Source: Bacillota bacterium (GTDB taxonomy: Bacteria > Bacillota > Clostridia > SK-Y3). Taken from it: a stretch of 49,429 nt of DNA. Positions within the stretch are counted from its first letter, which is position 1. Each line of letters begins with the position of its first letter. The translations under genes and the position numbers were made by a program. The stretch lies in the NCBI GenBank assembly GCA_022360955.1, contig JAKSBV010000335.1, positions 1-49,429 on the forward strand. The letters run 5' to 3'. Positions 1 to 49,429 of the stretch are shown here, in pieces. The notes below the pieces were generated by a model. That model was not told the origin of the DNA and did no database searches. It saw nothing but the letters and a program-made list of their open reading frames with translations.

Positions 1-45
1 TGCGGCACTAACAGGCTCTAAGCCTTTCCATAAGGTCATTTCCAT
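1..45 (-). CDS. 5' end of an unidentified leftward gene, cut by the window edge
   Basis: Reading leftward, a GGAGGTGAAG ribosome binding site (about 50-60) precedes an ATG at 45-43. An open frame of 15 codons (MEMTLWKGLEPVSAA) then runs off the window; a second ATG lies at 39-37. The fragment is too short to assign a family. It is divergent from tyrS, and the region between holds a repeat remnant and the tyrS T-box leader. The strong Shine-Dalgarno sequence is the main support. Confidence 0.45.
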   Translation of the reverse strand, partial: MEMTLWKGLEPVSAA

Positions 46-91
46 AATGTTCTTCACCTCCACTAAATACACCCTGGACTGAGAGGGGGGG

Positions 92-200
92 AATTAAGAA
101 TTAAGAATGAAGAATTAGATTTTGGAGAATGTCAGTGCAAGATTCTAGACCCTCGTCTCTCGGCCCTCAACTATTTTTTAGCTTTGGAATAATTTTCTTG
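92..200. repeat. Low-complexity repeat remnant (family A words)
   Basis: A run of degenerate GAATTAAGAAT/GAAGAATTA words is followed by a CCTCGTCTCTCGGCC-CTCAACTA segment and a TTTGGAATA motif. The same words recur at 2141-2200, 4541-4590, 6080-6110, 21044-21195 and, inverted, at 33570-33620. Here the inverted ends of the element are not visible, so this looks like a decayed copy. Confidence 0.5.
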
Positions 201-252
201 TGCCAAAATTTATGTATCTTGATTTGACGAGGGGATAAATAAAAAATTTCCC

Positions 253-282
253 TTGCATAAATATATTGTCATGTGGTAAAAT
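253..282 (+). promoter_or_regulatory. Probable sigma-A promoter of tyrS
   Basis: TTGCAT (253-258) and TAAAAT (277-282) are separated by 18 bases, with a TG extended -10 dinucleotide at 274-275. The placement just before the T-box leader fits transcription starting near 289. The call rests on consensus match only. Confidence 0.55.
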
Positions 283-288
283 ACACGA

Positions 289-622
289 AAGACATTGTGA
301 AATCTGAGAAAAGACGATGAAGGAGTACCAGTAGCAGTCTATGGTTACAATGCAGAGAGGGGTCCGGATGGTGCAAGGGCTTCAGTACATGGATTTGCGA
401 ATTACTCTCCGGAGTTGCATGCCGAAATAATTGTCTGTTAAAGTAGGTGTTGACGGGTGCCTGCCGTTATACGGGTATAATTTGAATGAGGCAAATCTTA
501 TACGAATGGTGTACGGTGCATAGTATAGGTATTCATACACATAGATGAATATCGGATTTGTAAATTAAGGTGGTACCACGGGCTTGCTCGTCCTTAGCAC
601 AAGGATGAGGGGGCTTTTTTTA
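289..622 (+). promoter_or_regulatory. T-box riboswitch (tyrosine) controlling tyrS
   Basis: The 14-base T-box core AAGGTGGTACCACG lies at 567-580. It is followed by a terminator hairpin (CTCGTCCTT 587-595 with AAGGATGAG 601-609) and a T-run. The upstream Stem I region ends with GAATTACTCTCCGGAG. Aligned to the thrS leader in this window (GAAGACCGCCTCGGAG), the specifier is TAC at 403-405, a tyrosine codon, in agreement with the downstream gene. By family knowledge, uncharged tRNA-Tyr binding stabilises the antiterminator and permits tyrS transcription. Confidence 0.9.
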
Positions 623-794
623 TGCAAGCCGTACACGTCGTACAACAGCGTGTATTTGAAAAACGAACATTGAAATGCAGTGTTTCCATAGGCCGCAAGA
701 GGGAATAGGCATAATGAAAGAATGACAGCCTATGAGAGTGGGTACGTTCAATTTTTCAAATGTACGCATTATTCATAAAGGAGGTATTTTTACG

Positions 795-2021
795 ATGGCA
801 AGTGTATTTGATACACTAAAAGAAAGAGGTTTTATCGCACAGCTGACCCATGAAGATGCGATTAGAGAAAAACTGGAAAACGAGAAAGTAACATTCTATA
901 TTGGTTTTGATCCTACGGCCGATAGTCTGCATGTAGGCCATTTTCTTCAAATGGTGGTTATGGCACATATGCAGAAGGCCGGTCACCACCCGATTGCGCT
1001 TATAGGCGGCGGCACAACCATGGTAGGTGATCCCACCGGCAAGACCGATATGCGCAGATTGATGACCAAAGAAGAAATTCAGCACAATGCCGACAACTTT
1101 AAAATACAAATGTCTAAATTTATTGATTTTAGTGATGGAAAAGCATTGATGGTAAACAATGCGGATTGGCTGCTGGATTTAAACTATGTAGCATTTTTAC
1201 GGGAAATCGGTGTGCATTTTTCCGTTAACCGCATGCTTACTGCCGAGTGTTTTAAATCCAGATTGGAAAAAGGACTTTCCTTTATAGAATTTAACTACAT
1301 GCTGATGCAAGGTTACGACTTCTTGGAATTGTACCAAAAATACGGCTGTATCATGCAGCTGGGCGGAGACGACCAATGGTCCAACATCCTCGGCGGTATC
1401 GATTTGGTGAGAAGGGTAGAAGGCAAAGAGGCTTACGGTATGACCTTTACGCTATTGACCACCAGTGAAGGAACGAAGATGGGTAAAACCGAAAAAGGAG
1501 CACTCTGGCTGGACCCGAACAAGACATCGCCTTTTGAGTTTTACCAGTACTGGAGAAACACCCATGATGCGGATGTCGTAAAATGTTTGAAGCTGCTTAC
1601 GTTCCTGCCGATGGACGAAATCAATGAATTGGCACGGCTGAAAGACCAGGAAATTAACAAAGCCAAGACAGTATTGGCCTATGAAGTAACAAAATTGGTG
1701 CACGGAGAAGAAGAAGCACAAAAGGCCCGACAGGCTGCGGAGGCGCTCTTTGCAAAAGGAGCTGTGGCGGAAGATATGCCTACGACAGAAATAACCGCTG
1801 CAGAACTGGGAGAAGGTATCAACGTATTGGATCTCTTGTCAAAAGCGAAGCTATTTTCGTCTCGGGGAGAAGGAAGGCGTTTGGTCAATCAGGGGGGCGT
1901 ATATGTCAACGGAAACCGGGTTGACACCATTGACTTAATGTTGACTCCGGCAGATTTCCCGCAGAATGAGTTGATGATTAGAAAAGGCAAGAAGGTGCAT
2001 CATAAAGTTATTCTACGGTAG
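795..2021 (+). CDS. tyrS: Tyrosyl-tRNA synthetase
   Basis: The enzyme charges tRNA-Tyr with tyrosine (class I aminoacyl-tRNA synthetase, cytoplasmic). The 408-residue product has the usual TyrRS length. It shows the HIGH-type motif HVGH at residues 46-49, the tyrosine-pocket region [10 protein letters not shown] near 188-197, the KMSKS-type loop KMGKT near 228-232, and a C-terminal S4 RNA-binding domain (about 345-405). I chose ATG 795 because AAAGGAGG lies about 10 bases upstream; an in-frame start at 732 would add 21 residues with no ribosome binding site. The tyrosine T-box directly upstream supports both function and regulation. Two TyrRS types exist in Firmicutes; I did not try to assign TyrS versus TyrZ. 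Confidence 0.97.
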
Positions 2022-2032
2022 TATGCTATATC

Positions 2033-2090
2033 TATATTGAACGTGAAAAAGAATGAGACTGAATAGGTTGAATTTTTCACGTTCAATATA
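2033..2090. repeat. Perfect 18-bp inverted repeat downstream of tyrS
   Basis: Bases 2033-2050 (TATATTGAACGTGAAAAA) are the exact complement of 2073-2090, with a 22-base loop. It sits 12 bases after the tyrS stop, but the right arm is followed by GGATCATGC rather than a T-run. It could act as a weak bidirectional terminator because its arms carry A/T tracts, or be a palindromic repeat. Confidence 0.7.
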
Positions 2091-2113
2091 GGATCATGCT
2101 TTATTGTAACTGC

Positions 2114-2233
2114 TATAGATAGCGCAGACCGGCATTCTCACCCCTCATCTCTCAGCCTTCAACTATTTGCAGCCTTGGAATACCAGTTGCCGCAATACGA
2201 TTGTATTTCCAACTGTACTGTTTATTATCTATA
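2114..2233. repeat. Dispersed repeat family A, copy A1 (short form)
   Basis: The element starts with TATAGATA (2114-2121) and ends with TATCTATA (2226-2233), forming short inverted ends. Inside are CTCATCTCTCAGCC, CAACTATTTGCAGCC, TTGGAATACC and an ACGATTGTATTTCC tract. The same order recurs at 4412-4640, 6064-6154 and, inverted, at 33521-33742 and 37252-37460. It abuts the GNAT ribosome binding site, so it forms part of that gene's leader. Confidence 0.75.
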
Positions 2234-2248
2234 AAGGAGCTGGTGTAA

Positions 2249-2839
2249 ATGGGAATAAAACTTGAAAGATATGATCCGCAAAAGCATGACAAAAAGGTGC
2301 TGGCGGAGTTAATATTTAAGTCCGATGAAGAAATGAATGCTTTGGTGTATGGCAATAATGCAACGGAGATAATCAAGATACTCCTTGATATGCCGGAAAG
2401 CTATTTTTTACCCGAATACACCAGATGCGCTATGCTTGATAATGAGCTTGTCGGGGTTATTGTACGATTTCCGGTAAGTCAGAGAAAAGAGGTCGACAAG
2501 AATGCAGGGCAGGGATTTATAAAGGCTATGGGTTTTTTCGGTTTCATTAGAAAAATGGCCCTATATATGAAAATGCAAAAGATGCTCGGAGGAGTATTAG
2601 ATCATGACGGGATGTATATACATACGCTATGTGTTGACGGCAGATTCCGTGGAAAAGGGATCGGTACGGAAATGCTTCAAGCAATTGCGGAAGAGAATAG
2701 CAAAATGTATCTTTATGTAAATACAAAAAACGAAGGGGCCATAAGGTTCTATAAAAGAAACGGATTTTATGAGAAGTTTCACGGGAAGTTGAAATATAAA
2801 GGTCAGGTTTTGGGTGAATATTTAATGGAAAGAAAATAG
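2249..2839 (+). CDS. GNAT-family N-acetyltransferase
   Basis: A predicted acetyl-CoA-dependent N-acyltransferase; the substrate is unknown. The 196-residue product has the GNAT acetyl-CoA loop as RFRGKGIGT (about 132-140) in the context YIHTLCVDGRFRGKGIG, and the C-terminal NEGAIRFYKRNGF segment (about 161-173) typical of motif B. ATG 2249 follows AAAGGAG at 2233-2239. The gene stands alone between tyrS and the LacI regulator, with a family A repeat as its leader. Context gives no hint of substrate. Confidence 0.88.
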   Translation: MGIKLERYDPQKHDKKVLAELIFKSDEEMNALVYGNNATEIIKILLDMPESYFLPEYTRCAMLDNELVGVIVRFPVSQRKEVDKNAGQGFIKAMGFFGFIRKMALYMKMQKMLGGVLDHDGMYIHTLCVDGRFRGKGIGTEMLQAIAEENSKMYLYVNTKNEGAIRFYKRNGFYEKFHGKLKYKGQVLGEYLMERK

Positions 2840-2881
2840 AGGTATATTCAAGTATGAGTGATCTAAAAAGCACTTGCTAAA

Positions 2882-2922
2882 GATAACCCACTGCAGCCTA
2901 AGAATGAAAAGCGATATACCTT
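2882..2922. repeat. Degenerate end of dispersed repeat family B
   Basis: GATAACCCACTGCAGCCTAA beginning at 2882 matches the left end of family B elements (GATARCCAACTGCAATCTAA in the copy at 4320). No clear matching right end is seen, so this is probably a decayed or truncated copy. Confidence 0.4.
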
Positions 2923-2994
2923 AGTATATTGTTTTTTTTGTGTAAAAATTTGCTCAATAGGCATTGAGAAAAATTGAATTTTATAAATCAAATA

Positions 2995-3023
2995 TTGACA
3001 CGTGTAAACTAATGAGCTATAAT
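2995..3023 (+). promoter_or_regulatory. Sigma-A promoter of the LacI-type regulator with overlapping operator
   Basis: TTGACA (2995-3000) and TATAAT (3018-3023), spaced by exactly 17 bases, make a consensus promoter. The near-palindrome TTGACACGTGTAAA (2995-3008) covers the -35 box and has the central CG typical of LacI-family operators. It differs by one base from the perfect TTTACACGTGTAAA palindrome at 4290-4303. This predicts negative autoregulation. Confidence 0.8.
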
Positions 3024-3061
3024 GATAGTAGATCCCTGTAATACCATAGAAGGAGCGTTAT

Positions 3062-4072
3062 ATGAACAAACAAGTTTCAAGCAAGGATGTTGCCAAGGAG
3101 GCTAATGTTTCCAGGGCCACCGTTTCTTATGTGCTTAACAATGTAGATCGTGTTAAAATCAAACCGGAAACCAGGCAGAAAGTACTCCAAGCCGCAAAAA
3201 AGCTGGGCTATCATCCGAATGCTATTGCCAGGGCCATGAAGACAGGACAATCTATGTCGATAGGTGTATTGTCCAATTGGCATATTGCACATCAAAGATT
3301 TACAGAGGTGTTGAAAGGTGTCAAAGACGTCCTTGGCAGACACGCGTACAGCATTACCCTGTGTTCATATAAATCAAACGAGCAAGAGCATCCGGAGTAT
3401 TATCAATATTATCTGGAAAAAAAAATTGACGGTGTTATATTAATTTCCGCCAGGGAAACGATCAATGAGGATGCAGTTGCAGTCATTCGTAAAAAGAAAA
3501 TGCCCGTTGTACTGGCGGATTTTCATTACAACAATCCGACGGTTCCTTGTATCGATATAGATTACCATCACGGCGGTTACACGGCTGCAAAGTATTTAAT
3601 CGAAAAAGGACATAGGCATTTTATTTATCTAGGGCCTAAATCTTTGGCGTTGCAGGAGAGACAGCGGATTTCAGGTGTAAAGAAAGCCTTTGAAGATGTG
3701 GGATTGAACCCGGAAGAGCTGGTTCAAATCAGTATTGAGGAGCCTAACAAACAGGATGATGAAGATATTATCGATGTACTTAAAAACAAAGGCAATAAAA
3801 GTGCAATAATTATTAGCAACTACATCATTGCTTTTAATACGCTTTATTTGGCAAATAAGATGGGCATAAAAGTACCTGAAGAATTGGCTGTAATTTCACT
3901 GGGAGGCTCGGATTTTGCAAAGTACAGCTACCCGAGACTGTCTACCTCGGATTTACCGTTATATGAGATGGGGTGCAGAAGTGCGCAGGCCTTGCTGGAT
4001 TTGATCAACAACAATGGGGATTCGGTCCATATGAGCTTGCCATGCAGGTTGAATATTAGAGAAACCTGTTAG
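3062..4072 (+). CDS. LacI/GalR-family transcriptional regulator
   Basis: A sugar-responsive DNA-binding repressor by family. The 336-residue product starts with a LacI helix-turn-helix and hinge helix (SSKDVAKEANVSRATVSYVLNN, about 6-27, then KLGYHPNAIARAM), followed by a periplasmic-binding-protein-like effector domain (about 65-336). ATG 3062 follows GAAGGAG. Its own promoter overlaps a palindromic ACACGTGT site, and a 20-bp perfect version lies between this gene and the sulfatase, so it probably controls itself and the sulfatase/mannosidase genes downstream. The effector sugar cannot be read from sequence. Confidence 0.93.
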   Translation: MNKQVSSKDVAKEANVSRATVSYVLNNVDRVKIKPETRQKVLQAAKKLGYHPNAIARAMKTGQSMSIGVLSNWHIAHQRFTEVLKGVKDVLGRHAYSITLCSYKSNEQEHPEYYQYYLEKKIDGVILISARETINEDAVAVIRKKKMPVVLADFHYNNPTVPCIDIDYHHGGYTAAKYLIEKGHRHFIYLGPKSLALQERQRISGVKKAFEDVGLNPEELVQISIEEPNKQDDEDIIDVLKNKGNKSAIIISNYIIAFNTLYLANKMGIKVPEELAVISLGGSDFAKYSYPRLSTSDLPLYEMGCRSAQALLDLINNNGDSVHMSLPCRLNIRETC

Positions 4073-4286
4073 AGTTGTCTTTTAAAGCGGTATGTACTTT
4101 TGAGCAAAAAACGGAGCAGCGTCCTTATTTTGTTCAAAGAACCGGAACGGTTTAAAACGCGTTGTCTTTAGCGGGCAGGCGGTGGGGAAAACCAGTCACA
4201 AAGCGTACATCGAATGTCCGTATTACCTAAAAGTCATACGTCTTAGCAACATAGGCTATATGATTTTTGGGTATATTTTCAAGAAT

Positions 4287-4306
4287 TAATTTACACGTGT
4301 AAATTA
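4287..4306. promoter_or_regulatory. Perfect 20-bp palindromic LacI-type operator
   Basis: TAATTTACACGTGTAAATTA is a perfect palindrome with the central CG expected for LacI-family binding. It shares the ACACGTGT core with the site in the regulator's own promoter (2995-3008). It lies 215 bases after the regulator's stop and about 390 bases before the sulfatase start. A half-site (CGTGTAAA) follows at 4646-4653. Confidence 0.75.
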
Positions 4307-4319
4307 TTGGATAGCTAGA

Positions 4320-4413
4320 GATAGCCAACTGCAATCTAAAGATACATTTATAGAACTAACGACGGCCCTGCGTTTGTTGTGTAAATATAAATTCGATTTT
4401 AAAGTTGGTTATC
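4320..4413. repeat. Dispersed repeat family B, copy B1
   Basis: Ends are GATAGCCAACT (4320-4330) and its imperfect inverse AGTTGGTTATC (4403-4413). The interior carries the shared CTGCGTTTGTTGTGTAAATA segment. Length 94 bp with no coding potential, resembling a MITE-like palindromic element. Other copies lie at 12402, 14898, 30994 and 31827. Confidence 0.75.
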
Positions 4414-4640
4414 GATAAATGATGAACACTAGAACCAGAAATATAATCGTATGGATAAACCGGAGGTCAGAGGGTGGAAAATGACTAAACAGGGATGGAG
4501 AGTAAAATAGCAACCAGGTGTCATGAACGGTGGGCGGTTCATTCTCACCCCTCATCGCTCAGCCCTCAATTATTTGCAGCCTTGGAATACCTGTTGCTGG
4601 AGTACGATTATAGTTCAGACTTTACTGTTTATTATCTATA
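4412..4640. repeat. Dispersed repeat family A, copy A2 (long form)
   Basis: A long copy of about 229 bp. The left part (ACCAGAAATATAATCGTATGG, then a GGAGGTCAGAGGGTGG-type tract) is the inverse of 33640-33742. The right part (CTCATCGCTCAGCCCTCAAT to TTTATTATCTATA) matches copy A1. It directly abuts the right end of family B copy B1, so two different elements are nested or adjacent here. Together with the operator it fills the gap before the sulfatase. Confidence 0.7.
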
Positions 4641-4641
4641 T

Positions 4642-4653
4642 AAAACGTGTAAA
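4642..4653 (+). promoter_or_regulatory. Possible operator half-site upstream of the sulfatase
   Basis: AAAACGTGTAAA keeps the right half (CGTGTAAA) of the LacI-type palindrome but not the left half. It lies about 45 bases before the sulfatase start, where a promoter-proximal operator would be expected. The evidence is similarity only. Confidence 0.35.
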
Positions 4654-4698
4654 GGTTGATGAAATGATAAACTTAAAAAGATTGGGGAGGTCAAAGTT

Positions 4699-6054
4699 AT
4701 GAGAGCAAAAAATAAGAAGCCAAATATCCTGTTTGTTTTTTCAGACCAGCAAAGGTGGGATACGGTTGGTTGTTACGGACAACCGTTGAATGTAACACCT
4801 CATCTGGACAAAATGGCCGAAAAGGGCGTGCGGTTTGAATACGCATTTACCTGTCAGCCCGTATGTGGTCCCGCCAGGGCTTGTATCCAGACGGGAAAAT
4901 ATGCTACGGAAACGGGCTGTTATAAAAATAATATTGCGTTGCCCCTTGATGAAAAGACGATTGCCCATTATTTTTCGGAGGCAGGGTATGATGTGGGATA
5001 TGTAGGCAAATGGCATCTTGCTTCGACAGGAAGTGAATTTGATTTTAAGACGGAGCCTATTCCACCGGAGAGAAGAGGGGGATACAAAGATTACTGGGTG
5101 GCAGCCGACCTGCTTGAATCTACTTCGCACGGGTATGACGGATATATGTTTGACGGGGATATGAATAAGGTGGAGTTTACGGGATACCGTGCCGACTGCG
5201 TAACAGATTTTGCCTTAGATTACTTGCGTAACCGAGATCGTGAAAATCCCTTCTTTTTATTTATTTCTTATATAGAACCCCACCATCAAAATGACCGGAA
5301 CAGGTATGAAGGGCCCAAGGGTTCAAAGGAAAGATTTAAGGATTTTGAAGTGCCAGAGGATCTGGCGCAGACGGAAGGGGACTGGAGAGAAAGTTATCCC
5401 GACTATTTGGGGTGCTGTGCAAGCCTTGACGATAATGTGGGGAGGCTGTTGAGCGAATTGGAAAGTCAGGGTATAGCAGAAGATACGATCATTTTTTATA
5501 CCAGTGACCATGGTTCTCATTTTAAAACACGTAATTATGAATACAAGCGTTCGTGCCATGAAAATAGCATTCGTATCCCGATGATTGCCTATGGACCCGG
5601 GTTTGAAGGGGGAAAGGTCATATCCGAACTCACCGGCTTGATCGATATTCCTCCTACGTTATTGGCCTGCGGGGGGATCGAAAAGCCGGAGATGATGCAG
5701 GGACGTCCGTTGCAGCAGCTTGTAGAAGGTAACGCAGAGGATTGGCCGCAGGAAGTCTTTATACAGATCAGTGAATCACAAGTAGGCAGGGCGATTCGTA
5801 CAAAACAATGGAAATATGGCGTGACTGCACCCCATAAAAATGGTAAAAACGACAGCAGCAGTGATGCTTATGTTGAGCAGCATTTATATGACCTGAACCG
5901 GGACCCAGATGAAAGAAATAACCTGATCGGAAAGCCAGGATACAGAGAAATATGCGACAAACTAGCCGGAATCCTAAGAAAAAAATGGTGGAAGCAGGAG
6001 AAAAAGAACCGGAGATCTTGCATTTTCGAAGAAAAAGTAGTAATATCCCTATAA
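4699..6054 (+). CDS. Type I sulfatase (formylglycine-dependent, Cys-type)
   Basis: Predicted to hydrolyse a sulfate ester on a glycan. The 451-residue product has the N-terminal metal-binding NILFVFSDQQRWDTVG segment, the signature CGPAR with Cys56 as the residue to be converted to formylglycine, GKWHL near 112, and a C-terminal metal/active-site TSDHG segment (about 269-273). No signal peptide is visible, which suggests a cytoplasmic enzyme acting on imported oligosaccharides. Cys-type sulfatases in anaerobes are normally matured by the radical-SAM enzyme anSME; no such gene is in this window. ATG 4699 follows GGGGAGG. Placement between a LacI regulator and an AraC/alpha-mannosidase pair suggests a sulfated, mannose-containing substrate; that is inference. 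Confidence 0.93.
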   Translation: MRAKNKKPNILFVFSDQQRWDTVGCYGQPLNVTPHLDKMAEKGVRFEYAFTCQPVCGPARACIQTGKYATETGCYKNNIALPLDEKTIAHYFSEAGYDVGYVGKWHLASTGSEFDFKTEPIPPERRGGYKDYWVAADLLESTSHGYDGYMFDGDMNKVEFTGYRADCVTDFALDYLRNRDRENPFFLFISYIEPHHQNDRNRYEGPKGSKERFKDFEVPEDLAQTEGDWRESYPDYLGCCASLDDNVGRLLSELESQGIAEDTIIFYTSDHGSHFKTRNYEYKRSCHENSIRIPMIAYGPGFEGGKVISELTGLIDIPPTLLACGGIEKPEMMQGRPLQQLVEGNAEDWPQEVFIQISESQVGRAIRTKQWKYGVTAPHKNGKNDSSSDAYVEQHLYDLNRDPDERNNLIGKPGYREICDKLAGILRKKWWKQEKKNRRSCIFEEKVVISL

Positions 6055-6063
6055 AGAATATAA

Positions 6064-6154
6064 TATAGATAACGCACACCGGCCTCAACTACTTTTTAGT
6101 CTTGGAATACCTGTTGCCGGAGTACTATTTTATCTTTACAGTGCGATATCTATA
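6064..6154. repeat. Dispersed repeat family A, copy A4 (short form)
   Basis: TATAGATA (6064-6071) and TATCTATA (6147-6154) bound a 91-bp copy with CTCAACTACTTTTTAG, TTGGAATACCTGTTGCCGG and AGTACTATTTTATC. It is internally deleted relative to the long copies and fills the space between the sulfatase and the AraC gene. Confidence 0.75.
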
Positions 6155-6175
6155 AATGAGAAGGGGATATGGGAT

Positions 6176-7054
6176 TTGGATCTTGGAATTGCTTCTCGAA
6201 AGCTTTCGGAACTTGATTTAAAGATGACGGTTGATAATCTTATGATAGACACCTTATGGTTTAGGGTGGCGGAATACGAAGGGGATTGGTGCATCAACAC
6301 ACATATGCATTCCACCTATGAGTTTCATTTTATTTGTGCCGGGTGCTCTAAGGTGGTGCTTGAAAACGGGTCGTTTATTGCCGGTGCGGGAGAGTTCTAC
6401 TTGACGGCCCCCGGTGTGTACCATCAGCAGATTGGCATTGGAACGGAAAAATGTGTTGAGTATTGCATTAATTGTGACATTCAACTTATTGATGATCGAT
6501 TCTCGGAAGCACGCCATATGTTGGAAATCTTCAAAAAAACCCATTGTAAAAATATGAAAGATTCCCTGGGAGCAATGGGCTTTTTTGAAGCTGCCTTACA
6601 TGAGGCCTATTATCAAAACGTAGGATTTTACAATAAGATTAAGGGCCTTGCGACGATGATTATTATTACGGTGGCCAGGATGCTGAGTGAAGATTCGCCG
6701 GCGGAATACAATATACCTATGAAGAATAAAGAAGATGATTATCGGCTGGGGCAAATAGAAAAATTCATTGAAGATAATATTTTTAATACAATTACAACCG
6801 GGGATGTTGCCAAATATATGTACCTGAGTGAAAAACAGGTCTGCAGGATCATTGAGAGGGCTAAAGGCATCTCTACCAAGGGATTGATGATACACAAGAA
6901 ACATCAGAAGGCCAAAGAATTACTCAAAGACAGCAATCTTTCAATCAAGGAAATATCCGAAATGCTTGGTTATTCCAGTGAATATTATTTTAATCAATTC
7001 TTTAAAACACAAGAAGGCTATCCGCCCGGGGTCTATCGAAAGAATATTAAGTAA
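6176..7054 (+). CDS. AraC-family transcriptional regulator with cupin-like sensor domain
   Basis: A sugar-type activator by family. The 292-residue product has an N-terminal cupin-like segment with HMHSTYEFHFICAG (about 42-55) and GAGEFYLTAPGVYHQ, and a C-terminal double helix-turn-helix (about 195-290) ending in the typical SSEYYFNQFFKTQEGYPPG. I used TTG 6176, nine bases after AAGGGG at 6161-6166; an upstream ATG at 6169 is in another frame. It precedes the GH38 gene and probably regulates it or the sulfatase. Confidence 0.9.
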   Translation: MDLGIASRKLSELDLKMTVDNLMIDTLWFRVAEYEGDWCINTHMHSTYEFHFICAGCSKVVLENGSFIAGAGEFYLTAPGVYHQQIGIGTEKCVEYCINCDIQLIDDRFSEARHMLEIFKKTHCKNMKDSLGAMGFFEAALHEAYYQNVGFYNKIKGLATMIIITVARMLSEDSPAEYNIPMKNKEDDYRLGQIEKFIEDNIFNTITTGDVAKYMYLSEKQVCRIIERAKGISTKGLMIHKKHQKAKELLKDSNLSIKEISEMLGYSSEYYFNQFFKTQEGYPPGVYRKNIK

Positions 7055-7279
7055 GGCGATTAAAGATGAGGGGATATCTATGTCTTCGGTGTAAATCTGT
7101 TTTGACGATGTCTGAAAATATTAAAAATAAGTCTTTTTATCAGATTTTAGTCCGACGATTCCTAGTATATAATAACTATAATCCTATGGATAGTTTGCAG
7201 TTCCGTGTTCAAACCTCATAAAGCGCGGGAGCCTTGAACGATGAACTGTAGGCTGCAAATTGAATGCGGAGGTATGACT

Positions 7280-10200
7280 ATGTTTTTAACGGACCAGAGA
7301 GTCAAAAGGATTTGTGAAGAGTTAGCGGAGTATATGCATCCGGACAGTGAGAAAATCCTGTCCTATAAAATGAAAGAAGGAAATTTTAAGGGTGGTGAAG
7401 CACCGGGTTTGGATACCACGGGGTGGGAATCCTTTCATCCTGAACAGAGGTGGGGAGGCCTGGACAAGCACTACTGGTTTAGAACGGAAGTAAAAATACC
7501 GGACAGGTTTGAAAATCAAACCGTTATTTACGAGCTGACTACCGGAAGAGAAAAGGACTGGGATGCAACGAACCCGCAATTTCTCGTCTATGTTAATGGT
7601 GAGCTGGTACAGGGACTGGATGTCAATCATAGGGATATTATCCTTTGTGAAAAGGCAAAGGCCGGCGAAGTATATGCAATAGCCCTGCATGCTTATTCGG
7701 GCATGGAAGCGGGATTGGTCGAGCTCAATTCTCAACTCTCGGTATTGGATCGGGAAGTTGAAAAATTATACTATAACATCAAGGTGCCTTTAGATGTTGC
7801 AACATTACTGGGAGAAGAAGATGAGAGAAGGTTTAAGATTTTAAACTTTTTGAATGAAGCCGTCAATATACTGGATCTCAGAAAACCTTTCTCCGAAAGT
7901 TATCATGTTTCGGTGCGGGAAGCCAACCAATTTTTAGAAACGGCATTTTATGAGGAATACTGCGGCGAGAGTAATGGGATTGCCCATTGCGTAGGCCATA
8001 CGCACATAGACGTAGCTTGGAAGTGGGCGTTGGCACAGACGCGGGAAAAGGTGGTAAGAAGTTTTTCCACAGTACTCAATTTGATGAAGCAGTATCCGGA
8101 GTATAGGTTTATGTCCAGCCAGCCGCAGCTTTACAAATTTATCAAGGAAGATCAGCCGGAAGTATATGAAGCCATTAAGCAAAGTGTAGCCGATGGCAAA
8201 TGGGAGCCGGAAGGCGGGATGTGGCTTGAGGCGGATTGCAACCTCGCTTCAGGTGAATCGCTGGTAAGACAGGTGATGTTCGGAAAAAGATTTTTCCAAC
8301 AAGAGTTTGGCGTAGACAATCGGATATTGTGGCTGCCCGATGTATTCGGCTACAGTGCGGCATTACCTCAAATCCTTAGAAAATCAGGCATTGACTATTT
8401 TATGACAACCAAAATTAGTTGGAACGAATACAACAAGATGCCCTATGATACTTTTATGTGGCATGGGATAGACGGTACGGACATTTTGACCCACTTTATA
8501 ACCACCTGTGATTTTGCAGAAGCCGAAGAAGATCACAGGACCACCTATAACGGAGACCTGATTCCTTCTCAAGTGATGGGAACGTGGAGACGTTATCAGC
8601 AAAAGAGTTTAAACGATAATGTACTGATTAGTTTCGGTCACGGTGACGGCGGCGGCGGTCCCACAAAAGGAATGCTGGAAAACGCAAGAAGAATGGAAAA
8701 AGGTATTCCGGGATGCCCGAAAGTGAAAATGGGTCATTCTCTTGACTTTTTCGAGGAGCTTGAAACGAAGGTTGCAGAGAATCCTAAATTCCCGAAATGG
8801 GTGGGAGAACTTTACTTGGAGTATCACCGCGGAACCTACACATCTATGGCGCGGAACAAAAAGTATAACCGGAAGAGCGAATTGATGTATCAGGATGCGG
8901 AATGGCTGTCTGTTCTCAACAAGTATGCGGCACAGGCGGGGCAATATCCGGCCGGGCAGCTGAATGAAGGATGGGAGACCATTTTGCTGAACCAATTTCA
9001 TGATATACTCCCCGGTTCTTCCATTAAAGAAGTATATGAGGACTCTCTGGAGCAGTATATAAAAGTGGTGGAAGACGGGCAGCAGCTTATTGATTCGGCT
9101 TCGGACAGTATTGTTGAGAGGATCGATTTGAAACACACGTCGGTAGTGGTATTTAATCCGTTAGGCCATGACAGGAGTGACGTAGTAGCATTTGAGCTGC
9201 CGGACGGATACGATGACGCAGAGGTGTACGATGAGGACGGCAGAAAGATTGCAGTACAAATCGTTGAAGATGGGAAGGGTATCTTTTTTGCCGAACAGGT
9301 TCCGGCCAAGGGGTATAAGTCGTTCAGGCTGGAAAAAGCCGCAAGGCGGGAGCAAGCAGAGCCGATTGCCGTTGACCGCGGAAACCTGGCAAACCGATTT
9401 TTCGATATTCAATTGGATGAAAATGCAAATATTGTGTCTATTTTTGATAAAGTAAACAACCGGCAGGTATTGCAAAAAGGGATGCGCGGAAATGTACTGC
9501 AGGCTTTTGAGGATAAGCCTATCACGTATGATGCATGGGATATTAATCTGTACTACCAGGAAAAAATGTGGGAAATCAATGATGTCCAAAGCATAAAAGT
9601 CGTGGAAAATGGACCGGTAAGAGCGTGCTTGAAAATTGAGAAAAGCTTTCTTGATTCTACAATCGTACAAAAGCTGTATATCTATCATGATCTTCCGAGG
9701 ATAGATTTTGCCAACGTTATTGATTGGAAAGAAAAACAGATATTGTTAAAAACCGCTTTTCCGGTGGATATTCATACGGATAAAGCTGCCTATGATATTC
9801 AATATGGAAATGTTGAAAGGCCTACGCATTGGAATACCAGCTGGGATACTGCCAGGTTTGAGGTATGTGCGCATAAATGGGCGGATTTGTCTGAGGATGG
9901 TTACGGTGTGAGCTTGATGAACGATTGCAAGTACGGTTATGATATTAAAGACGGAGTGATGAGACTGACCCTGTTGAAATCTGCAGTTGAACCTAACCCT
10001 GATGCGGATAGAGAAATACACAGCTTTACCTATTCCCTTTATCCCCATGCTGAGGACTGGAAAAGAGCGGGAACCGTTTCGATGGCTTACGCATTGAATT
10101 GTCCCATGTATGCAAAGGTGGAAAAAGCACACGAAGGCACTTTGCCGGCGGCCCTTTCATTTGTTCAAACGAATCAAGAAAACGTCGTGATTGAGGTTGT

Positions 10201-10420
10201 CAAAAAAGCGGAAGACAGTGACGAAATCATTGTCAGATTGTATGAATGCTATAACAGAAGAAGCACGGCAAATCTGACATTCTTTAAAACATTGGCCGGA
10301 GCATGGGAATGTGACTTAATGGAAAACAATATAAGCGAAATAGACTTCCACCCCCATGGCTTTGAATTTGAAATCAAACCCTATGAGATTAAGACGTTTA
10401 AAGTAAAAGTTAGTGGGTAG
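7280..10420 (+). CDS. Alpha-mannosidase, glycoside hydrolase family 38
   Basis: Predicted to release alpha-linked mannose with retention of configuration, using a metal ion. The product (1046 residues from ATG 7280) has the family's usual length. Visible motifs are GHTHIDVAWKW (metal ligands His242 and Asp244), WLPDVFGYS with the nucleophile Asp near 354, FGHGDGGGGPTKGM, ELYLEYHRGTYT, and NQFHDILPGSSIKEVY, followed by the beta-sandwich C-terminal half. I chose ATG 7280 because GGAGG lies at 7268-7272; an ATG at 7274 is too close, and the longer frame from 7241 begins inside a hairpin. No signal peptide is seen, so the enzyme is likely cytoplasmic. The neighbouring sulfatase and two sugar-type regulators suggest a mannose-glycan locus, but no transporter is present in the window. 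Confidence 0.95.
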   Translation: MFLTDQRVKRICEELAEYMHPDSEKILSYKMKEGNFKGGEAPGLDTTGWESFHPEQRWGGLDKHYWFRTEVKIPDRFENQTVIYELTTGREKDWDATNPQFLVYVNGELVQGLDVNHRDIILCEKAKAGEVYAIALHAYSGMEAGLVELNSQLSVLDREVEKLYYNIKVPLDVATLLGEEDERRFKILNFLNEAVNILDLRKPFSESYHVSVREANQFLETAFYEEYCGESNGIAHCVGHTHIDVAWKWALAQTREKVVRSFSTVLNLMKQYPEYRFMSSQPQLYKFIKEDQPEVYEAIKQSVADGKWEPEGGMWLEADCNLASGESLVRQVMFGKRFFQQEFGVDNRILWLPDVFGYSAALPQILRKSGIDYFMTTKISWNEYNKMPYDTFMWHGIDGTDILTHFITTCDFAEAEEDHRTTYNGDLIPSQVMGTWRRYQQKSLNDNVLISFGHGDGGGGPTKGMLENARRMEKGIPGCPKVKMGHSLDFFEELETKVAENPKFPKWVGELYLEYHRGTYTSMARNKKYNRKSELMYQDAEWLSVLNKYAAQAGQYPAGQLNEGWETILLNQFHDILPGSSIKEVYEDSLEQYIKVVEDGQQLIDSASDSIVERIDLKHTSVVVFNPLGHDRSDVVAFELPDGYDDAEVYDEDGRKIAVQIVEDGKGIFFAEQVPAKGYKSFRLEKAARREQAEPIAVDRGNLANRFFDIQLDENANIVSIFDKVNNRQVLQKGMRGNVLQAFEDKPITYDAWDINLYYQEKMWEINDVQSIKVVENGPVRACLKIEKSFLDSTIVQKLYIYHDLPRIDFANVIDWKEKQILLKTAFPVDIHTDKAAYDIQYGNVERPTHWNTSWDTARFEVCAHKWADLSEDGYGVSLMNDCKYGYDIKDGVMRLTLLKSAVEPNPDADREIHSFTYSLYPHAEDWKRAGTVSMAYALNCPMYAKVEKAHEGTLPAALSFVQTNQENVVIEVVKKAEDSDEIIVRLYECYNRRSTANLTFFKTLAGAWECDLMENNISEIDFHPHGFEFEIKPYEIKTFKVKVSG

Positions 10421-10627
10421 TGGGTAGTTGGTGGTGGGTAGAGAAGGACCGTAATGGGTATGCATTACGGTCCTTTTTTTTGGGTGTGTTTGGTTAGTCG
10501 GGTGAATATTTGGAATTGGATAGCGCAATCATCCAACCATTAATAACAGTACATTACAAATGTCCAAACTTCCGTCCAGCTATCTCTCACCACCACCCAC
10601 TATCCACTACCCACCACCAACTATTTT
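10409..10627. repeat. G-rich simple-sequence inverted repeat between convergent genes
   Basis: TAGTGGGTAGTTGGTGGTGG-type words start at the GH38 stop codon. Their complement (CACCACCCACTATCC, CTACCCACCACCAACTA) ends at the stop codon of the leftward gene. The arms could pair over about 30 bases around the terminator. Similar words appear at 27703-27860 and 41570-41620. Outside the terminator the enclosed 10482-10587 stretch shows no gene. Confidence 0.7.
10445..10481 (+). terminator. Rho-independent terminator after the alpha-mannosidase
   Basis: AGGACCGTAAT (10445-10455) pairs with ATTACGGTCCT (10464-10474) and is followed by a run of T. This is a strong 11-bp stem. Confidence 0.9.
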
Positions 10628-11970
10628 TCTTCTATCGCCTCACGGATGCTTTTTTTCAACTGTTCTATGTCGGGGATGATGCTTACGTATTTGATTTTTC
10701 CGTCGATACAGATGGTCGGGATGGCTTGTACGCCTAATTTCAGCATACAAACGACCGCTTCCTTATTTTTGATTTTGTGCTCCGTATATCTCACTTTATC
10801 ACCGAAATCTGCCGCTGCGACCCTGACGGCTTCCATCATGTACTGGCAGGGGGCGCAGGATTCGGAATCAAGCGTAATGACATCGAGGATAACCTGTTCT
10901 TCCTTTTGATAGTCCGGCAGTTGTACTTCGATGCCTTCTAAGACATTTGTATATTCCAAAAATTCGCCAACCTCTCCATGTACCGTACTGGTGACCGCCT
11001 TAACGTTTTCTTGAGGAGTGGCAAAGGGCATGTCACACCCGGGGGAAAGGATAAAGCCTTTTTTGCCGCCAATAGCCATGCAGTTCTCCGCATCTTTGAT
11101 ATTATCCATCGGCGTGCCGAACAACATGGTAACGGTTAATTTGATATTACCCCCTATCGAAACACCGTATTTTACAGCGATTTCTTTAACAAATTCCATG
11201 GGGATGTTTTCATCAAAAGAAATATTATGGGGTTTGCATTTACACATTTCTTCGATATTGTTTTTCGCATTGCCGCATACAAAGAAAGAGCAGCCTTTTC
11301 CCGTTGATTTGATATAGTCAAACACAGCGGTTGCATAAGGGGATACAAATTCTGCAAAGCTGTCCGGTGAAATCTGGGAAACCATAGGGTCAACAACGGC
11401 TATAATGTCTACGCCGGCTTCGATATACATCCTGGAAGTGTTAATACATACTTCCTGGCAGAAGGTCATCAGTTTATGAACATTTTCCGGTTCATCAATC
11501 ATCTCAAAGAATATATCCGTACCCATCAAGTGCAGGGCCAAGGTAAAGGGGCCCGTAATCAGCCCGTATATGGCGATATTATCACCTAATGATTGACAAA
11601 TTTCTCGGGTCGCTTTCAATACGATAGGAAATCTACCGTCTTTTTCCGTGGGTATTTTGAGGTCTTCTAATTTTTTGCCCTGTTCCATCGGGTGGGTTGC
11701 AACAGAAGGCGGGTTGTTCGCCGCATATTTTAATTCGCATCCCATTGCTTCTGCTTCTACCTGCAAATCAAACAATGCCGGCAGACCGTCAGGATTGTAA
11801 AGTTCATAGGCCTTTTGCACGCCTTTGACGATATAATCGCTGTTTTTGAAAAAGTCCTCTGCCGTTACATCGATTAAACTGGCCGCATGACAGCCTACAA
11901 AGGGGACCCAGGGGGTGCGTTCTACTTCCTTGTTATAAAAAGCATCCAACACCAATTGTTTTGAATTCAC
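10621..11970 (-). CDS. MtaA/UroD-family corrinoid methyltransferase fused to a thioredoxin-like domain
   Basis: Residues 1 to about 340 resemble the uroporphyrinogen decarboxylase/MtaA-CmuA superfamily, whose members move methyl groups between corrinoid proteins and a thiol. GFILSPGCDMPFATPQENVKA (about 305-325) carries the conserved Cys312. The usual His-X-Cys zinc motif reads Phe230-Val-Cys232, so the zinc-ligand histidine is missing. Residues about 355-449 form a thioredoxin/glutaredoxin-like domain with a CAPC active site (Cys372, Cys375) and AIPTICIDGKIK with the cis-Pro; this is not part of normal MtaA. ATG 11970 has GGAGG upstream. It is transcribed away from a PocR/AraC gene and a corrinoid protein, which are likely partners. 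True uroporphyrinogen decarboxylation is unlikely because no heme genes are nearby. Confidence 0.85.
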   Translation of the reverse strand: MNSKQLVLDAFYNKEVERTPWVPFVGCHAASLIDVTAEDFFKNSDYIVKGVQKAYELYNPDGLPALFDLQVEAEAMGCELKYAANNPPSVATHPMEQGKKLEDLKIPTEKDGRFPIVLKATREICQSLGDNIAIYGLITGPFTLALHLMGTDIFFEMIDEPENVHKLMTFCQEVCINTSRMYIEAGVDIIAVVDPMVSQISPDSFAEFVSPYATAVFDYIKSTGKGCSFFVCGNAKNNIEEMCKCKPHNISFDENIPMEFVKEIAVKYGVSIGGNIKLTVTMLFGTPMDNIKDAENCMAIGGKKGFILSPGCDMPFATPQENVKAVTSTVHGEVGEFLEYTNVLEGIEVQLPDYQKEEQVILDVITLDSESCAPCQYMMEAVRVAAADFGDKVRYTEHKIKNKEAVVCMLKLGVQAIPTICIDGKIKYVSIIPDIEQLKKSIREAIEEK

Positions 11971-12401
11971 ACTATTTTCCTCCTTTTAAACGTAAACACT
12001 GTTTTAGTTTGAGCATTTTGTTATACAATAGATTAATTAAAATATTACCGGATTTTAAGCATAAATGATATAAATCAATTTTGATAATTTGTATTTTTTT
12101 ATGCAAAACGCACATATCATCATGAAATAATACAAAAAAGGTTAAGATTTTTCAATACCGGTTTGTAAGAACGTAGTACTATAAATGTGTAGTCCGATCA
12201 TCCCGAACTTTTACATGCATTTAAATAACGTTGAGAAATGATTTCCTTTGAGCGATAAAACGCGCCATACACTAACCAAAAATGTAAAAATATACGTGCG
12301 CCCACTATATTTACATAAAATTGATGATTTGATACAATATTGATAAAGGATTATAAGTGCTTTTTAACATAAAGGGTATGTTTCTCAAAGATATTATTAA
12401 A
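11971..12401. other. AT-rich divergent intergenic region
   Basis: A 430-base A/T-rich gap between the leftward methyltransferase gene and the rightward PocR/AraC gene. It must contain both promoters, but I see no convincing consensus pair. No ORF or RNA structure is supported. A family B repeat follows at 12402. Confidence 0.5.
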
Positions 12402-12447
12402 GATAGCCAACTGTAAACCTAAAAATACTATTCTAAAGTTGGGTATC
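12402..12447. repeat. Dispersed repeat family B, copy B2 (46-bp minimal form)
   Basis: GATAGCCAACT (12402-12412) and AGTTGGGTATC (12437-12447) bound an element from which the interior CTGCGTTTTTTGTG segment has been lost. It keeps GTAAACCTAAAAATACTATT, identical to the left portion of the copy at 30994 apart from one base. Confidence 0.75.
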
Positions 12448-12544
12448 CTATATATTGTGAAACGCACTTTTCCTAAATTTTGCCGGAGCACACGGTTTGG
12501 TGCAGAAAGCAATGGTGTTGCTCGGGATTGGAAAGAGTGAGGTA

Positions 12545-13861
12545 ATGACATACTTCATGAAACAAGATGATGTTGGATTTGATCTGGAGAAAGCCAAAAA
12601 ATGTGTAGAGACCTACAGTCGCGCGGTGGGCGTTAATTGTATTATTATAGATGCTCAGGGTGAGACCCTCTACGATACCGATGGGGGCGGTGGAGCCTGT
12701 AGGTTTTGTAAAAGGATACAAAGTATTTCAAAAAACCGTTTAAGCTGCCCCAAGGTGCACTTATATGGCAGTTACCAGGCCGAGAGATTCGGAGGTAAAT
12801 ATATATTCTTTTGTCCGATGGGACTGGTTCATTGGGCCTCGCCCCTTTTCGCCGAAGGGATGATGAGAGGTGCGGTATTAGGCGGTCCGGTGCTGATGGT
12901 CGAACCGGAAGAGTTTTTGATGGATGATATTATCAGGAAAAACAATATTGCGGAAAAAGAGATTGAGGGATTAAAGAAATATACGGGCGATATCCCTGTT
13001 ATTCAGCCGGAGATTGTCAGTGAATTATCGGAGCTATTGTTTATGGTGGCTGCACATATTTCCGGTGTTCAATCTTCGCAATATGTTGAAAAGCGGGCCC
13101 TGCACCGGCAGCAGTCGAATATATCCGAATATATACATGATATGAAGAAGAAGGACGGGACGGAAAATGCCCGGTCCGGTTATCCTTTAGAGAAGGAAAG
13201 AGAATTGCTGACGTTGATATCGATGGGGGATAAAGCAGGTTCACAGAAAATTTTAAATGAAATACTGGGGTATATATTTTTTTCCACAGGCAGAAATTTT
13301 GATGTCATAAAGGCCCGAGTACTGGAGCTTGTCGTCCTGTTATCCAGAGCGGCCTTGGAGGGCGGTGCGGATGCAGAGCAGATATTCGGGTTAAACTATC
13401 AGTATCTGAATCAGATTGACGGTTTTGAGGCAGTGGAAGAACTTGCTTATTGGCTGTCAAAGATAATGGTAAGATTTACGGATTGCGTATTCAATTTTAC
13501 CGATGTCAAGCATGTGGATGTTATCTATAAAGCGGTAGATTATGTCAAAAGAAATTATATGAAGAAGCTTTCCTTGGAAGAAGCAGCTTCCCATGTTTTT
13601 TTGAGTCCGTCCTATTTTAGCAAGATTTTTAAAGAAGAGATGAAAGTTAATTTCAGCGCCTATTTGAATCGTATCAGAATTGAGATGAGTAAGAAATTAT
13701 TGCTGGATGACGATATTGCTTTGGTGGATATTTCAAATCTGGTGGGATTTGAAGATCAGAGCTATTTTTCAAAAGTATTTAAAAGAATCACAGGGTTAAG
13801 CCCCGGTAAGTTCCGGGAGTCCAGAGGAAAGCTAAAGGCCGCGGATGTGCCCGAAGGCTAA
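12545..13861 (+). CDS. PocR-domain AraC-family regulator
   Basis: The 438-residue product has an N-terminal PocR ligand-sensing domain (about 13-170) with cysteines at about 52, 55, 68 and 90 (ACRFCKR, LSCPKVH, FFCPMGLVHWASP), then a linker and a C-terminal AraC double helix-turn-helix (about 335-430, with SPSYFSKIFKEEM and DQSYFSKVFKRITG). PocR domains are typical of regulators of corrinoid- or glycol-related genes, which fits the adjacent corrinoid protein and the divergent methyltransferase. The start is uncertain: ATG 12545 (after GAAAGAG) keeps the whole domain, while the open frame extends back to TTG 12497 or GTG 12500 (after CCGGAG). Confidence 0.9.
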   Translation: MTYFMKQDDVGFDLEKAKKCVETYSRAVGVNCIIIDAQGETLYDTDGGGGACRFCKRIQSISKNRLSCPKVHLYGSYQAERFGGKYIFFCPMGLVHWASPLFAEGMMRGAVLGGPVLMVEPEEFLMDDIIRKNNIAEKEIEGLKKYTGDIPVIQPEIVSELSELLFMVAAHISGVQSSQYVEKRALHRQQSNISEYIHDMKKKDGTENARSGYPLEKERELLTLISMGDKAGSQKILNEILGYIFFSTGRNFDVIKARVLELVVLLSRAALEGGADAEQIFGLNYQYLNQIDGFEAVEELAYWLSKIMVRFTDCVFNFTDVKHVDVIYKAVDYVKRNYMKKLSLEEAASHVFLSPSYFSKIFKEEMKVNFSAYLNRIRIEMSKKLLLDDDIALVDISNLVGFEDQSYFSKVFKRITGLSPGKFRESRGKLKAADVPEG

Positions 13862-13892
13862 AGACGTTTTTATAAATAAGGGAGGAATCATG

Positions 13893-14531
13893 ATGAGTAT
13901 TTTAAACGAGATTTCCGCATTTCTACAGAAAGGAAGGGCAAAAAACGTAAAGGAATTGGTTCAAAAAGCTATTGATGAGGGTATAGAGGCTAAAACAATT
14001 CTTGACGAAGGACTTCTATCCGGGATGAATATTATCGGAGAAAAGTTCAAGAACAATGAGGTCTATGTTCCGGAGGTGCTGATTGCGGCAAGGGCCATGA
14101 ATGCCGGCACGGAATTATTAAAGCCTTTATTGGTTTCCGAAGGTGTGGAAGCGGTTGGGAAAGTGATCCTTGGCACTGTGCGAGGTGATCTTCACGATAT
14201 AGGCAAAAACCTTGTTAGAATGATGATGGAAGGCAAAGGGTTAGAAGTTATCGATTTGGGCATTGATGTTCCGCCGGAAGCCTTTATTAGTGCGGCTAAA
14301 GAGCAAGGCGCTCAAATTATTGCCTGTTCGGCACTGCTGACGACAACAATGACCGAAATGAAGCATGTGGTAGAGCATGCTGAAAAAGAAGGGATCAGGA
14401 ATAACGTTACGATTATGGTAGGAGGAGCGCCGGTAACCGGTAGTTTCTGTGAGAGTATAGGGGCGGATATTTATACCCCGGATGCTGCTTCGGCAGCCAG
14501 CGAAGCGGCGGCCGCCTGTAAAGCTTCTTAA
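13893..14531 (+). CDS. Corrinoid (B12-binding) methyltransferase protein, MtaC/MtbC type
   Basis: A methyl carrier: it binds cobalamin and shuttles a methyl group between a substrate methyltransferase and an MtaA- or MtrH-type partner. The 212-residue product has an N-terminal helical cap (about 1-85, GMNIIGEKFKNNEVYVPEVL) and a Rossmann-like B12 domain with the DxHxxG motif (GDLHDIGKN, Asp99-His101-Gly104). Two ATGs (13890, 13893) follow GGAGG at 13881-13885; spacing favours 13893. It starts 31 bases after the PocR/AraC stop and is likely cotranscribed. A dedicated substrate methyltransferase (MtaB or MttB type) is absent from the window. Confidence 0.95.
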   Translation: MSILNEISAFLQKGRAKNVKELVQKAIDEGIEAKTILDEGLLSGMNIIGEKFKNNEVYVPEVLIAARAMNAGTELLKPLLVSEGVEAVGKVILGTVRGDLHDIGKNLVRMMMEGKGLEVIDLGIDVPPEAFISAAKEQGAQIIACSALLTTTMTEMKHVVEHAEKEGIRNNVTIMVGGAPVTGSFCESIGADIYTPDAASAASEAAAACKAS

Positions 14532-14546
14532 GGTGAGTTAGTGAGG

Positions 14547-14592
14547 ACAACCTCTGTGAAATCCTTTTAGGTTTTCGCAGAGGTTGTTTTTA
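14547..14592 (+). terminator. Rho-independent terminator after the corrinoid protein
   Basis: ACAACCTCTGTGAAA (from 14547) pairs with TTTTCGCAGAGGTTGT (to 14588) and is followed by T residues. It closes the regulator/corrinoid transcript. Confidence 0.85.
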
Positions 14593-14657
14593 AATGCATG
14601 GAAATGTGTTATAATCTATATATTGGATGATCATTTTACCAAAGAGAGGTTAGTCGT

Positions 14658-14810
14658 TTGAGATTGAGCAGAGTGGCAAAATATAAATTGCAGAAAAAAG
14701 AAAAGAGACGGTTTATTGTTTTCTTTTATATCATGATTCCGCTGTTTACCATACTTTTGGGCTACATGGTTACGAGGGTATTTATTACGCCCATAGCAGC
14801 AGGCGGCTAG
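14658..14810 (+). CDS. Small membrane protein, 50 residues, unknown function
   Basis: TTG 14658 lies eight bases after GAGAGG (14644-14649) and opens a 50-codon frame ending in TAG at 14810. The peptide has a basic N-terminus (KYKLQKKEKRR) followed by one hydrophobic segment (FIVFFYIMIPLFTILLGYMV), giving a single membrane helix with the N-terminus predicted inside. A TATAAT (14610-14615) overlaps the preceding terminator's downstream flank. I do not recognise the family; the layout resembles the membrane anchor of small clostridial envelope or sporulation proteins. Confidence 0.6.
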   Translation: MRLSRVAKYKLQKKEKRRFIVFFYIMIPLFTILLGYMVTRVFITPIAAGG

Positions 14811-14897
14811 GAGGTTTACAGCTTCGGCATATGAGGGTTCTCTGCCTTGTGTCGGGAGCGCATCGTATTTGATAGTACAGATGTTTTAATCCTTAAA

Positions 14898-14973
14898 GAT
14901 AAGGAACTGCAATCTTAAAGTATATTTGGACGAATTTTGTTCAAATATCAATGCGGTTTTAAAATTCGGTATC
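14898..14973. repeat. Dispersed repeat family B, copy B3 (diverged)
   Basis: GATAAGGAACTGCAATC (14898) and AATTCGGTATC (to 14973) give imperfect inverted ends. The interior differs from the other copies. It lies directly before the DRTGG gene and forms its leader. Confidence 0.6.
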
Positions 14974-15016
14974 CATATGATGAGAATGGGTGGATCAATT
15001 TGAAAGGGCTGAGTAT

Positions 15017-15376
15017 ATGAAGCTGGAGACGGTAAAAGAAATTTTAGAAGCAGAGGTGCTTGTCGGTGAAGAATTTTTAGAGATGGATGTCTTATCAGCC
15101 TGTGGTTGTGATTTGATGAGTGATGTTCTTGCTTTTGTAAAAGACCGTGTGCTGTTACTGACGGGATTGGTGAATCCCCAGGTTATAAGAACTGCAGAAA
15201 TGATGGATATTAGGGCGATTGCATTTGTAAGAGGAAAGGTTCCCGGAAAAGAGGTTCTGGAACTGGCAAAAGAAAAAGACATGATCTTGCTGACAACAAA
15301 ATATCCTTTATATGTATCATGTGGACGTTTGTATCATGAAGGACTCATGAACGGTTCTAACATCGTTGAGCGTTAA
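15017..15376 (+). CDS. DRTGG-domain protein (first copy)
   Basis: A single DRTGG-type domain of 119 residues (MKLETVKEILEAEVLVGEE to GLMNGSNIVER). DRTGG domains occur beside CBS domains and phosphotransacetylases and are thought to bind small ligands; no catalytic role is established. ATG 15017 follows AAGGG at 15004-15008; GTG 14990 would add nine residues. The stop overlaps an ATG of the next frame (TAATG), and the HATPase and sensory hydrogenase follow, so the three genes probably form one signalling operon. A second DRTGG protein lies at 21270, beside hydC. Confidence 0.82.
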   Translation: MKLETVKEILEAEVLVGEEFLEMDVLSACGCDLMSDVLAFVKDRVLLLTGLVNPQVIRTAEMMDIRAIAFVRGKVPGKEVLELAKEKDMILLTTKYPLYVSCGRLYHEGLMNGSNIVER

Positions 15377-15387
15377 TGGAGGTGCAT

Positions 15388-15819
15388 ATGGCAGAGAATA
15401 ATAAGGTGATTAGATTACATTACGAGGTGGACGGAGAGGATTTCTCTTTGGCCGGAGAGGCGTCCAGCAATGTCAAAAAGGTGTTAAAGCAATTAGGGTT
15501 CGATCCTCAGGTGGTGCGTAAGGTTGCCATTGCAATGTATGAAGGAGAAATCAACATGGTCATACATGCACAAGGCGGTACGGTCGAGGTTGAAATCACC
15601 CCTGCACAAATCAAAATGATATTGCAGGATCAAGGTCCCGGTATTCCCGATATCGATCTGGCCATGCAGGAGGGGTATTCTACTGCCCCTCACAAGATCA
15701 GGGAATTGGGGTTTGGAGCGGGTATGGGTCTTCCGAACATGAAGAGTTATACCGATGAAATGCATATTCGTTCTGAAGTAGGAAAAGGCACAACCGTAGA
15801 GATGATTGTAAAGACGTAA
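15388..15819 (+). CDS. RsbW-like HATPase (serine/threonine-protein kinase, anti-sigma type)
   Basis: The 143-residue product is essentially one GHKL ATP-binding domain: N-box YEGEINMVIHA (about 51-61), G1 box DQGPGIPDID (81-90), G2 region GFGAGMGLPNM (108-118), and GKGTTVEM near the end. Proteins of this size act as anti-sigma factors or switch kinases, not as full two-component sensors; no histidine phosphoacceptor domain is present. GGAGG at 15378-15382 directs ATG 15388. It lies between a DRTGG protein and a sensory hydrogenase, so a role in relaying a hydrogenase-derived signal is inferred. Confidence 0.88.
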   Translation: MAENNKVIRLHYEVDGEDFSLAGEASSNVKKVLKQLGFDPQVVRKVAIAMYEGEINMVIHAQGGTVEVEITPAQIKMILQDQGPGIPDIDLAMQEGYSTAPHKIRELGFGAGMGLPNMKSYTDEMHIRSEVGKGTTVEMIVKT

Positions 15820-15879
15820 GATACCGAAGCTCAGTGTAAAATAATTGAGGCGTTTAAGATATTAGAAGGTGTGATGAGT

Positions 15880-17193
15880 ATGTCTGAATATTTTCATTCA
15901 GTTAGATTAGAGAAGGAAAAATGCAAAGGATGTACAAATTGTATCAAAAGATGTCCTACCGAAGCCATAAGGGTGAGGAACGGAAAAGCGAAGATCATTA
16001 AGGAAAGATGCATCGATTGCGGTGAATGTATCCGTGTATGCCCTTATCATGCCAAAAAGGCCGTTACGGACCCCTTTGAAGATATTTTCAATTATCAATA
16101 TAGGGTTGCCTTACCGGCCCCCACACTCTACGGGCAGTTTAAAAACGTATGGGATATTGATATGATTCTTACCGGATTAAAGAGAATTGGTTTTGATGAT
16201 GTTTTTGAGGTTGCCCGGGCGGCAGAAGTCGTATCATTGGCCACTAAACGTTTTTTTGAGTCGGGGCGGGTCAAAAAGCCGGCCATATCTTCTGCATGTC
16301 CGGCGGTGGTCCGGCTGATTTCGGTAAGGTTTCCCAATCTGATTGATCATATTATACCGATCAAATCACCGATGGAAGTAGCGGCACGGCTGGCAAAACG
16401 GAAAATTTCGCTTCAAACGGGCTTGAAACAGGAAGAAATAGGCGTGTTTTTCATTACGCCGTGTGCGGCCAAGATGACCAGCACAAAGGTGCCGGTGGGC
16501 AGCGACAATTCTTTTGTAGATGGTGTTATTGCCATGAAGGATGTCTGCCTGAAGCTGGCTGCCATTCTGGGTAAAATAGATGACGTTGAAAAGCTTTCCA
16601 CATCGGGAATGAGGGGGATCTGCTGGGCAAAAAGCGGCGGCGAAAGCGCAGCATTGGGAGACGAAAAAAATATCAGCGTGGACGGTATTCATCATGTCAT
16701 TAAAGTGCTGGAAGAATTGGAAAATGATAAATTATCCGATATGGATTTTGTTGAAGCGTTGTCCTGTACGGGCGGATGTGTAGGCGGTCCTCTCACTGTG
16801 GAGAATAACTTTGTAGCGAAAAACAGGGTCCGGCAGATAGCAGCATTGAATGATAAAAGGGATTCGGTGGAAGAGTCCGCGTATTTAGATGCAATCGATA
16901 TCGCATGGACCAACCATGTCACCTATCGGCCGGTTATGAAATTGGATAACGATATGATAGAGGCCATGAAAAAGATGGAAATTCTTGAAGAAATCTACAA
17001 AGAGCTGCCGGGACTGGACTGCGGTTCCTGCGGTTCGCCGAGCTGCCGCGCCCTTGCGGAAGATATTGTGAGAGGCTTTGCAACGGAGACGGATTGTATC
17101 TTTATGTTGAGGGAGAAAGTGAGAACCTTAACAAAGGAAATGATGGATCTGGAAAGTAAAATGCCTCCTGCCTTTAGAAAAGAGGAAGAATAA
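15880..17193 (+). CDS. hydS: Sensory-type [FeFe]-hydrogenase (HydS-like)
   Basis: Residues 15-60 carry two [4Fe-4S] motifs (CKGCTNCIKRC and CIDCGECIRVC). The middle is an [FeFe]-hydrogenase H-domain with H-cluster cysteines at about 140, 195, 296 and 300. Its loops depart from catalytic enzymes: L1 reads SSACPAV (the proton-relay Cys of TSCCP is Ala), L2 reads TPCAAKMTS (Met and Glu lost), L3 reads CTGGCVGGP. These changes match the sensory group described for Thermotoga maritima HydS. Residues about 381-406 form a further Cys4 Fe-S domain (CGSCGSPSC with a distal Cys), followed by a short charged helix; no PAS domain is present. GTG 15871, ATG 15874 and ATG 15880 are possible starts; the GAAGG spacing favours 15880. 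DRTGG and HATPase genes precede it, so it likely senses H2 or redox state. Confidence 0.88.
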   Translation: MSEYFHSVRLEKEKCKGCTNCIKRCPTEAIRVRNGKAKIIKERCIDCGECIRVCPYHAKKAVTDPFEDIFNYQYRVALPAPTLYGQFKNVWDIDMILTGLKRIGFDDVFEVARAAEVVSLATKRFFESGRVKKPAISSACPAVVRLISVRFPNLIDHIIPIKSPMEVAARLAKRKISLQTGLKQEEIGVFFITPCAAKMTSTKVPVGSDNSFVDGVIAMKDVCLKLAAILGKIDDVEKLSTSGMRGICWAKSGGESAALGDEKNISVDGIHHVIKVLEELENDKLSDMDFVEALSCTGGCVGGPLTVENNFVAKNRVRQIAALNDKRDSVEESAYLDAIDIAWTNHVTYRPVMKLDNDMIEAMKKMEILEEIYKELPGLDCGSCGSPSCRALAEDIVRGFATETDCIFMLREKVRTLTKEMMDLESKMPPAFRKEEE

Positions 17194-17207
17194 GTTTTAA
17201 AATACGC

Positions 17208-17236
17208 TTGACATAAGTTAGCATCATTGTTAAACT
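17208..17236 (+). promoter_or_regulatory. Promoter of the riboflavin operon
   Basis: TTGACA (17208-17213), 17-base spacer, TAAACT (17231-17236) with a TG extended -10 at 17228-17229. It lies about 25 bases before the FMN aptamer. Confidence 0.7.
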
Positions 17237-17263
17237 GGATTTAAATAAAAACTGAATAAAGAA

Positions 17264-17406
17264 GTCCTTCAGGGCAGGGTGTAATTCCCGACCGGCGGTA
17301 TAGCCCGCGAGCTGCTTGCGCAGTTGATCCGGTGTAATTCCGGGGCCGACAGTAAAGGTAGCACACTTTCAAAGTGTGATATCCGTAAAGTCTGGATGGG
17401 AGAAGG
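17264..17406 (+). promoter_or_regulatory. FMN riboswitch (RFN element)
   Basis: The conserved RFN blocks are present in order: CCTTCAGGGCAGGGTG, AATTCCCGACCGGCGGTA, AGCCCGCGAGC, GATCCGGTGTAATTCCGG, GGCCGACAGTA and TCTGGATGGGAGAAGGA. A variable stem-loop (CACACTTTCAAAGTGTG) sits before the last block. FMN binding is expected to favour the terminator at 17484-17514 and shut off the rib operon. Confidence 0.96.
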
Positions 17407-17483
17407 AGTATGAATATGGAAGCTGTACAAGGTGTCATGACCTGTGTATGGTTTAAAATGTTTGTAATAGGATTGAGCCGTAA

Positions 17484-17514
17484 GCCCTGAAAATATTATT
17501 TTCAGGGCCTTTTT
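17484..17514 (+). terminator. Riboswitch-controlled terminator
   Basis: GCCCTGAA (17484-17491) pairs with TTCAGGGC (17501-17508), extended by AAT/ATT pairs, and is followed by a T-run. It forms the expression platform between the FMN aptamer and ribD. Confidence 0.9.
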
Positions 17515-17544
17515 GATGCCAAAATGATTTGAGAGGGTGATGCT

Positions 17545-18639
17545 GTGGAACAGGAATATATGAAAAGGGCAATCGCATTATCTAAGTTAGGAATGGGCTA
17601 TACCAACCCCAATCCCTTAGTAGGTGCCGTGATTGTGAAGGATAGCAGGATTATCGGGGAAGGATATCATGCATACTATGGGGGAGCCCATGCGGAAATC
17701 AATGCCTTTGAAAATGCCAAAGAGGATGTACGAGGTGCTGTTCTGTATGTAACCTTGGAACCATGTTCTCATTACGGCAAAACCCCTCCTTGTGCTGAGG
17801 CGATCGTAGAGAAAGGGATCTCTAAGGTTGTGATAGGCATGAAAGACCCGAATCCGTTGGTAGCGGGTAAGGGCATAGACATTTTGAAAAATAACGAAAT
17901 AGAAGTCATAACGGGGGTGCTGGAAGAGGAGATAACGAAAGTAAACGAAATTTTCATTCACTATATCACCACCGGAACCCCCTTTTGTATCCTTAAAACA
18001 GCCATGACACTGGACGGTAAAATTGCGGCAAAAACGGGAGATTCAAAATGGATTACCGGCGAAGCCTCCAGAAAATACGTTCATCAATTAAGACATCGAG
18101 TGGCCGCAATAATGGTTGGGATTGGTACGGTACTGGAAGATGATCCTTGGCTGACCACAAGGTTGGATGAAAAGAGCGGACAGGATCCTGTAAGGGTCGT
18201 TGTTGATACTTATGCCAGGACACCCCCGGAAGCAAAAGTATGCAATGTCCATTCAAAGGCAAAGACCATGATTGCTGTTACGGAAAAAGCGGATCAATAT
18301 CGGCTTGAAGTACTCCGGCTAAAGGGAGCGGAGGTGTTGGTCACACCTGTAAAAGACGGTAAAGTAGATTTGGCGTATTTGATGAAGGCGCTGGGTGAAA
18401 GAGGGATCGACAGCATTCTGTTAGAAGGGGGGAGTGTCCTTAATTATAGTGCGTTGGATAAGGGCATCGTAAATAAAATCATGGCGTTTATAGCGCCTAA
18501 AATCATAGGCGGCACTTGCGCCAAAACGCCGGTAGGCGGTGAAGGCAAAAGTTATGTGAAGGATGCATTTGTATTGAAAGACATGACGGTAAGATCCTTT
18601 GGACGGGATATGATGATAGAAGGATATGTGGATGTGTGA
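17545..18639 (+). CDS. ribD: Bifunctional riboflavin biosynthesis deaminase/reductase
   Basis: Carries out pyrimidine deamination and ribosyl side-chain reduction, the second and third steps from GTP toward riboflavin. The 364-residue product has the zinc deaminase motif HAE (49-51) with Cys74 and Cys83 (EPCSHYGKTPPC), then an NADPH reductase domain (about 148-364, TLDGKIAAKTGDSKWITG and LLEGGSVLN). GTG 17545 follows GAGAGGG. It is first in the FMN-riboswitch operon ribD-ribE-ribBA-ribH. Confidence 0.97.
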   Translation: MEQEYMKRAIALSKLGMGYTNPNPLVGAVIVKDSRIIGEGYHAYYGGAHAEINAFENAKEDVRGAVLYVTLEPCSHYGKTPPCAEAIVEKGISKVVIGMKDPNPLVAGKGIDILKNNEIEVITGVLEEEITKVNEIFIHYITTGTPFCILKTAMTLDGKIAAKTGDSKWITGEASRKYVHQLRHRVAAIMVGIGTVLEDDPWLTTRLDEKSGQDPVRVVVDTYARTPPEAKVCNVHSKAKTMIAVTEKADQYRLEVLRLKGAEVLVTPVKDGKVDLAYLMKALGERGIDSILLEGGSVLNYSALDKGIVNKIMAFIAPKIIGGTCAKTPVGGEGKSYVKDAFVLKDMTVRSFGRDMMIEGYVDV

Positions 18640-18690
18640 TTATATTCAGCAGCCAAATATCTATCGGTGGGAGAGGAGGAATAAGCACTG

Positions 18691-19341
18691 ATGTTTACCG
18701 GAATGATTGAGGAAATAGGCATGGTACAATCTGTTGTAAAGACTGCCAAAACGGCTCAAATAAGCATTGGAGCCAAAAAAATCTTGGAAGATATAAGCGT
18801 GGGAGATAGTATCAGCACCAATGGGGTGTGTTTGACCGTATCCGCATTTAATCCTCACAGCTTTTCAGCGGATGTGATGCCTGAAACGATGAGAAGGAGC
18901 AATTTGAAGGGTTTACGCAAGGGCAGTCCGGTCAATCTGGAAAGAGCTTTGCGTGTGGGGGATAGGCTCGGAGGGCATATGGTTTCGGGACATATTGACG
19001 GTGTCGGCATTATTAGAGCATTTGAAAAAGAGGACAATGCAACCTGGGTAACCATTCAAGCGGCGGATGCGATATTGCGTTATGTCATACCTAAAGGCTC
19101 CGTTGCAATAGACGGCATTAGTTTAACAGCAGCCTATGCGGATAAAAGGATGTTTAAGGTTTCGATTATTCCGCTGACGCAGCGGGAGACCACACTTTTA
19201 GAGAAAAAAGTCGGACATGAGGTGAACCTGGAATGTGATCCGGTGGGAAAATATGTGGAAAAACTCTTGTCCTCTCAACCGGAGACGGAAAACAGTTCAT
19301 ACGTCAATATGGGTTTTCTTAAAGAAAACGGATTTTTATAA
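18691..19341 (+). CDS. ribE: Riboflavin synthase, alpha subunit
   Basis: Dismutates two 6,7-dimethyl-8-ribityllumazine molecules to riboflavin. The 216-residue product shows the start MFTGMIEEIG and two tandem lumazine-binding barrels (about 1-95 and 96-195), each with the VNLERALRV- or LTAAYAD-type signature and the GGHMVSGHIDG junction. ATG 18691 follows GAGAGGAGG. It starts 51 bases after ribD. Confidence 0.97.
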   Translation: MFTGMIEEIGMVQSVVKTAKTAQISIGAKKILEDISVGDSISTNGVCLTVSAFNPHSFSADVMPETMRRSNLKGLRKGSPVNLERALRVGDRLGGHMVSGHIDGVGIIRAFEKEDNATWVTIQAADAILRYVIPKGSVAIDGISLTAAYADKRMFKVSIIPLTQRETTLLEKKVGHEVNLECDPVGKYVEKLLSSQPETENSSYVNMGFLKENGFL

Positions 19342-19356
19342 GAAAGAGGGAATGAT

Positions 19357-20574
19357 ATGTACAAATTTCACGCCATTGAAGAAGCCATTGAGCATATGAA
19401 GCAAGGGAAAATGGTTGTTGTCGTTGACGATGAAAATAGGGAAAATGAGGGAGACCTTGTTCTGGCGGCGGAAAAAGTTACCCCGGAGGCCGTTAATTTT
19501 ATGGTTAAATACGGCCGGGGACTTGTCTGTGTGCCTATGACCGAAGAAAGATTGAACGCATTGGATATTCGTCAAATGACATATCATAATACGGATGCCA
19601 AAAAGACTGCTTTTACGGTATCCGTAGATTTGACCGAAAGCACGACGGGCATATCGGCAGCAGAACGAAGCGCAACCATATTGAAGTTAACGGACCCAAA
19701 TGCCGCGGCAAGGGATTTTACCAGGCCCGGACATATTTTCCCCCTTGCGGCCAAACAGGGCGGGGTGCTTCAACGGGCAGGGCATACGGAAGCGGCTGTG
19801 GATCTGGCAAGATTAGCCGGTCTTTCTCCGGCGGGTGTCATATGCGAAATCATGAATGAAGACGGTACGATGGCCAGGGTACCTGAATTGATGGCATATG
19901 TAGAAAAGCATGATCTCACAATCATTACGATAGCGGATTTGATTGCCTATCGCAGGAAAAAGGAATGCCTTGTGGAAAAAGTATCGGAAGCAGAGCTGCC
20001 CACCCGATATGGCCACTTTAAAATGGCAGGCTATGTTAATAAACTCAACGGTGAACACCATGTCGCACTCGTAAAAGGGGATGTGGCAGGGGAAAAACCT
20101 GTGCTTGTGAGAGTACACTCGGAGTGTCTTACAGGGGATACGTTCGCATCTCTTAGATGCGATTGCGGTGACCAGCTGGCTGCGGCGATGAAGGCCATTG
20201 AGAAAGAAGGAAGGGGGATATTGCTATACATGCGCCAGGAAGGAAGAGGCATAGGGCTGATCAATAAAATAAAGGCCTATGCCCTCCAGGATGAAGGGCT
20301 GGATACTGTGGAAGCAAACATTGCGTTGGGCTTTCCCGATGACTTGAGAGATTATGGGATAGGCGCACAAATTTTATCTGACCTAGGGGTCCGAAAGGTG
20401 CAATTGATGACCAATAATCCGAAAAAAATCTCGGGTATTTCAGGATATGGTATTGATATTGTGAATCGAATCCCCATACAAATGAATCATTGTGAAAGCA
20501 ATGAGTACTATTTGAAAACAAAAAAGCAAAAAATGGGTCATATGCTTGCATTTAAGGAGGGTGTATCACTATGA
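19357..20574 (+). CDS. ribBA: 3,4-dihydroxy-2-butanone-4-phosphate synthase / GTP cyclohydrolase II
   Basis: A fused enzyme of 405 residues that opens both entry branches of riboflavin synthesis. The N-terminal half (1-200) has [11 protein letters not shown] (24-34) and [10 protein letters not shown] (141-150) of the RibB domain. The C-terminal half has the RibA zinc cysteines 257, 268 and 270 ([18 protein letters not shown]) and [17 protein letters not shown]. Third gene in the operon; its stop overlaps the ribH start by four bases (ATGA), indicating translational coupling. Confidence 0.97.
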
Positions 20575-21032
20575 AAACCTATGAAGGAACGTTGATTGCA
20601 CAAGGATTAAGATTCGGTATTGTTGCCGGCCGATTCAACGAGTTTATAGTCAACAAGCTAATCGGCGGTGCAGCGGATGCGCTGAAACGACATGGGGTTG
20701 AAGAAGGGGAGATGGAGCTCGTATGGGTTCCGGGGGCCTTTGAAATCCCTATTGCGGCCAAAAGGCTGGCAGCATCTAAAAAATATGATGCCGTCATTTG
20801 TTTAGGGGCTGTGATCAGAGGCGCCACGCCCCATTTTGACTATGTTGCGAATGAAGTGTCAAAAGGAATAGCCGGGATATCCCTGGAAACGGACGTACCC
20901 GTTATATTTGGTGTGCTTACAACGGATACCCTTGAACAGGCGATTGAAAGGGCCGGGACAAAGGCGGGCAATAAAGGGTATGATGCCGCTGTTTCAGCTA
21001 TTGAAATGGCCAATTTATTCAAAGAGATTTGA
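20571..21032 (+). CDS. ribH: 6,7-dimethyl-8-ribityllumazine synthase
   Basis: Condenses the RibB and RibD products to lumazine and usually assembles as a 60-mer or pentamer. The 153-residue product has [14 protein letters not shown] (21-34), VPGAFEIP and the catalytic [14 protein letters not shown] with His88. An AAGGAGG lies just inside ribBA. Last gene of the rib operon; no clear terminator follows, only a low-complexity repeat. Confidence 0.97.
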
Positions 21033-21043
21033 TAGAAAGGGGT

Positions 21044-21200
21044 AATTAATTAAGAATGAAGAATTAAGGATTAAGAATGAAGGATTGGATTTGGGGATGC
21101 TGAATAATGCTAAGATAAAGAATGAATCATGGGTTGTTTAGAGCCTATTGGCTCGGTATTCTCAGCCCTCATCTCTCAGCCCTCAACTATTTTTAAGGTT
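21044..21200. repeat. Low-complexity repeat remnant (family A words)
   Basis: A tract of GAATTAAG/GAATGAAG words is followed by TCTCAGCCCTCATCTCTC and CAGCCCTCAACTATTTTTAA, closely like 92-200 but without recognisable inverted ends. It separates ribH from the next promoter. Confidence 0.55.
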
Positions 21201-21203
21201 TTA

Positions 21204-21232
21204 TTCACGACAGCACTTAAATATGATATAAT
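21204..21232 (+). promoter_or_regulatory. Possible promoter of the second DRTGG gene
   Basis: TTCACG (21204-21209), a 17-base spacer and TATAAT (21227-21232), located 38 bases before the DRTGG start. Confidence 0.55.
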
Positions 21233-21269
21233 TTTAACAGACATGTTCACAAAAAAAAGGGAGGCTTGA

Positions 21270-21629
21270 ATGGTGACTGTTAAAGAACTTGCAGGCAAAT
21301 TAAATCTAAAGGTCGTAACAGGAGAAGGCGGTCTGCACAAAGAGGTGCAGGGAGCCTATATCTGCGATCTTCTCAGCTGGGTGATGTCCCGCGCACAAAA
21401 GGGGAATGTGTGGATTACGGTGCAGACCAATGTTAATGTTGCGGCCGTAGCACTGCTGACGGAGGTTTCATGTGTGATTGTACCGGAAGATATAAAAATT
21501 GATGAACAGACGATTGTGAAAGCAAATAATGAGAATATTCCCCTTCTTTCTTCGTCGTCCAAGGCCTATGAATTAGCGGTTATGATTCATGAGCAATTCA
21601 CAATGAACCATGAAAAAAACGATGGATGA
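21270..21629 (+). CDS. DRTGG-domain protein (second copy)
   Basis: A 119-residue stand-alone DRTGG domain (TVKELAGKLNLKVVTGEGG, GAYICDLLSWVMSRA, GNVWITVQTNVN). The ligand and function are unknown. The strong GGGAGG ribosome binding site precedes ATG 21270. It heads the PHP-hydC-HATPase-hydBA block and mirrors the DRTGG gene at 15017 that heads the HydS block, so it is likely part of hydrogenase-associated regulation. Confidence 0.85.
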   Translation: MVTVKELAGKLNLKVVTGEGGLHKEVQGAYICDLLSWVMSRAQKGNVWITVQTNVNVAAVALLTEVSCVIVPEDIKIDEQTIVKANNENIPLLSSSSKAYELAVMIHEQFTMNHEKNDG

Positions 21630-21676
21630 ATAGGGTGAAGCGCGGAATGTAAACGATGGGGGCTGTGGAGGGTAAG

Positions 21677-22396
21677 ATGAAGTATTACTACGATTTACAC
21701 ATACACACGGCGCTGTCGCCGTGTGCTAATGAAGATATGACGCCTAATAATATTGTAAATATGGCACTGCTAAAGGGACTGGACTTTATTGCCATCACCG
21801 ACCACAATCATGCAGGCAATGTGGAAGCAGTGGTTGAATGTGCCCGGGGCAAGGATATTGTTGTCATCCCGGGCATGGAAGTGGAATCTGCGGAAGAGGT
21901 CCATTTGCTGTGCCTTTTTCCCGATGTCACGGCTGCCCATGAAATGCAGCAGCTCGTATTCGACCACTTGCCGGATATGCGAAACAGGGCGGATATCTTT
22001 GGAAGTCAAATACTGTATAACAGCAGGGATGAAATCGTTGGTCAAGAGGCAAGGCTGTTATTAACGGCAACCTCTTTAACCGTAGACAATGTCAAAAAAG
22101 AAGCAGAAAAACTGAGGGGGGCAGTCATCCCCGCTCATATTGACAGAAATGCATTTAGCATTATCTCGAACCTGGGCTTTATATCCGAAGACATGAACTT
22201 TACCACAATAGAGGTATCGAAAAATGCAAAGGTAAGTGAATTGTTAGAAAAACATGCCTATCTAAGGAGATACAAAATGATTCATAATTCCGATGCCCAT
22301 CATCTGGGAGATATTTCGGAAGCCCGTCATTTTCTTGAACTCGCCTCTAAATCAGCAGCTTTGCTGCTGCAGATGCTGACTTCAAATATCTGCTGA
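21677..22396 (+). CDS. PHP-domain metal-dependent phosphoesterase
   Basis: The 239-residue product has PHP motifs: YDLHIHTALSPCA (motif I), AITDHNHAGN (II), PGMEVESAEEVHLL (III), IPAHIDRNAF and HNSDAHHLGDI (IV). The family hydrolyses phosphomonoesters or phosphodiesters in the cytoplasm; the substrate is unknown. I chose ATG 21677 after GGAGGG because the first motif begins five residues later. It lies between DRTGG and hydC, a setting I recall from other clostridial hydrogenase clusters, which suggests a link to redox signalling that has no proven mechanism. Confidence 0.88.
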   Translation: MKYYYDLHIHTALSPCANEDMTPNNIVNMALLKGLDFIAITDHNHAGNVEAVVECARGKDIVVIPGMEVESAEEVHLLCLFPDVTAAHEMQQLVFDHLPDMRNRADIFGSQILYNSRDEIVGQEARLLLTATSLTVDNVKKEAEKLRGAVIPAHIDRNAFSIISNLGFISEDMNFTTIEVSKNAKVSELLEKHAYLRRYKMIHNSDAHHLGDISEARHFLELASKSAALLLQMLTSNIC

Positions 22397-22474
22397 ATCA
22401 TACAAAAGGGACGCTTGTCAGGGGCCGGTGAGGTTCATGAGTATCCCATATCAGCTGTGTTTAGCCAATGGTTC

Positions 22475-22539
22475 CGGTTAAAAAAATAACAAAAAATTTA
22501 ACTTGAAATGTAGATTTTTTAACAATTACTTGTTATAAT
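22475..22539 (+). promoter_or_regulatory. hydC promoter region with possible Rex-like operators
   Basis: An extended -10 TGTTATAAT lies at 22531-22539 with no clear -35. CGGTTAAAAAAATAACAA (22475-22492) matches most positions of the Rex consensus TTGTTAANNNNTTAACAA. A second palindrome, TAACAATTACTTGTTA (22520-22535), overlaps the -10 but has the half-sites in inverted order. NADH-responsive Rex control would suit a bifurcating hydrogenase; this is inference from weak matches. Confidence 0.35.
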
Positions 22540-22685
22540 AAAGGAGAAATAAAAAAATGTTAAATTTGTATCAAAGTTTTTAAGCAAGTCTTATAGACAC
22601 AAGAAGTTTTTAAGAAACTTTGAACGACATCAAATATGTCGTAGGCTGTTTAACAAATTTAAAGTGAAATGTAAGGAGGTTTAAA

Positions 22686-23177
22686 ATGGGTGAGCAAAAT
22701 TGCACTTTTGTCGGTACAAAAGAACAAGAGCAAAAATTGTTAGAGGTCATTGAGAAGCATAAAGATACGAAAGGGGCCCTTATTCCTGTACTTCATGAAG
22801 CGCAAGAAATCTACGGTTATCTGCCCTTGGAAGTTCAAAAAATTGTTTCAGAGGGATTGGATGTGTCTTTGACGGAGATCTATGGGGTCATTACTTTTTA
22901 TACCCAGTTTTCTTTGAATCCCAAAGGAAAGTATAAGATTGGTGTCTGTCTAGGGACGGCATGTTATGTAAAAGGGGCCGGTCCAATTATTGATAAAGTC
23001 AAAGAAAAATTAGGAATTAATGTTGACGAATGTTCGGAAGACGGGCTGTTTTCACTGGAGGCGACTCGCTGTATAGGGGCTTGTGGTCTGGCACCGGTGA
23101 TGACAATCAACGATGATGTGTATGGCAAGCTGGAAACTGAGGACGTAGAAGGAATATTGGAAAAATATATGAAGTAG
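22686..23177 (+). CDS. hydC: Bifurcating [FeFe]-hydrogenase subunit HydC (NuoE-like)
   Basis: A thioredoxin-like [2Fe-2S] subunit of 163 residues with ligands Cys88, Cys93, Cys129 and Cys133 (VCLGTACYVKG and RCIGACGLAPV). In HydABC it passes electrons near the HydB flavin. ATG 22686 follows AAGGAGG. It is the first structural gene of hydC-HATPase-[2Fe-2S]-hydB-hydA and has a 290-base leader. Confidence 0.95.
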   Translation: MGEQNCTFVGTKEQEQKLLEVIEKHKDTKGALIPVLHEAQEIYGYLPLEVQKIVSEGLDVSLTEIYGVITFYTQFSLNPKGKYKIGVCLGTACYVKGAGPIIDKVKEKLGINVDECSEDGLFSLEATRCIGACGLAPVMTINDDVYGKLETEDVEGILEKYMK

Positions 23178-23199
23178 AAAGCAGAAGGCGTGGAAAGAT

Positions 23200-23751
23200 A
23201 TGAAAGAACTTTCACTGCATATTTTAGACATTGTTCAGAACTCAATTTCTGCTTGTGCCGATTTAATCCGGATAGATGTTACGGTAGATATTGAGGCAGA
23301 TCTTTTGGCATTTATAATAGAAGATAACGGAAAGGGTATGGATGCTCAGTTATTAAAAACCGTATCTGATCCCTTTGCGACGACAAGAACGACCCGTAAA
23401 GTCGGATTGGGTATTTCTTTACTAAAAGCAGCGGCGGAAGGCTGTGACGGAGGCCTGGAAATATCCTCGGTGCAAGGAGAAGGTACAAAGGTTAAGGCAT
23501 GGTTTGCATACGGCCATATTGACCGTGCCCCTCTTGGAGATATGGTCGAAACAATTGTTTCCCTGGTTGCATGTAATCCGGCCATTGATTTTGTCTACCA
23601 TCACAGGATGGGGGAAAAGCATTTTGAATTTGATACGTGCGAGATCAAAAAGGTTCTTGGGGAAGTTAGTATTAATAATATAGAAGTGATTTCGTGGATA
23701 AGGGACTATTGTCGTGAAGGTATAGAAAGTTTATATGGAGGTGTAGAATAG
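23200..23751 (+). CDS. HATPase-domain protein of the hydrogenase operon
   Basis: The 183-residue product has a GHKL ATP-binding fold: N-box SLHILDIVQNSISA (5-18), G1 EDNGKGMD (41-48), the DPFATTRTTRKVGLGISLL lid (57-75), and GEGTKVKAWF. The C-terminal 80 residues are not a kinase core and are specific to this family. There is no histidine phosphoacceptor domain, so it is an ATP-binding switch rather than a classic sensor kinase. Its TAG stop overlaps the next GTG by one base. It is the second HATPase in the hydrogenase region. Confidence 0.88.
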   Translation: MKELSLHILDIVQNSISACADLIRIDVTVDIEADLLAFIIEDNGKGMDAQLLKTVSDPFATTRTTRKVGLGISLLKAAAEGCDGGLEISSVQGEGTKVKAWFAYGHIDRAPLGDMVETIVSLVACNPAIDFVYHHRMGEKHFEFDTCEIKKVLGEVSINNIEVISWIRDYCREGIESLYGGVE

Positions 23752-24122
23752 TGAAAAGCTTGGCTGAGTTAGAAGCAATTAGAAAAAAAGCACAAGAAAA
23801 GGTTGATTTAAGGACAGAGCGTCAAGAAGGTATTAGGATTGTTGTCGGTATGGCCACTTGCGGTATTGCGGCTGGTGCAAGGCCGGTGCTGAATGCTTTT
23901 ATGGAAGAAGCGGCAAAGAGAAATTTAAAAGATGTTACCATTGCGCAGACCGGATGTATCGGGGTATGCAGATTGGAACCGGTTGTTGAAGTCTATGTGC
24001 CGGGGGAAGAAAAAGTCACCTATGTCAGCATGACGCCGGAAAAAGCGGTACAGATTATTAACGAGCACATTGTTAACGGCAATGCGTGTATACAATATAC
24101 GATCGGTGCGGCAGATAAATAA
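23751..24122 (+). CDS. [2Fe-2S] thioredoxin-like ferredoxin of the hydrogenase operon
   Basis: A 123-residue protein with Cys37, Cys69, Cys73 and Cys113 in MATCGIAAGA and TGCIGVCRLEP, matching the thioredoxin-like [2Fe-2S] fold of HydC and of the HydB N-terminus. The usual second cysteine of the first pair is replaced (CGIAAGA). Homologues I recall sit beside HydS and HydABC in Thermotoga. GTG 23751 uses GGAGG upstream and overlaps the HATPase stop. It may carry electrons or be a sensing element; its role is not settled. Confidence 0.85.
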   Translation: MKSLAELEAIRKKAQEKVDLRTERQEGIRIVVGMATCGIAAGARPVLNAFMEEAAKRNLKDVTIAQTGCIGVCRLEPVVEVYVPGEEKVTYVSMTPEKAVQIINEHIVNGNACIQYTIGAADK

Positions 24123-24145
24123 AAATTAGAAAAGGAGGGTGTTCA

Positions 24146-25945
24146 ATGGATTTTGCAAGATCTCATGTACTCGTCTGTAGTGGTACGGGATGTGCTTCGT
24201 CAAACAGCGAGAAAATTATTACAGAGTTTGAACAACAATTAAAAAAGTATGAAATTGAGAAAGAAATAAAAGTGATTCGAACCGGATGTTTCGGTTTATG
24301 CGCACTGGGACCGATTATTGTTGTATATCCCGAAGGTGCGTTCTATAGTGAAGTAAAAGTTGAAGATATTAAAGACATTGTTGAAGAACATTTGTTAAAG
24401 GGACGTATTGTCAAGAGACTTTTATATCAAGAAACCATTGCGGATGAAGATACGATCAAGTCTCTTAATGAAGTAGATTTTTATAAGAAACAGCTGCGTG
24501 TTGCTTTGAGAAATTGCGGTGTGATTAATCCTGAAAATATTGAGGAATATATTGCCTTTGACGGATATAAGGCCCTTGGCAACGTATTGACCGAAATGAC
24601 GCCGGAGCAGGTGATCGACATCATTAAAAAATCCGGATTAAGAGGCAGAGGGGGCGGCGGATTCCCTAGCGGATTGAAATGGGAGTTTACCGCAAAAGCG
24701 AAAGGGGATCAAAAGTATGTTGCCTGTAACGCCGACGAAGGGGACCCGGGTGCCTTTATGGACAGAAGTGTATTGGAGGGTGATCCTCATAGTGTCATAG
24801 AAGCCATGGCAATTGCGGGATACGCTGTTGGTGCGAATCAGGGATATATCTATATTAGAGCAGAGTATCCGATTGCGGTTAAGCGATTGGAGCTTGCTAT
24901 CAAGGAAGCGAAAGAATACGGTTTATTAGGTGATCATATATTCGGAACGGACTTTTGTTTTGACTTGGAAATCCGATTGGGGGCCGGTGCATTCGTCTGC
25001 GGTGAAGAAACGGCGCTTATGACTTCAATTGAAGGCTATAGAGGGGAACCTAGGCCACGACCGCCGTTTCCGGCAGTAAAAGGTCTATGGGCGAAGCCGA
25101 CATTATTAAATAATGTTGAAACCTATGCCAATATCCCGGTGATTATATTAAAGGGTGCGGAATGGTTTGCAGGTATCGGTACGGAAAAAAGTAAAGGTAC
25201 CAAAGTATTTGCCCTGGGGGGTAAAATCGAAAACACCGGTTTGGTGGAAATTCCGATGGGTACGACCCTTAGGGAAATCGTTGAAGAAATCGGCGGCGGT
25301 ATTCCTAACGGTAAGAAATTTAAGGCTGCGCAGACAGGCGGACCTTCTGGCGGTTGTATTCCTGCCGAGTTGATCGACACCCCTATTGATTATGATTCAT
25401 TGATGGAAATCGGTTCTATGATGGGTTCCGGCGGATTAATCGTTATGGATGAAGATACATGTATGGTTGATATTGCTAAATTCTTTTTGGAGTTTACGGT
25501 GGATGAGTCCTGTGGAAAATGTTCTCCCTGCAGAATCGGAACCAAAAGAATGCTGGAGATCCTTGAAAAGATTACAAACGGTAACGGAACAATGAAAGAC
25601 ATCGAAAATCTCGAAACCTTATGCAATAATGTAAAGGCTGCGGCTTTGTGCGGACTCGGACAGACTGCGCCCAACCCGATACTCAGCACCTTGAGATATT
25701 TTAAAGATGAATATATTGCACACGTACAGGAGAAGAAGTGTCCTGCAGGCGTATGTAAATCACTCCTCGCCTATACCATAGATGCAGGATTGTGTAAAGG
25801 GTGCGGCATTTGTGCAAAACAATGTCCGGTGGACGCAATTAGCGGAGAGAGGAAGAAACCTTATATCATTGACACCGATAGCTGTGTAAAATGCGGTATT
25901 TGTATGGAGAAATGTCCGTTTAAGGCTATATTCAAAAACTACTAA
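24146..25945 (+). CDS. hydB: Bifurcating [FeFe]-hydrogenase subunit HydB (NuoF-like, FMN)
   Basis: The flavin- and NADH-binding subunit. The 599 residues contain, in order: an N-terminal [2Fe-2S] domain (Cys11, Cys16, Cys48, Cys52), the FMN/NADH core (GRGGGGFPSGLKW near 172, CNADEGDPGAFMDRS), an SLBB-like segment, a [4Fe-4S] motif (ESCGKCSPCRIGTKR) and two C-terminal [4Fe-4S] clusters (CKGCGICAKQC, CVKCGICMEKC). This is the complete bifurcating-type HydB layout, with clusters that classical NuoF lacks. AAAGGAGG precedes ATG 24146. hydA follows 17 bases later. The FMN it binds links it to the rib operon upstream. Confidence 0.96.
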   Translation: MDFARSHVLVCSGTGCASSNSEKIITEFEQQLKKYEIEKEIKVIRTGCFGLCALGPIIVVYPEGAFYSEVKVEDIKDIVEEHLLKGRIVKRLLYQETIADEDTIKSLNEVDFYKKQLRVALRNCGVINPENIEEYIAFDGYKALGNVLTEMTPEQVIDIIKKSGLRGRGGGGFPSGLKWEFTAKAKGDQKYVACNADEGDPGAFMDRSVLEGDPHSVIEAMAIAGYAVGANQGYIYIRAEYPIAVKRLELAIKEAKEYGLLGDHIFGTDFCFDLEIRLGAGAFVCGEETALMTSIEGYRGEPRPRPPFPAVKGLWAKPTLLNNVETYANIPVIILKGAEWFAGIGTEKSKGTKVFALGGKIENTGLVEIPMGTTLREIVEEIGGGIPNGKKFKAAQTGGPSGGCIPAELIDTPIDYDSLMEIGSMMGSGGLIVMDEDTCMVDIAKFFLEFTVDESCGKCSPCRIGTKRMLEILEKITNGNGTMKDIENLETLCNNVKAAALCGLGQTAPNPILSTLRYFKDEYIAHVQEKKCPAGVCKSLLAYTIDAGLCKGCGICAKQCPVDAISGERKKPYIIDTDSCVKCGICMEKCPFKAIFKNY

Positions 25946-25962
25946 GAAAGGGGATGAGGAAA

Positions 25963-27705
25963 ATGAGCGAAATGGTAAATATAAAAATTAACGGCCAAAA
26001 AATACAAGTGCCGAAAACCTATACGGTACTTGAAGCTGCGAAAAGCGCAAATATAGATATTCCGACACTTTGTTATCTGAAAGAGATCAATGAAATAGGG
26101 GCCTGCAGAATATGTGTCGTAGAAGTAAAAGGCGCAAGAAGTCTGCAAGCAGCCTGTGTATATCCCGTATCCGAAGGCTTGGAGATTAAGACTAATACCC
26201 CTTCCGTAAGAGAAGCCAGAAAAGTAACGTTGGAATTGATTTTGTCAAACCATGACAGAAAATGTCTAACCTGTATCAGAAACAGAAATTGTGAACTGCA
26301 AAAGCTGGCTGAAGACTTGAATATTCAGGATATCAGGTTTGAGGGAGAAACGTATAAACTTCCTTTGGATGATTTCTCTCCTTCGGTGGTAAGGGACCCT
26401 AATAAATGTGTACTTTGCCGAAGATGTGTAGGGGTTTGCAAAAATATTCAGACGGTTTCCGTTATAGACGCACAAGAAAGAGGTTTTGACACCATTGTTG
26501 CATCTGCATTTAACAAACCGTTGAGTGAAGTGCCCTGTACAATGTGCGGCCAGTGTATTATAGCATGTCCGGTAGGTGCATTAAGAGAAAAAGATGATAC
26601 GGATAGAGTCTGGGAAGCCCTTGCGGACGAGGAAAAGCATGTAGTGGTTCAAACTGCTCCTGCGGTTAGGGTTGCCTTGGGCGAAGAATTTGGAATGCCT
26701 ATCGGAACAAGGGTAACGGGCAAAATGGTAGCGGCCCTTAGAAAAATGGGATTTGCTAAAGTATTTGACACGGATACGGCGGCCGATTTAACCATATTGG
26801 AAGAAGGAACGGAATTATTAAACAGGATCAAGGAGGGCGGCACATTACCCCTTATTACATCCTGCAGTCCGGGATGGATTAAATTCTGTGAGCATAATTA
26901 TCCGGAATTCTTGGATCATTTATCTTCCTGTAAATCACCGCATCAGATGTTCGGTGCAATTATAAAATCTTATTATGCCGAGAAGGAAGGAATCGATCCT
27001 TCAAAAATTTATGTGGTATCGATCATGCCATGTACTGCTAAGAAATTCGAAAGCCAAAGAGAAGAGCTGGCCGCAACCGGTACGCCGGATGTAGATGCGG
27101 TTGTTACGACCCGAGAACTTGCCAGAATGATTAAGGAGGCGGGGATTGAGTTTACCGCATTGGCCGACGAAGCCTTTGATAATCCTTTTGGAGATGCGAC
27201 CGGTGCCGGTGTCATTTTCGGTGCGACCGGCGGTGTTATGGAAGCCGCTTTGAGAACAGTTGCCGAAATTCTTGCGGGGAAATCGATTGACAGCATTGAA
27301 TACGGAGCTGTAAGGGGACTTGGAGGGATCAAAGAGGCAACGATTGAATTACCGGGCAAGACAATTAGAGCTGCGGTTGCTCACGGTCTCGGCAATGCGA
27401 GAAAGCTGCTGGATAGGGTGAAGGCAGGAGAAGCACAATATGACTTTATAGAAGTTATGGGATGTCCCGGTGGATGTGTAACCGGCGGCGGACAGCCGAT
27501 TCAACCTGCTAAGGTTAGGATGGATATAGACTTAAGAGCGGAAAGGGCCAAAGCCATTTACGATGAAGACCGAAGCTTACCGGTTCGTAAGTCTCATGAA
27601 AATCCGTTTATCAAGAAATTGTATGAAGAGTACCTTGGTGAACCTTGCGGACATAAATCCCATGAACTGCTGCATACCCATTATAAAGCGAGAGAAAATT
27701 ATTAG
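25963..27705 (+). CDS. hydA: Bifurcating [FeFe]-hydrogenase catalytic subunit HydA
   Basis: Catalyses H2 evolution at the H-cluster, coupled through HydBC to NADH and ferredoxin. The 580 residues contain an N-terminal plant-type [2Fe-2S] domain (CYLKEINEIGACRIC and CVYP), a His-ligated [4Fe-4S] (NHDRKCLTCIRNRNC), two [4Fe-4S] clusters (CVLCRRCVGVC, CTMCGQCIIAC), and the H-domain loops TSCSPGW, MPCTAKKFE and GCPGGCVTGGG. L1 has Ser where TSCCPGW enzymes have the second Cys. ATG 25963 is nine bases after AAAGGGG; ATG 25954 is too close to it. Last gene of the operon. Confidence 0.96.
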   Translation: MSEMVNIKINGQKIQVPKTYTVLEAAKSANIDIPTLCYLKEINEIGACRICVVEVKGARSLQAACVYPVSEGLEIKTNTPSVREARKVTLELILSNHDRKCLTCIRNRNCELQKLAEDLNIQDIRFEGETYKLPLDDFSPSVVRDPNKCVLCRRCVGVCKNIQTVSVIDAQERGFDTIVASAFNKPLSEVPCTMCGQCIIACPVGALREKDDTDRVWEALADEEKHVVVQTAPAVRVALGEEFGMPIGTRVTGKMVAALRKMGFAKVFDTDTAADLTILEEGTELLNRIKEGGTLPLITSCSPGWIKFCEHNYPEFLDHLSSCKSPHQMFGAIIKSYYAEKEGIDPSKIYVVSIMPCTAKKFESQREELAATGTPDVDAVVTTRELARMIKEAGIEFTALADEAFDNPFGDATGAGVIFGATGGVMEAALRTVAEILAGKSIDSIEYGAVRGLGGIKEATIELPGKTIRAAVAHGLGNARKLLDRVKAGEAQYDFIEVMGCPGGCVTGGGQPIQPAKVRMDIDLRAERAKAIYDEDRSLPVRKSHENPFIKKLYEEYLGEPCGHKSHELLHTHYKARENY

Positions 27706-27860
27706 AGTTAGTGGGGAGTGCGGAGTGGGGCGTGGGGAGGAGAGAAACGAAGCCTCCTGTATGTTCCAATTATACGGTTAATAGCTATACAAAAGTTCCA
27801 TAGGCTCCCCCCTATGGAACTCTCTTTTTCCTCCCCACTCCCCACCCCCATCTCCCCACT
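27703..27860. repeat. G-rich simple-sequence inverted repeat after hydA
   Basis: Starting at the hydA stop (TAGAGTTAGTGGGGAGTG, CGGAGTGGGGCG, GTGGGGAGG) and complemented at 27830-27862 (CCTCCCCACTCCCCACC, CCCATCTCCCCACTA). The arms enclose a terminator. The design is the same as at 10409-10627 but with a different word. Confidence 0.65.
27794..27828 (+). terminator. Rho-independent terminator of the hydrogenase operon
   Basis: AGTTCCATAGG (27794-27804) pairs perfectly with CCTATGGAACT (27811-27821), followed by CTCTTTTT. Confidence 0.9.
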
Positions 27861-27944
27861 ATTTTAGTCATTTTCAACAATTATATTACGTAAAATTCTT
27901 ATTTTTGAGTTATTCCATGAATATCATTTTTTTAGAGAGCATGT

Positions 27945-28050
27945 TATAATATTAACATACCACAGCCAATAAACAATTAAATTTTTTCATTTTTCTCCTT
28001 TTTAATATATGATGTAGATTGACAGAATCGGAATTGTCAATCTTTTTTTT
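27945..28050 (+). ncRNA. Candidate small RNA 1 of a tandem homologous pair
   Basis: An extended -10 (TGTTATAAT, 27942-27950) precedes ACATACCACAGCCAATAAAC, a TTTTTTCATTTTTCTCCTTT tract, and a terminator with stem AGATTGACA/TGTCAATCT (28016-28043) and a T8 run. The predicted transcript starts near 27957 and is about 94 nt. The central tract is the complement of an AAAGGAG-spacer-ATG-AAAAAA start region. A homologous unit with the same order lies 260 bases downstream. No known RNA family is recognised, and the -35 is not convincing. Confidence 0.6.
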
Positions 28051-28090
28051 TGCCTCGAATCTACTCCGAAAGTTGTATACAATACACACT

Positions 28091-28261
28091 TTATAGGGCC
28101 ACAAACCTAGGCACAATGCACCATTGTAATATTGCATAAATAAAGAAGCCATAATAAATATTTTTTTGTTTATTAATAGCATTACAAAATTTTTTGAAAC
28201 ATGCTATTATATAAACATACCACAGCCAACAAACAATACTAAACAAATTAATTTTTTTCAT
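28091..28261 (-). CDS. Possible small hydrophobic peptide antisense to small RNA 2
   Basis: On the minus strand, AAAAAGGAG (28269-28277) stands seven bases before ATG 28261. A 56-codon frame follows, with a hydrophobic start (MKKINLFSIVCWLWYVYIIA), ending in TAA at 28091. The equivalent start in the other unit gives only 12 codons, so coding is not conserved. It may be a chance frame in AT-rich DNA, or the toxin strand of a type I-like pair with the plus-strand RNA as antisense. Confidence 0.25.
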   Translation of the reverse strand: MKKINLFSIVCWLWYVYIIACFKKFCNAINKQKNIYYGFFIYAILQWCIVPRFVAL

Positions 28262-28320
28262 TTTTTTCTCCTTTTTATAAAGAGCTGACAGGAACGGTAC
28301 TGTTAGTTCTTTTGTTTTGT
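28205..28320 (+). ncRNA. Candidate small RNA 2 of a tandem homologous pair
   Basis: A TATTAT -10 (28205-28210, with TG at 28202-28203) precedes ACATACCACAGCCAACAAAC, TTTTTTTCATTTTTTTCTCC and a TTTTTAT tract. A hairpin then follows with stem AGCTGACAG/CTGTTAGTT and a T-rich tail (to about 28320). It aligns with small RNA 1 throughout; the terminator stems differ in sequence but keep pairing, which suggests selection on RNA structure. Predicted length is about 100 nt. Confidence 0.6.
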
Positions 28321-28353
28321 CATGAAAGGGTGAGGTCTTTTTAAATATTCATC

Positions 28354-28382
28354 TTGACAATAGGAGCGTATGAAATTATAAT
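28354..28382 (+). promoter_or_regulatory. Sigma-A promoter of thrS
   Basis: Perfect TTGACA (28354-28359), 17-base spacer, perfect TATAAT (28377-28382), just upstream of the threonine T-box. Confidence 0.88.
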
Positions 28383-28389
28383 AACAATA

Positions 28390-28625
28390 AAAGTTAATAT
28401 AGGCATGTAAAGCAATGAAGAGAAGAGTAGGTTATATACAGCCTTAAGAGAGACGGCACCGCGGCTGGAAGTGCTGTCAGGTATGCATGACCGAAGACCG
28501 CCTCGGAGCTTGATGTTTCCGTTGATGACGTTACAATCGATAAAGCAGGTAAAGTGGTTACAATTTGGGTGGAACCGCGGGAAATACAACTCTCGTCCCT
28601 TACGATAAGGGACGGGAGTTTTTAT
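28390..28625 (+). promoter_or_regulatory. T-box riboswitch (threonine) controlling thrS
   Basis: A T-box-like core TGGGTGGAACCGCGG (28567-28581 region) precedes a terminator whose arms are 28588-28602 and 28606-28620 (CTCGTCCCTTA/TAAGGGACGGGAG) with a T-run. The specifier region GAAGACCGCCTCGGAG places ACC (28497-28499), a threonine codon, at the same spot as TAC in the tyrS leader. This agrees with the downstream gene. Confidence 0.92.
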
Positions 28626-28740
28626 CTTTTTAGGCAGGGAAATCAGGAGTACACTGTATAACATTGGAGAATAATATGCCAGTGCAATAGTTTGTTTAAG
28701 AATGGAGAACTTAAAATGATGAAAGAGAGGATGATACGGC

Positions 28741-30675
28741 ATGATTAAGGTTACTTTAAAAGACGGTTCGGTGAAAGAATATCCGAAGGGTGCGACCATT
28801 AAGGAAGTGGCGGAAAGCATAAGCAGCGGATTGGCCAGAGTGGCACTTGCGGGCAAGGTGGACGGTGAAGTGAAGGAGCTAAGCTATGCGTTAAATAGCG
28901 ACTGCGAGGTAAGCTTATTGACCTTTGAGAACGAAGAAGGGCGTCATGCATTCCGACATACCTCTTCACATATTTTGGCCCAGGCCGTCAAGCGGTTATT
29001 TCCGGATACAAAGCTGGCCATTGGCCCTGCGATTGACAACGGGTATTACTATGATTTTGACAGTGAACAGGCATTTACCGCAGAAGATTTAGAAAAAATT
29101 GAGAAGGAAATGAAGAAAATCGTGAAGGAAAATCTTCCGCTGGAAAAATTTGAACTTCCCAGAGGAGAAGCAATTGCGCTCATGAAGGAAAAAGGGGAAG
29201 ATTATAAGGTGGAATTGATTGAAGACCTGCCCGAAGATGCGGACATATCCTTCTATAAGCAAGGAGAGTTTGTAGATTTGTGTGCCGGTCCCCATGCGCC
29301 TTCAACGGGTAAAATCAAAGCATTTAAGCTGTTGAGCGCTACCGGCGCTTATTGGAGAGGCAGCGAAAAAAATAAAATGCTGCAGAGGATTTACGGCACT
29401 TCTTTTATAAAAAAGAGTGCATTGGAAGAATACCTTCATCAATTGGAAGAGGCAAAGAAGCGAGATCATAATAAATTGGGCAGGCAGTTAGAGTTATTTA
29501 TGACTGCGGATTCTGTGGGACAAGGGTTACCGCTTATCATGCCCAAAGGCGCAAAAGTCATTCAAATACTGCAGCGTTTTGTAGAAGACGAAGAAGAAAA
29601 AAGAGGCTATCTGCTGACCAAGACACCCTTTATGGCTAAAAGTGATTTATATAAGATTTCCGGGCATTGGGATCATTACAAGGACGGGATGTTTGTATTG
29701 GGAGATGAGGAAAAAGACGACGAAGTTATGGGCCTTCGTCCCATGACCTGTCCGTTTCAATTTATGATTTATAAATCCAAACCAAGAAGCTATCGGGATC
29801 TGCCCATAAGATATGCGGAAACCTCCCCACTATTTAGAAACGAATCTTCGGGAGAGATGCATGGGTTAATTCGCGTCAGGCAATTTACGATTTCGGAAGG
29901 ACACTTGATTTGTACGCCGGAACAAGTTGAAGAGGAATTCAGAGGCGTAGTAGATTTGATTAACGATATGATGAAGGCCTTAGGGATTGAAAATGACATT
30001 TGGTATCAATTTTCGAAATGGGATCCGAATAATCGAGAAAAATACATTGATAATCCGGAAGCCTGGGAGCAAACACAGGCTAAAATGAAAAATATCTTGG
30101 ATAACCTGGATATTGACTATAGGGAAGTGGAAGGTGAGGCCGCTTTTTATGGCCCTAAACTGGATATTCAGTTTAAAAATGTTCATGGAAAAGAAGATAC
30201 CATCATAACCGTGCAAATGGATTTTGCCCTTCCCGAACGATTTGATATGACCTATGTGGATCATGACAATGAAAAGAAGCGTCCCATCATCATCCACAGG
30301 ACCTCTATCGGATGTTACGAAAGAACGCTGGCAATGCTTATTGAAAAATATGCGGGTGCATTTCCTACGTGGCTGGCCCCGGTGCAGGTAAAGGTCCTCG
30401 CGATTGCAGAGAAGCATCACGGGTACGTATTATCTTTGAAAGACAAGTTTGAAAAGAAGGGTATTCGTGTTGAAGCAGATTTGAGAAATGAAAAGATCGG
30501 CTACAAAATCAGGGAAGCACAGCTGGAAAAAGTGCCCTATATGCTTGTCATAGGGGATAAAGAAATGGAAGCGCAAACTGTTGCGGTTCGCTCAAGAAAA
30601 GAAGGAGATCAGGGCGCACAGCCGGTAGATCAATTTATTGACAACGTCATGAAAGAAATAGAGAATAAACATTAG
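28741..30675 (+). CDS. thrS: Threonyl-tRNA synthetase
   Basis: Charges tRNA-Thr. The 644-residue class II enzyme has an N-terminal TGS domain (about 1-62), the editing domain with HTSSHILAQA (His-x3-His, about 74-83), the catalytic core (MTCPFQFMIYKSKPRSYRDLPIRYAE and motif 3 with HRTSIGCYERTLAML), and a C-terminal anticodon-binding domain (about 540-644). Length is normal. ATG 28741 is preceded by AGAGAGG. The threonine T-box confirms the assignment. Confidence 0.97.
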   Translation: MIKVTLKDGSVKEYPKGATIKEVAESISSGLARVALAGKVDGEVKELSYALNSDCEVSLLTFENEEGRHAFRHTSSHILAQAVKRLFPDTKLAIGPAIDNGYYYDFDSEQAFTAEDLEKIEKEMKKIVKENLPLEKFELPRGEAIALMKEKGEDYKVELIEDLPEDADISFYKQGEFVDLCAGPHAPSTGKIKAFKLLSATGAYWRGSEKNKMLQRIYGTSFIKKSALEEYLHQLEEAKKRDHNKLGRQLELFMTADSVGQGLPLIMPKGAKVIQILQRFVEDEEEKRGYLLTKTPFMAKSDLYKISGHWDHYKDGMFVLGDEEKDDEVMGLRPMTCPFQFMIYKSKPRSYRDLPIRYAETSPLFRNESSGEMHGLIRVRQFTISEGHLICTPEQVEEEFRGVVDLINDMMKALGIENDIWYQFSKWDPNNREKYIDNPEAWEQTQAKMKNILDNLDIDYREVEGEAAFYGPKLDIQFKNVHGKEDTIITVQMDFALPERFDMTYVDHDNEKKRPIIIHRTSIGCYERTLAMLIEKYAGAFPTWLAPVQVKVLAIAEKHHGYVLSLKDKFEKKGIRVEADLRNEKIGYKIREAQLEKVPYMLVIGDKEMEAQTVAVRSRKEGDQGAQPVDQFIDNVMKEIENKH

Positions 30676-30741
30676 AGTCAAGGGGACGGTTCTTCTGACT
30701 CATTTTCGAAAAATGAGTCAGAAGAACCGTCCCCTTGACTC
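30675..30741. repeat. 67-nt near-perfect palindrome after thrS
   Basis: Two 32-base arms (GAGTCAAGGGGACGGTTCTT and CTGACTCATTTT, then the complement) surround a 3-base loop, starting inside the thrS stop region (TAGAGTC). A related half (TGTCAAGGGGACGGTTCTCC) lies at 48690-48712. There is no T-run after the right arm. It could stop transcription in both directions or be a mobile palindrome. Confidence 0.8.
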
Positions 30742-30752
30742 GCAAAAAGGTA

Positions 30753-30781
30753 TTGACAACCCGGGATGAACCTGCTATAAT
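30753..30781 (+). promoter_or_regulatory. Sigma-A promoter of the tRNA genes
   Basis: TTGACA (30753-30758) and TATAAT (30776-30781) with a 17-base spacer, 41 bases before tRNA-Leu. Confidence 0.88.
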
Positions 30782-30822
30782 ACTTTTTGTCGGTCGTGAC
30801 CGGCAGCAAATAATAGTCAAAG

Positions 30823-30909
30823 GCCGAAGTGGTGGAACTGGCAGACACGCTATCTTGAGGGGGTAGTGGCCAACCGGTCGTGCGGGTTCGAGTCCCGCCT
30901 TCGGCACCA
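30823..30909 (+). tRNA. tRNA-Leu(GAG)
   Basis: The acceptor stem GCCGAAG/CTTCGGC, discriminator A and encoded CCA are visible. The anticodon loop TTGAGGG gives anticodon GAG. The long variable arm typical of tRNA-Leu and the T-arm GGGTTCGAGTCCC are present. It reads CUU/CUC. Confidence 0.96.
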
Positions 30910-30993
30910 TGCGTTTTTGCAGCCGTTGTATCATTGTTTTAGCGATTGTAAAAAGTGACGGCGCATAGGTTGGCGATAACAGGGTAAGATAAA

Positions 30994-31089
30994 GATAACC
31001 AACTTTAAACCTAAAAATACTATTTACACAAACAACGATGATTCTGCGTTTTTTGTGTAAATATAAATTCGCTTTTAAAGTTAGGTATC
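30994..31089. repeat. Dispersed repeat family B, copy B4
   Basis: GATAACCAACTTTAAA (from 30994) and CTTTTAAAGTTAGGTATC (to 31089) are inverted ends. The interior has ATTCTGCGTTTTTTGTGTAA. It lies between the two tRNA genes, suggesting insertion into their spacer. Confidence 0.8.
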
Positions 31090-31109
31090 TATAAACTACA
31101 TACAGATAT

Positions 31110-31183
31110 TGCGGGATTGTGTAATGGTAGCACGAGTGACTCTGACTCACTTTGTTCGGGTTCAAATCCTGATCCCGCAGCCA
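31110..31183 (+). tRNA. tRNA-Gln(CTG)
   Basis: Acceptor stem TGCGGGA/TCCCGCA, discriminator G and encoded CCA. The anticodon stem AGTGA/TCACT encloses CTCTGAC, giving anticodon CTG (reads CAG). The T-loop TTCAAAT is present. No separate promoter is evident, so it may be read through from the tRNA-Leu promoter across the repeat. Confidence 0.93.
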
Positions 31184-31188
31184 CAAAT

Positions 31189-31221
31189 ACTCCATAAATT
31201 GTTAGATTTATGGAGTTTTTT
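31189..31221 (+). terminator. Rho-independent terminator after tRNA-Gln
   Basis: ACTCCATAAAT (31189-31199) pairs with ATTTATGGAGT (31206-31216), followed by a T-run. Confidence 0.9.
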
Positions 31222-31500
31222 GCATATATTGGGGTATTATGCCGTGTGTTTTTTAGAGATAATTAACAAAGATTAAAGTTATATATCTTAATGTGGCTTT
31301 TCCTATTCCAATATTAGTGCAAAAGGTGTATAATAAATATTAAATAGAAAGAATTGGTGAATGGCATTTATTTTTTGATTTATGTTTTTAAATGAGAAAA
31401 AAGTGTATTTTTACTATTTTTCAATGCAAAAGCAGAAGCCGGGTATGTAAAAAAGATTAGGTGGTATTCGTTCTAATAAATTTAAGAAAGGATGACTTAC

Positions 31501-31674
31501 ATGACGGACAAAAGAGAAAACTTACAAAGAAAAATTGCAATGATGAGATGTCTGCTGAATAAGTTATTAGAAATTGAAGCGCCTACTTCAAAAAGAATTT
31601 TACGTGTGAGTCAGAAGCTGGATAGATTAATTGTAGAATATTATAAGACCTATTATCGGCAAAAAGCCGGTTGA
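31501..31674 (+). CDS. Spo0E-like aspartyl-phosphate phosphatase
   Basis: A 57-residue helical-hairpin protein with the Spo0E signature SQKLD (about 39-43) followed by RLIVEYYK. By family knowledge such proteins dephosphorylate Spo0A-P and delay sporulation. AAGAAAGG lies nine bases before ATG 31501; the in-frame ATG at 31492 touches the Shine-Dalgarno sequence and is less likely. It is a single-gene unit with its own terminator. Confidence 0.85.
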   Translation: MTDKRENLQRKIAMMRCLLNKLLEIEAPTSKRILRVSQKLDRLIVEYYKTYYRQKAG

Positions 31675-31692
31675 TTGAGGATAGAACTTTAT

Positions 31693-31726
31693 AAGCAAAT
31701 CATGCTCCGGCATGCTTTGCTTTTTT
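31693..31726 (+). terminator. Rho-independent terminator after the Spo0E-like gene
   Basis: AAGCAAATCATG (31693-31704) pairs with CATGCTTTGCTT (31711-31722) with one mismatch, followed by TTTT. Confidence 0.85.
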
Positions 31727-31826
31727 AGTCCGTTGATACGGCAAACATCCGATCAGATTGAAAGAGTTTTTCACAGTTTTATTTTGTCTAAATAAAAAGA
31801 GGGTATCTGAGCAATCATAAAATATA

Positions 31827-31922
31827 GATACCCAACTTTAGAATTGCATTTATATGTATATAAAAAAACGCAGGATCATTGTTGTCTATGTAAATAGTAT
31901 TTTAAGATTGCAGTTGGTTATC
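31827..31922. repeat. Dispersed repeat family B, copy B5 (inverted orientation)
   Basis: GATACCCAACTTTA (31827) and AAGATTGCAGTTGGTTATC (to 31922) are the inverted ends. The interior AAAAAAACGCAGGATCATTG is the reverse complement of the interior of copy B4, so this copy has the opposite orientation. It ends 30 bases before yjbQ. Confidence 0.8.
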
Positions 31923-31951
31923 TTTAACAAAAGCTGAAAGGAGAAGGACGG

Positions 31952-32350
31952 ATGTTATATGAATTAGTTGTGCCGACGGCAACAACCACTGAATTTGTGA
32001 ATATCACGTCTAAGGTAAAAGACTGTGTATTGAAAAGTGGTGTGCAGAATGGCATCTGTTATGTCTATGTGCCCCATACCACAGCAGGATTAACCATTAA
32101 TGAAAATGCCGATCCGGATGTTGTACATGATATGCTGAAGGTATTGAACAAAGTTATTCCTTTTGACGACCGTTACCTGCATATGGAAGGCAATTCTGCT
32201 GCCCATATTAAGGCGAGCCTGATGGGCTTTAGCCAGCACCTGATTATTAGCAACGGCAGATTATTATTAGGTACGTGGCAGGGCATCTATTTTACCGAAT
32301 TTGACGGTCCGCGGCGTAGAAAGGCATATGTAAAAATCATTGAAGGATAG
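31952..32350 (+). CDS. yjbQ: YjbQ/UPF0047 family protein
   Basis: A 132-residue single-domain protein of the widespread YjbQ family; thiamine-phosphate synthase activity has been reported for some members, but the physiological role is unclear. Conserved YVPHTTAGLTINENADPDV (His46 region), DDRYLHMEGNSAAHIKASLMG and GTWQGIYFTEFDGPR are visible. ATG 31952 follows AAAGGAG. A damaged copy of its last codons lies about 3.7 kb downstream, after the GH3 gene. Confidence 0.93.
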   Translation: MLYELVVPTATTTEFVNITSKVKDCVLKSGVQNGICYVYVPHTTAGLTINENADPDVVHDMLKVLNKVIPFDDRYLHMEGNSAAHIKASLMGFSQHLIISNGRLLLGTWQGIYFTEFDGPRRRKAYVKIIEG

Positions 32351-32392
32351 AGGTATAAAGCTAGGTTTGATGGTTAACATTCGTATTTGTAT

Positions 32393-33190
32393 TTAAGTTT
32401 TTGTACCAATATGATTGTGCTGAAATTGCTTAGGCGTCATACCGGTTATTTGCTTAAAAATTTTATTAAAATGGCTTTGGGTGGCATAGCCTAATTGAGT
32501 AGAGATTTCAACTAATGATAAGTCGGAAAACAATAGTAAATGCTGGGCCTTTTTGACCCTGTTGGTATGAATATATTGGGTGAAATTAATTCCCACATCT
32601 TGTTTAAAAGTTCTGGATAGGTAGCTGCTATTGGCCTTTACATAAGCAGCTACGTCAGTTAAAGTAAAATGCGTATATAGATTTTCGGTAATATATCCGA
32701 TTACCTTTTTGGTTAAAGCTGAGTAGTGACTGATATTAGAAGCTACTCTGTTTTTTATTTGAGTCATAAAGTCAAGGATCATCATCGCATTTAAATTCAA
32801 GTGAGTTTCTTCGGTAGTGAGCGATTCAATCTTATTGATATATAAGTCGCTTAAAAAGTAAGCATACTTTTCATCTACGCCGGATCGTATAGCAATTCTC
32901 GTAATGAGTGCGCAGTTACATATCAAATAATTTTTTAAAGACCGGATTGAGTTATTTTGACACAGCACAGAAGAGGGATAGGTGCTATACTCATATCCGA
33001 TGCGTTCAATTTTTTCCGTATCACCGTCTATAATAGCTTGGTAAAGCTGTTCCTCCAGCGCGTAAGGGTAATGAGGATAATGTATGGGATGTTCGCTTGA
33101 TTCTTGAAATAAATGTTCTTTTTCTAACAACATGGCCGTTGTTTCGGGTTTATTAAAGATTTGACTAAAGTTTATGTTGCCTATAAACAT
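32393..33190 (-). CDS. AraC-family transcriptional regulator
   Basis: The 265-residue product has a poorly conserved N-terminal region (about 1-160) and a C-terminal AraC DNA-binding domain (about 163-258) with LTDVAAYVKANSSYLSRTFKQDVG and ATQSHFNKIFKQITGMTPKQF. No cupin is obvious. ATG 33190 follows a GGTGGTGATG Shine-Dalgarno. It diverges from the GH3 beta-glucosidase gene, which is the likely target. Confidence 0.9.
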   Translation of the reverse strand: MFIGNINFSQIFNKPETTAMLLEKEHLFQESSEHPIHYPHYPYALEEQLYQAIIDGDTEKIERIGYEYSTYPSSVLCQNNSIRSLKNYLICNCALITRIAIRSGVDEKYAYFLSDLYINKIESLTTEETHLNLNAMMILDFMTQIKNRVASNISHYSALTKKVIGYITENLYTHFTLTDVAAYVKANSSYLSRTFKQDVGINFTQYIHTNRVKKAQHLLLFSDLSLVEISTQLGYATQSHFNKIFKQITGMTPKQFQHNHIGTKT

Positions 33191-33520
33191 ATCATCACCA
33201 CCAAAAGTAAAAAATCAATAAAAAATAGTAAATAAAATGATATATTCATGATGAATATTTTTATACAATATAATTAGATATTTCGCGATAAATATTGTAC
33301 ACACTTATGTTTTTTATTTTTAATATCTTGAAATGTATCCCTTAATACATTCAACGCGAAAAATTCAACAGTTTCATGTAAATTCTTTTTCGTATTCAAT
33401 ATAGTATTGATGACGTCATTATATCATAGCCAGTAAAAAACAACAAATTTATGACAAAACATTATTTATATGTTAGCCCTGCAATTTATAACTATTTTTA
33501 ATGCGGATGAATTTGGAGCA
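33191..33520. other. AT-rich divergent promoter region
   Basis: About 330 A/T-rich bases between the AraC and GH3 genes, before the family A repeat. No ORF, RNA or consensus promoter stands out with confidence. Confidence 0.5.
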
Positions 33521-33742
33521 TATAGATCATAAACAGTAAAGCTGGAAATATAATCGTACTCCGGCAACAGGTATTCCAAGGGGAAAGCAGTTGAGTGTTG
33601 AGGGCTGAGAGATGAGGGTTGAGAATGTTACCGCCTTGCATGACACCTCGTTGCTGTTTTACCCTCCGCCCCTGTTTAGTTATCTTCCGACCTCCGCCCT
33701 CTGACCTCCGATCTCCGGTTTATCCATATAATTGTATTTCCG
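33521..33742. repeat. Dispersed repeat family A, copy A3 (long form, inverted)
   Basis: Begins TATAGATCATAAACAGTAAAG and carries the reverse complement of copies A1 and A2 in order: AATCGTACTCCGGC, ACAGGTATTCCAAG, GAGGGCTGAGAGATGAGGG, CATGACACCTCGTTGCTG, CGACCTCCGCCCTCTGACC and CCGGTTTATCCATATAAT. Length about 222 bp. It forms most of the GH3 leader. Confidence 0.75.
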
Positions 33743-33812
33743 GCAATGGCGCCTTTGGTTTTAGCACCTATCGTCAAAGGTTTTAACAATATAAAATAAG
33801 GGAGAGATTAGT

Positions 33813-36053
33813 TTGAAGGAAAAAATCAGTAAAATCTTATCACAACTAACCTTAGAAGAAAAGGCATCCTTGTGCTCCGGATTAGATTTCTGGAGAACAC
33901 AACCGGTAGAAAGACTGGGTGTGCCATCGGTTATGGTATCGGACGGACCCCATGGCTTGCGAAAACAAGCAGGAGTGTCGGACCAGCTGGGTGTGAGTCC
34001 TTCAATTCCTGCAACTTGTTTTCCCACCGGTACAGGCTTGGCGTCCTCATGGGACAGAGGGTTGATGGAAGAAGTAGGGAGAGCATTAGGGGAAGAAGCA
34101 CAAACAGAGCGCATAGCGGTATTACTGGGTCCGGGGGCCAATATTAAGCGTTCGCCGTTATGTGGCAGAAATTTTGAATATTTTTCGGAGGATCCCTTTT
34201 TGTCGTCTCAAATAGCAAAACATTATATATTAGGGCTGCAAAGCCAAGGCGTAGGAGCGTCTATAAAGCATTTTGCCGCTAATAATCAAGAATATAAAAG
34301 AATGAATGTAGATACGCTTGTAGACGAGAGAACGCTGAGAGAAATATATTTTGCAAGTTTTGAAACAGCAATAAGAGAAGCAAAGCCCTGGACAGTCATG
34401 TGTGCCTATAATAAGCTAAATGGTACTTATTGTGCAGACAATTATAGGCTGTTAACAGAAGTACTCAGAGATGAGTGGGGATACGAAGGTCTGGTAGTAT
34501 CCGACTGGGGAGCTGAGGATGATAGAATTGAAGGTATTAAAGCCGGCATGGACTTAGAAATGCCCGGTAATGGCGGACGGAATGACAGAAAAATCGTAGA
34601 AGCGGTTAACAATGGCAGCTTGGATGAAAAAGATCTGGATAAAGTTGTAGCAAGGGTATTGGAATTGGTATTGAAAGGCGTAGAAAACACGAAACAAATG
34701 ACCTATGATCAAACAGAACATGATGTGCTCGCAAGAAAAGTGGCATCGGAATGTATGGTGCTTCTTAAAAATGATCATAAAATCCTTCCGTTAAATAAAA
34801 GTACAAAAGTGGCAGTGGTTGGTATCTTGGCCAAAAATCCAAGGTATCAAGGGGGCGGAAGTTCACATATTAACCCAACGTTTTTACACAACGCCTTAGA
34901 AGAAATGGAAAAAATGGGTGAGGTTCGTTACGCACAGGGCTATGATATTCATTCGGACGAACCAGATGAGGTATTGGAAGCAGAGGCCGTTAAATTGGCT
35001 TTGGATCATGAAGTTGTTGTTATTTTTGCAGGGCTTCCGGACAGATATGAATCGGAAGGGTATGATAGAAAGCATATGCAAATGCCCAATAATCAAGTAC
35101 GTTTAATTGAAGCATTAAGTAAGGTAAATAAAAATATTGTTGTGGTGCTGTCTAATGGTTCACCGATTGAGATGCCCTGGTTAAACAATGTAAAGGCTGT
35201 ATTGGAAGGCTACTTGGGAGGGCAAGCAGGTGGGGCCGCCGCAGCTGATTTATTATATGGTAAAGTCAATCCGTCGGGTAAATTGGCAGAAACATTCCCA
35301 ATAAAGCTAAAAGATAATCCGTCCGCATTAAATTTCCCGGGTAAAGAGGACAAAGTTTATTATCAAGAGGGATTATTTGTTGGCTATAGATATTACGATG
35401 CTAAAGAAATGAAACCATTGTTCCCCTTCGGATTTGGGTTTAGCTATACGCATTTTGAATATACGGGTATTAAAGTGGATAAAGAAGAAATAACCGATAC
35501 GGAGGCAGTGAAAGTAATGGTCACGGTTAAAAATATTGGTGATAGGGTCGGAAAAGAAGTTGTACAATTATATGTCAGAGAGGTAGAATCCTCCGTTATG
35601 AGGCCGGAAAAAGAGCTGAAAGAATTTGCTAAAGTAGAACTTGTGCCGGGAGAGGAAAAAGAAGTATGCTTTTCATTAAGCAAACGTGCATTTGCCTACT
35701 ATAATGTGGAAATCAAGGACTGGCATGTAGAAACCGGTGATTTTGAAATACTGGTAGGTTCTTCAGCGGTCGACTTACCGCTTCGTGCTTCTGTAAAAGT
35801 GAATTCAACGTTAAAGATTAAAAAAGTGTATACTAGAAATTCAACCCTGGGAGATATTGCAGAGCATCCGGCTGGGGCTGCTATTGTACAACAGATCGTT
35901 GAAAAAATGAAAGAGTTGTTGGCAGGCAGTAGTGTGTTGGATAGCAGTAGCCTGGAAGAATTTGCAGTATCCAATACACTTAGAGCGATGATGATGTTTG
36001 GCGGAATGGATGAAGAAGCTTTAGAAAATTTAATAAAACAGTTAAATGCATAG
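33813..36053 (+). CDS. Beta-glucosidase-type glycoside hydrolase family 3
   Basis: Predicted to remove beta-linked glucose (or xylose/GlcNAc) from oligosaccharide ends. The 746-residue product has the GH3 N-domain (GVPSVMVSDGPHGLR, SIKHFAANNQE with Lys152-His153, and VVSDWGAEDD with the nucleophile Asp231), the GH3 C-domain (LLKNDHKILPLN, NGSPIEMPW) and a C-terminal fibronectin-III-like domain (about 540-660), then an extra tail of about 85 residues. There is no signal peptide, so it is likely cytoplasmic. TTG 33813 follows GGGAGAG. It pairs with the divergent AraC regulator. The stop lies against a relic of the yjbQ 3' end. Confidence 0.94.
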   Translation: MKEKISKILSQLTLEEKASLCSGLDFWRTQPVERLGVPSVMVSDGPHGLRKQAGVSDQLGVSPSIPATCFPTGTGLASSWDRGLMEEVGRALGEEAQTERIAVLLGPGANIKRSPLCGRNFEYFSEDPFLSSQIAKHYILGLQSQGVGASIKHFAANNQEYKRMNVDTLVDERTLREIYFASFETAIREAKPWTVMCAYNKLNGTYCADNYRLLTEVLRDEWGYEGLVVSDWGAEDDRIEGIKAGMDLEMPGNGGRNDRKIVEAVNNGSLDEKDLDKVVARVLELVLKGVENTKQMTYDQTEHDVLARKVASECMVLLKNDHKILPLNKSTKVAVVGILAKNPRYQGGGSSHINPTFLHNALEEMEKMGEVRYAQGYDIHSDEPDEVLEAEAVKLALDHEVVVIFAGLPDRYESEGYDRKHMQMPNNQVRLIEALSKVNKNIVVVLSNGSPIEMPWLNNVKAVLEGYLGGQAGGAAAADLLYGKVNPSGKLAETFPIKLKDNPSALNFPGKEDKVYYQEGLFVGYRYYDAKEMKPLFPFGFGFSYTHFEYTGIKVDKEEITDTEAVKVMVTVKNIGDRVGKEVVQLYVREVESSVMRPEKELKEFAKVELVPGEEKEVCFSLSKRAFAYYNVEIKDWHVETGDFEILVGSSAVDLPLRASVKVNSTLKIKKVYTRNSTLGDIAEHPAGAAIVQQIVEKMKELLAGSSVLDSSSLEEFAVSNTLRAMMMFGGMDEEALENLIKQLNA

Positions 36054-36058
36054 AAAGG

Positions 36059-36133
36059 ATCTATTTTACGATTTGGCAGTCTGGGGTATAGAAAGACATA
36101 TGTAAAAATTATTAAAGAATAGAGGCATAATCA
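36059..36133 (+). pseudogene. yjbQ: Relic of the yjbQ 3' end
   Basis: ATCTATTTTAC...TAGAAAGACATATGTAA...AATAGAGGCATAA aligns in order with the last ~22 codons and the 3' flank of the intact yjbQ (32284-32358). The final stretch from TAGAAAG onward differs at only about five of 42 positions. Internal indels break the frame, and there is no upstream part of the gene. Together with the intact gene it brackets the AraC/GH3 segment as an imperfect direct repeat. Confidence 0.75.
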
Positions 36134-36206
36134 ATCCATTTCCGAATAAAATTTAGTAAGCAGTAAAGATTTTAAGGCAATACATTGCAAAAAGGAGATG
36201 GATTTT

Positions 36207-36995
36207 GTGAAGGTCTTAGTCGTTCATAAAAATACTCTGATCGTATACGCACTTATCTTTATTTTCGTATGTGTCTTGATAAGTGTCAATTGGGATATGA
36301 CGGAAAATGTTTTCACCGCGCTGTCTACGAAGCGGGATTTACCCATATACTATGTGGACAGACAGGATAAGACGATAGCGATCTCCTTTGATGCGGCCTG
36401 GGGCGATGAAGATACGCAGCAGCTGATTGATATATTGGCCCAATATAATGTGAAAACGACATTTTTTGTGGTCGGCGGATGGGTGGATAAATATCCGGAA
36501 TCGGTGAAAGCGTTGAGTGACGCCGGCCATGAAGTGATGAATCATTCCAATACGCACCCGCACATGACCAAGCTATCCGTTGAGAAAATGAAAGAAGAAA
36601 TCAAAAAATGTGACGATAAAATCCAAGCCGTTACCGGCAAAAGGCCGTTTTTGTTCAGACCTCCCTATGGTGATTATAATGACAAGGTTGTGCAGGCTTG
36701 CAGAGAAATGGGGCATTACACCATACAATGGGACGTTGACTCCCTTGATTGGAAGGAATTGGGCGCGAACGCAATCGCAGAGAGGGTTACAAAAAGGGTT
36801 AAAAACGGCTCGATTGTGTTGTTTCACAATGCGGCAAAATACACACCGGCTGCCTTGCCTGCCATTCTGGATACATTACAAAAACAAGGCTATAAAATCG
36901 TACCGATCTCCGAATTGATTTATAAAGAAGATTTTCACATAGAGCACGACGGCAAACAAGTGCCGAATAAAAAAGAGATTACAACGCTGGAGTAG
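36207..36995 (+). CDS. pdaB: Sporulation polysaccharide deacetylase, PdaB-type
   Basis: A 262-residue membrane-anchored NodB-fold protein: a short N-terminus, one membrane helix (about 10-27), then the deacetylase domain with AISFDAAWGDED (Asp62 region), the metal-binding HSNTHPHM (His113, His117), RPPYGDYN, WDVDSLDWK and IVLFHNAAKYTP. PdaB in Bacillus is needed for spore stability and is active on cortex-type peptidoglycan; this assignment is by overall similarity. GTG 36207 is nine bases after AAAGGAG; the in-frame ATG 36198 touches that site. Confidence 0.88.
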   Translation: MKVLVVHKNTLIVYALIFIFVCVLISVNWDMTENVFTALSTKRDLPIYYVDRQDKTIAISFDAAWGDEDTQQLIDILAQYNVKTTFFVVGGWVDKYPESVKALSDAGHEVMNHSNTHPHMTKLSVEKMKEEIKKCDDKIQAVTGKRPFLFRPPYGDYNDKVVQACREMGHYTIQWDVDSLDWKELGANAIAERVTKRVKNGSIVLFHNAAKYTPAALPAILDTLQKQGYKIVPISELIYKEDFHIEHDGKQVPNKKEITTLE

Positions 36996-37039
36996 TTTGG
37001 GGTCCGGGTTTCGGTGAGAAAATAGGAAATATATGAATA

Positions 37040-37087
37040 GTTACGGCCCTACGATCATATTTCTGGTGTTAGTGTGCGCTATCTATA
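37040..37087. repeat. Fragment of dispersed repeat family A, copy A6
   Basis: ACGATCATATTTCTGGTGTT to GTGTGCGCTATCTATA (ending 37087) is the inverse of one element end, including GATAGCGCAC found in copies A1 and A4. The rest is missing or diverged. Confidence 0.5.
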
Positions 37088-37251
37088 CATAATCCAATAT
37101 AAATGTGCAAAATATAAACGTATCTGAATATATTGAACGCAGGAAAGAGTCTTCACAAAGACATAGGTATTCTGGGCGTTGAATGTAATGAAGATATGTT
37201 TTTTTGCAGTATTGCAGAAGATTTATTGTAAAGCATATCAATATAGATAAT

Positions 37252-37460
37252 AAACAGTAAAGATTGAAATATAATCGTACTCCAGCAACTAGTATTCCGA
37301 ATCTAAGAGCTTGTATTGCTTGCTTCGGGCGGGCTTCAAAACTCGCTGTCGCTCAAACAGTTGAAGCCGCTTTTCCTTCGCTGCGCAAACAATCTCTAAG
37401 ATTCTCCATAAGGTTACTTGCATACGATTATATTTCTAGTTCTAATGTTTACTATCAATA
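37252..37460. repeat. Dispersed repeat family A, copy A5 (long form with a different interior)
   Basis: The ends match the family (TATAGATAATAAACAGTAAAG, AATCGTACTCCAGCAACTAG; right end CGATTATATTTCTAGTTC to TATCAATA). The interior (37300-37400) is unrelated to the other copies and is itself a nested inverted repeat (AATCTAAGAG.../...CTCTAAGATT and GGCTTCAA/TTGAAGCC). An apparent 65-codon frame within it is not considered real. Confidence 0.75.
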
Positions 37461-37478
37461 GGAATGGGAGCAGTGAAA

Positions 37479-38147
37479 ATGATAACCATAGGTATAACGG
37501 GAGCGGAACAGGAATCCGGTATTATAAGCATGCTTCGCAAGATTATGAATCAAGCAGATCTAAAATTCAGCATTATTGAATCGTATGATTTCCACTTATC
37601 GATGCTGCCTAGCGTCTCTTTAAAAGACTATATCGGCGAGCTGAAAAAAAACAAGACAGATATTGCCATCATCAAAATAGTAAAGGAAAAACTGATAGCC
37701 GGAATGTATCACCATATCAAATTTAATATCCTGGTCTATAATCATATAAGCGATCATAACGGCCAAGGGCCTCAGCATGAAAAAATGGCCCATGAGAAAA
37801 AAATATTTGACGCGATGGATAAAGAGGATATTGCCATTATCAACATAGACGATCAAAGGGTTTTGCAATTGCTCCGAGACAGCAAAATGTGTGTAATTAC
37901 CTATGGGCTCAGTTCTAAAGCGACCATTACCGCTTCCAGCATAGAGGCCGATTCCGATTGCAGTACCTTTATATACTGCCTGCAAAGAACCTTGTGCACC
38001 GTTGAAGGAAGAGATATCGAGCCGCAAGAGTTTCCGGTCAGAATTATTTCCTCAAAGGATAAAAACACGTATAATACGCTTGCAGCGGTGACGACGGCCC
38101 TTGTTTGCAATGCGGATGCGTCGGTGATACAAGCCCTGATATTATAA
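37479..38147 (+). CDS. Mur-ligase-like protein with degenerate P-loop
   Basis: The 222-residue product resembles only the central domain of MurE/folylpolyglutamate-type ligases: IAIINIDDQRVLQLL, CVITYGLSSKATITASSI and ISSKDKNTYNTLAAVTTALVC follow the order of NADD, ITYG and YNxLAA blocks. The ATP P-loop is degenerate (GITGAEQESGI instead of GTNGKT), and the N- and C-terminal ligase domains are absent. It may therefore bind a nucleotide or ligand without ligating. GGGAG lies eight bases before ATG 37479; the longer ATG 37464 lacks a site. The SSB-like gene follows. Confidence 0.65.
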   Translation: MITIGITGAEQESGIISMLRKIMNQADLKFSIIESYDFHLSMLPSVSLKDYIGELKKNKTDIAIIKIVKEKLIAGMYHHIKFNILVYNHISDHNGQGPQHEKMAHEKKIFDAMDKEDIAIINIDDQRVLQLLRDSKMCVITYGLSSKATITASSIEADSDCSTFIYCLQRTLCTVEGRDIEPQEFPVRIISSKDKNTYNTLAAVTTALVCNADASVIQALIL

Positions 38148-38427
38148 TCATCCAAGACATGGGATATGTACGCATATCAAGCCTTGTATCAAATCCCGAT
38201 GCATGATTCCTTTGCCCCTAACCGCAGTTTTTCAATAAAATTACTTCTAAAATCGGCTTTGCATGAATACAATATGTTAAAGGCTTGTTGTTATTGGGCA
38301 GATCAATTCACTATGCATGTACGGTGAATGGTGCGTTCAAAGGGGGACGGTACCTGTTCATAAGATGACAGACATGATAGCCGACAGACTACATAGGAGT
38401 AGATACAGGAGGAGAGTGGGGGGTAAA
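38148..38427. other. Intergenic gap before the SSB-like gene
   Basis: About 280 bases with no supported gene. Near the right end, AAAGGGGGACGGTACCTGTTC resembles the simple-sequence word of the 30675 palindrome. Promoter elements are not clear. Confidence 0.4.
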
Positions 38428-39120
38428 ATGGCCAAAAACACCTTTGATAACAATGAAGTGGAAATCACGGGGAGAGTGAACAATGCGTTAACCTTTAGCC
38501 ATGAAGTATATGGGGAGGGATTCTATAGTTTTATGCTGGAGGTGCCGAGGCTCAGCGATGTGGCAGATAATATTCCCATTATGGTTTCGGAAAGATTGTT
38601 AAAGGATTTTACACTGCAGGCAGGAGATGAAATGGAGGTACAGGGCCAATTTCGCTCCTATAACAATTACAGTGATAAGGGAAATAAATTGATATTGACC
38701 GTATTTGCCAGGGATATCAAATTTCTGGATGAAAATAAAAAAGTAAAAAATCCTAACTATATCTATTTGAACGGATATATTTGTAAAAGTCCGATCTATC
38801 GTACCACACCTTTCGGAAGAGAAATATGTGATGTATTGTTGGCGGTGAACCGGGCCTATAATAAGTCGGACTATATTCCGTGTATTGCATGGGGCAGAAA
38901 TGCGCGGTATTGCGGTACTTTGGAAGTAGGGGCCAATATTAAGATATGGGGAAGGATACAAAGCAGGGCGTATCAAAAAAGGATTAGCGAAGAGGATACC
39001 GTTAATAAAATAGCCTATGAGGTTTCGATTTCAAAGATGGAAGTGGCCAATAAGGATGAGGAAGATGAGGATGAAAAAGATTTGATCTATGGATATGAGG
39101 ATGAAAATGAAGAAGGATAA
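38428..39120 (+). CDS. Single-stranded DNA-binding protein with two OB folds
   Basis: The 230-residue product has two SSB-like OB segments: VEITGRVNNALTFSHEVYGEG (about 11-30) and YIYLNGYICKSPIYRTTPFGRE (about 112-133) with CDVLLAVNRAYNKSDYIPCIAWG. The C-terminus is strongly acidic (EDEDEKDLIYGYEDENEEG), as expected for partner binding by SSBs, though the typical DDDIPF tip is absent. Normal clostridial SSB has one OB fold and about 140-150 residues, so this is a separate paralogue type. ATG 38428 follows GGAGGAGAG. Confidence 0.85.
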   Translation: MAKNTFDNNEVEITGRVNNALTFSHEVYGEGFYSFMLEVPRLSDVADNIPIMVSERLLKDFTLQAGDEMEVQGQFRSYNNYSDKGNKLILTVFARDIKFLDENKKVKNPNYIYLNGYICKSPIYRTTPFGREICDVLLAVNRAYNKSDYIPCIAWGRNARYCGTLEVGANIKIWGRIQSRAYQKRISEEDTVNKIAYEVSISKMEVANKDEEDEDEKDLIYGYEDENEEG

Positions 39121-39126
39121 ATTCAC

Positions 39127-39154
39127 AGCTTGCTATATCGGCAGGCTTTTTTTT
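39127..39154 (+). terminator. Rho-independent terminator after the SSB-like gene
   Basis: AGCTTGC (39127-39133) pairs with GCAGGCT (39141-39147) and is followed by T8. It separates host-type genes from the tail cluster. Confidence 0.85.
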
Positions 39155-39291
39155 ATGCCTGAAAATAACAATTATAGATATCCCTCAGCTATTTTTCCTT
39201 TGGAGTATTGGTTTTGGGAGGGCAATTTATATATCCCAAGGAGAGTTTTTTTGAGATATATATTTTTTTTGCACTTAAAAGTGTTAGGTTT

Positions 39292-39420
39292 ATGACATAT
39301 GTGCCTAAGATAAGAGTGTCGGGGGGAAAAGTGCAAAGGAAGCAGGGGCCCAACATAATATTTTATTCGGAGCGTGTCGTGGACGCACGGCATAGCCAAA
39401 ACATTCAAATGCGCGCATAG
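39292..39420 (+). CDS. Possible 42-residue peptide at the head of the tail cluster
   Basis: ATG 39292 opens a 42-codon frame (MTYVPKIRVSGGKVQRKQGP, then NIIFYSERVVDARHSQNIQM) rich in Arg, Lys and Gln. The ribosome binding site is weak (AGG four bases away). No family is recognised, and the frame could be chance. Confidence 0.25.
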   Translation: MTYVPKIRVSGGKVQRKQGPNIIFYSERVVDARHSQNIQMRA

Positions 39421-39463
39421 GAAGGTTTGTATGAACGACAAAAATGATGAAGGAGTTTGAAAG

Positions 39464-39937
39464 ATGACGTACACGGATATTTTTTCCACCATTACGCAAC
39501 AATTGGAACAAGCCTTTCCGGGATATTTGGTAACTGGGGAGGATCCGTCCCAGGGCAGCCAAAGACCCGCCCTTTTTGTTGAGGTTATTCCGCTCAAGAT
39601 CACCAACGGACGCTATTTTAAAACCAAAAGTCTAAAGGTGAGCATCGGTTATTATTCGCAGAATCAAACACAAGGCGAGTACTTATTGATGGCGGAAGCC
39701 CTGCAGGATCTTTTTGGACAATCTCTCCGTACAGGCGGCAGGCAATTAACGATCGACAATCTGGATTTCATCATCAAAGAGGGTGTACTACAGGTTGGTA
39801 TGCAGCTTGTATTTCAAGAAGGCACAGCATTGCTCGAACTGAAAAACAGTAAAGGACAGGCGCAATATATGCTGCCGGATCAGGAGAGAGGGTATACCCA
39901 GGAAAGTATTGCACTGCCGGAAAATTTAGAATATTAG
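39464..39937 (+). CDS. Phage tail terminator-like protein (DUF6838 type)
   Basis: A 157-residue protein placed directly before the sheath gene, the position of tail terminator or completion proteins in PBSX-like and diffocin-like clusters. Recognisable segments are DPSQGSQRPALFVEVIP, SIGYYSQNQTQGEYLLMAEALQDLF and TIDNLDFIIKEGVLQVGMQLVF. It presumably caps the tail tube; in a headless particle it would close the top. AAGGAG precedes ATG 39464. Confidence 0.75.
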   Translation: MTYTDIFSTITQQLEQAFPGYLVTGEDPSQGSQRPALFVEVIPLKITNGRYFKTKSLKVSIGYYSQNQTQGEYLLMAEALQDLFGQSLRTGGRQLTIDNLDFIIKEGVLQVGMQLVFQEGTALLELKNSKGQAQYMLPDQERGYTQESIALPENLEY

Positions 39938-40054
39938 AGGGAATAGAGATACGGAACGCTAAACCGGACAATGCATTTGGGCAGACAATGACGGTGCGGA
40001 GTCTGCGATCCGTCGTGATATTCTCAAGTCTAACACAATTAGGAGGGAACAACT

Positions 40055-41116
40055 ATGGGAATGCCGGAAATTATTATTGACTTTAAAACTTTGGCGGTGA
40101 GCGCCGTCCAGAGAAGTGAAAGAGGTGTGGTTGCACTCATTTTGAAGGACAGCACCGACACCACTTTCGATACCAAAATCTATACAAGTATCAGCGACGT
40201 GGCTGCCGGCGATTGGACAGCCGACAACAAAGACTATATTGATAAGGCCTTTATGGGGACACCAAGCAAAATCATTGTTGAAAGAATCAATGCGGATGCG
40301 CTGGACTATAATGCTGCTCTGAGCAGGCTTGCCAATAAGCAATTCAACTATCTGGCGGTGCCGGGTATTGCAGACGCCGATGTGCCTGTCATTGGAAGCT
40401 GGATCAAAGATAGAAGGGATAATGGCAAGAAAACCTTTAAAGCCGTACTGCCTAATCATGCAGCGGATCATGAAGGTGTGATCAACTTTGCAACTGCCGA
40501 CATTCAAGCAGGGAGCAAAACCTATACAACAGCAGAATACTGTGCCAGAATCGCAGGTGTCTTGGCTGGACTTCCCTTTACACGCTCCAGCACCTATTAT
40601 GCACTGACCGAGGTTGAAAGCGTTACCGAAAGTGCGGACCCGGATGCGGATATTGATGCAGGCAAGCTTATCCTGGTCAACGATGGCGCAAAAATTAAAA
40701 TAGGCAGGGGTGTCAATTCGCTGATCACTGCAACCGCTGCCAAAGGAGAAATCTTTAAGAAAATCAAGATCGTAGAAGGGGTCGACCTGGTGCGAGATGA
40801 TATTCGAAATACGTTTGAAAACAACTATGTCGGTAAAGTGATCAATCACTATGACAGCAAGGTGCTATTCACAGCATCGGTTAATGCATACCTCAAACAG
40901 CTTGCCAATAGCGACATCCTTGACAGGAATTATGATAACAGAGCCGAAGTGGATGTGGAAAGCCAAAGGCTGTACCTGCAGGGTAAAGGTGTCAATGTTG
41001 ACGAGATGGACGAGCAGGGCATCAAAGAATACAACACCGATTCCAAGGTATTCTTGAAATCGAATGTTAAATTCGTAGATGCAATTGAAGATTTACAATT
41101 CTCAGTGTATATGTAA
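40055..41116 (+). CDS. xkdK: Contractile tail sheath protein (XkdK-like)
   Basis: Forms the contractile outer sheath. The 353-residue product has the compact sheath length of PBSX XkdK and diffocin sheaths; MPEIIIDFKTLAVSAVQRSERGVVALILKD is the typical start, and ILDRNYDNRAEVDVESQRLYL with VFLKSNVKFVDAIEDLQFSVYM the typical end. TAGGAGG precedes ATG 40055. The tube gene follows 14 bases later. Confidence 0.93.
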   Translation: MGMPEIIIDFKTLAVSAVQRSERGVVALILKDSTDTTFDTKIYTSISDVAAGDWTADNKDYIDKAFMGTPSKIIVERINADALDYNAALSRLANKQFNYLAVPGIADADVPVIGSWIKDRRDNGKKTFKAVLPNHAADHEGVINFATADIQAGSKTYTTAEYCARIAGVLAGLPFTRSSTYYALTEVESVTESADPDADIDAGKLILVNDGAKIKIGRGVNSLITATAAKGEIFKKIKIVEGVDLVRDDIRNTFENNYVGKVINHYDSKVLFTASVNAYLKQLANSDILDRNYDNRAEVDVESQRLYLQGKGVNVDEMDEQGIKEYNTDSKVFLKSNVKFVDAIEDLQFSVYM

Positions 41117-41130
41117 GGGAGGAATAAAGA

Positions 41131-41571
41131 ATGGGAAAAATGCCAGGATACAGACAAATTAACGGAGTATGGGGACATATCTGGTGGGACGGCGAATTGG
41201 TTGCCGAAATAGACGAATTTGAGTCCAAAGTGGTTGCCGAGCGAGAGGATGTAGCAATGGCCGGAGGCCTTGATGTAGAAAGCAAAATCACATCCTTAAA
41301 GGGCGAAGGAACCATGAAATTGAAGAAAGTGTTCAGCAGGGGTATCAAAAAGCTGATGAAAGCGTGGCAGGAAGGAAAAGATCCCCGTTCACAGCTTGTG
41401 GGCAAATTGGCCGATCCCGACGCATACGGTTCCGAGCGCGTGGTCATCAATAATGTATGGTTCAATGAACTGACCTTAATGCAGTTTGCAAAAGGAGTCT
41501 TAACAAGGGAATACCCGTTTGGATTTACACCTTCGGATGTAGAATTCCCGGATACGATCGAAGTAAGATGA
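41131..41571 (+). CDS. xkdM: Tail tube protein (XkdM-like)
   Basis: Forms the inner tube hexamers. The 146-residue product matches XkdM in length and features (MPGYRQINGVWGHIWWDGELVAE, VDMES-like GGLDVESKITSLKGEGTMKLKKVFSRG, REYPFGFTPSDVEFPDTIEVR). GGGAGG precedes ATG 41131. The stop is followed at once by a simple-sequence tract (TGATAGTGGGCAGCGGGTGG). Confidence 0.93.
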   Translation: MGKMPGYRQINGVWGHIWWDGELVAEIDEFESKVVAEREDVAMAGGLDVESKITSLKGEGTMKLKKVFSRGIKKLMKAWQEGKDPRSQLVGKLADPDAYGSERVVINNVWFNELTLMQFAKGVLTREYPFGFTPSDVEFPDTIEVR

Positions 41572-41640
41572 TAGTGGGCAGCGGGTGGTTGGTGGTGGGT
41601 AGTGAGAGATTGATACCCGCTGCTGCCGGCTGATGCCTGC
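41572..41640. repeat. G-rich simple-sequence tract after the tube gene
   Basis: TAGTGGGCAGCGGGTGGTTG and GTGGTGGGTAGTGAGAG words begin at the stop codon, closely like those after the GH38 gene. There is no obvious complementary arm. It sits inside the tail operon and the remaining 140 bases to the chaperone gene show no ORF. Confidence 0.6.
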
Positions 41641-41783
41641 ATAAGGTGCAGATAGAGGGAGTAAGGCATGGGGGCGGTTTTTGTTGCTGCATTTGGTTTT
41701 TAGGGAAGAGGGACCGTTCCCGGGCTTTGTCTCTGAATGACGTAAAAGTCAGGATTGGTTAATCAATTAGAGGAGGTATACCG

Positions 41784-42167
41784 ATGCGGAAGGAACAGGT
41801 TAAAAAGCTTACGTTACAAGAACTGATTGCGAAAAAAGAGCAAATTCAAGATACAAAGACGAATAAGACCAAGGATTTATACATTAGCTCATTGGATGGG
41901 AGCGTTACCATTCAAAAGCCGGACAAGCAGTTGTGCCTGGATGCACTGGAAATGGATCAGCAGGGTGACACCTATCTCGTGTATCATTGTGTGGTGCAGC
42001 CCAATGTGAAAGACAAAAAATTGCTGCAGGCTTTTGGGTGCACGGAGCCTATAGAAATTGTGGAAAAACTTTTTGAAATCGGTGAAATATCCGCTATTGC
42101 AAAAGAATGTATTACACTTGCAGGGTACGGGGACAGCGTTACCGTTGTTGAAGACATAAAAAACTAA
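41784..42167 (+). CDS. xkdN: Tail assembly chaperone, short form (XkdN/gpG-like)
   Basis: A 127-residue cytoplasmic chaperone for tape-measure and tube assembly, of the XkdN type (MRKEQVKKLTLQELIAKKEQI, then the domain to VVEDIKN). AGGAGG precedes ATG 41784. The last sense codons contain A_AAA_AAC (42158-42164) immediately before the TAA stop, a classic -1 slippery heptamer, and the -1 frame stays open for 63 codons. Position between tube and tape measure is exactly that of frameshifted chaperones in contractile tails. Confidence 0.88.
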   Translation: MRKEQVKKLTLQELIAKKEQIQDTKTNKTKDLYISSLDGSVTIQKPDKQLCLDALEMDQQGDTYLVYHCVVQPNVKDKKLLQAFGCTEPIEIVEKLFEIGEISAIAKECITLAGYGDSVTVVEDIKN

Positions 42168-42355
42168 TCGGTAGTGATGGGGAAATATACATGCTCCACC
42201 ACTACCTGCAAAGAGGTATTACCCCTGAATATATACTCAATATGTCCCGTACCGAGCGCATGTTTTACTTTGCAAGTATGGAAAAATATTTTGAGGAAGA
42301 ACAAGAGAAGATCAATGCCGGCATGGGCATTTGTCCTCTTGGAGCGAGCAGGTGA
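42164..42355 (+). CDS. -1 frameshift extension of the tail assembly chaperone (gpGT-like)
   Basis: Reading in the -1 frame from the slippery A_AAA_AAC gives LIGSDGEIYMLHHYLQRGIT, then PEYILNMSRTERMFYFASME and a helical end to TGA 42355: 63 residues, for a 190-residue fusion. No independent ribosome binding site is visible in front of the internal ATG (CTCCAC context), supporting expression by frameshifting. It ends seven bases before the tape-measure start. Confidence 0.8.
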   Translation, partial: LIGSDGEIYMLHHYLQRGITPEYILNMSRTERMFYFASMEKYFEEEQEKINAGMGICPLGASR

Positions 42356-42361
42356 TAGAAT

Positions 42362-44773
42362 ATGACGACACAAGCTGTCACAACGATAACACAGATGAAT
42401 AAAAAGCTTGATGCCCTCTTGCAAAAAGCCCTAGACGGTGTGGAAGATCTGACCGGCTATTTGAAAACAGCTGTGACAGGGATATCGGATATGAGAAAAG
42501 AAGGGGATCGTGCGGCAAATAGTATAGGAAGACTAAAAAAAGCGGTACAGGTCTTTTCAAAAGAAGCGTCAAAGCCTATCAAAGGACAAGGGAAGTCTGG
42601 CACAAAAGGCAAAGACAGTCCATCCAAGCCCCAAAAGCCGGGCGGTGCAGATATGGGGAAAATCGCAAAAGAAGCGGCCAATCTCAAGGTAAACCTGGAG
42701 ACAGGGGTTTCCGTCATATCTGAGATCAAGCAAGTAGGGGAAACGGCAAGCGGTGGAGTGGAAAACTTAAAAGGCGCGTGGAGTGACTTTTTAGGGGCAG
42801 GCGCTATGCCGACAAATAAGCCGGAATCCCAGGGAGAAGACAGTGAAGGAGCAGGACAAGAGAAGTCTGGCACAAAAGGCAAAGACAGTCCATCCAAGCC
42901 CCAAAAGCCGGGCGGTGTAGATATGGGGAAAATCGCAAAAGAAGCGGCCAATCTCAAGGTAAGTCTGGAAACAGGGGTTTCCGTCATATCTGAGATCAAG
43001 CAAGTAGGGGAAACGGCAAGCGGCGGAGTGGAAAACTTAAAAGGCGCGTGGAGTGACTTTTTAGGGGCAGGAGATATGCTGACGAATAAGCCGGAGCCCC
43101 AAGGAGAAGGCAGTGAAGGAGAAGGACAAGAGAAGGGTTTCGGTGCAGCAGCGGAACAATTTAATAGCGGGCTGCAAAAGGTGAAAGAAGGACTGGAAGC
43201 TGCAAATACGGTGATGTCCGACATACAGCAGATAGGTGGCAAAGCCGCAGGCAGCGCAAAAGATGTCAAAGGGGCCTGGCAGAGTCTGTGGGATGAAGCT
43301 TCAAAGTTCAAAGTGAATAAAGAGACATCCCAAGATGGTGGGAAAAAGCAATCCGCCAAGGAAAAAGCAGTAACATTCAACGATAAATTCACCGGTAAAA
43401 CAGGAGAAAAAACCGAAAAGCAAAGCAAAGTAAATATCAAAGAAGTATTTTCCGTCCAGAAATCTCTCAAGAAAGAGGCCGGCCAAAAGTTATCCGAACC
43501 GAGCGCAGTCAAAACGTTACAAGGCAGCCATATCGCCGGCAATTCCCCCAAAACCGGAAAAGCACCGGTCAAACCGAAAGCATCTGCAAAAGGCGGGGGT
43601 AAAGCGGGCGGCAGCGTAAATAATTTGATCGGGAATACCCAAATGTTCATGGCAGGCGTGGAAGGTGCGACAGTAAGCATTACCAACATGGGTCAGAACT
43701 TTGACGGCGTTGTTGCAAAGATGGCCGGCACCCCAATAGGCCAAAAGCTGGGTCTTGCAGAAACTTGGGAAAATGTCAAGGGTGTAATGCAGGAAGAGCT
43801 TATGCCTGTGATTGATAAAGTGAACTCAGGCTGGCAGACGATGGAGACCCTTGTGCAAGGTGCCGCTACGGCACAGCAAATCTATCAGTTGGCAGTGCTG
43901 GGGGTGCAAAATGCCAGCAAAATAGCGACAGCAGCGCAATGGGCCTGGAATATAGCATTAAATGCAAATCCCATAGGTCTCATTGTACTGGGTATAGCCG
44001 CGTTAATCGGCATCGGTATTTTGTTATACAAGAACTGGGATACCATTAAGCTGAAAGCGACGGAAGTGTGGGGAGGCATCAAAAACTTTATTTCCGGTGT
44101 ATGGGAAGGGATCAAGGAAAAGACAATAATGGTATGGGAATTCATCAAACAGAACCTCGGTACCATTATACCGATTATCGCCGGCATTATTCTCGGACCG
44201 ATCGGAGCGGTTGCAGGATATGTCATTACCCATTGGGAAGAGGTAAAGGCCTTTATGATGGAAATATGGGAAGGCATTCGCACCAAAGCTTTTGAAATAT
44301 GGGAAGGGATAAGAATCACTGTTGAAAATTTTGTGACCGGTATCGTGAACAAAATACTGGAATTTAAGGATAAAATCTTCACAACATGGGAGGAAATTAA
44401 AGCCTTTATTAGCAATCCGATCAAAGGTGTCGTAGAATGGTTCAGCAAAGACAAAAGCAGCGGCAAAAAGGCTGAAGATACATTTGTCGCCGAACATAAC
44501 GCAAAAGGCACCGGTTATTGGAAAGGCGGACCCACATGGGTACATGAACAAGGCGGAGAAATCATGGACCTGCCCACGGGTACACGGATTTATCCCCATG
44601 ACCAATCGGTGCAAATGGCAAGGCGGGAAGGGATGAAGACAGGCAAGGGTATCCATATCGGTACGCTGGTGGATAAAATTGCCGATACCGTGGTCATCCG
44701 GGAAGACGCGGATATCGACCGCATTGCAGATAAGATGGCAAACAAAGTAAAATTGGCGATAGCCAACATGTAG
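42362..44773 (+). CDS. Tail tape measure protein with internal repeats
   Basis: The 803-residue product sets tail length. Residues about 20-65, 78-167, 168-257 and 258-320 contain four copies of a helical repeat (TGVSVISEIKQVGETASGGV type); the two middle copies (period 90 residues, 270 bp) are almost identical at DNA level. Residues about 375-420 are basic and Gly/Lys-rich. Two hydrophobic segments lie at about 525-560 (PIGLIVLGIAALIGIGILLY) and 600-622, followed by VWEGIK-type repeats. There is no lysozyme or peptidase domain. ATG 42362 follows AGGTGA, which is the stop region of the chaperone extension. Confidence 0.9.
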   Translation: MTTQAVTTITQMNKKLDALLQKALDGVEDLTGYLKTAVTGISDMRKEGDRAANSIGRLKKAVQVFSKEASKPIKGQGKSGTKGKDSPSKPQKPGGADMGKIAKEAANLKVNLETGVSVISEIKQVGETASGGVENLKGAWSDFLGAGAMPTNKPESQGEDSEGAGQEKSGTKGKDSPSKPQKPGGVDMGKIAKEAANLKVSLETGVSVISEIKQVGETASGGVENLKGAWSDFLGAGDMLTNKPEPQGEGSEGEGQEKGFGAAAEQFNSGLQKVKEGLEAANTVMSDIQQIGGKAAGSAKDVKGAWQSLWDEASKFKVNKETSQDGGKKQSAKEKAVTFNDKFTGKTGEKTEKQSKVNIKEVFSVQKSLKKEAGQKLSEPSAVKTLQGSHIAGNSPKTGKAPVKPKASAKGGGKAGGSVNNLIGNTQMFMAGVEGATVSITNMGQNFDGVVAKMAGTPIGQKLGLAETWENVKGVMQEELMPVIDKVNSGWQTMETLVQGAATAQQIYQLAVLGVQNASKIATAAQWAWNIALNANPIGLIVLGIAALIGIGILLYKNWDTIKLKATEVWGGIKNFISGVWEGIKEKTIMVWEFIKQNLGTIIPIIAGIILGPIGAVAGYVITHWEEVKAFMMEIWEGIRTKAFEIWEGIRITVENFVTGIVNKILEFKDKIFTTWEEIKAFISNPIKGVVEWFSKDKSSGKKAEDTFVAEHNAKGTGYWKGGPTWVHEQGGEIMDLPTGTRIYPHDQSVQMARREGMKTGKGIHIGTLVDKIADTVVIREDADIDRIADKMANKVKLAIANM

Positions 44774-44786
44774 GGAGGGAGTTTAT

Positions 44787-45209
44787 ATGGACATATATCT
44801 TTCAATCAACAATAGAGCGCAAGTGATTAAACTTCCTGTTATTCCTGCAGAATTCAGGATTCAGAGTGCCATGAATAATGAAAACTACACTACCATTAGT
44901 CAGGGAGACATCAAGCTTATCGGGCTGAAGGGTTTGAAAGGGTTGGTCATTGAATCCTTTTTCCCGACCAAAGAGTATGTTTTTTCAAGAGATGACGACT
45001 ATAGAGGGTTTCAATATGTTGAGATGATTGAAAAGTGGATGGAAGAGCGCATTCCCATCCGTTTAATCATAAGCGAGACGCCTATTAATATGCCCTGTAC
45101 CATTGAGAGCTTTGAATATGGGGTCAAGCCGGGCAGCGGTGACATCTATTATACGCTGACCCTCAGCGAATTCAAATTCATAGCATTACAGCAGAAGCAG
45201 GTGGAATAA
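44787..45209 (+). CDS. Baseplate/hub accessory protein (XkdP-like without LysM)
   Basis: A 140-residue protein located between tape measure and hub, where PBSX has XkdP. Features are VIKLPVIPAEFRIQSAMNNE, IESFFPTKEYVFSRDDDYRG and IISETPINMPCTIESFEYGV. PBSX XkdP carries a C-terminal LysM motif; here the protein ends before it. GGGAGGGAG precedes ATG 44787, and the stop touches the next ATG. Confidence 0.75.
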   Translation: MDIYLSINNRAQVIKLPVIPAEFRIQSAMNNENYTTISQGDIKLIGLKGLKGLVIESFFPTKEYVFSRDDDYRGFQYVEMIEKWMEERIPIRLIISETPINMPCTIESFEYGVKPGSGDIYYTLTLSEFKFIALQQKQVE

Positions 45210-46196
45210 ATGGCACATAGAATAAGCTTAATGAATCATGAAAAACAGGTGTTTGACATCTCGTCCATGGTAGGCAGTATTTCATGGAAAAGCAATATTG
45301 ACCAGCTCGGTTTACAGCTTGATTTTGATCTGGCGTTTAACGATACCAAATATTTTCCCGACAATCCCGTTGACTTGGGCAATGTAATCATACTGGAAAA
45401 TGAGGATGAAATTTTTCGTGGGGTGGCCATTACAGAGAACCGTAATGGCCGCGGAAGCATCGGCTATACGGCCATGGACTATGCATTTTACCTGAATAAG
45501 TCCAAAATGATATACCAGTTCAATAAAATATCGGTCTCTCAGGCCATTCACACGATTCTAAAAGACCTGAACATACCTATAGGCGCAATCACCGAAATCC
45601 CTACGGTCATTCAAAAAATATGCAAGGGCGAGGTTGCGAGTGATATCATTAAAGGCCTTTTAAAACAGGCGAAAGATGAGCTGGGGCGCACTTACAGGAT
45701 GGAAATGAGACAGGGAAAATTATTCATCGAAGAGCAGCAGCAATTGCAGGTGAAACCGACCTTCAAGCTTGCAAGCAACTTGACCCACCACGATGGTCAA
45801 AGGGCTATTTCGAATCCCTCCAGAAAACGGAGTATTGAAGCGATGAGAAATTCTATCAAAATTATTTCAGGAGATGAGAACAGTACCAGTGTCGTGGCGG
45901 ATAAAAAAGATGACGAATTAATCCGGAAATATGGCCTATTGCAAGAAGTACAAACGCCGGAAAAAAAGGATATAGCGCAGGCGAGAAATATTGCAGCAAA
46001 TCTATTGGCCGATTTGGGCAAGGTGTTTGAACAAAACAGCGTAGAGATGCCCGGGGACGACAGTGTAAGAGCCGGAAGGCTGATAGAGATAGAAGAGCCG
46101 GTTACGGGGATGAAAGGACAGTACTTGGTCAGAAGTGCAAGTCATACCGTTGCAAACGGGATTCACAGGATGAATTTGGATTTGGGGGTGGTGTAG
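45210..46196 (+). CDS. xkdQ: Tail hub protein (XkdQ/gpD-like)
   Basis: A 328-residue homologue of the hub protein that joins tube and spike (XkdQ, P2 gpD family). The features are FDISSMVGSISWKSNIDQLG, GFGD-like FRGVAITENRNGRGSIGYTAMDYAFYLNKS, and the C-terminal PGDDSVRAGRLIEIEEP and SHTVANGIHRMNLDLGVV. ATG 45210 directly follows the stop of the preceding gene; a GCAGGTGG lies upstream. Confidence 0.88.
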   Translation: MAHRISLMNHEKQVFDISSMVGSISWKSNIDQLGLQLDFDLAFNDTKYFPDNPVDLGNVIILENEDEIFRGVAITENRNGRGSIGYTAMDYAFYLNKSKMIYQFNKISVSQAIHTILKDLNIPIGAITEIPTVIQKICKGEVASDIIKGLLKQAKDELGRTYRMEMRQGKLFIEEQQQLQVKPTFKLASNLTHHDGQRAISNPSRKRSIEAMRNSIKIISGDENSTSVVADKKDDELIRKYGLLQEVQTPEKKDIAQARNIAANLLADLGKVFEQNSVEMPGDDSVRAGRLIEIEEPVTGMKGQYLVRSASHTVANGIHRMNLDLGVV

Positions 46197-46622
46197 TTGG
46201 ACGGTGTCAATGAATTGGCGAGGCTTTTAAAGGAAAGAGAAAACATAGAACACATGGGCATACAGGTGGGGGAAGTTATTGCACCGTTGCCCGACCTGCA
46301 GGTGAAGCTCAATGAAAATATACTGTTGACGAAAGACCATCTGCGTATTGCCTACCACCTTTGCACCGATTATCAGAGGCCGTTTCAGGTGGAAGGGACC
46401 ATAAAGCTTGCGGATAATGACTGCGGTCAGACCGGCAGTGTGGGGGTCGGAGACCATGGAACCCATCAACACACGCTTGAGACAGTCAATATCGAAACGG
46501 AGATGACCGCAAACGGAACCATCAAGCTGACCGATTTCCTCAAGGCAGGGGATGAAGTCATCTTAATTCCCACCCAGGATGAACAGACGTATTTTTTAAT
46601 AGATAAGGTGGTGAAGCTGTAA
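46197..46622 (+). CDS. Baseplate protein of the XkdR/DUF2577 type
   Basis: A 141-residue protein beginning with TTG 46197 right after the hub stop (TAGTTG). It shows LARLLKERENIEHMGIQVGEVIAPLPDLQVKL and a GDHGTHQHTLETVN segment, followed by FLKAGDEVILIPTQDEQTYFLIDKVV. This family sits between hub and gpW-like protein in PBSX-type baseplates. GGGGGTGG precedes the start. Confidence 0.85.
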   Translation: MDGVNELARLLKERENIEHMGIQVGEVIAPLPDLQVKLNENILLTKDHLRIAYHLCTDYQRPFQVEGTIKLADNDCGQTGSVGVGDHGTHQHTLETVNIETEMTANGTIKLTDFLKAGDEVILIPTQDEQTYFLIDKVVKL

Positions 46623-47068
46623 TGCTGCCGGAGATAGGATATGTGGAATTGAATAATAGAATAGTGCCCCAGGGCGCGGCAACGGGCAAATCCTTTTTGT
46701 TTGACTTTGGTGCAGGGGACTTTGTGCTTCAGGATGGCAAATTGGTGGAAGTAACGGGGAGTGATGCCCTTAAGATGTGGATTGAAAAGATGCTGCGTAC
46801 GGAAAAAAACCGTTTTGAGATCTACCAGGACACCGATTACGGTGTCAGCATCGAAGATGTCATCATCGGACAACGGTACGAACAAAGCTTTATTGAAAGT
46901 GAAATCAAACGGGAAATATCCGAAGCTTTGATCAAACACCCGCTGGTTCGAAGGATCTCAAACTTTTCAATCAAACGAGAAGATACCCGGGCGGTTGTGG
47001 GATTTACCGTTACCCTGTCCGGGGACCAATCCTTTCAGCAGGAGGTGATGTTAGATGGAACAGGATAG
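46622..47068 (+). CDS. xkdS: Baseplate wedge protein, XkdS/DUF2634 (gp25/gpW-like)
   Basis: A 148-residue protein of the gp25-like wedge family. The typical ALKMWIEKMLRTEKNRFEIY, DYGVSIEDVIIGQ and IKREISEALIKHPLVRRI segments are present. ATG 46622 overlaps the preceding TAA by one base, and the 3' end overlaps the next gene by 14 bases. Confidence 0.92.
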   Translation: MLPEIGYVELNNRIVPQGAATGKSFLFDFGAGDFVLQDGKLVEVTGSDALKMWIEKMLRTEKNRFEIYQDTDYGVSIEDVIIGQRYEQSFIESEIKREISEALIKHPLVRRISNFSIKREDTRAVVGFTVTLSGDQSFQQEVMLDGTG

Positions 47069-48125
47069 ACAAAGCATACAAGATCGTATGCTGGCAGGTA
47101 TCAGTGACCAATACAACAAATCCCAAGGTTCTTTTTTCTACGATGCCCTAAAGCCTGTGGCGATTGAATTGGAGCAGTCCTATGCCCGGCAGGAGGCCAT
47201 ACTGGACAAAGGCTTCGTGGCTACCGCAGCCGGTGAATACCTGGATAGAAAGGCGGCAGAACAGGGGCTCTACAGGAAAGAAGCGACCAAAGCGATTACT
47301 ACGGTTAAGATTACAGGCACAGAAGGAGCGGTTATCCGTGAAGGAGATAGGGTAGCCGGTGATACCGTCACTTTTGTTTGCATCGAGACAAAGACAATTG
47401 ATGCTTCGGGTCAGGCCCATGTAAGGGTGGAATGTGAAGAGGCCGGCAGTGTGGGTAATGTACCGGTGGGCGCCATCAAGTACTATCCGGTCAAATTGAC
47501 TGGCTTGGAGACAGTTACGAACCCGGAAAAAGCGGAGAACGGGTATGACGGAGAAGAGGACGAAGCCTTACGGCAGCGGTATCTTGATAAGGTCCAAACG
47601 CCTGCCACATCCGGCAACAAACATCACTATAGGAATTGGGCGAAGGAAGTACCGGGGGTAGGCGATGCCCGGGTTTTTCCGCTCACCAATGCCCAAGGCA
47701 ATAAGGAGAACGGAACTGTTAAGATAGTCATTATTGATGCGGATAAAAAAGCGGCGTCCGTTGAGTTGATAAGCGAGGTCACAGCCAAGATTGAAGAAGT
47801 CAGACCCATTGGGGCGTCGGTGGTTGTGCAAAGTGCCGTTAAAGTGCCGATAAACGTCCAAGTGACGGATTTAACGGTGGATACGGTCAATCACACCCTG
47901 GAGCAGGTCAAAAAAGATATGGAAAAAAGTATCGAGCAGTATTTGAAAGACATTGCTTTCCACCCGACAACCAATTACGTCAGCCGTGCCATTATCGGCA
48001 GTTATATCCTGAACGTAGCCGGTGTTATCAACTATGGAGATATACAACTCAACGGTGTGGCACAGGATATCATCATTGAAGCAGACCAGATCGCAGTGAT
48101 GGAGGAGGGGGTTCAGCTTGTCTAA
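47055..48125 (+). CDS. xkdT: Baseplate J-like protein (XkdT)
   Basis: A 356-residue wedge protein of the gpJ/XkdT family, which links hub, wedge and fibre. It has QSIQDRMLAGISDQYNKSQG at the start, the central EEDEALRQRYLDKVQTPATSGNKHHYRNWAKEVPGVGDARV block and IGASVVVQSAVKVPINVQV. AGGAGG lies before ATG 47055, inside the end of xkdS. It overlaps the next gene by eight bases. Confidence 0.93.
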   Translation: MEQDRQSIQDRMLAGISDQYNKSQGSFFYDALKPVAIELEQSYARQEAILDKGFVATAAGEYLDRKAAEQGLYRKEATKAITTVKITGTEGAVIREGDRVAGDTVTFVCIETKTIDASGQAHVRVECEEAGSVGNVPVGAIKYYPVKLTGLETVTNPEKAENGYDGEEDEALRQRYLDKVQTPATSGNKHHYRNWAKEVPGVGDARVFPLTNAQGNKENGTVKIVIIDADKKAASVELISEVTAKIEEVRPIGASVVVQSAVKVPINVQVTDLTVDTVNHTLEQVKKDMEKSIEQYLKDIAFHPTTNYVSRAIIGSYILNVAGVINYGDIQLNGVAQDIIIEADQIAVMEEGVQLV

Positions 48126-48660
48126 TCGATATATGCAGCAGTTACCCCGCTATTACCGTACAAGCCGGGTCATGACCGACATGTCCCGGTCAATGGATAC
48201 CGAGCTGCGACAGGTTCAAGACCGGGTAGATAATATCCTGAACCAGTTCTTTGTTGATACTGCCGACTTTGCGCTGGAGCGCTGGGAACAGGAACTGGGC
48301 ATCCCGGTCAACAATACCAAGCCTGCCGACTACCGCAGAAGCGTTATCAAAAGCAAGCTCAGGGGAAGCGGAACCGTGACCGTCAATTTCATCAAAAATG
48401 TTGCCGAATCCTACAACAATAGTGAGGTAGAAATCCAGGAGGACAACGCAAGCTACAGCTTTACCGTCAAGTTTGTGGGTACAAAAGGGATTCCGCCCAA
48501 CCTGGACGATTTGAAGCTATCCATTGAGGAGATCAAGCCCGCCCATCTGGCCGTGGACTTTGCATTTACCTATACCATATGGGAAGAGGTCAAACAGATG
48601 ACCTGGCATGAGGTCAAAGGCGTAACGTGGGAAGAGTTAAAAATTGTGGACAATTTTTAG
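48118..48660 (+). CDS. Baseplate/tail protein of the XkdU/DUF2313 type
   Basis: A 180-residue protein with YMQQLPRYYRTSRVMTDMSR, FFVDTADFALERWEQELGI and SVIKSKLRGSGTVTVNFIKNVA, typical of YmfQ/XkdU (gpI-like) proteins that anchor tail fibres. The C-terminus has a short repeat (WEEVKQMTWHEVKGVTWEEL). TTG 48118 follows GGAGGAGGGG. The stop is followed by a simple-sequence tract and then the fibre gene. Confidence 0.9.
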   Translation: MSNRYMQQLPRYYRTSRVMTDMSRSMDTELRQVQDRVDNILNQFFVDTADFALERWEQELGIPVNNTKPADYRRSVIKSKLRGSGTVTVNFIKNVAESYNNSEVEIQEDNASYSFTVKFVGTKGIPPNLDDLKLSIEEIKPAHLAVDFAFTYTIWEEVKQMTWHEVKGVTWEELKIVDNF

Positions 48661-48842
48661 TGTACAGCTGACAGCGTACAGGAGACAGTGTCAAGGGGAC
48701 GGTTCTCCTGACACGCAATCAACAGAATACTCACAATGGTGTCACACGACATCTAAAAGCGAAAAACTAAGCCATAGCACCTATGAGAAATGGACTATAA
48801 ACAGCTTTTAACTGTCCACTGTCAGCTGTCAACTGTCCACTA
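48661..48842. repeat. Simple-sequence inverted repeat between baseplate and fibre genes
   Basis: GTACAGCTGACAGCGTACAG words start at the stop codon, followed by TGTCAAGGGGACGGTTCTCC (the word of the 30675 palindrome), and AACTGTCCACTGTCAGCTGT with CAACTGTCCACTA close the region. There is no ORF. The element interrupts an otherwise overlapping operon. Confidence 0.65.
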
Positions 48843-48862
48843 AAAAAAGGAGGGTGATAGAA

Positions 48863-49429
48863 GTGCCGGAATTAACAACGAACTTAGGTTTGGAAAAGCC
48901 TTTAGGCAATGAGATTGCAGATATAGCGGTCATCAACAGCAATATGGATAAGGTTGATGGGGAAATCACGAAAAAGGCTAGTACAACAGAAGACGGAAGA
49001 ATGTCAAAAGAAGATAAAACAAAGCTGGATGGGGTTGCGGACAGTGCCAACAACTATCAGCACCCGGCGGCACACGCCCCATCCGTCATTACTCAGGATG
49101 CCAACAATCGATTTGTGACCGATGCCGAAAAAGCAACTTGGAATGCAAAAGAAACCCCAAGCGGGGCGCAGACGAAAATTAACACCCACGCCAATAAAAT
49201 CGACAACCCTCACAGTGTCACAAAGGCACAGGTAGCGCTGGGGAGTGTGGATAATGTAAAACAGGCCACGAAAGCGGAATTTGATGCGCATGTTGGGGAC
49301 GGTGGTAAGCACCCGACAGCATTGAGTCAGTTAAACGGGGATAGCACGCATAGGACGGTGACCGACGCGGAGAAGGCAGCGTGGAATGGAAAACTAAATG
49401 CGGGTGCCAAAGCTGCAGATAGTAATAAA
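48863..49429 (+). CDS. Tail fibre protein, N-terminal part (runs off the window)
   Basis: AAAGGAGG (48847-48854) directs GTG 48863, and the frame is open for 189 codons to the edge. The start PELTTNLGLEKPLGNEIADI is a baseplate-attachment segment found in clostridial fibres. It is followed by fibre repeats of the type TDAEKATWNAK, NPHSVTKAQVALGSVDNVKQ and HRTVTDAEKAAWNGK. The receptor-binding end lies outside the window. Confidence 0.9.
   Translation, partial: MPELTTNLGLEKPLGNEIADIAVINSNMDKVDGEITKKASTTEDGRMSKEDKTKLDGVADSANNYQHPAAHAPSVITQDANNRFVTDAEKATWNAKETPSGAQTKINTHANKIDNPHSVTKAQVALGSVDNVKQATKAEFDAHVGDGGKHPTALSQLNGDSTHRTVTDAEKAAWNGKLNAGAKAADSNK

Follow-up and report, generated by a model that had tools for sequence, protein, structure and literature searches.

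Comparative evidence for a programmed -1 frameshift in the XkdN-type tail assembly chaperone gene of a contractile tail cluster

The chaperone gene and its neighbourhood

Does the tail assembly chaperone (TAC) gene at 41784-42167 encode one protein, or does its 3' end direct a fraction of ribosomes into a second frame? The question is raised by the last codons of the gene, GAA GAC ATA AAA AAC TAA, which we read directly in the window, by which we mean the whole stretch of DNA analysed, a complete contig of 49,429 nucleotides from a Clostridia-like bacterium. The gene lies on the + strand, as do the extension and the sheath, tube and tape measure genes described below, and its ATG start codon is preceded by a GGAGG-type ribosome binding site. 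Its 127-aa product falls within the XkdN-like Phage_TAC_5 family (Pfam PF08890, E=9.8e-11; 42.2 bits against a curated cut-off of 27) and matches the tail assembly chaperones of phrog_4976 (E=1e-42), and we consider it the short, gpG-like form. The heptamer A_AAA_AAC (42158-42164) conforms to X_XXY_YYZ, is in the right phase for tandem -1 slippage and is abutted by the 0-frame stop TAA (42165-42167). A ribosome slipping back one base would take CTA at 42164 as its next codon and find 63 open codons ahead of a TGA at 42353-42355; the translation of the -1 frame from 42164 is LIGSDGEIYMLHHYLQRGITPEYILNMSRTERMFYFASMEKYFEEEQEKINAGMGICPLGASR. The first-pass annotation had reported both the heptamer at the chaperone end and the 63 open codons, and our reading agrees with it on both; it had placed the end of the extension seven bases before the tape measure gene, and here the figure needs correcting, as the gap between the TGA (ending at 42355) and the ATG (42362) is 6 nt.

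The gene order in this region is tail terminator, contractile sheath (40055-41116; Pfam PF17482/PF04984, and phrog_1480 with E=3.5e-141), tail tube (41131-41571, directly upstream of the TAC gene; Pfam PF09393, E=1.6e-39), Phage_TAC_5 chaperone, extension and, directly downstream, tape measure (42362-44773; phrog_991, tail length tape measure, E=6.7e-29). Thereafter come an unnamed phage protein and YqbQ-like, DUF2577, sheath initiator, baseplate J and Gp48-like proteins. The chaperone gene thus occupies the position between tube and tape measure genes that is expected of a gpG/gpGT arrangement. Within the tape measure gene, positions 42583-43122 hold an in-frame tandem duplication of 270 nt (90 codons) whose copies are 94% identical. 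Tape length sets tail length, and the duplication may be recent and may have altered the length of the tail.

On the 5' side of the terminator gene we found an SSB-domain gene, a small protein with a Mur-ligase middle domain, a polysaccharide deacetylase, a GH3 glycosidase and metabolic genes. The small protein (37464-38147) stands alone just upstream of the SSB-domain gene and consists almost solely of the Mur-ligase middle domain (PF08245). No terminase, portal or capsid gene was present among the proteins scanned upstream of the tail cluster in this contig, which ends at 49429; two relatives (L137 and L138) carry all three kinds of gene upstream of the tail and are full prophages. The contractile tail cluster (39464-49429) adjoins host metabolic genes, and the contig ends before the 3' end of the cluster is reached. 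It looks like a headless tailocin cluster of the R-type, diffocin-like kind.

Conservation of the slippery site

Homologous TAC genes were drawn from whole genomes, viral contigs and genome contigs; contig searches with a single protein returned no relatives, and the same searches with an alignment as query did. The homologues come from tens of genera (two genome searches gave matches in 40 and 35 genera) and from phage contigs, and our comparison set comprises the 135 distinct TAC 3' ends that had sufficient sequence downstream. A_AAA_AAC stands directly before the stop codon in 107 of them. When one extra codon and two sister heptamers are allowed, an in-frame A-rich heptamer is found at the 0-frame stop or one codon earlier in 133/135, always with an open -1 frame, and these extensions run for 47-82 codons. 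The heptamer is A_AAA_AAC in 124 cases, A_AAA_AAA in 6 and A_AAA_AAG in 3; the stop abuts it in 113 of the 133 and follows one codon later in the other 20. As to the two exceptions, L041 has A_AAA_AAG about 20 codons before the 0-frame stop, and its -1 frame is likewise open; L081 has a run of eight A in a different phase. The first-pass annotation had staked its case on a slippery site and a downstream structure that homologues would share, and on a heptamer that close relatives would not have lost; with the heptamer kept in 133/135 and a downstream structure present (see below), the case stands.

The composition of the site is informative as to the kind of selection at work. The codon before AAA specifies isoleucine in 43 of the 133 homologues, alanine in 40, leucine in 22, valine in 20, lysine in 6 and threonine in 2, and its third base is A in every one; the last codon of the heptamer is AAC in 124 and AAT in none. 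That six amino acids should be tolerated and yet the final A remain constant, with AAT never used, indicates selection at the nucleotide level rather than on the protein alone. Judging from these comparisons, the co-occurrence of heptamer and open -1 frame is not due to chance, and there is a strong comparative case for a genuine -1 programmed ribosomal frameshift. A +1 shift was ruled out, as the +1 frame is mostly closed after a few codons in the homologues.

Since A-runs are a classical substrate for transcriptional slippage, we also considered that the fusion might be made by RNA polymerase rather than by the ribosome. Six homologues would suit this explanation (L169, L069, L174, L175, L079 and L074), in that A9 followed by TAG replaces A6C at their TAC 3' ends, as would L081, which resembles L079 and has the A8 run already mentioned. 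Everywhere else (127/133, the window included) the run has six A, neither more nor fewer, before a C or G, and polymerase usually requires a longer run to slip efficiently. The conserved C, the phase of the heptamer and the hairpin a few nucleotides downstream in the translated strand fit tandem tRNA slippage instead, and we regard transcriptional slippage as an extremely improbable source of the fusion. For the A9 and A8 homologues themselves, transcriptional slippage or a variable A-run may take the place of pure ribosomal slippage.

The -1 frame extension and the downstream RNA structure

If ribosomes do enter the -1 frame, the extension (42164-42355; 63 aa and the TGA stop) should behave as coding sequence. 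Over 19 independent pairs of homologues, dN/dS was 0.13 in the -1 frame compared with about 1.6 in the other two frames, as computed on only that part of the extension lying beyond the hairpin. Synonymous changes were fewer in the first 17 extension codons (dS of 0.33 versus 0.59), which is expected if RNA structure is also under selection there. The substitution pattern indicates that the extension evolves as protein and, together with the alignments and the 63 open codons, that a conserved C-terminal domain is encoded in the overlapping -1 frame. This domain would be gpT-like, and we found no recognisable sequence match to a gpT family. The extension of the window (42164-42352 without its stop) matches only PHROGs of unknown function. 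Likewise, none of 36 diverse extensions matched a family in Pfam or NCBIfam; they did match nine PHROGs, none with an assigned function. PHROGs 10264, 2722, 20560, 10943, 5646, 28231 and 33439, all of unknown function, match extensions of XkdN-type chaperones and, on the strength of these matches, could be re-annotated as TAC C-terminal domains. Several orphan families of phage proteins of unknown function would then represent the C-terminal half of a protein that is already known.

A putative stimulatory hairpin begins 5 nt after the heptamer. This stem-loop (42170-42206) has 12 bp, with 7 bp (42170-42176 with 42200-42206) and 5 bp (42178-42182 with 42194-42198) separated by an A/C mismatch. 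Its folding energy in the window has a z of about -3.1 to -3.3 relative to synonymous shuffles, in which codons were shuffled with the encoded peptide unchanged. Across 131 loci the mean z is -1.8, with 48% of loci below -2. A scan along the loci shows that the excess folding is localised: the mean is -1.81 in the stretch right after the heptamer (47% of loci below -2), -0.74 three codons on, -0.59 at one later position and -0.03 to -0.33 elsewhere on either side. In an alignment of 22 homologues, hand-picked for diversity and some of them lacking the hairpin, both sides of a pair were changed in 23 cells against 13.3 +/- 2.4, and this count and the covariation score each exceeded 500/500 shuffles and all slid registers, a control in which the hairpin is somewhat favoured by having been derived from the window row. 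The structure is common rather than universal: about half of the homologues have a strong stem and about half do not, and its register drifts between subgroups. The idea of a single fixed register accordingly held only in part, as some relatives pair in a shifted one. There was no signal for a dnaX-like upstream Shine-Dalgarno stimulator (mean z of -0.2, with the window doing worse than its shuffles).

How the extension is entered in some GenBank records of relatives suggests a different origin for it, namely a separate small gene with its own start. We examined five public phage records (L184-L188). In all of them A_AAA_AAC precedes the stop codon of the chaperone and the -1 frame then stays open for 53-64 codons. 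L184 and L185 list the extension in its correct frame, as a 'hypothetical protein' of its own; in L186 and L187 it is displaced by an ORF in another frame, and from L188 it is absent. This is in line with the prediction of the first-pass annotation that pipelines would miss the extension, and it means that public annotation of XkdN-type phages is often wrong at the chaperone 3' end. In the window, such a gene could start at an in-frame ATG at 42191 and would encode 54 aa, and in close relatives GGAG occurs shortly before the equivalent ATG. We nevertheless consider an independent gene very unlikely, for the following reasons: (i) in the window no SD-like motif precedes ATG 42191, and the G-run before it sits inside the hairpin stem; (ii) 20/132 extensions have no ATG, GTG or TTG within their first 25 codons and 54/132 have no ATG, and an independent gene cannot explain these; (iii) the codons between the heptamer and the ATG (LI..D) are conserved, as is the heptamer at the nucleotide level; and (iv) some of the annotated extension CDSs are in the wrong frame altogether. 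An extension gene with its own ribosome binding site, which the first-pass annotation had identified as the finding that would overturn its proposal, is thus not the general situation. Dependence of the extension on frameshifting is a property that we can assign to the family, and the window itself does carry ATG 42191. In many close relatives an ATG lies 27 nt into the extension after GGAG, and there may be additional internal initiation in these.

Proposed mechanism and comparison with known frameshift systems

We favor the reading in which -1 slippage on A_AAA_AAC gives two chaperones, of 127 aa and 190 aa, from one start codon, and would put its probability at roughly 95%. Most ribosomes would terminate at the TAA (42165-42167) and release the 127-aa XkdN-type chaperone. 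A minority, probably a few per cent in cells, would slip back one base on the heptamer, aided by the stem-loop and possibly also by the stop codon that adjoins the heptamer, and would read on to 42355, adding a second domain and making a fusion of 190 aa. If lambda gpG/gpGT is taken as the model, coating of the tape measure protein would fall to the short form, and recruitment of tail tube subunits, the presumptive binding partner of the extra domain, to the long and rare one, with the frequency of frameshifting setting the short:long ratio. A tandem slip that keeps the Asn predicts the tryptic spanning peptide NLIGSDGEIYMLHHYLQR and a P-site slip predicts LIGSDGEIYMLHHYLQR preceded by K.

The near-invariable stop beside the heptamer may hold a mechanistic lesson. 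One possibility, which we think rather unlikely, is that the abutting stop (113/133) and the hairpin act as one signal, with slippage promoted while a stop codon waits in the A site; if this were true, the speed of termination would set the short:long chaperone ratio across XkdN-type tails. With regard to the heptamer itself, the first-pass annotation had ranked A_AAA_AAC among the most efficient slippery sequences known. This is correct for mammalian ribosomes, where it is among the most shift-prone heptamers, but does not carry over to E. coli, where A_AAA_AAG is the most slippery and far exceeds A_AAA_AAC (PMC5009743).

Frameshifting of this type is already well known in phages, and the concept is unchanged by our findings. 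What they add, with strong comparative support, is an extension of the gpG/gpGT logic to a large contractile (XkdN-type) branch in phages of Firmicutes, as well as to a tail cluster that looks headless and tailocin-like. Our literature search returned nothing relevant linking XkdN with frameshifting, the 2004 survey of Xu et al. being outside its coverage, and nothing relevant on tailocins, TAC and frameshifting in combination. There is precedent in other tails. G-T frameshifting is widely conserved among long-tailed phages and operates at higher efficiency in relatives of P2 (PMC5009743), which, like P2, have contractile tails and TAC genes with a -1 frameshift, as proposed here. In these phages, as in the Pakpunavirus Adele and the Vandenendeviridae, what passes for a downstream 'gene' is really the C-terminal end of the long chaperone (PMC5009743; PMC12846349), and for Pakpunavirus the myovirus TAC frameshift has been described together with the same misannotation that we encountered (PMC12846349). 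For an HK97-like TAC cluster in the GeneTack survey of fs-genes, the predicted frameshift gave 6-7% in reporters; that chaperone family is not XkdN, and the text makes no mention of XkdN or PBSX (PMC3711429). The chaperones and slippery sites of the P2-like phages and the Vandenendeviridae (GTTTTT in the latter) are different, whereas our locus combines A_AAA_AAC with a hairpin, and its chaperone is of the XkdN type of Firmicutes tails.

The prototype remains lambda gpG/gpGT, with which the locus shares a -1 frameshift, here a predicted one, in the tail assembly chaperone. Lambda is a siphovirus, whereas the tail encoded in the window is contractile and its chaperone belongs to the XkdN family (Phage_TAC_5). 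The heptamer differs too, the stop abuts it and the extension has no sequence match to a known T family. The gpG/gpGT arrangement suggested by the first-pass annotation is supported by the signal and its open frame, the gene order from tube to tape measure, the conservation of and coding constraint on the -1 extension, its frameshift dependence at the level of the family and the downstream RNA structure, all of which are properties of the sequence. We therefore interpret the locus as the lambda gpG/gpGT arrangement as it occurs in the contractile XkdN branch.
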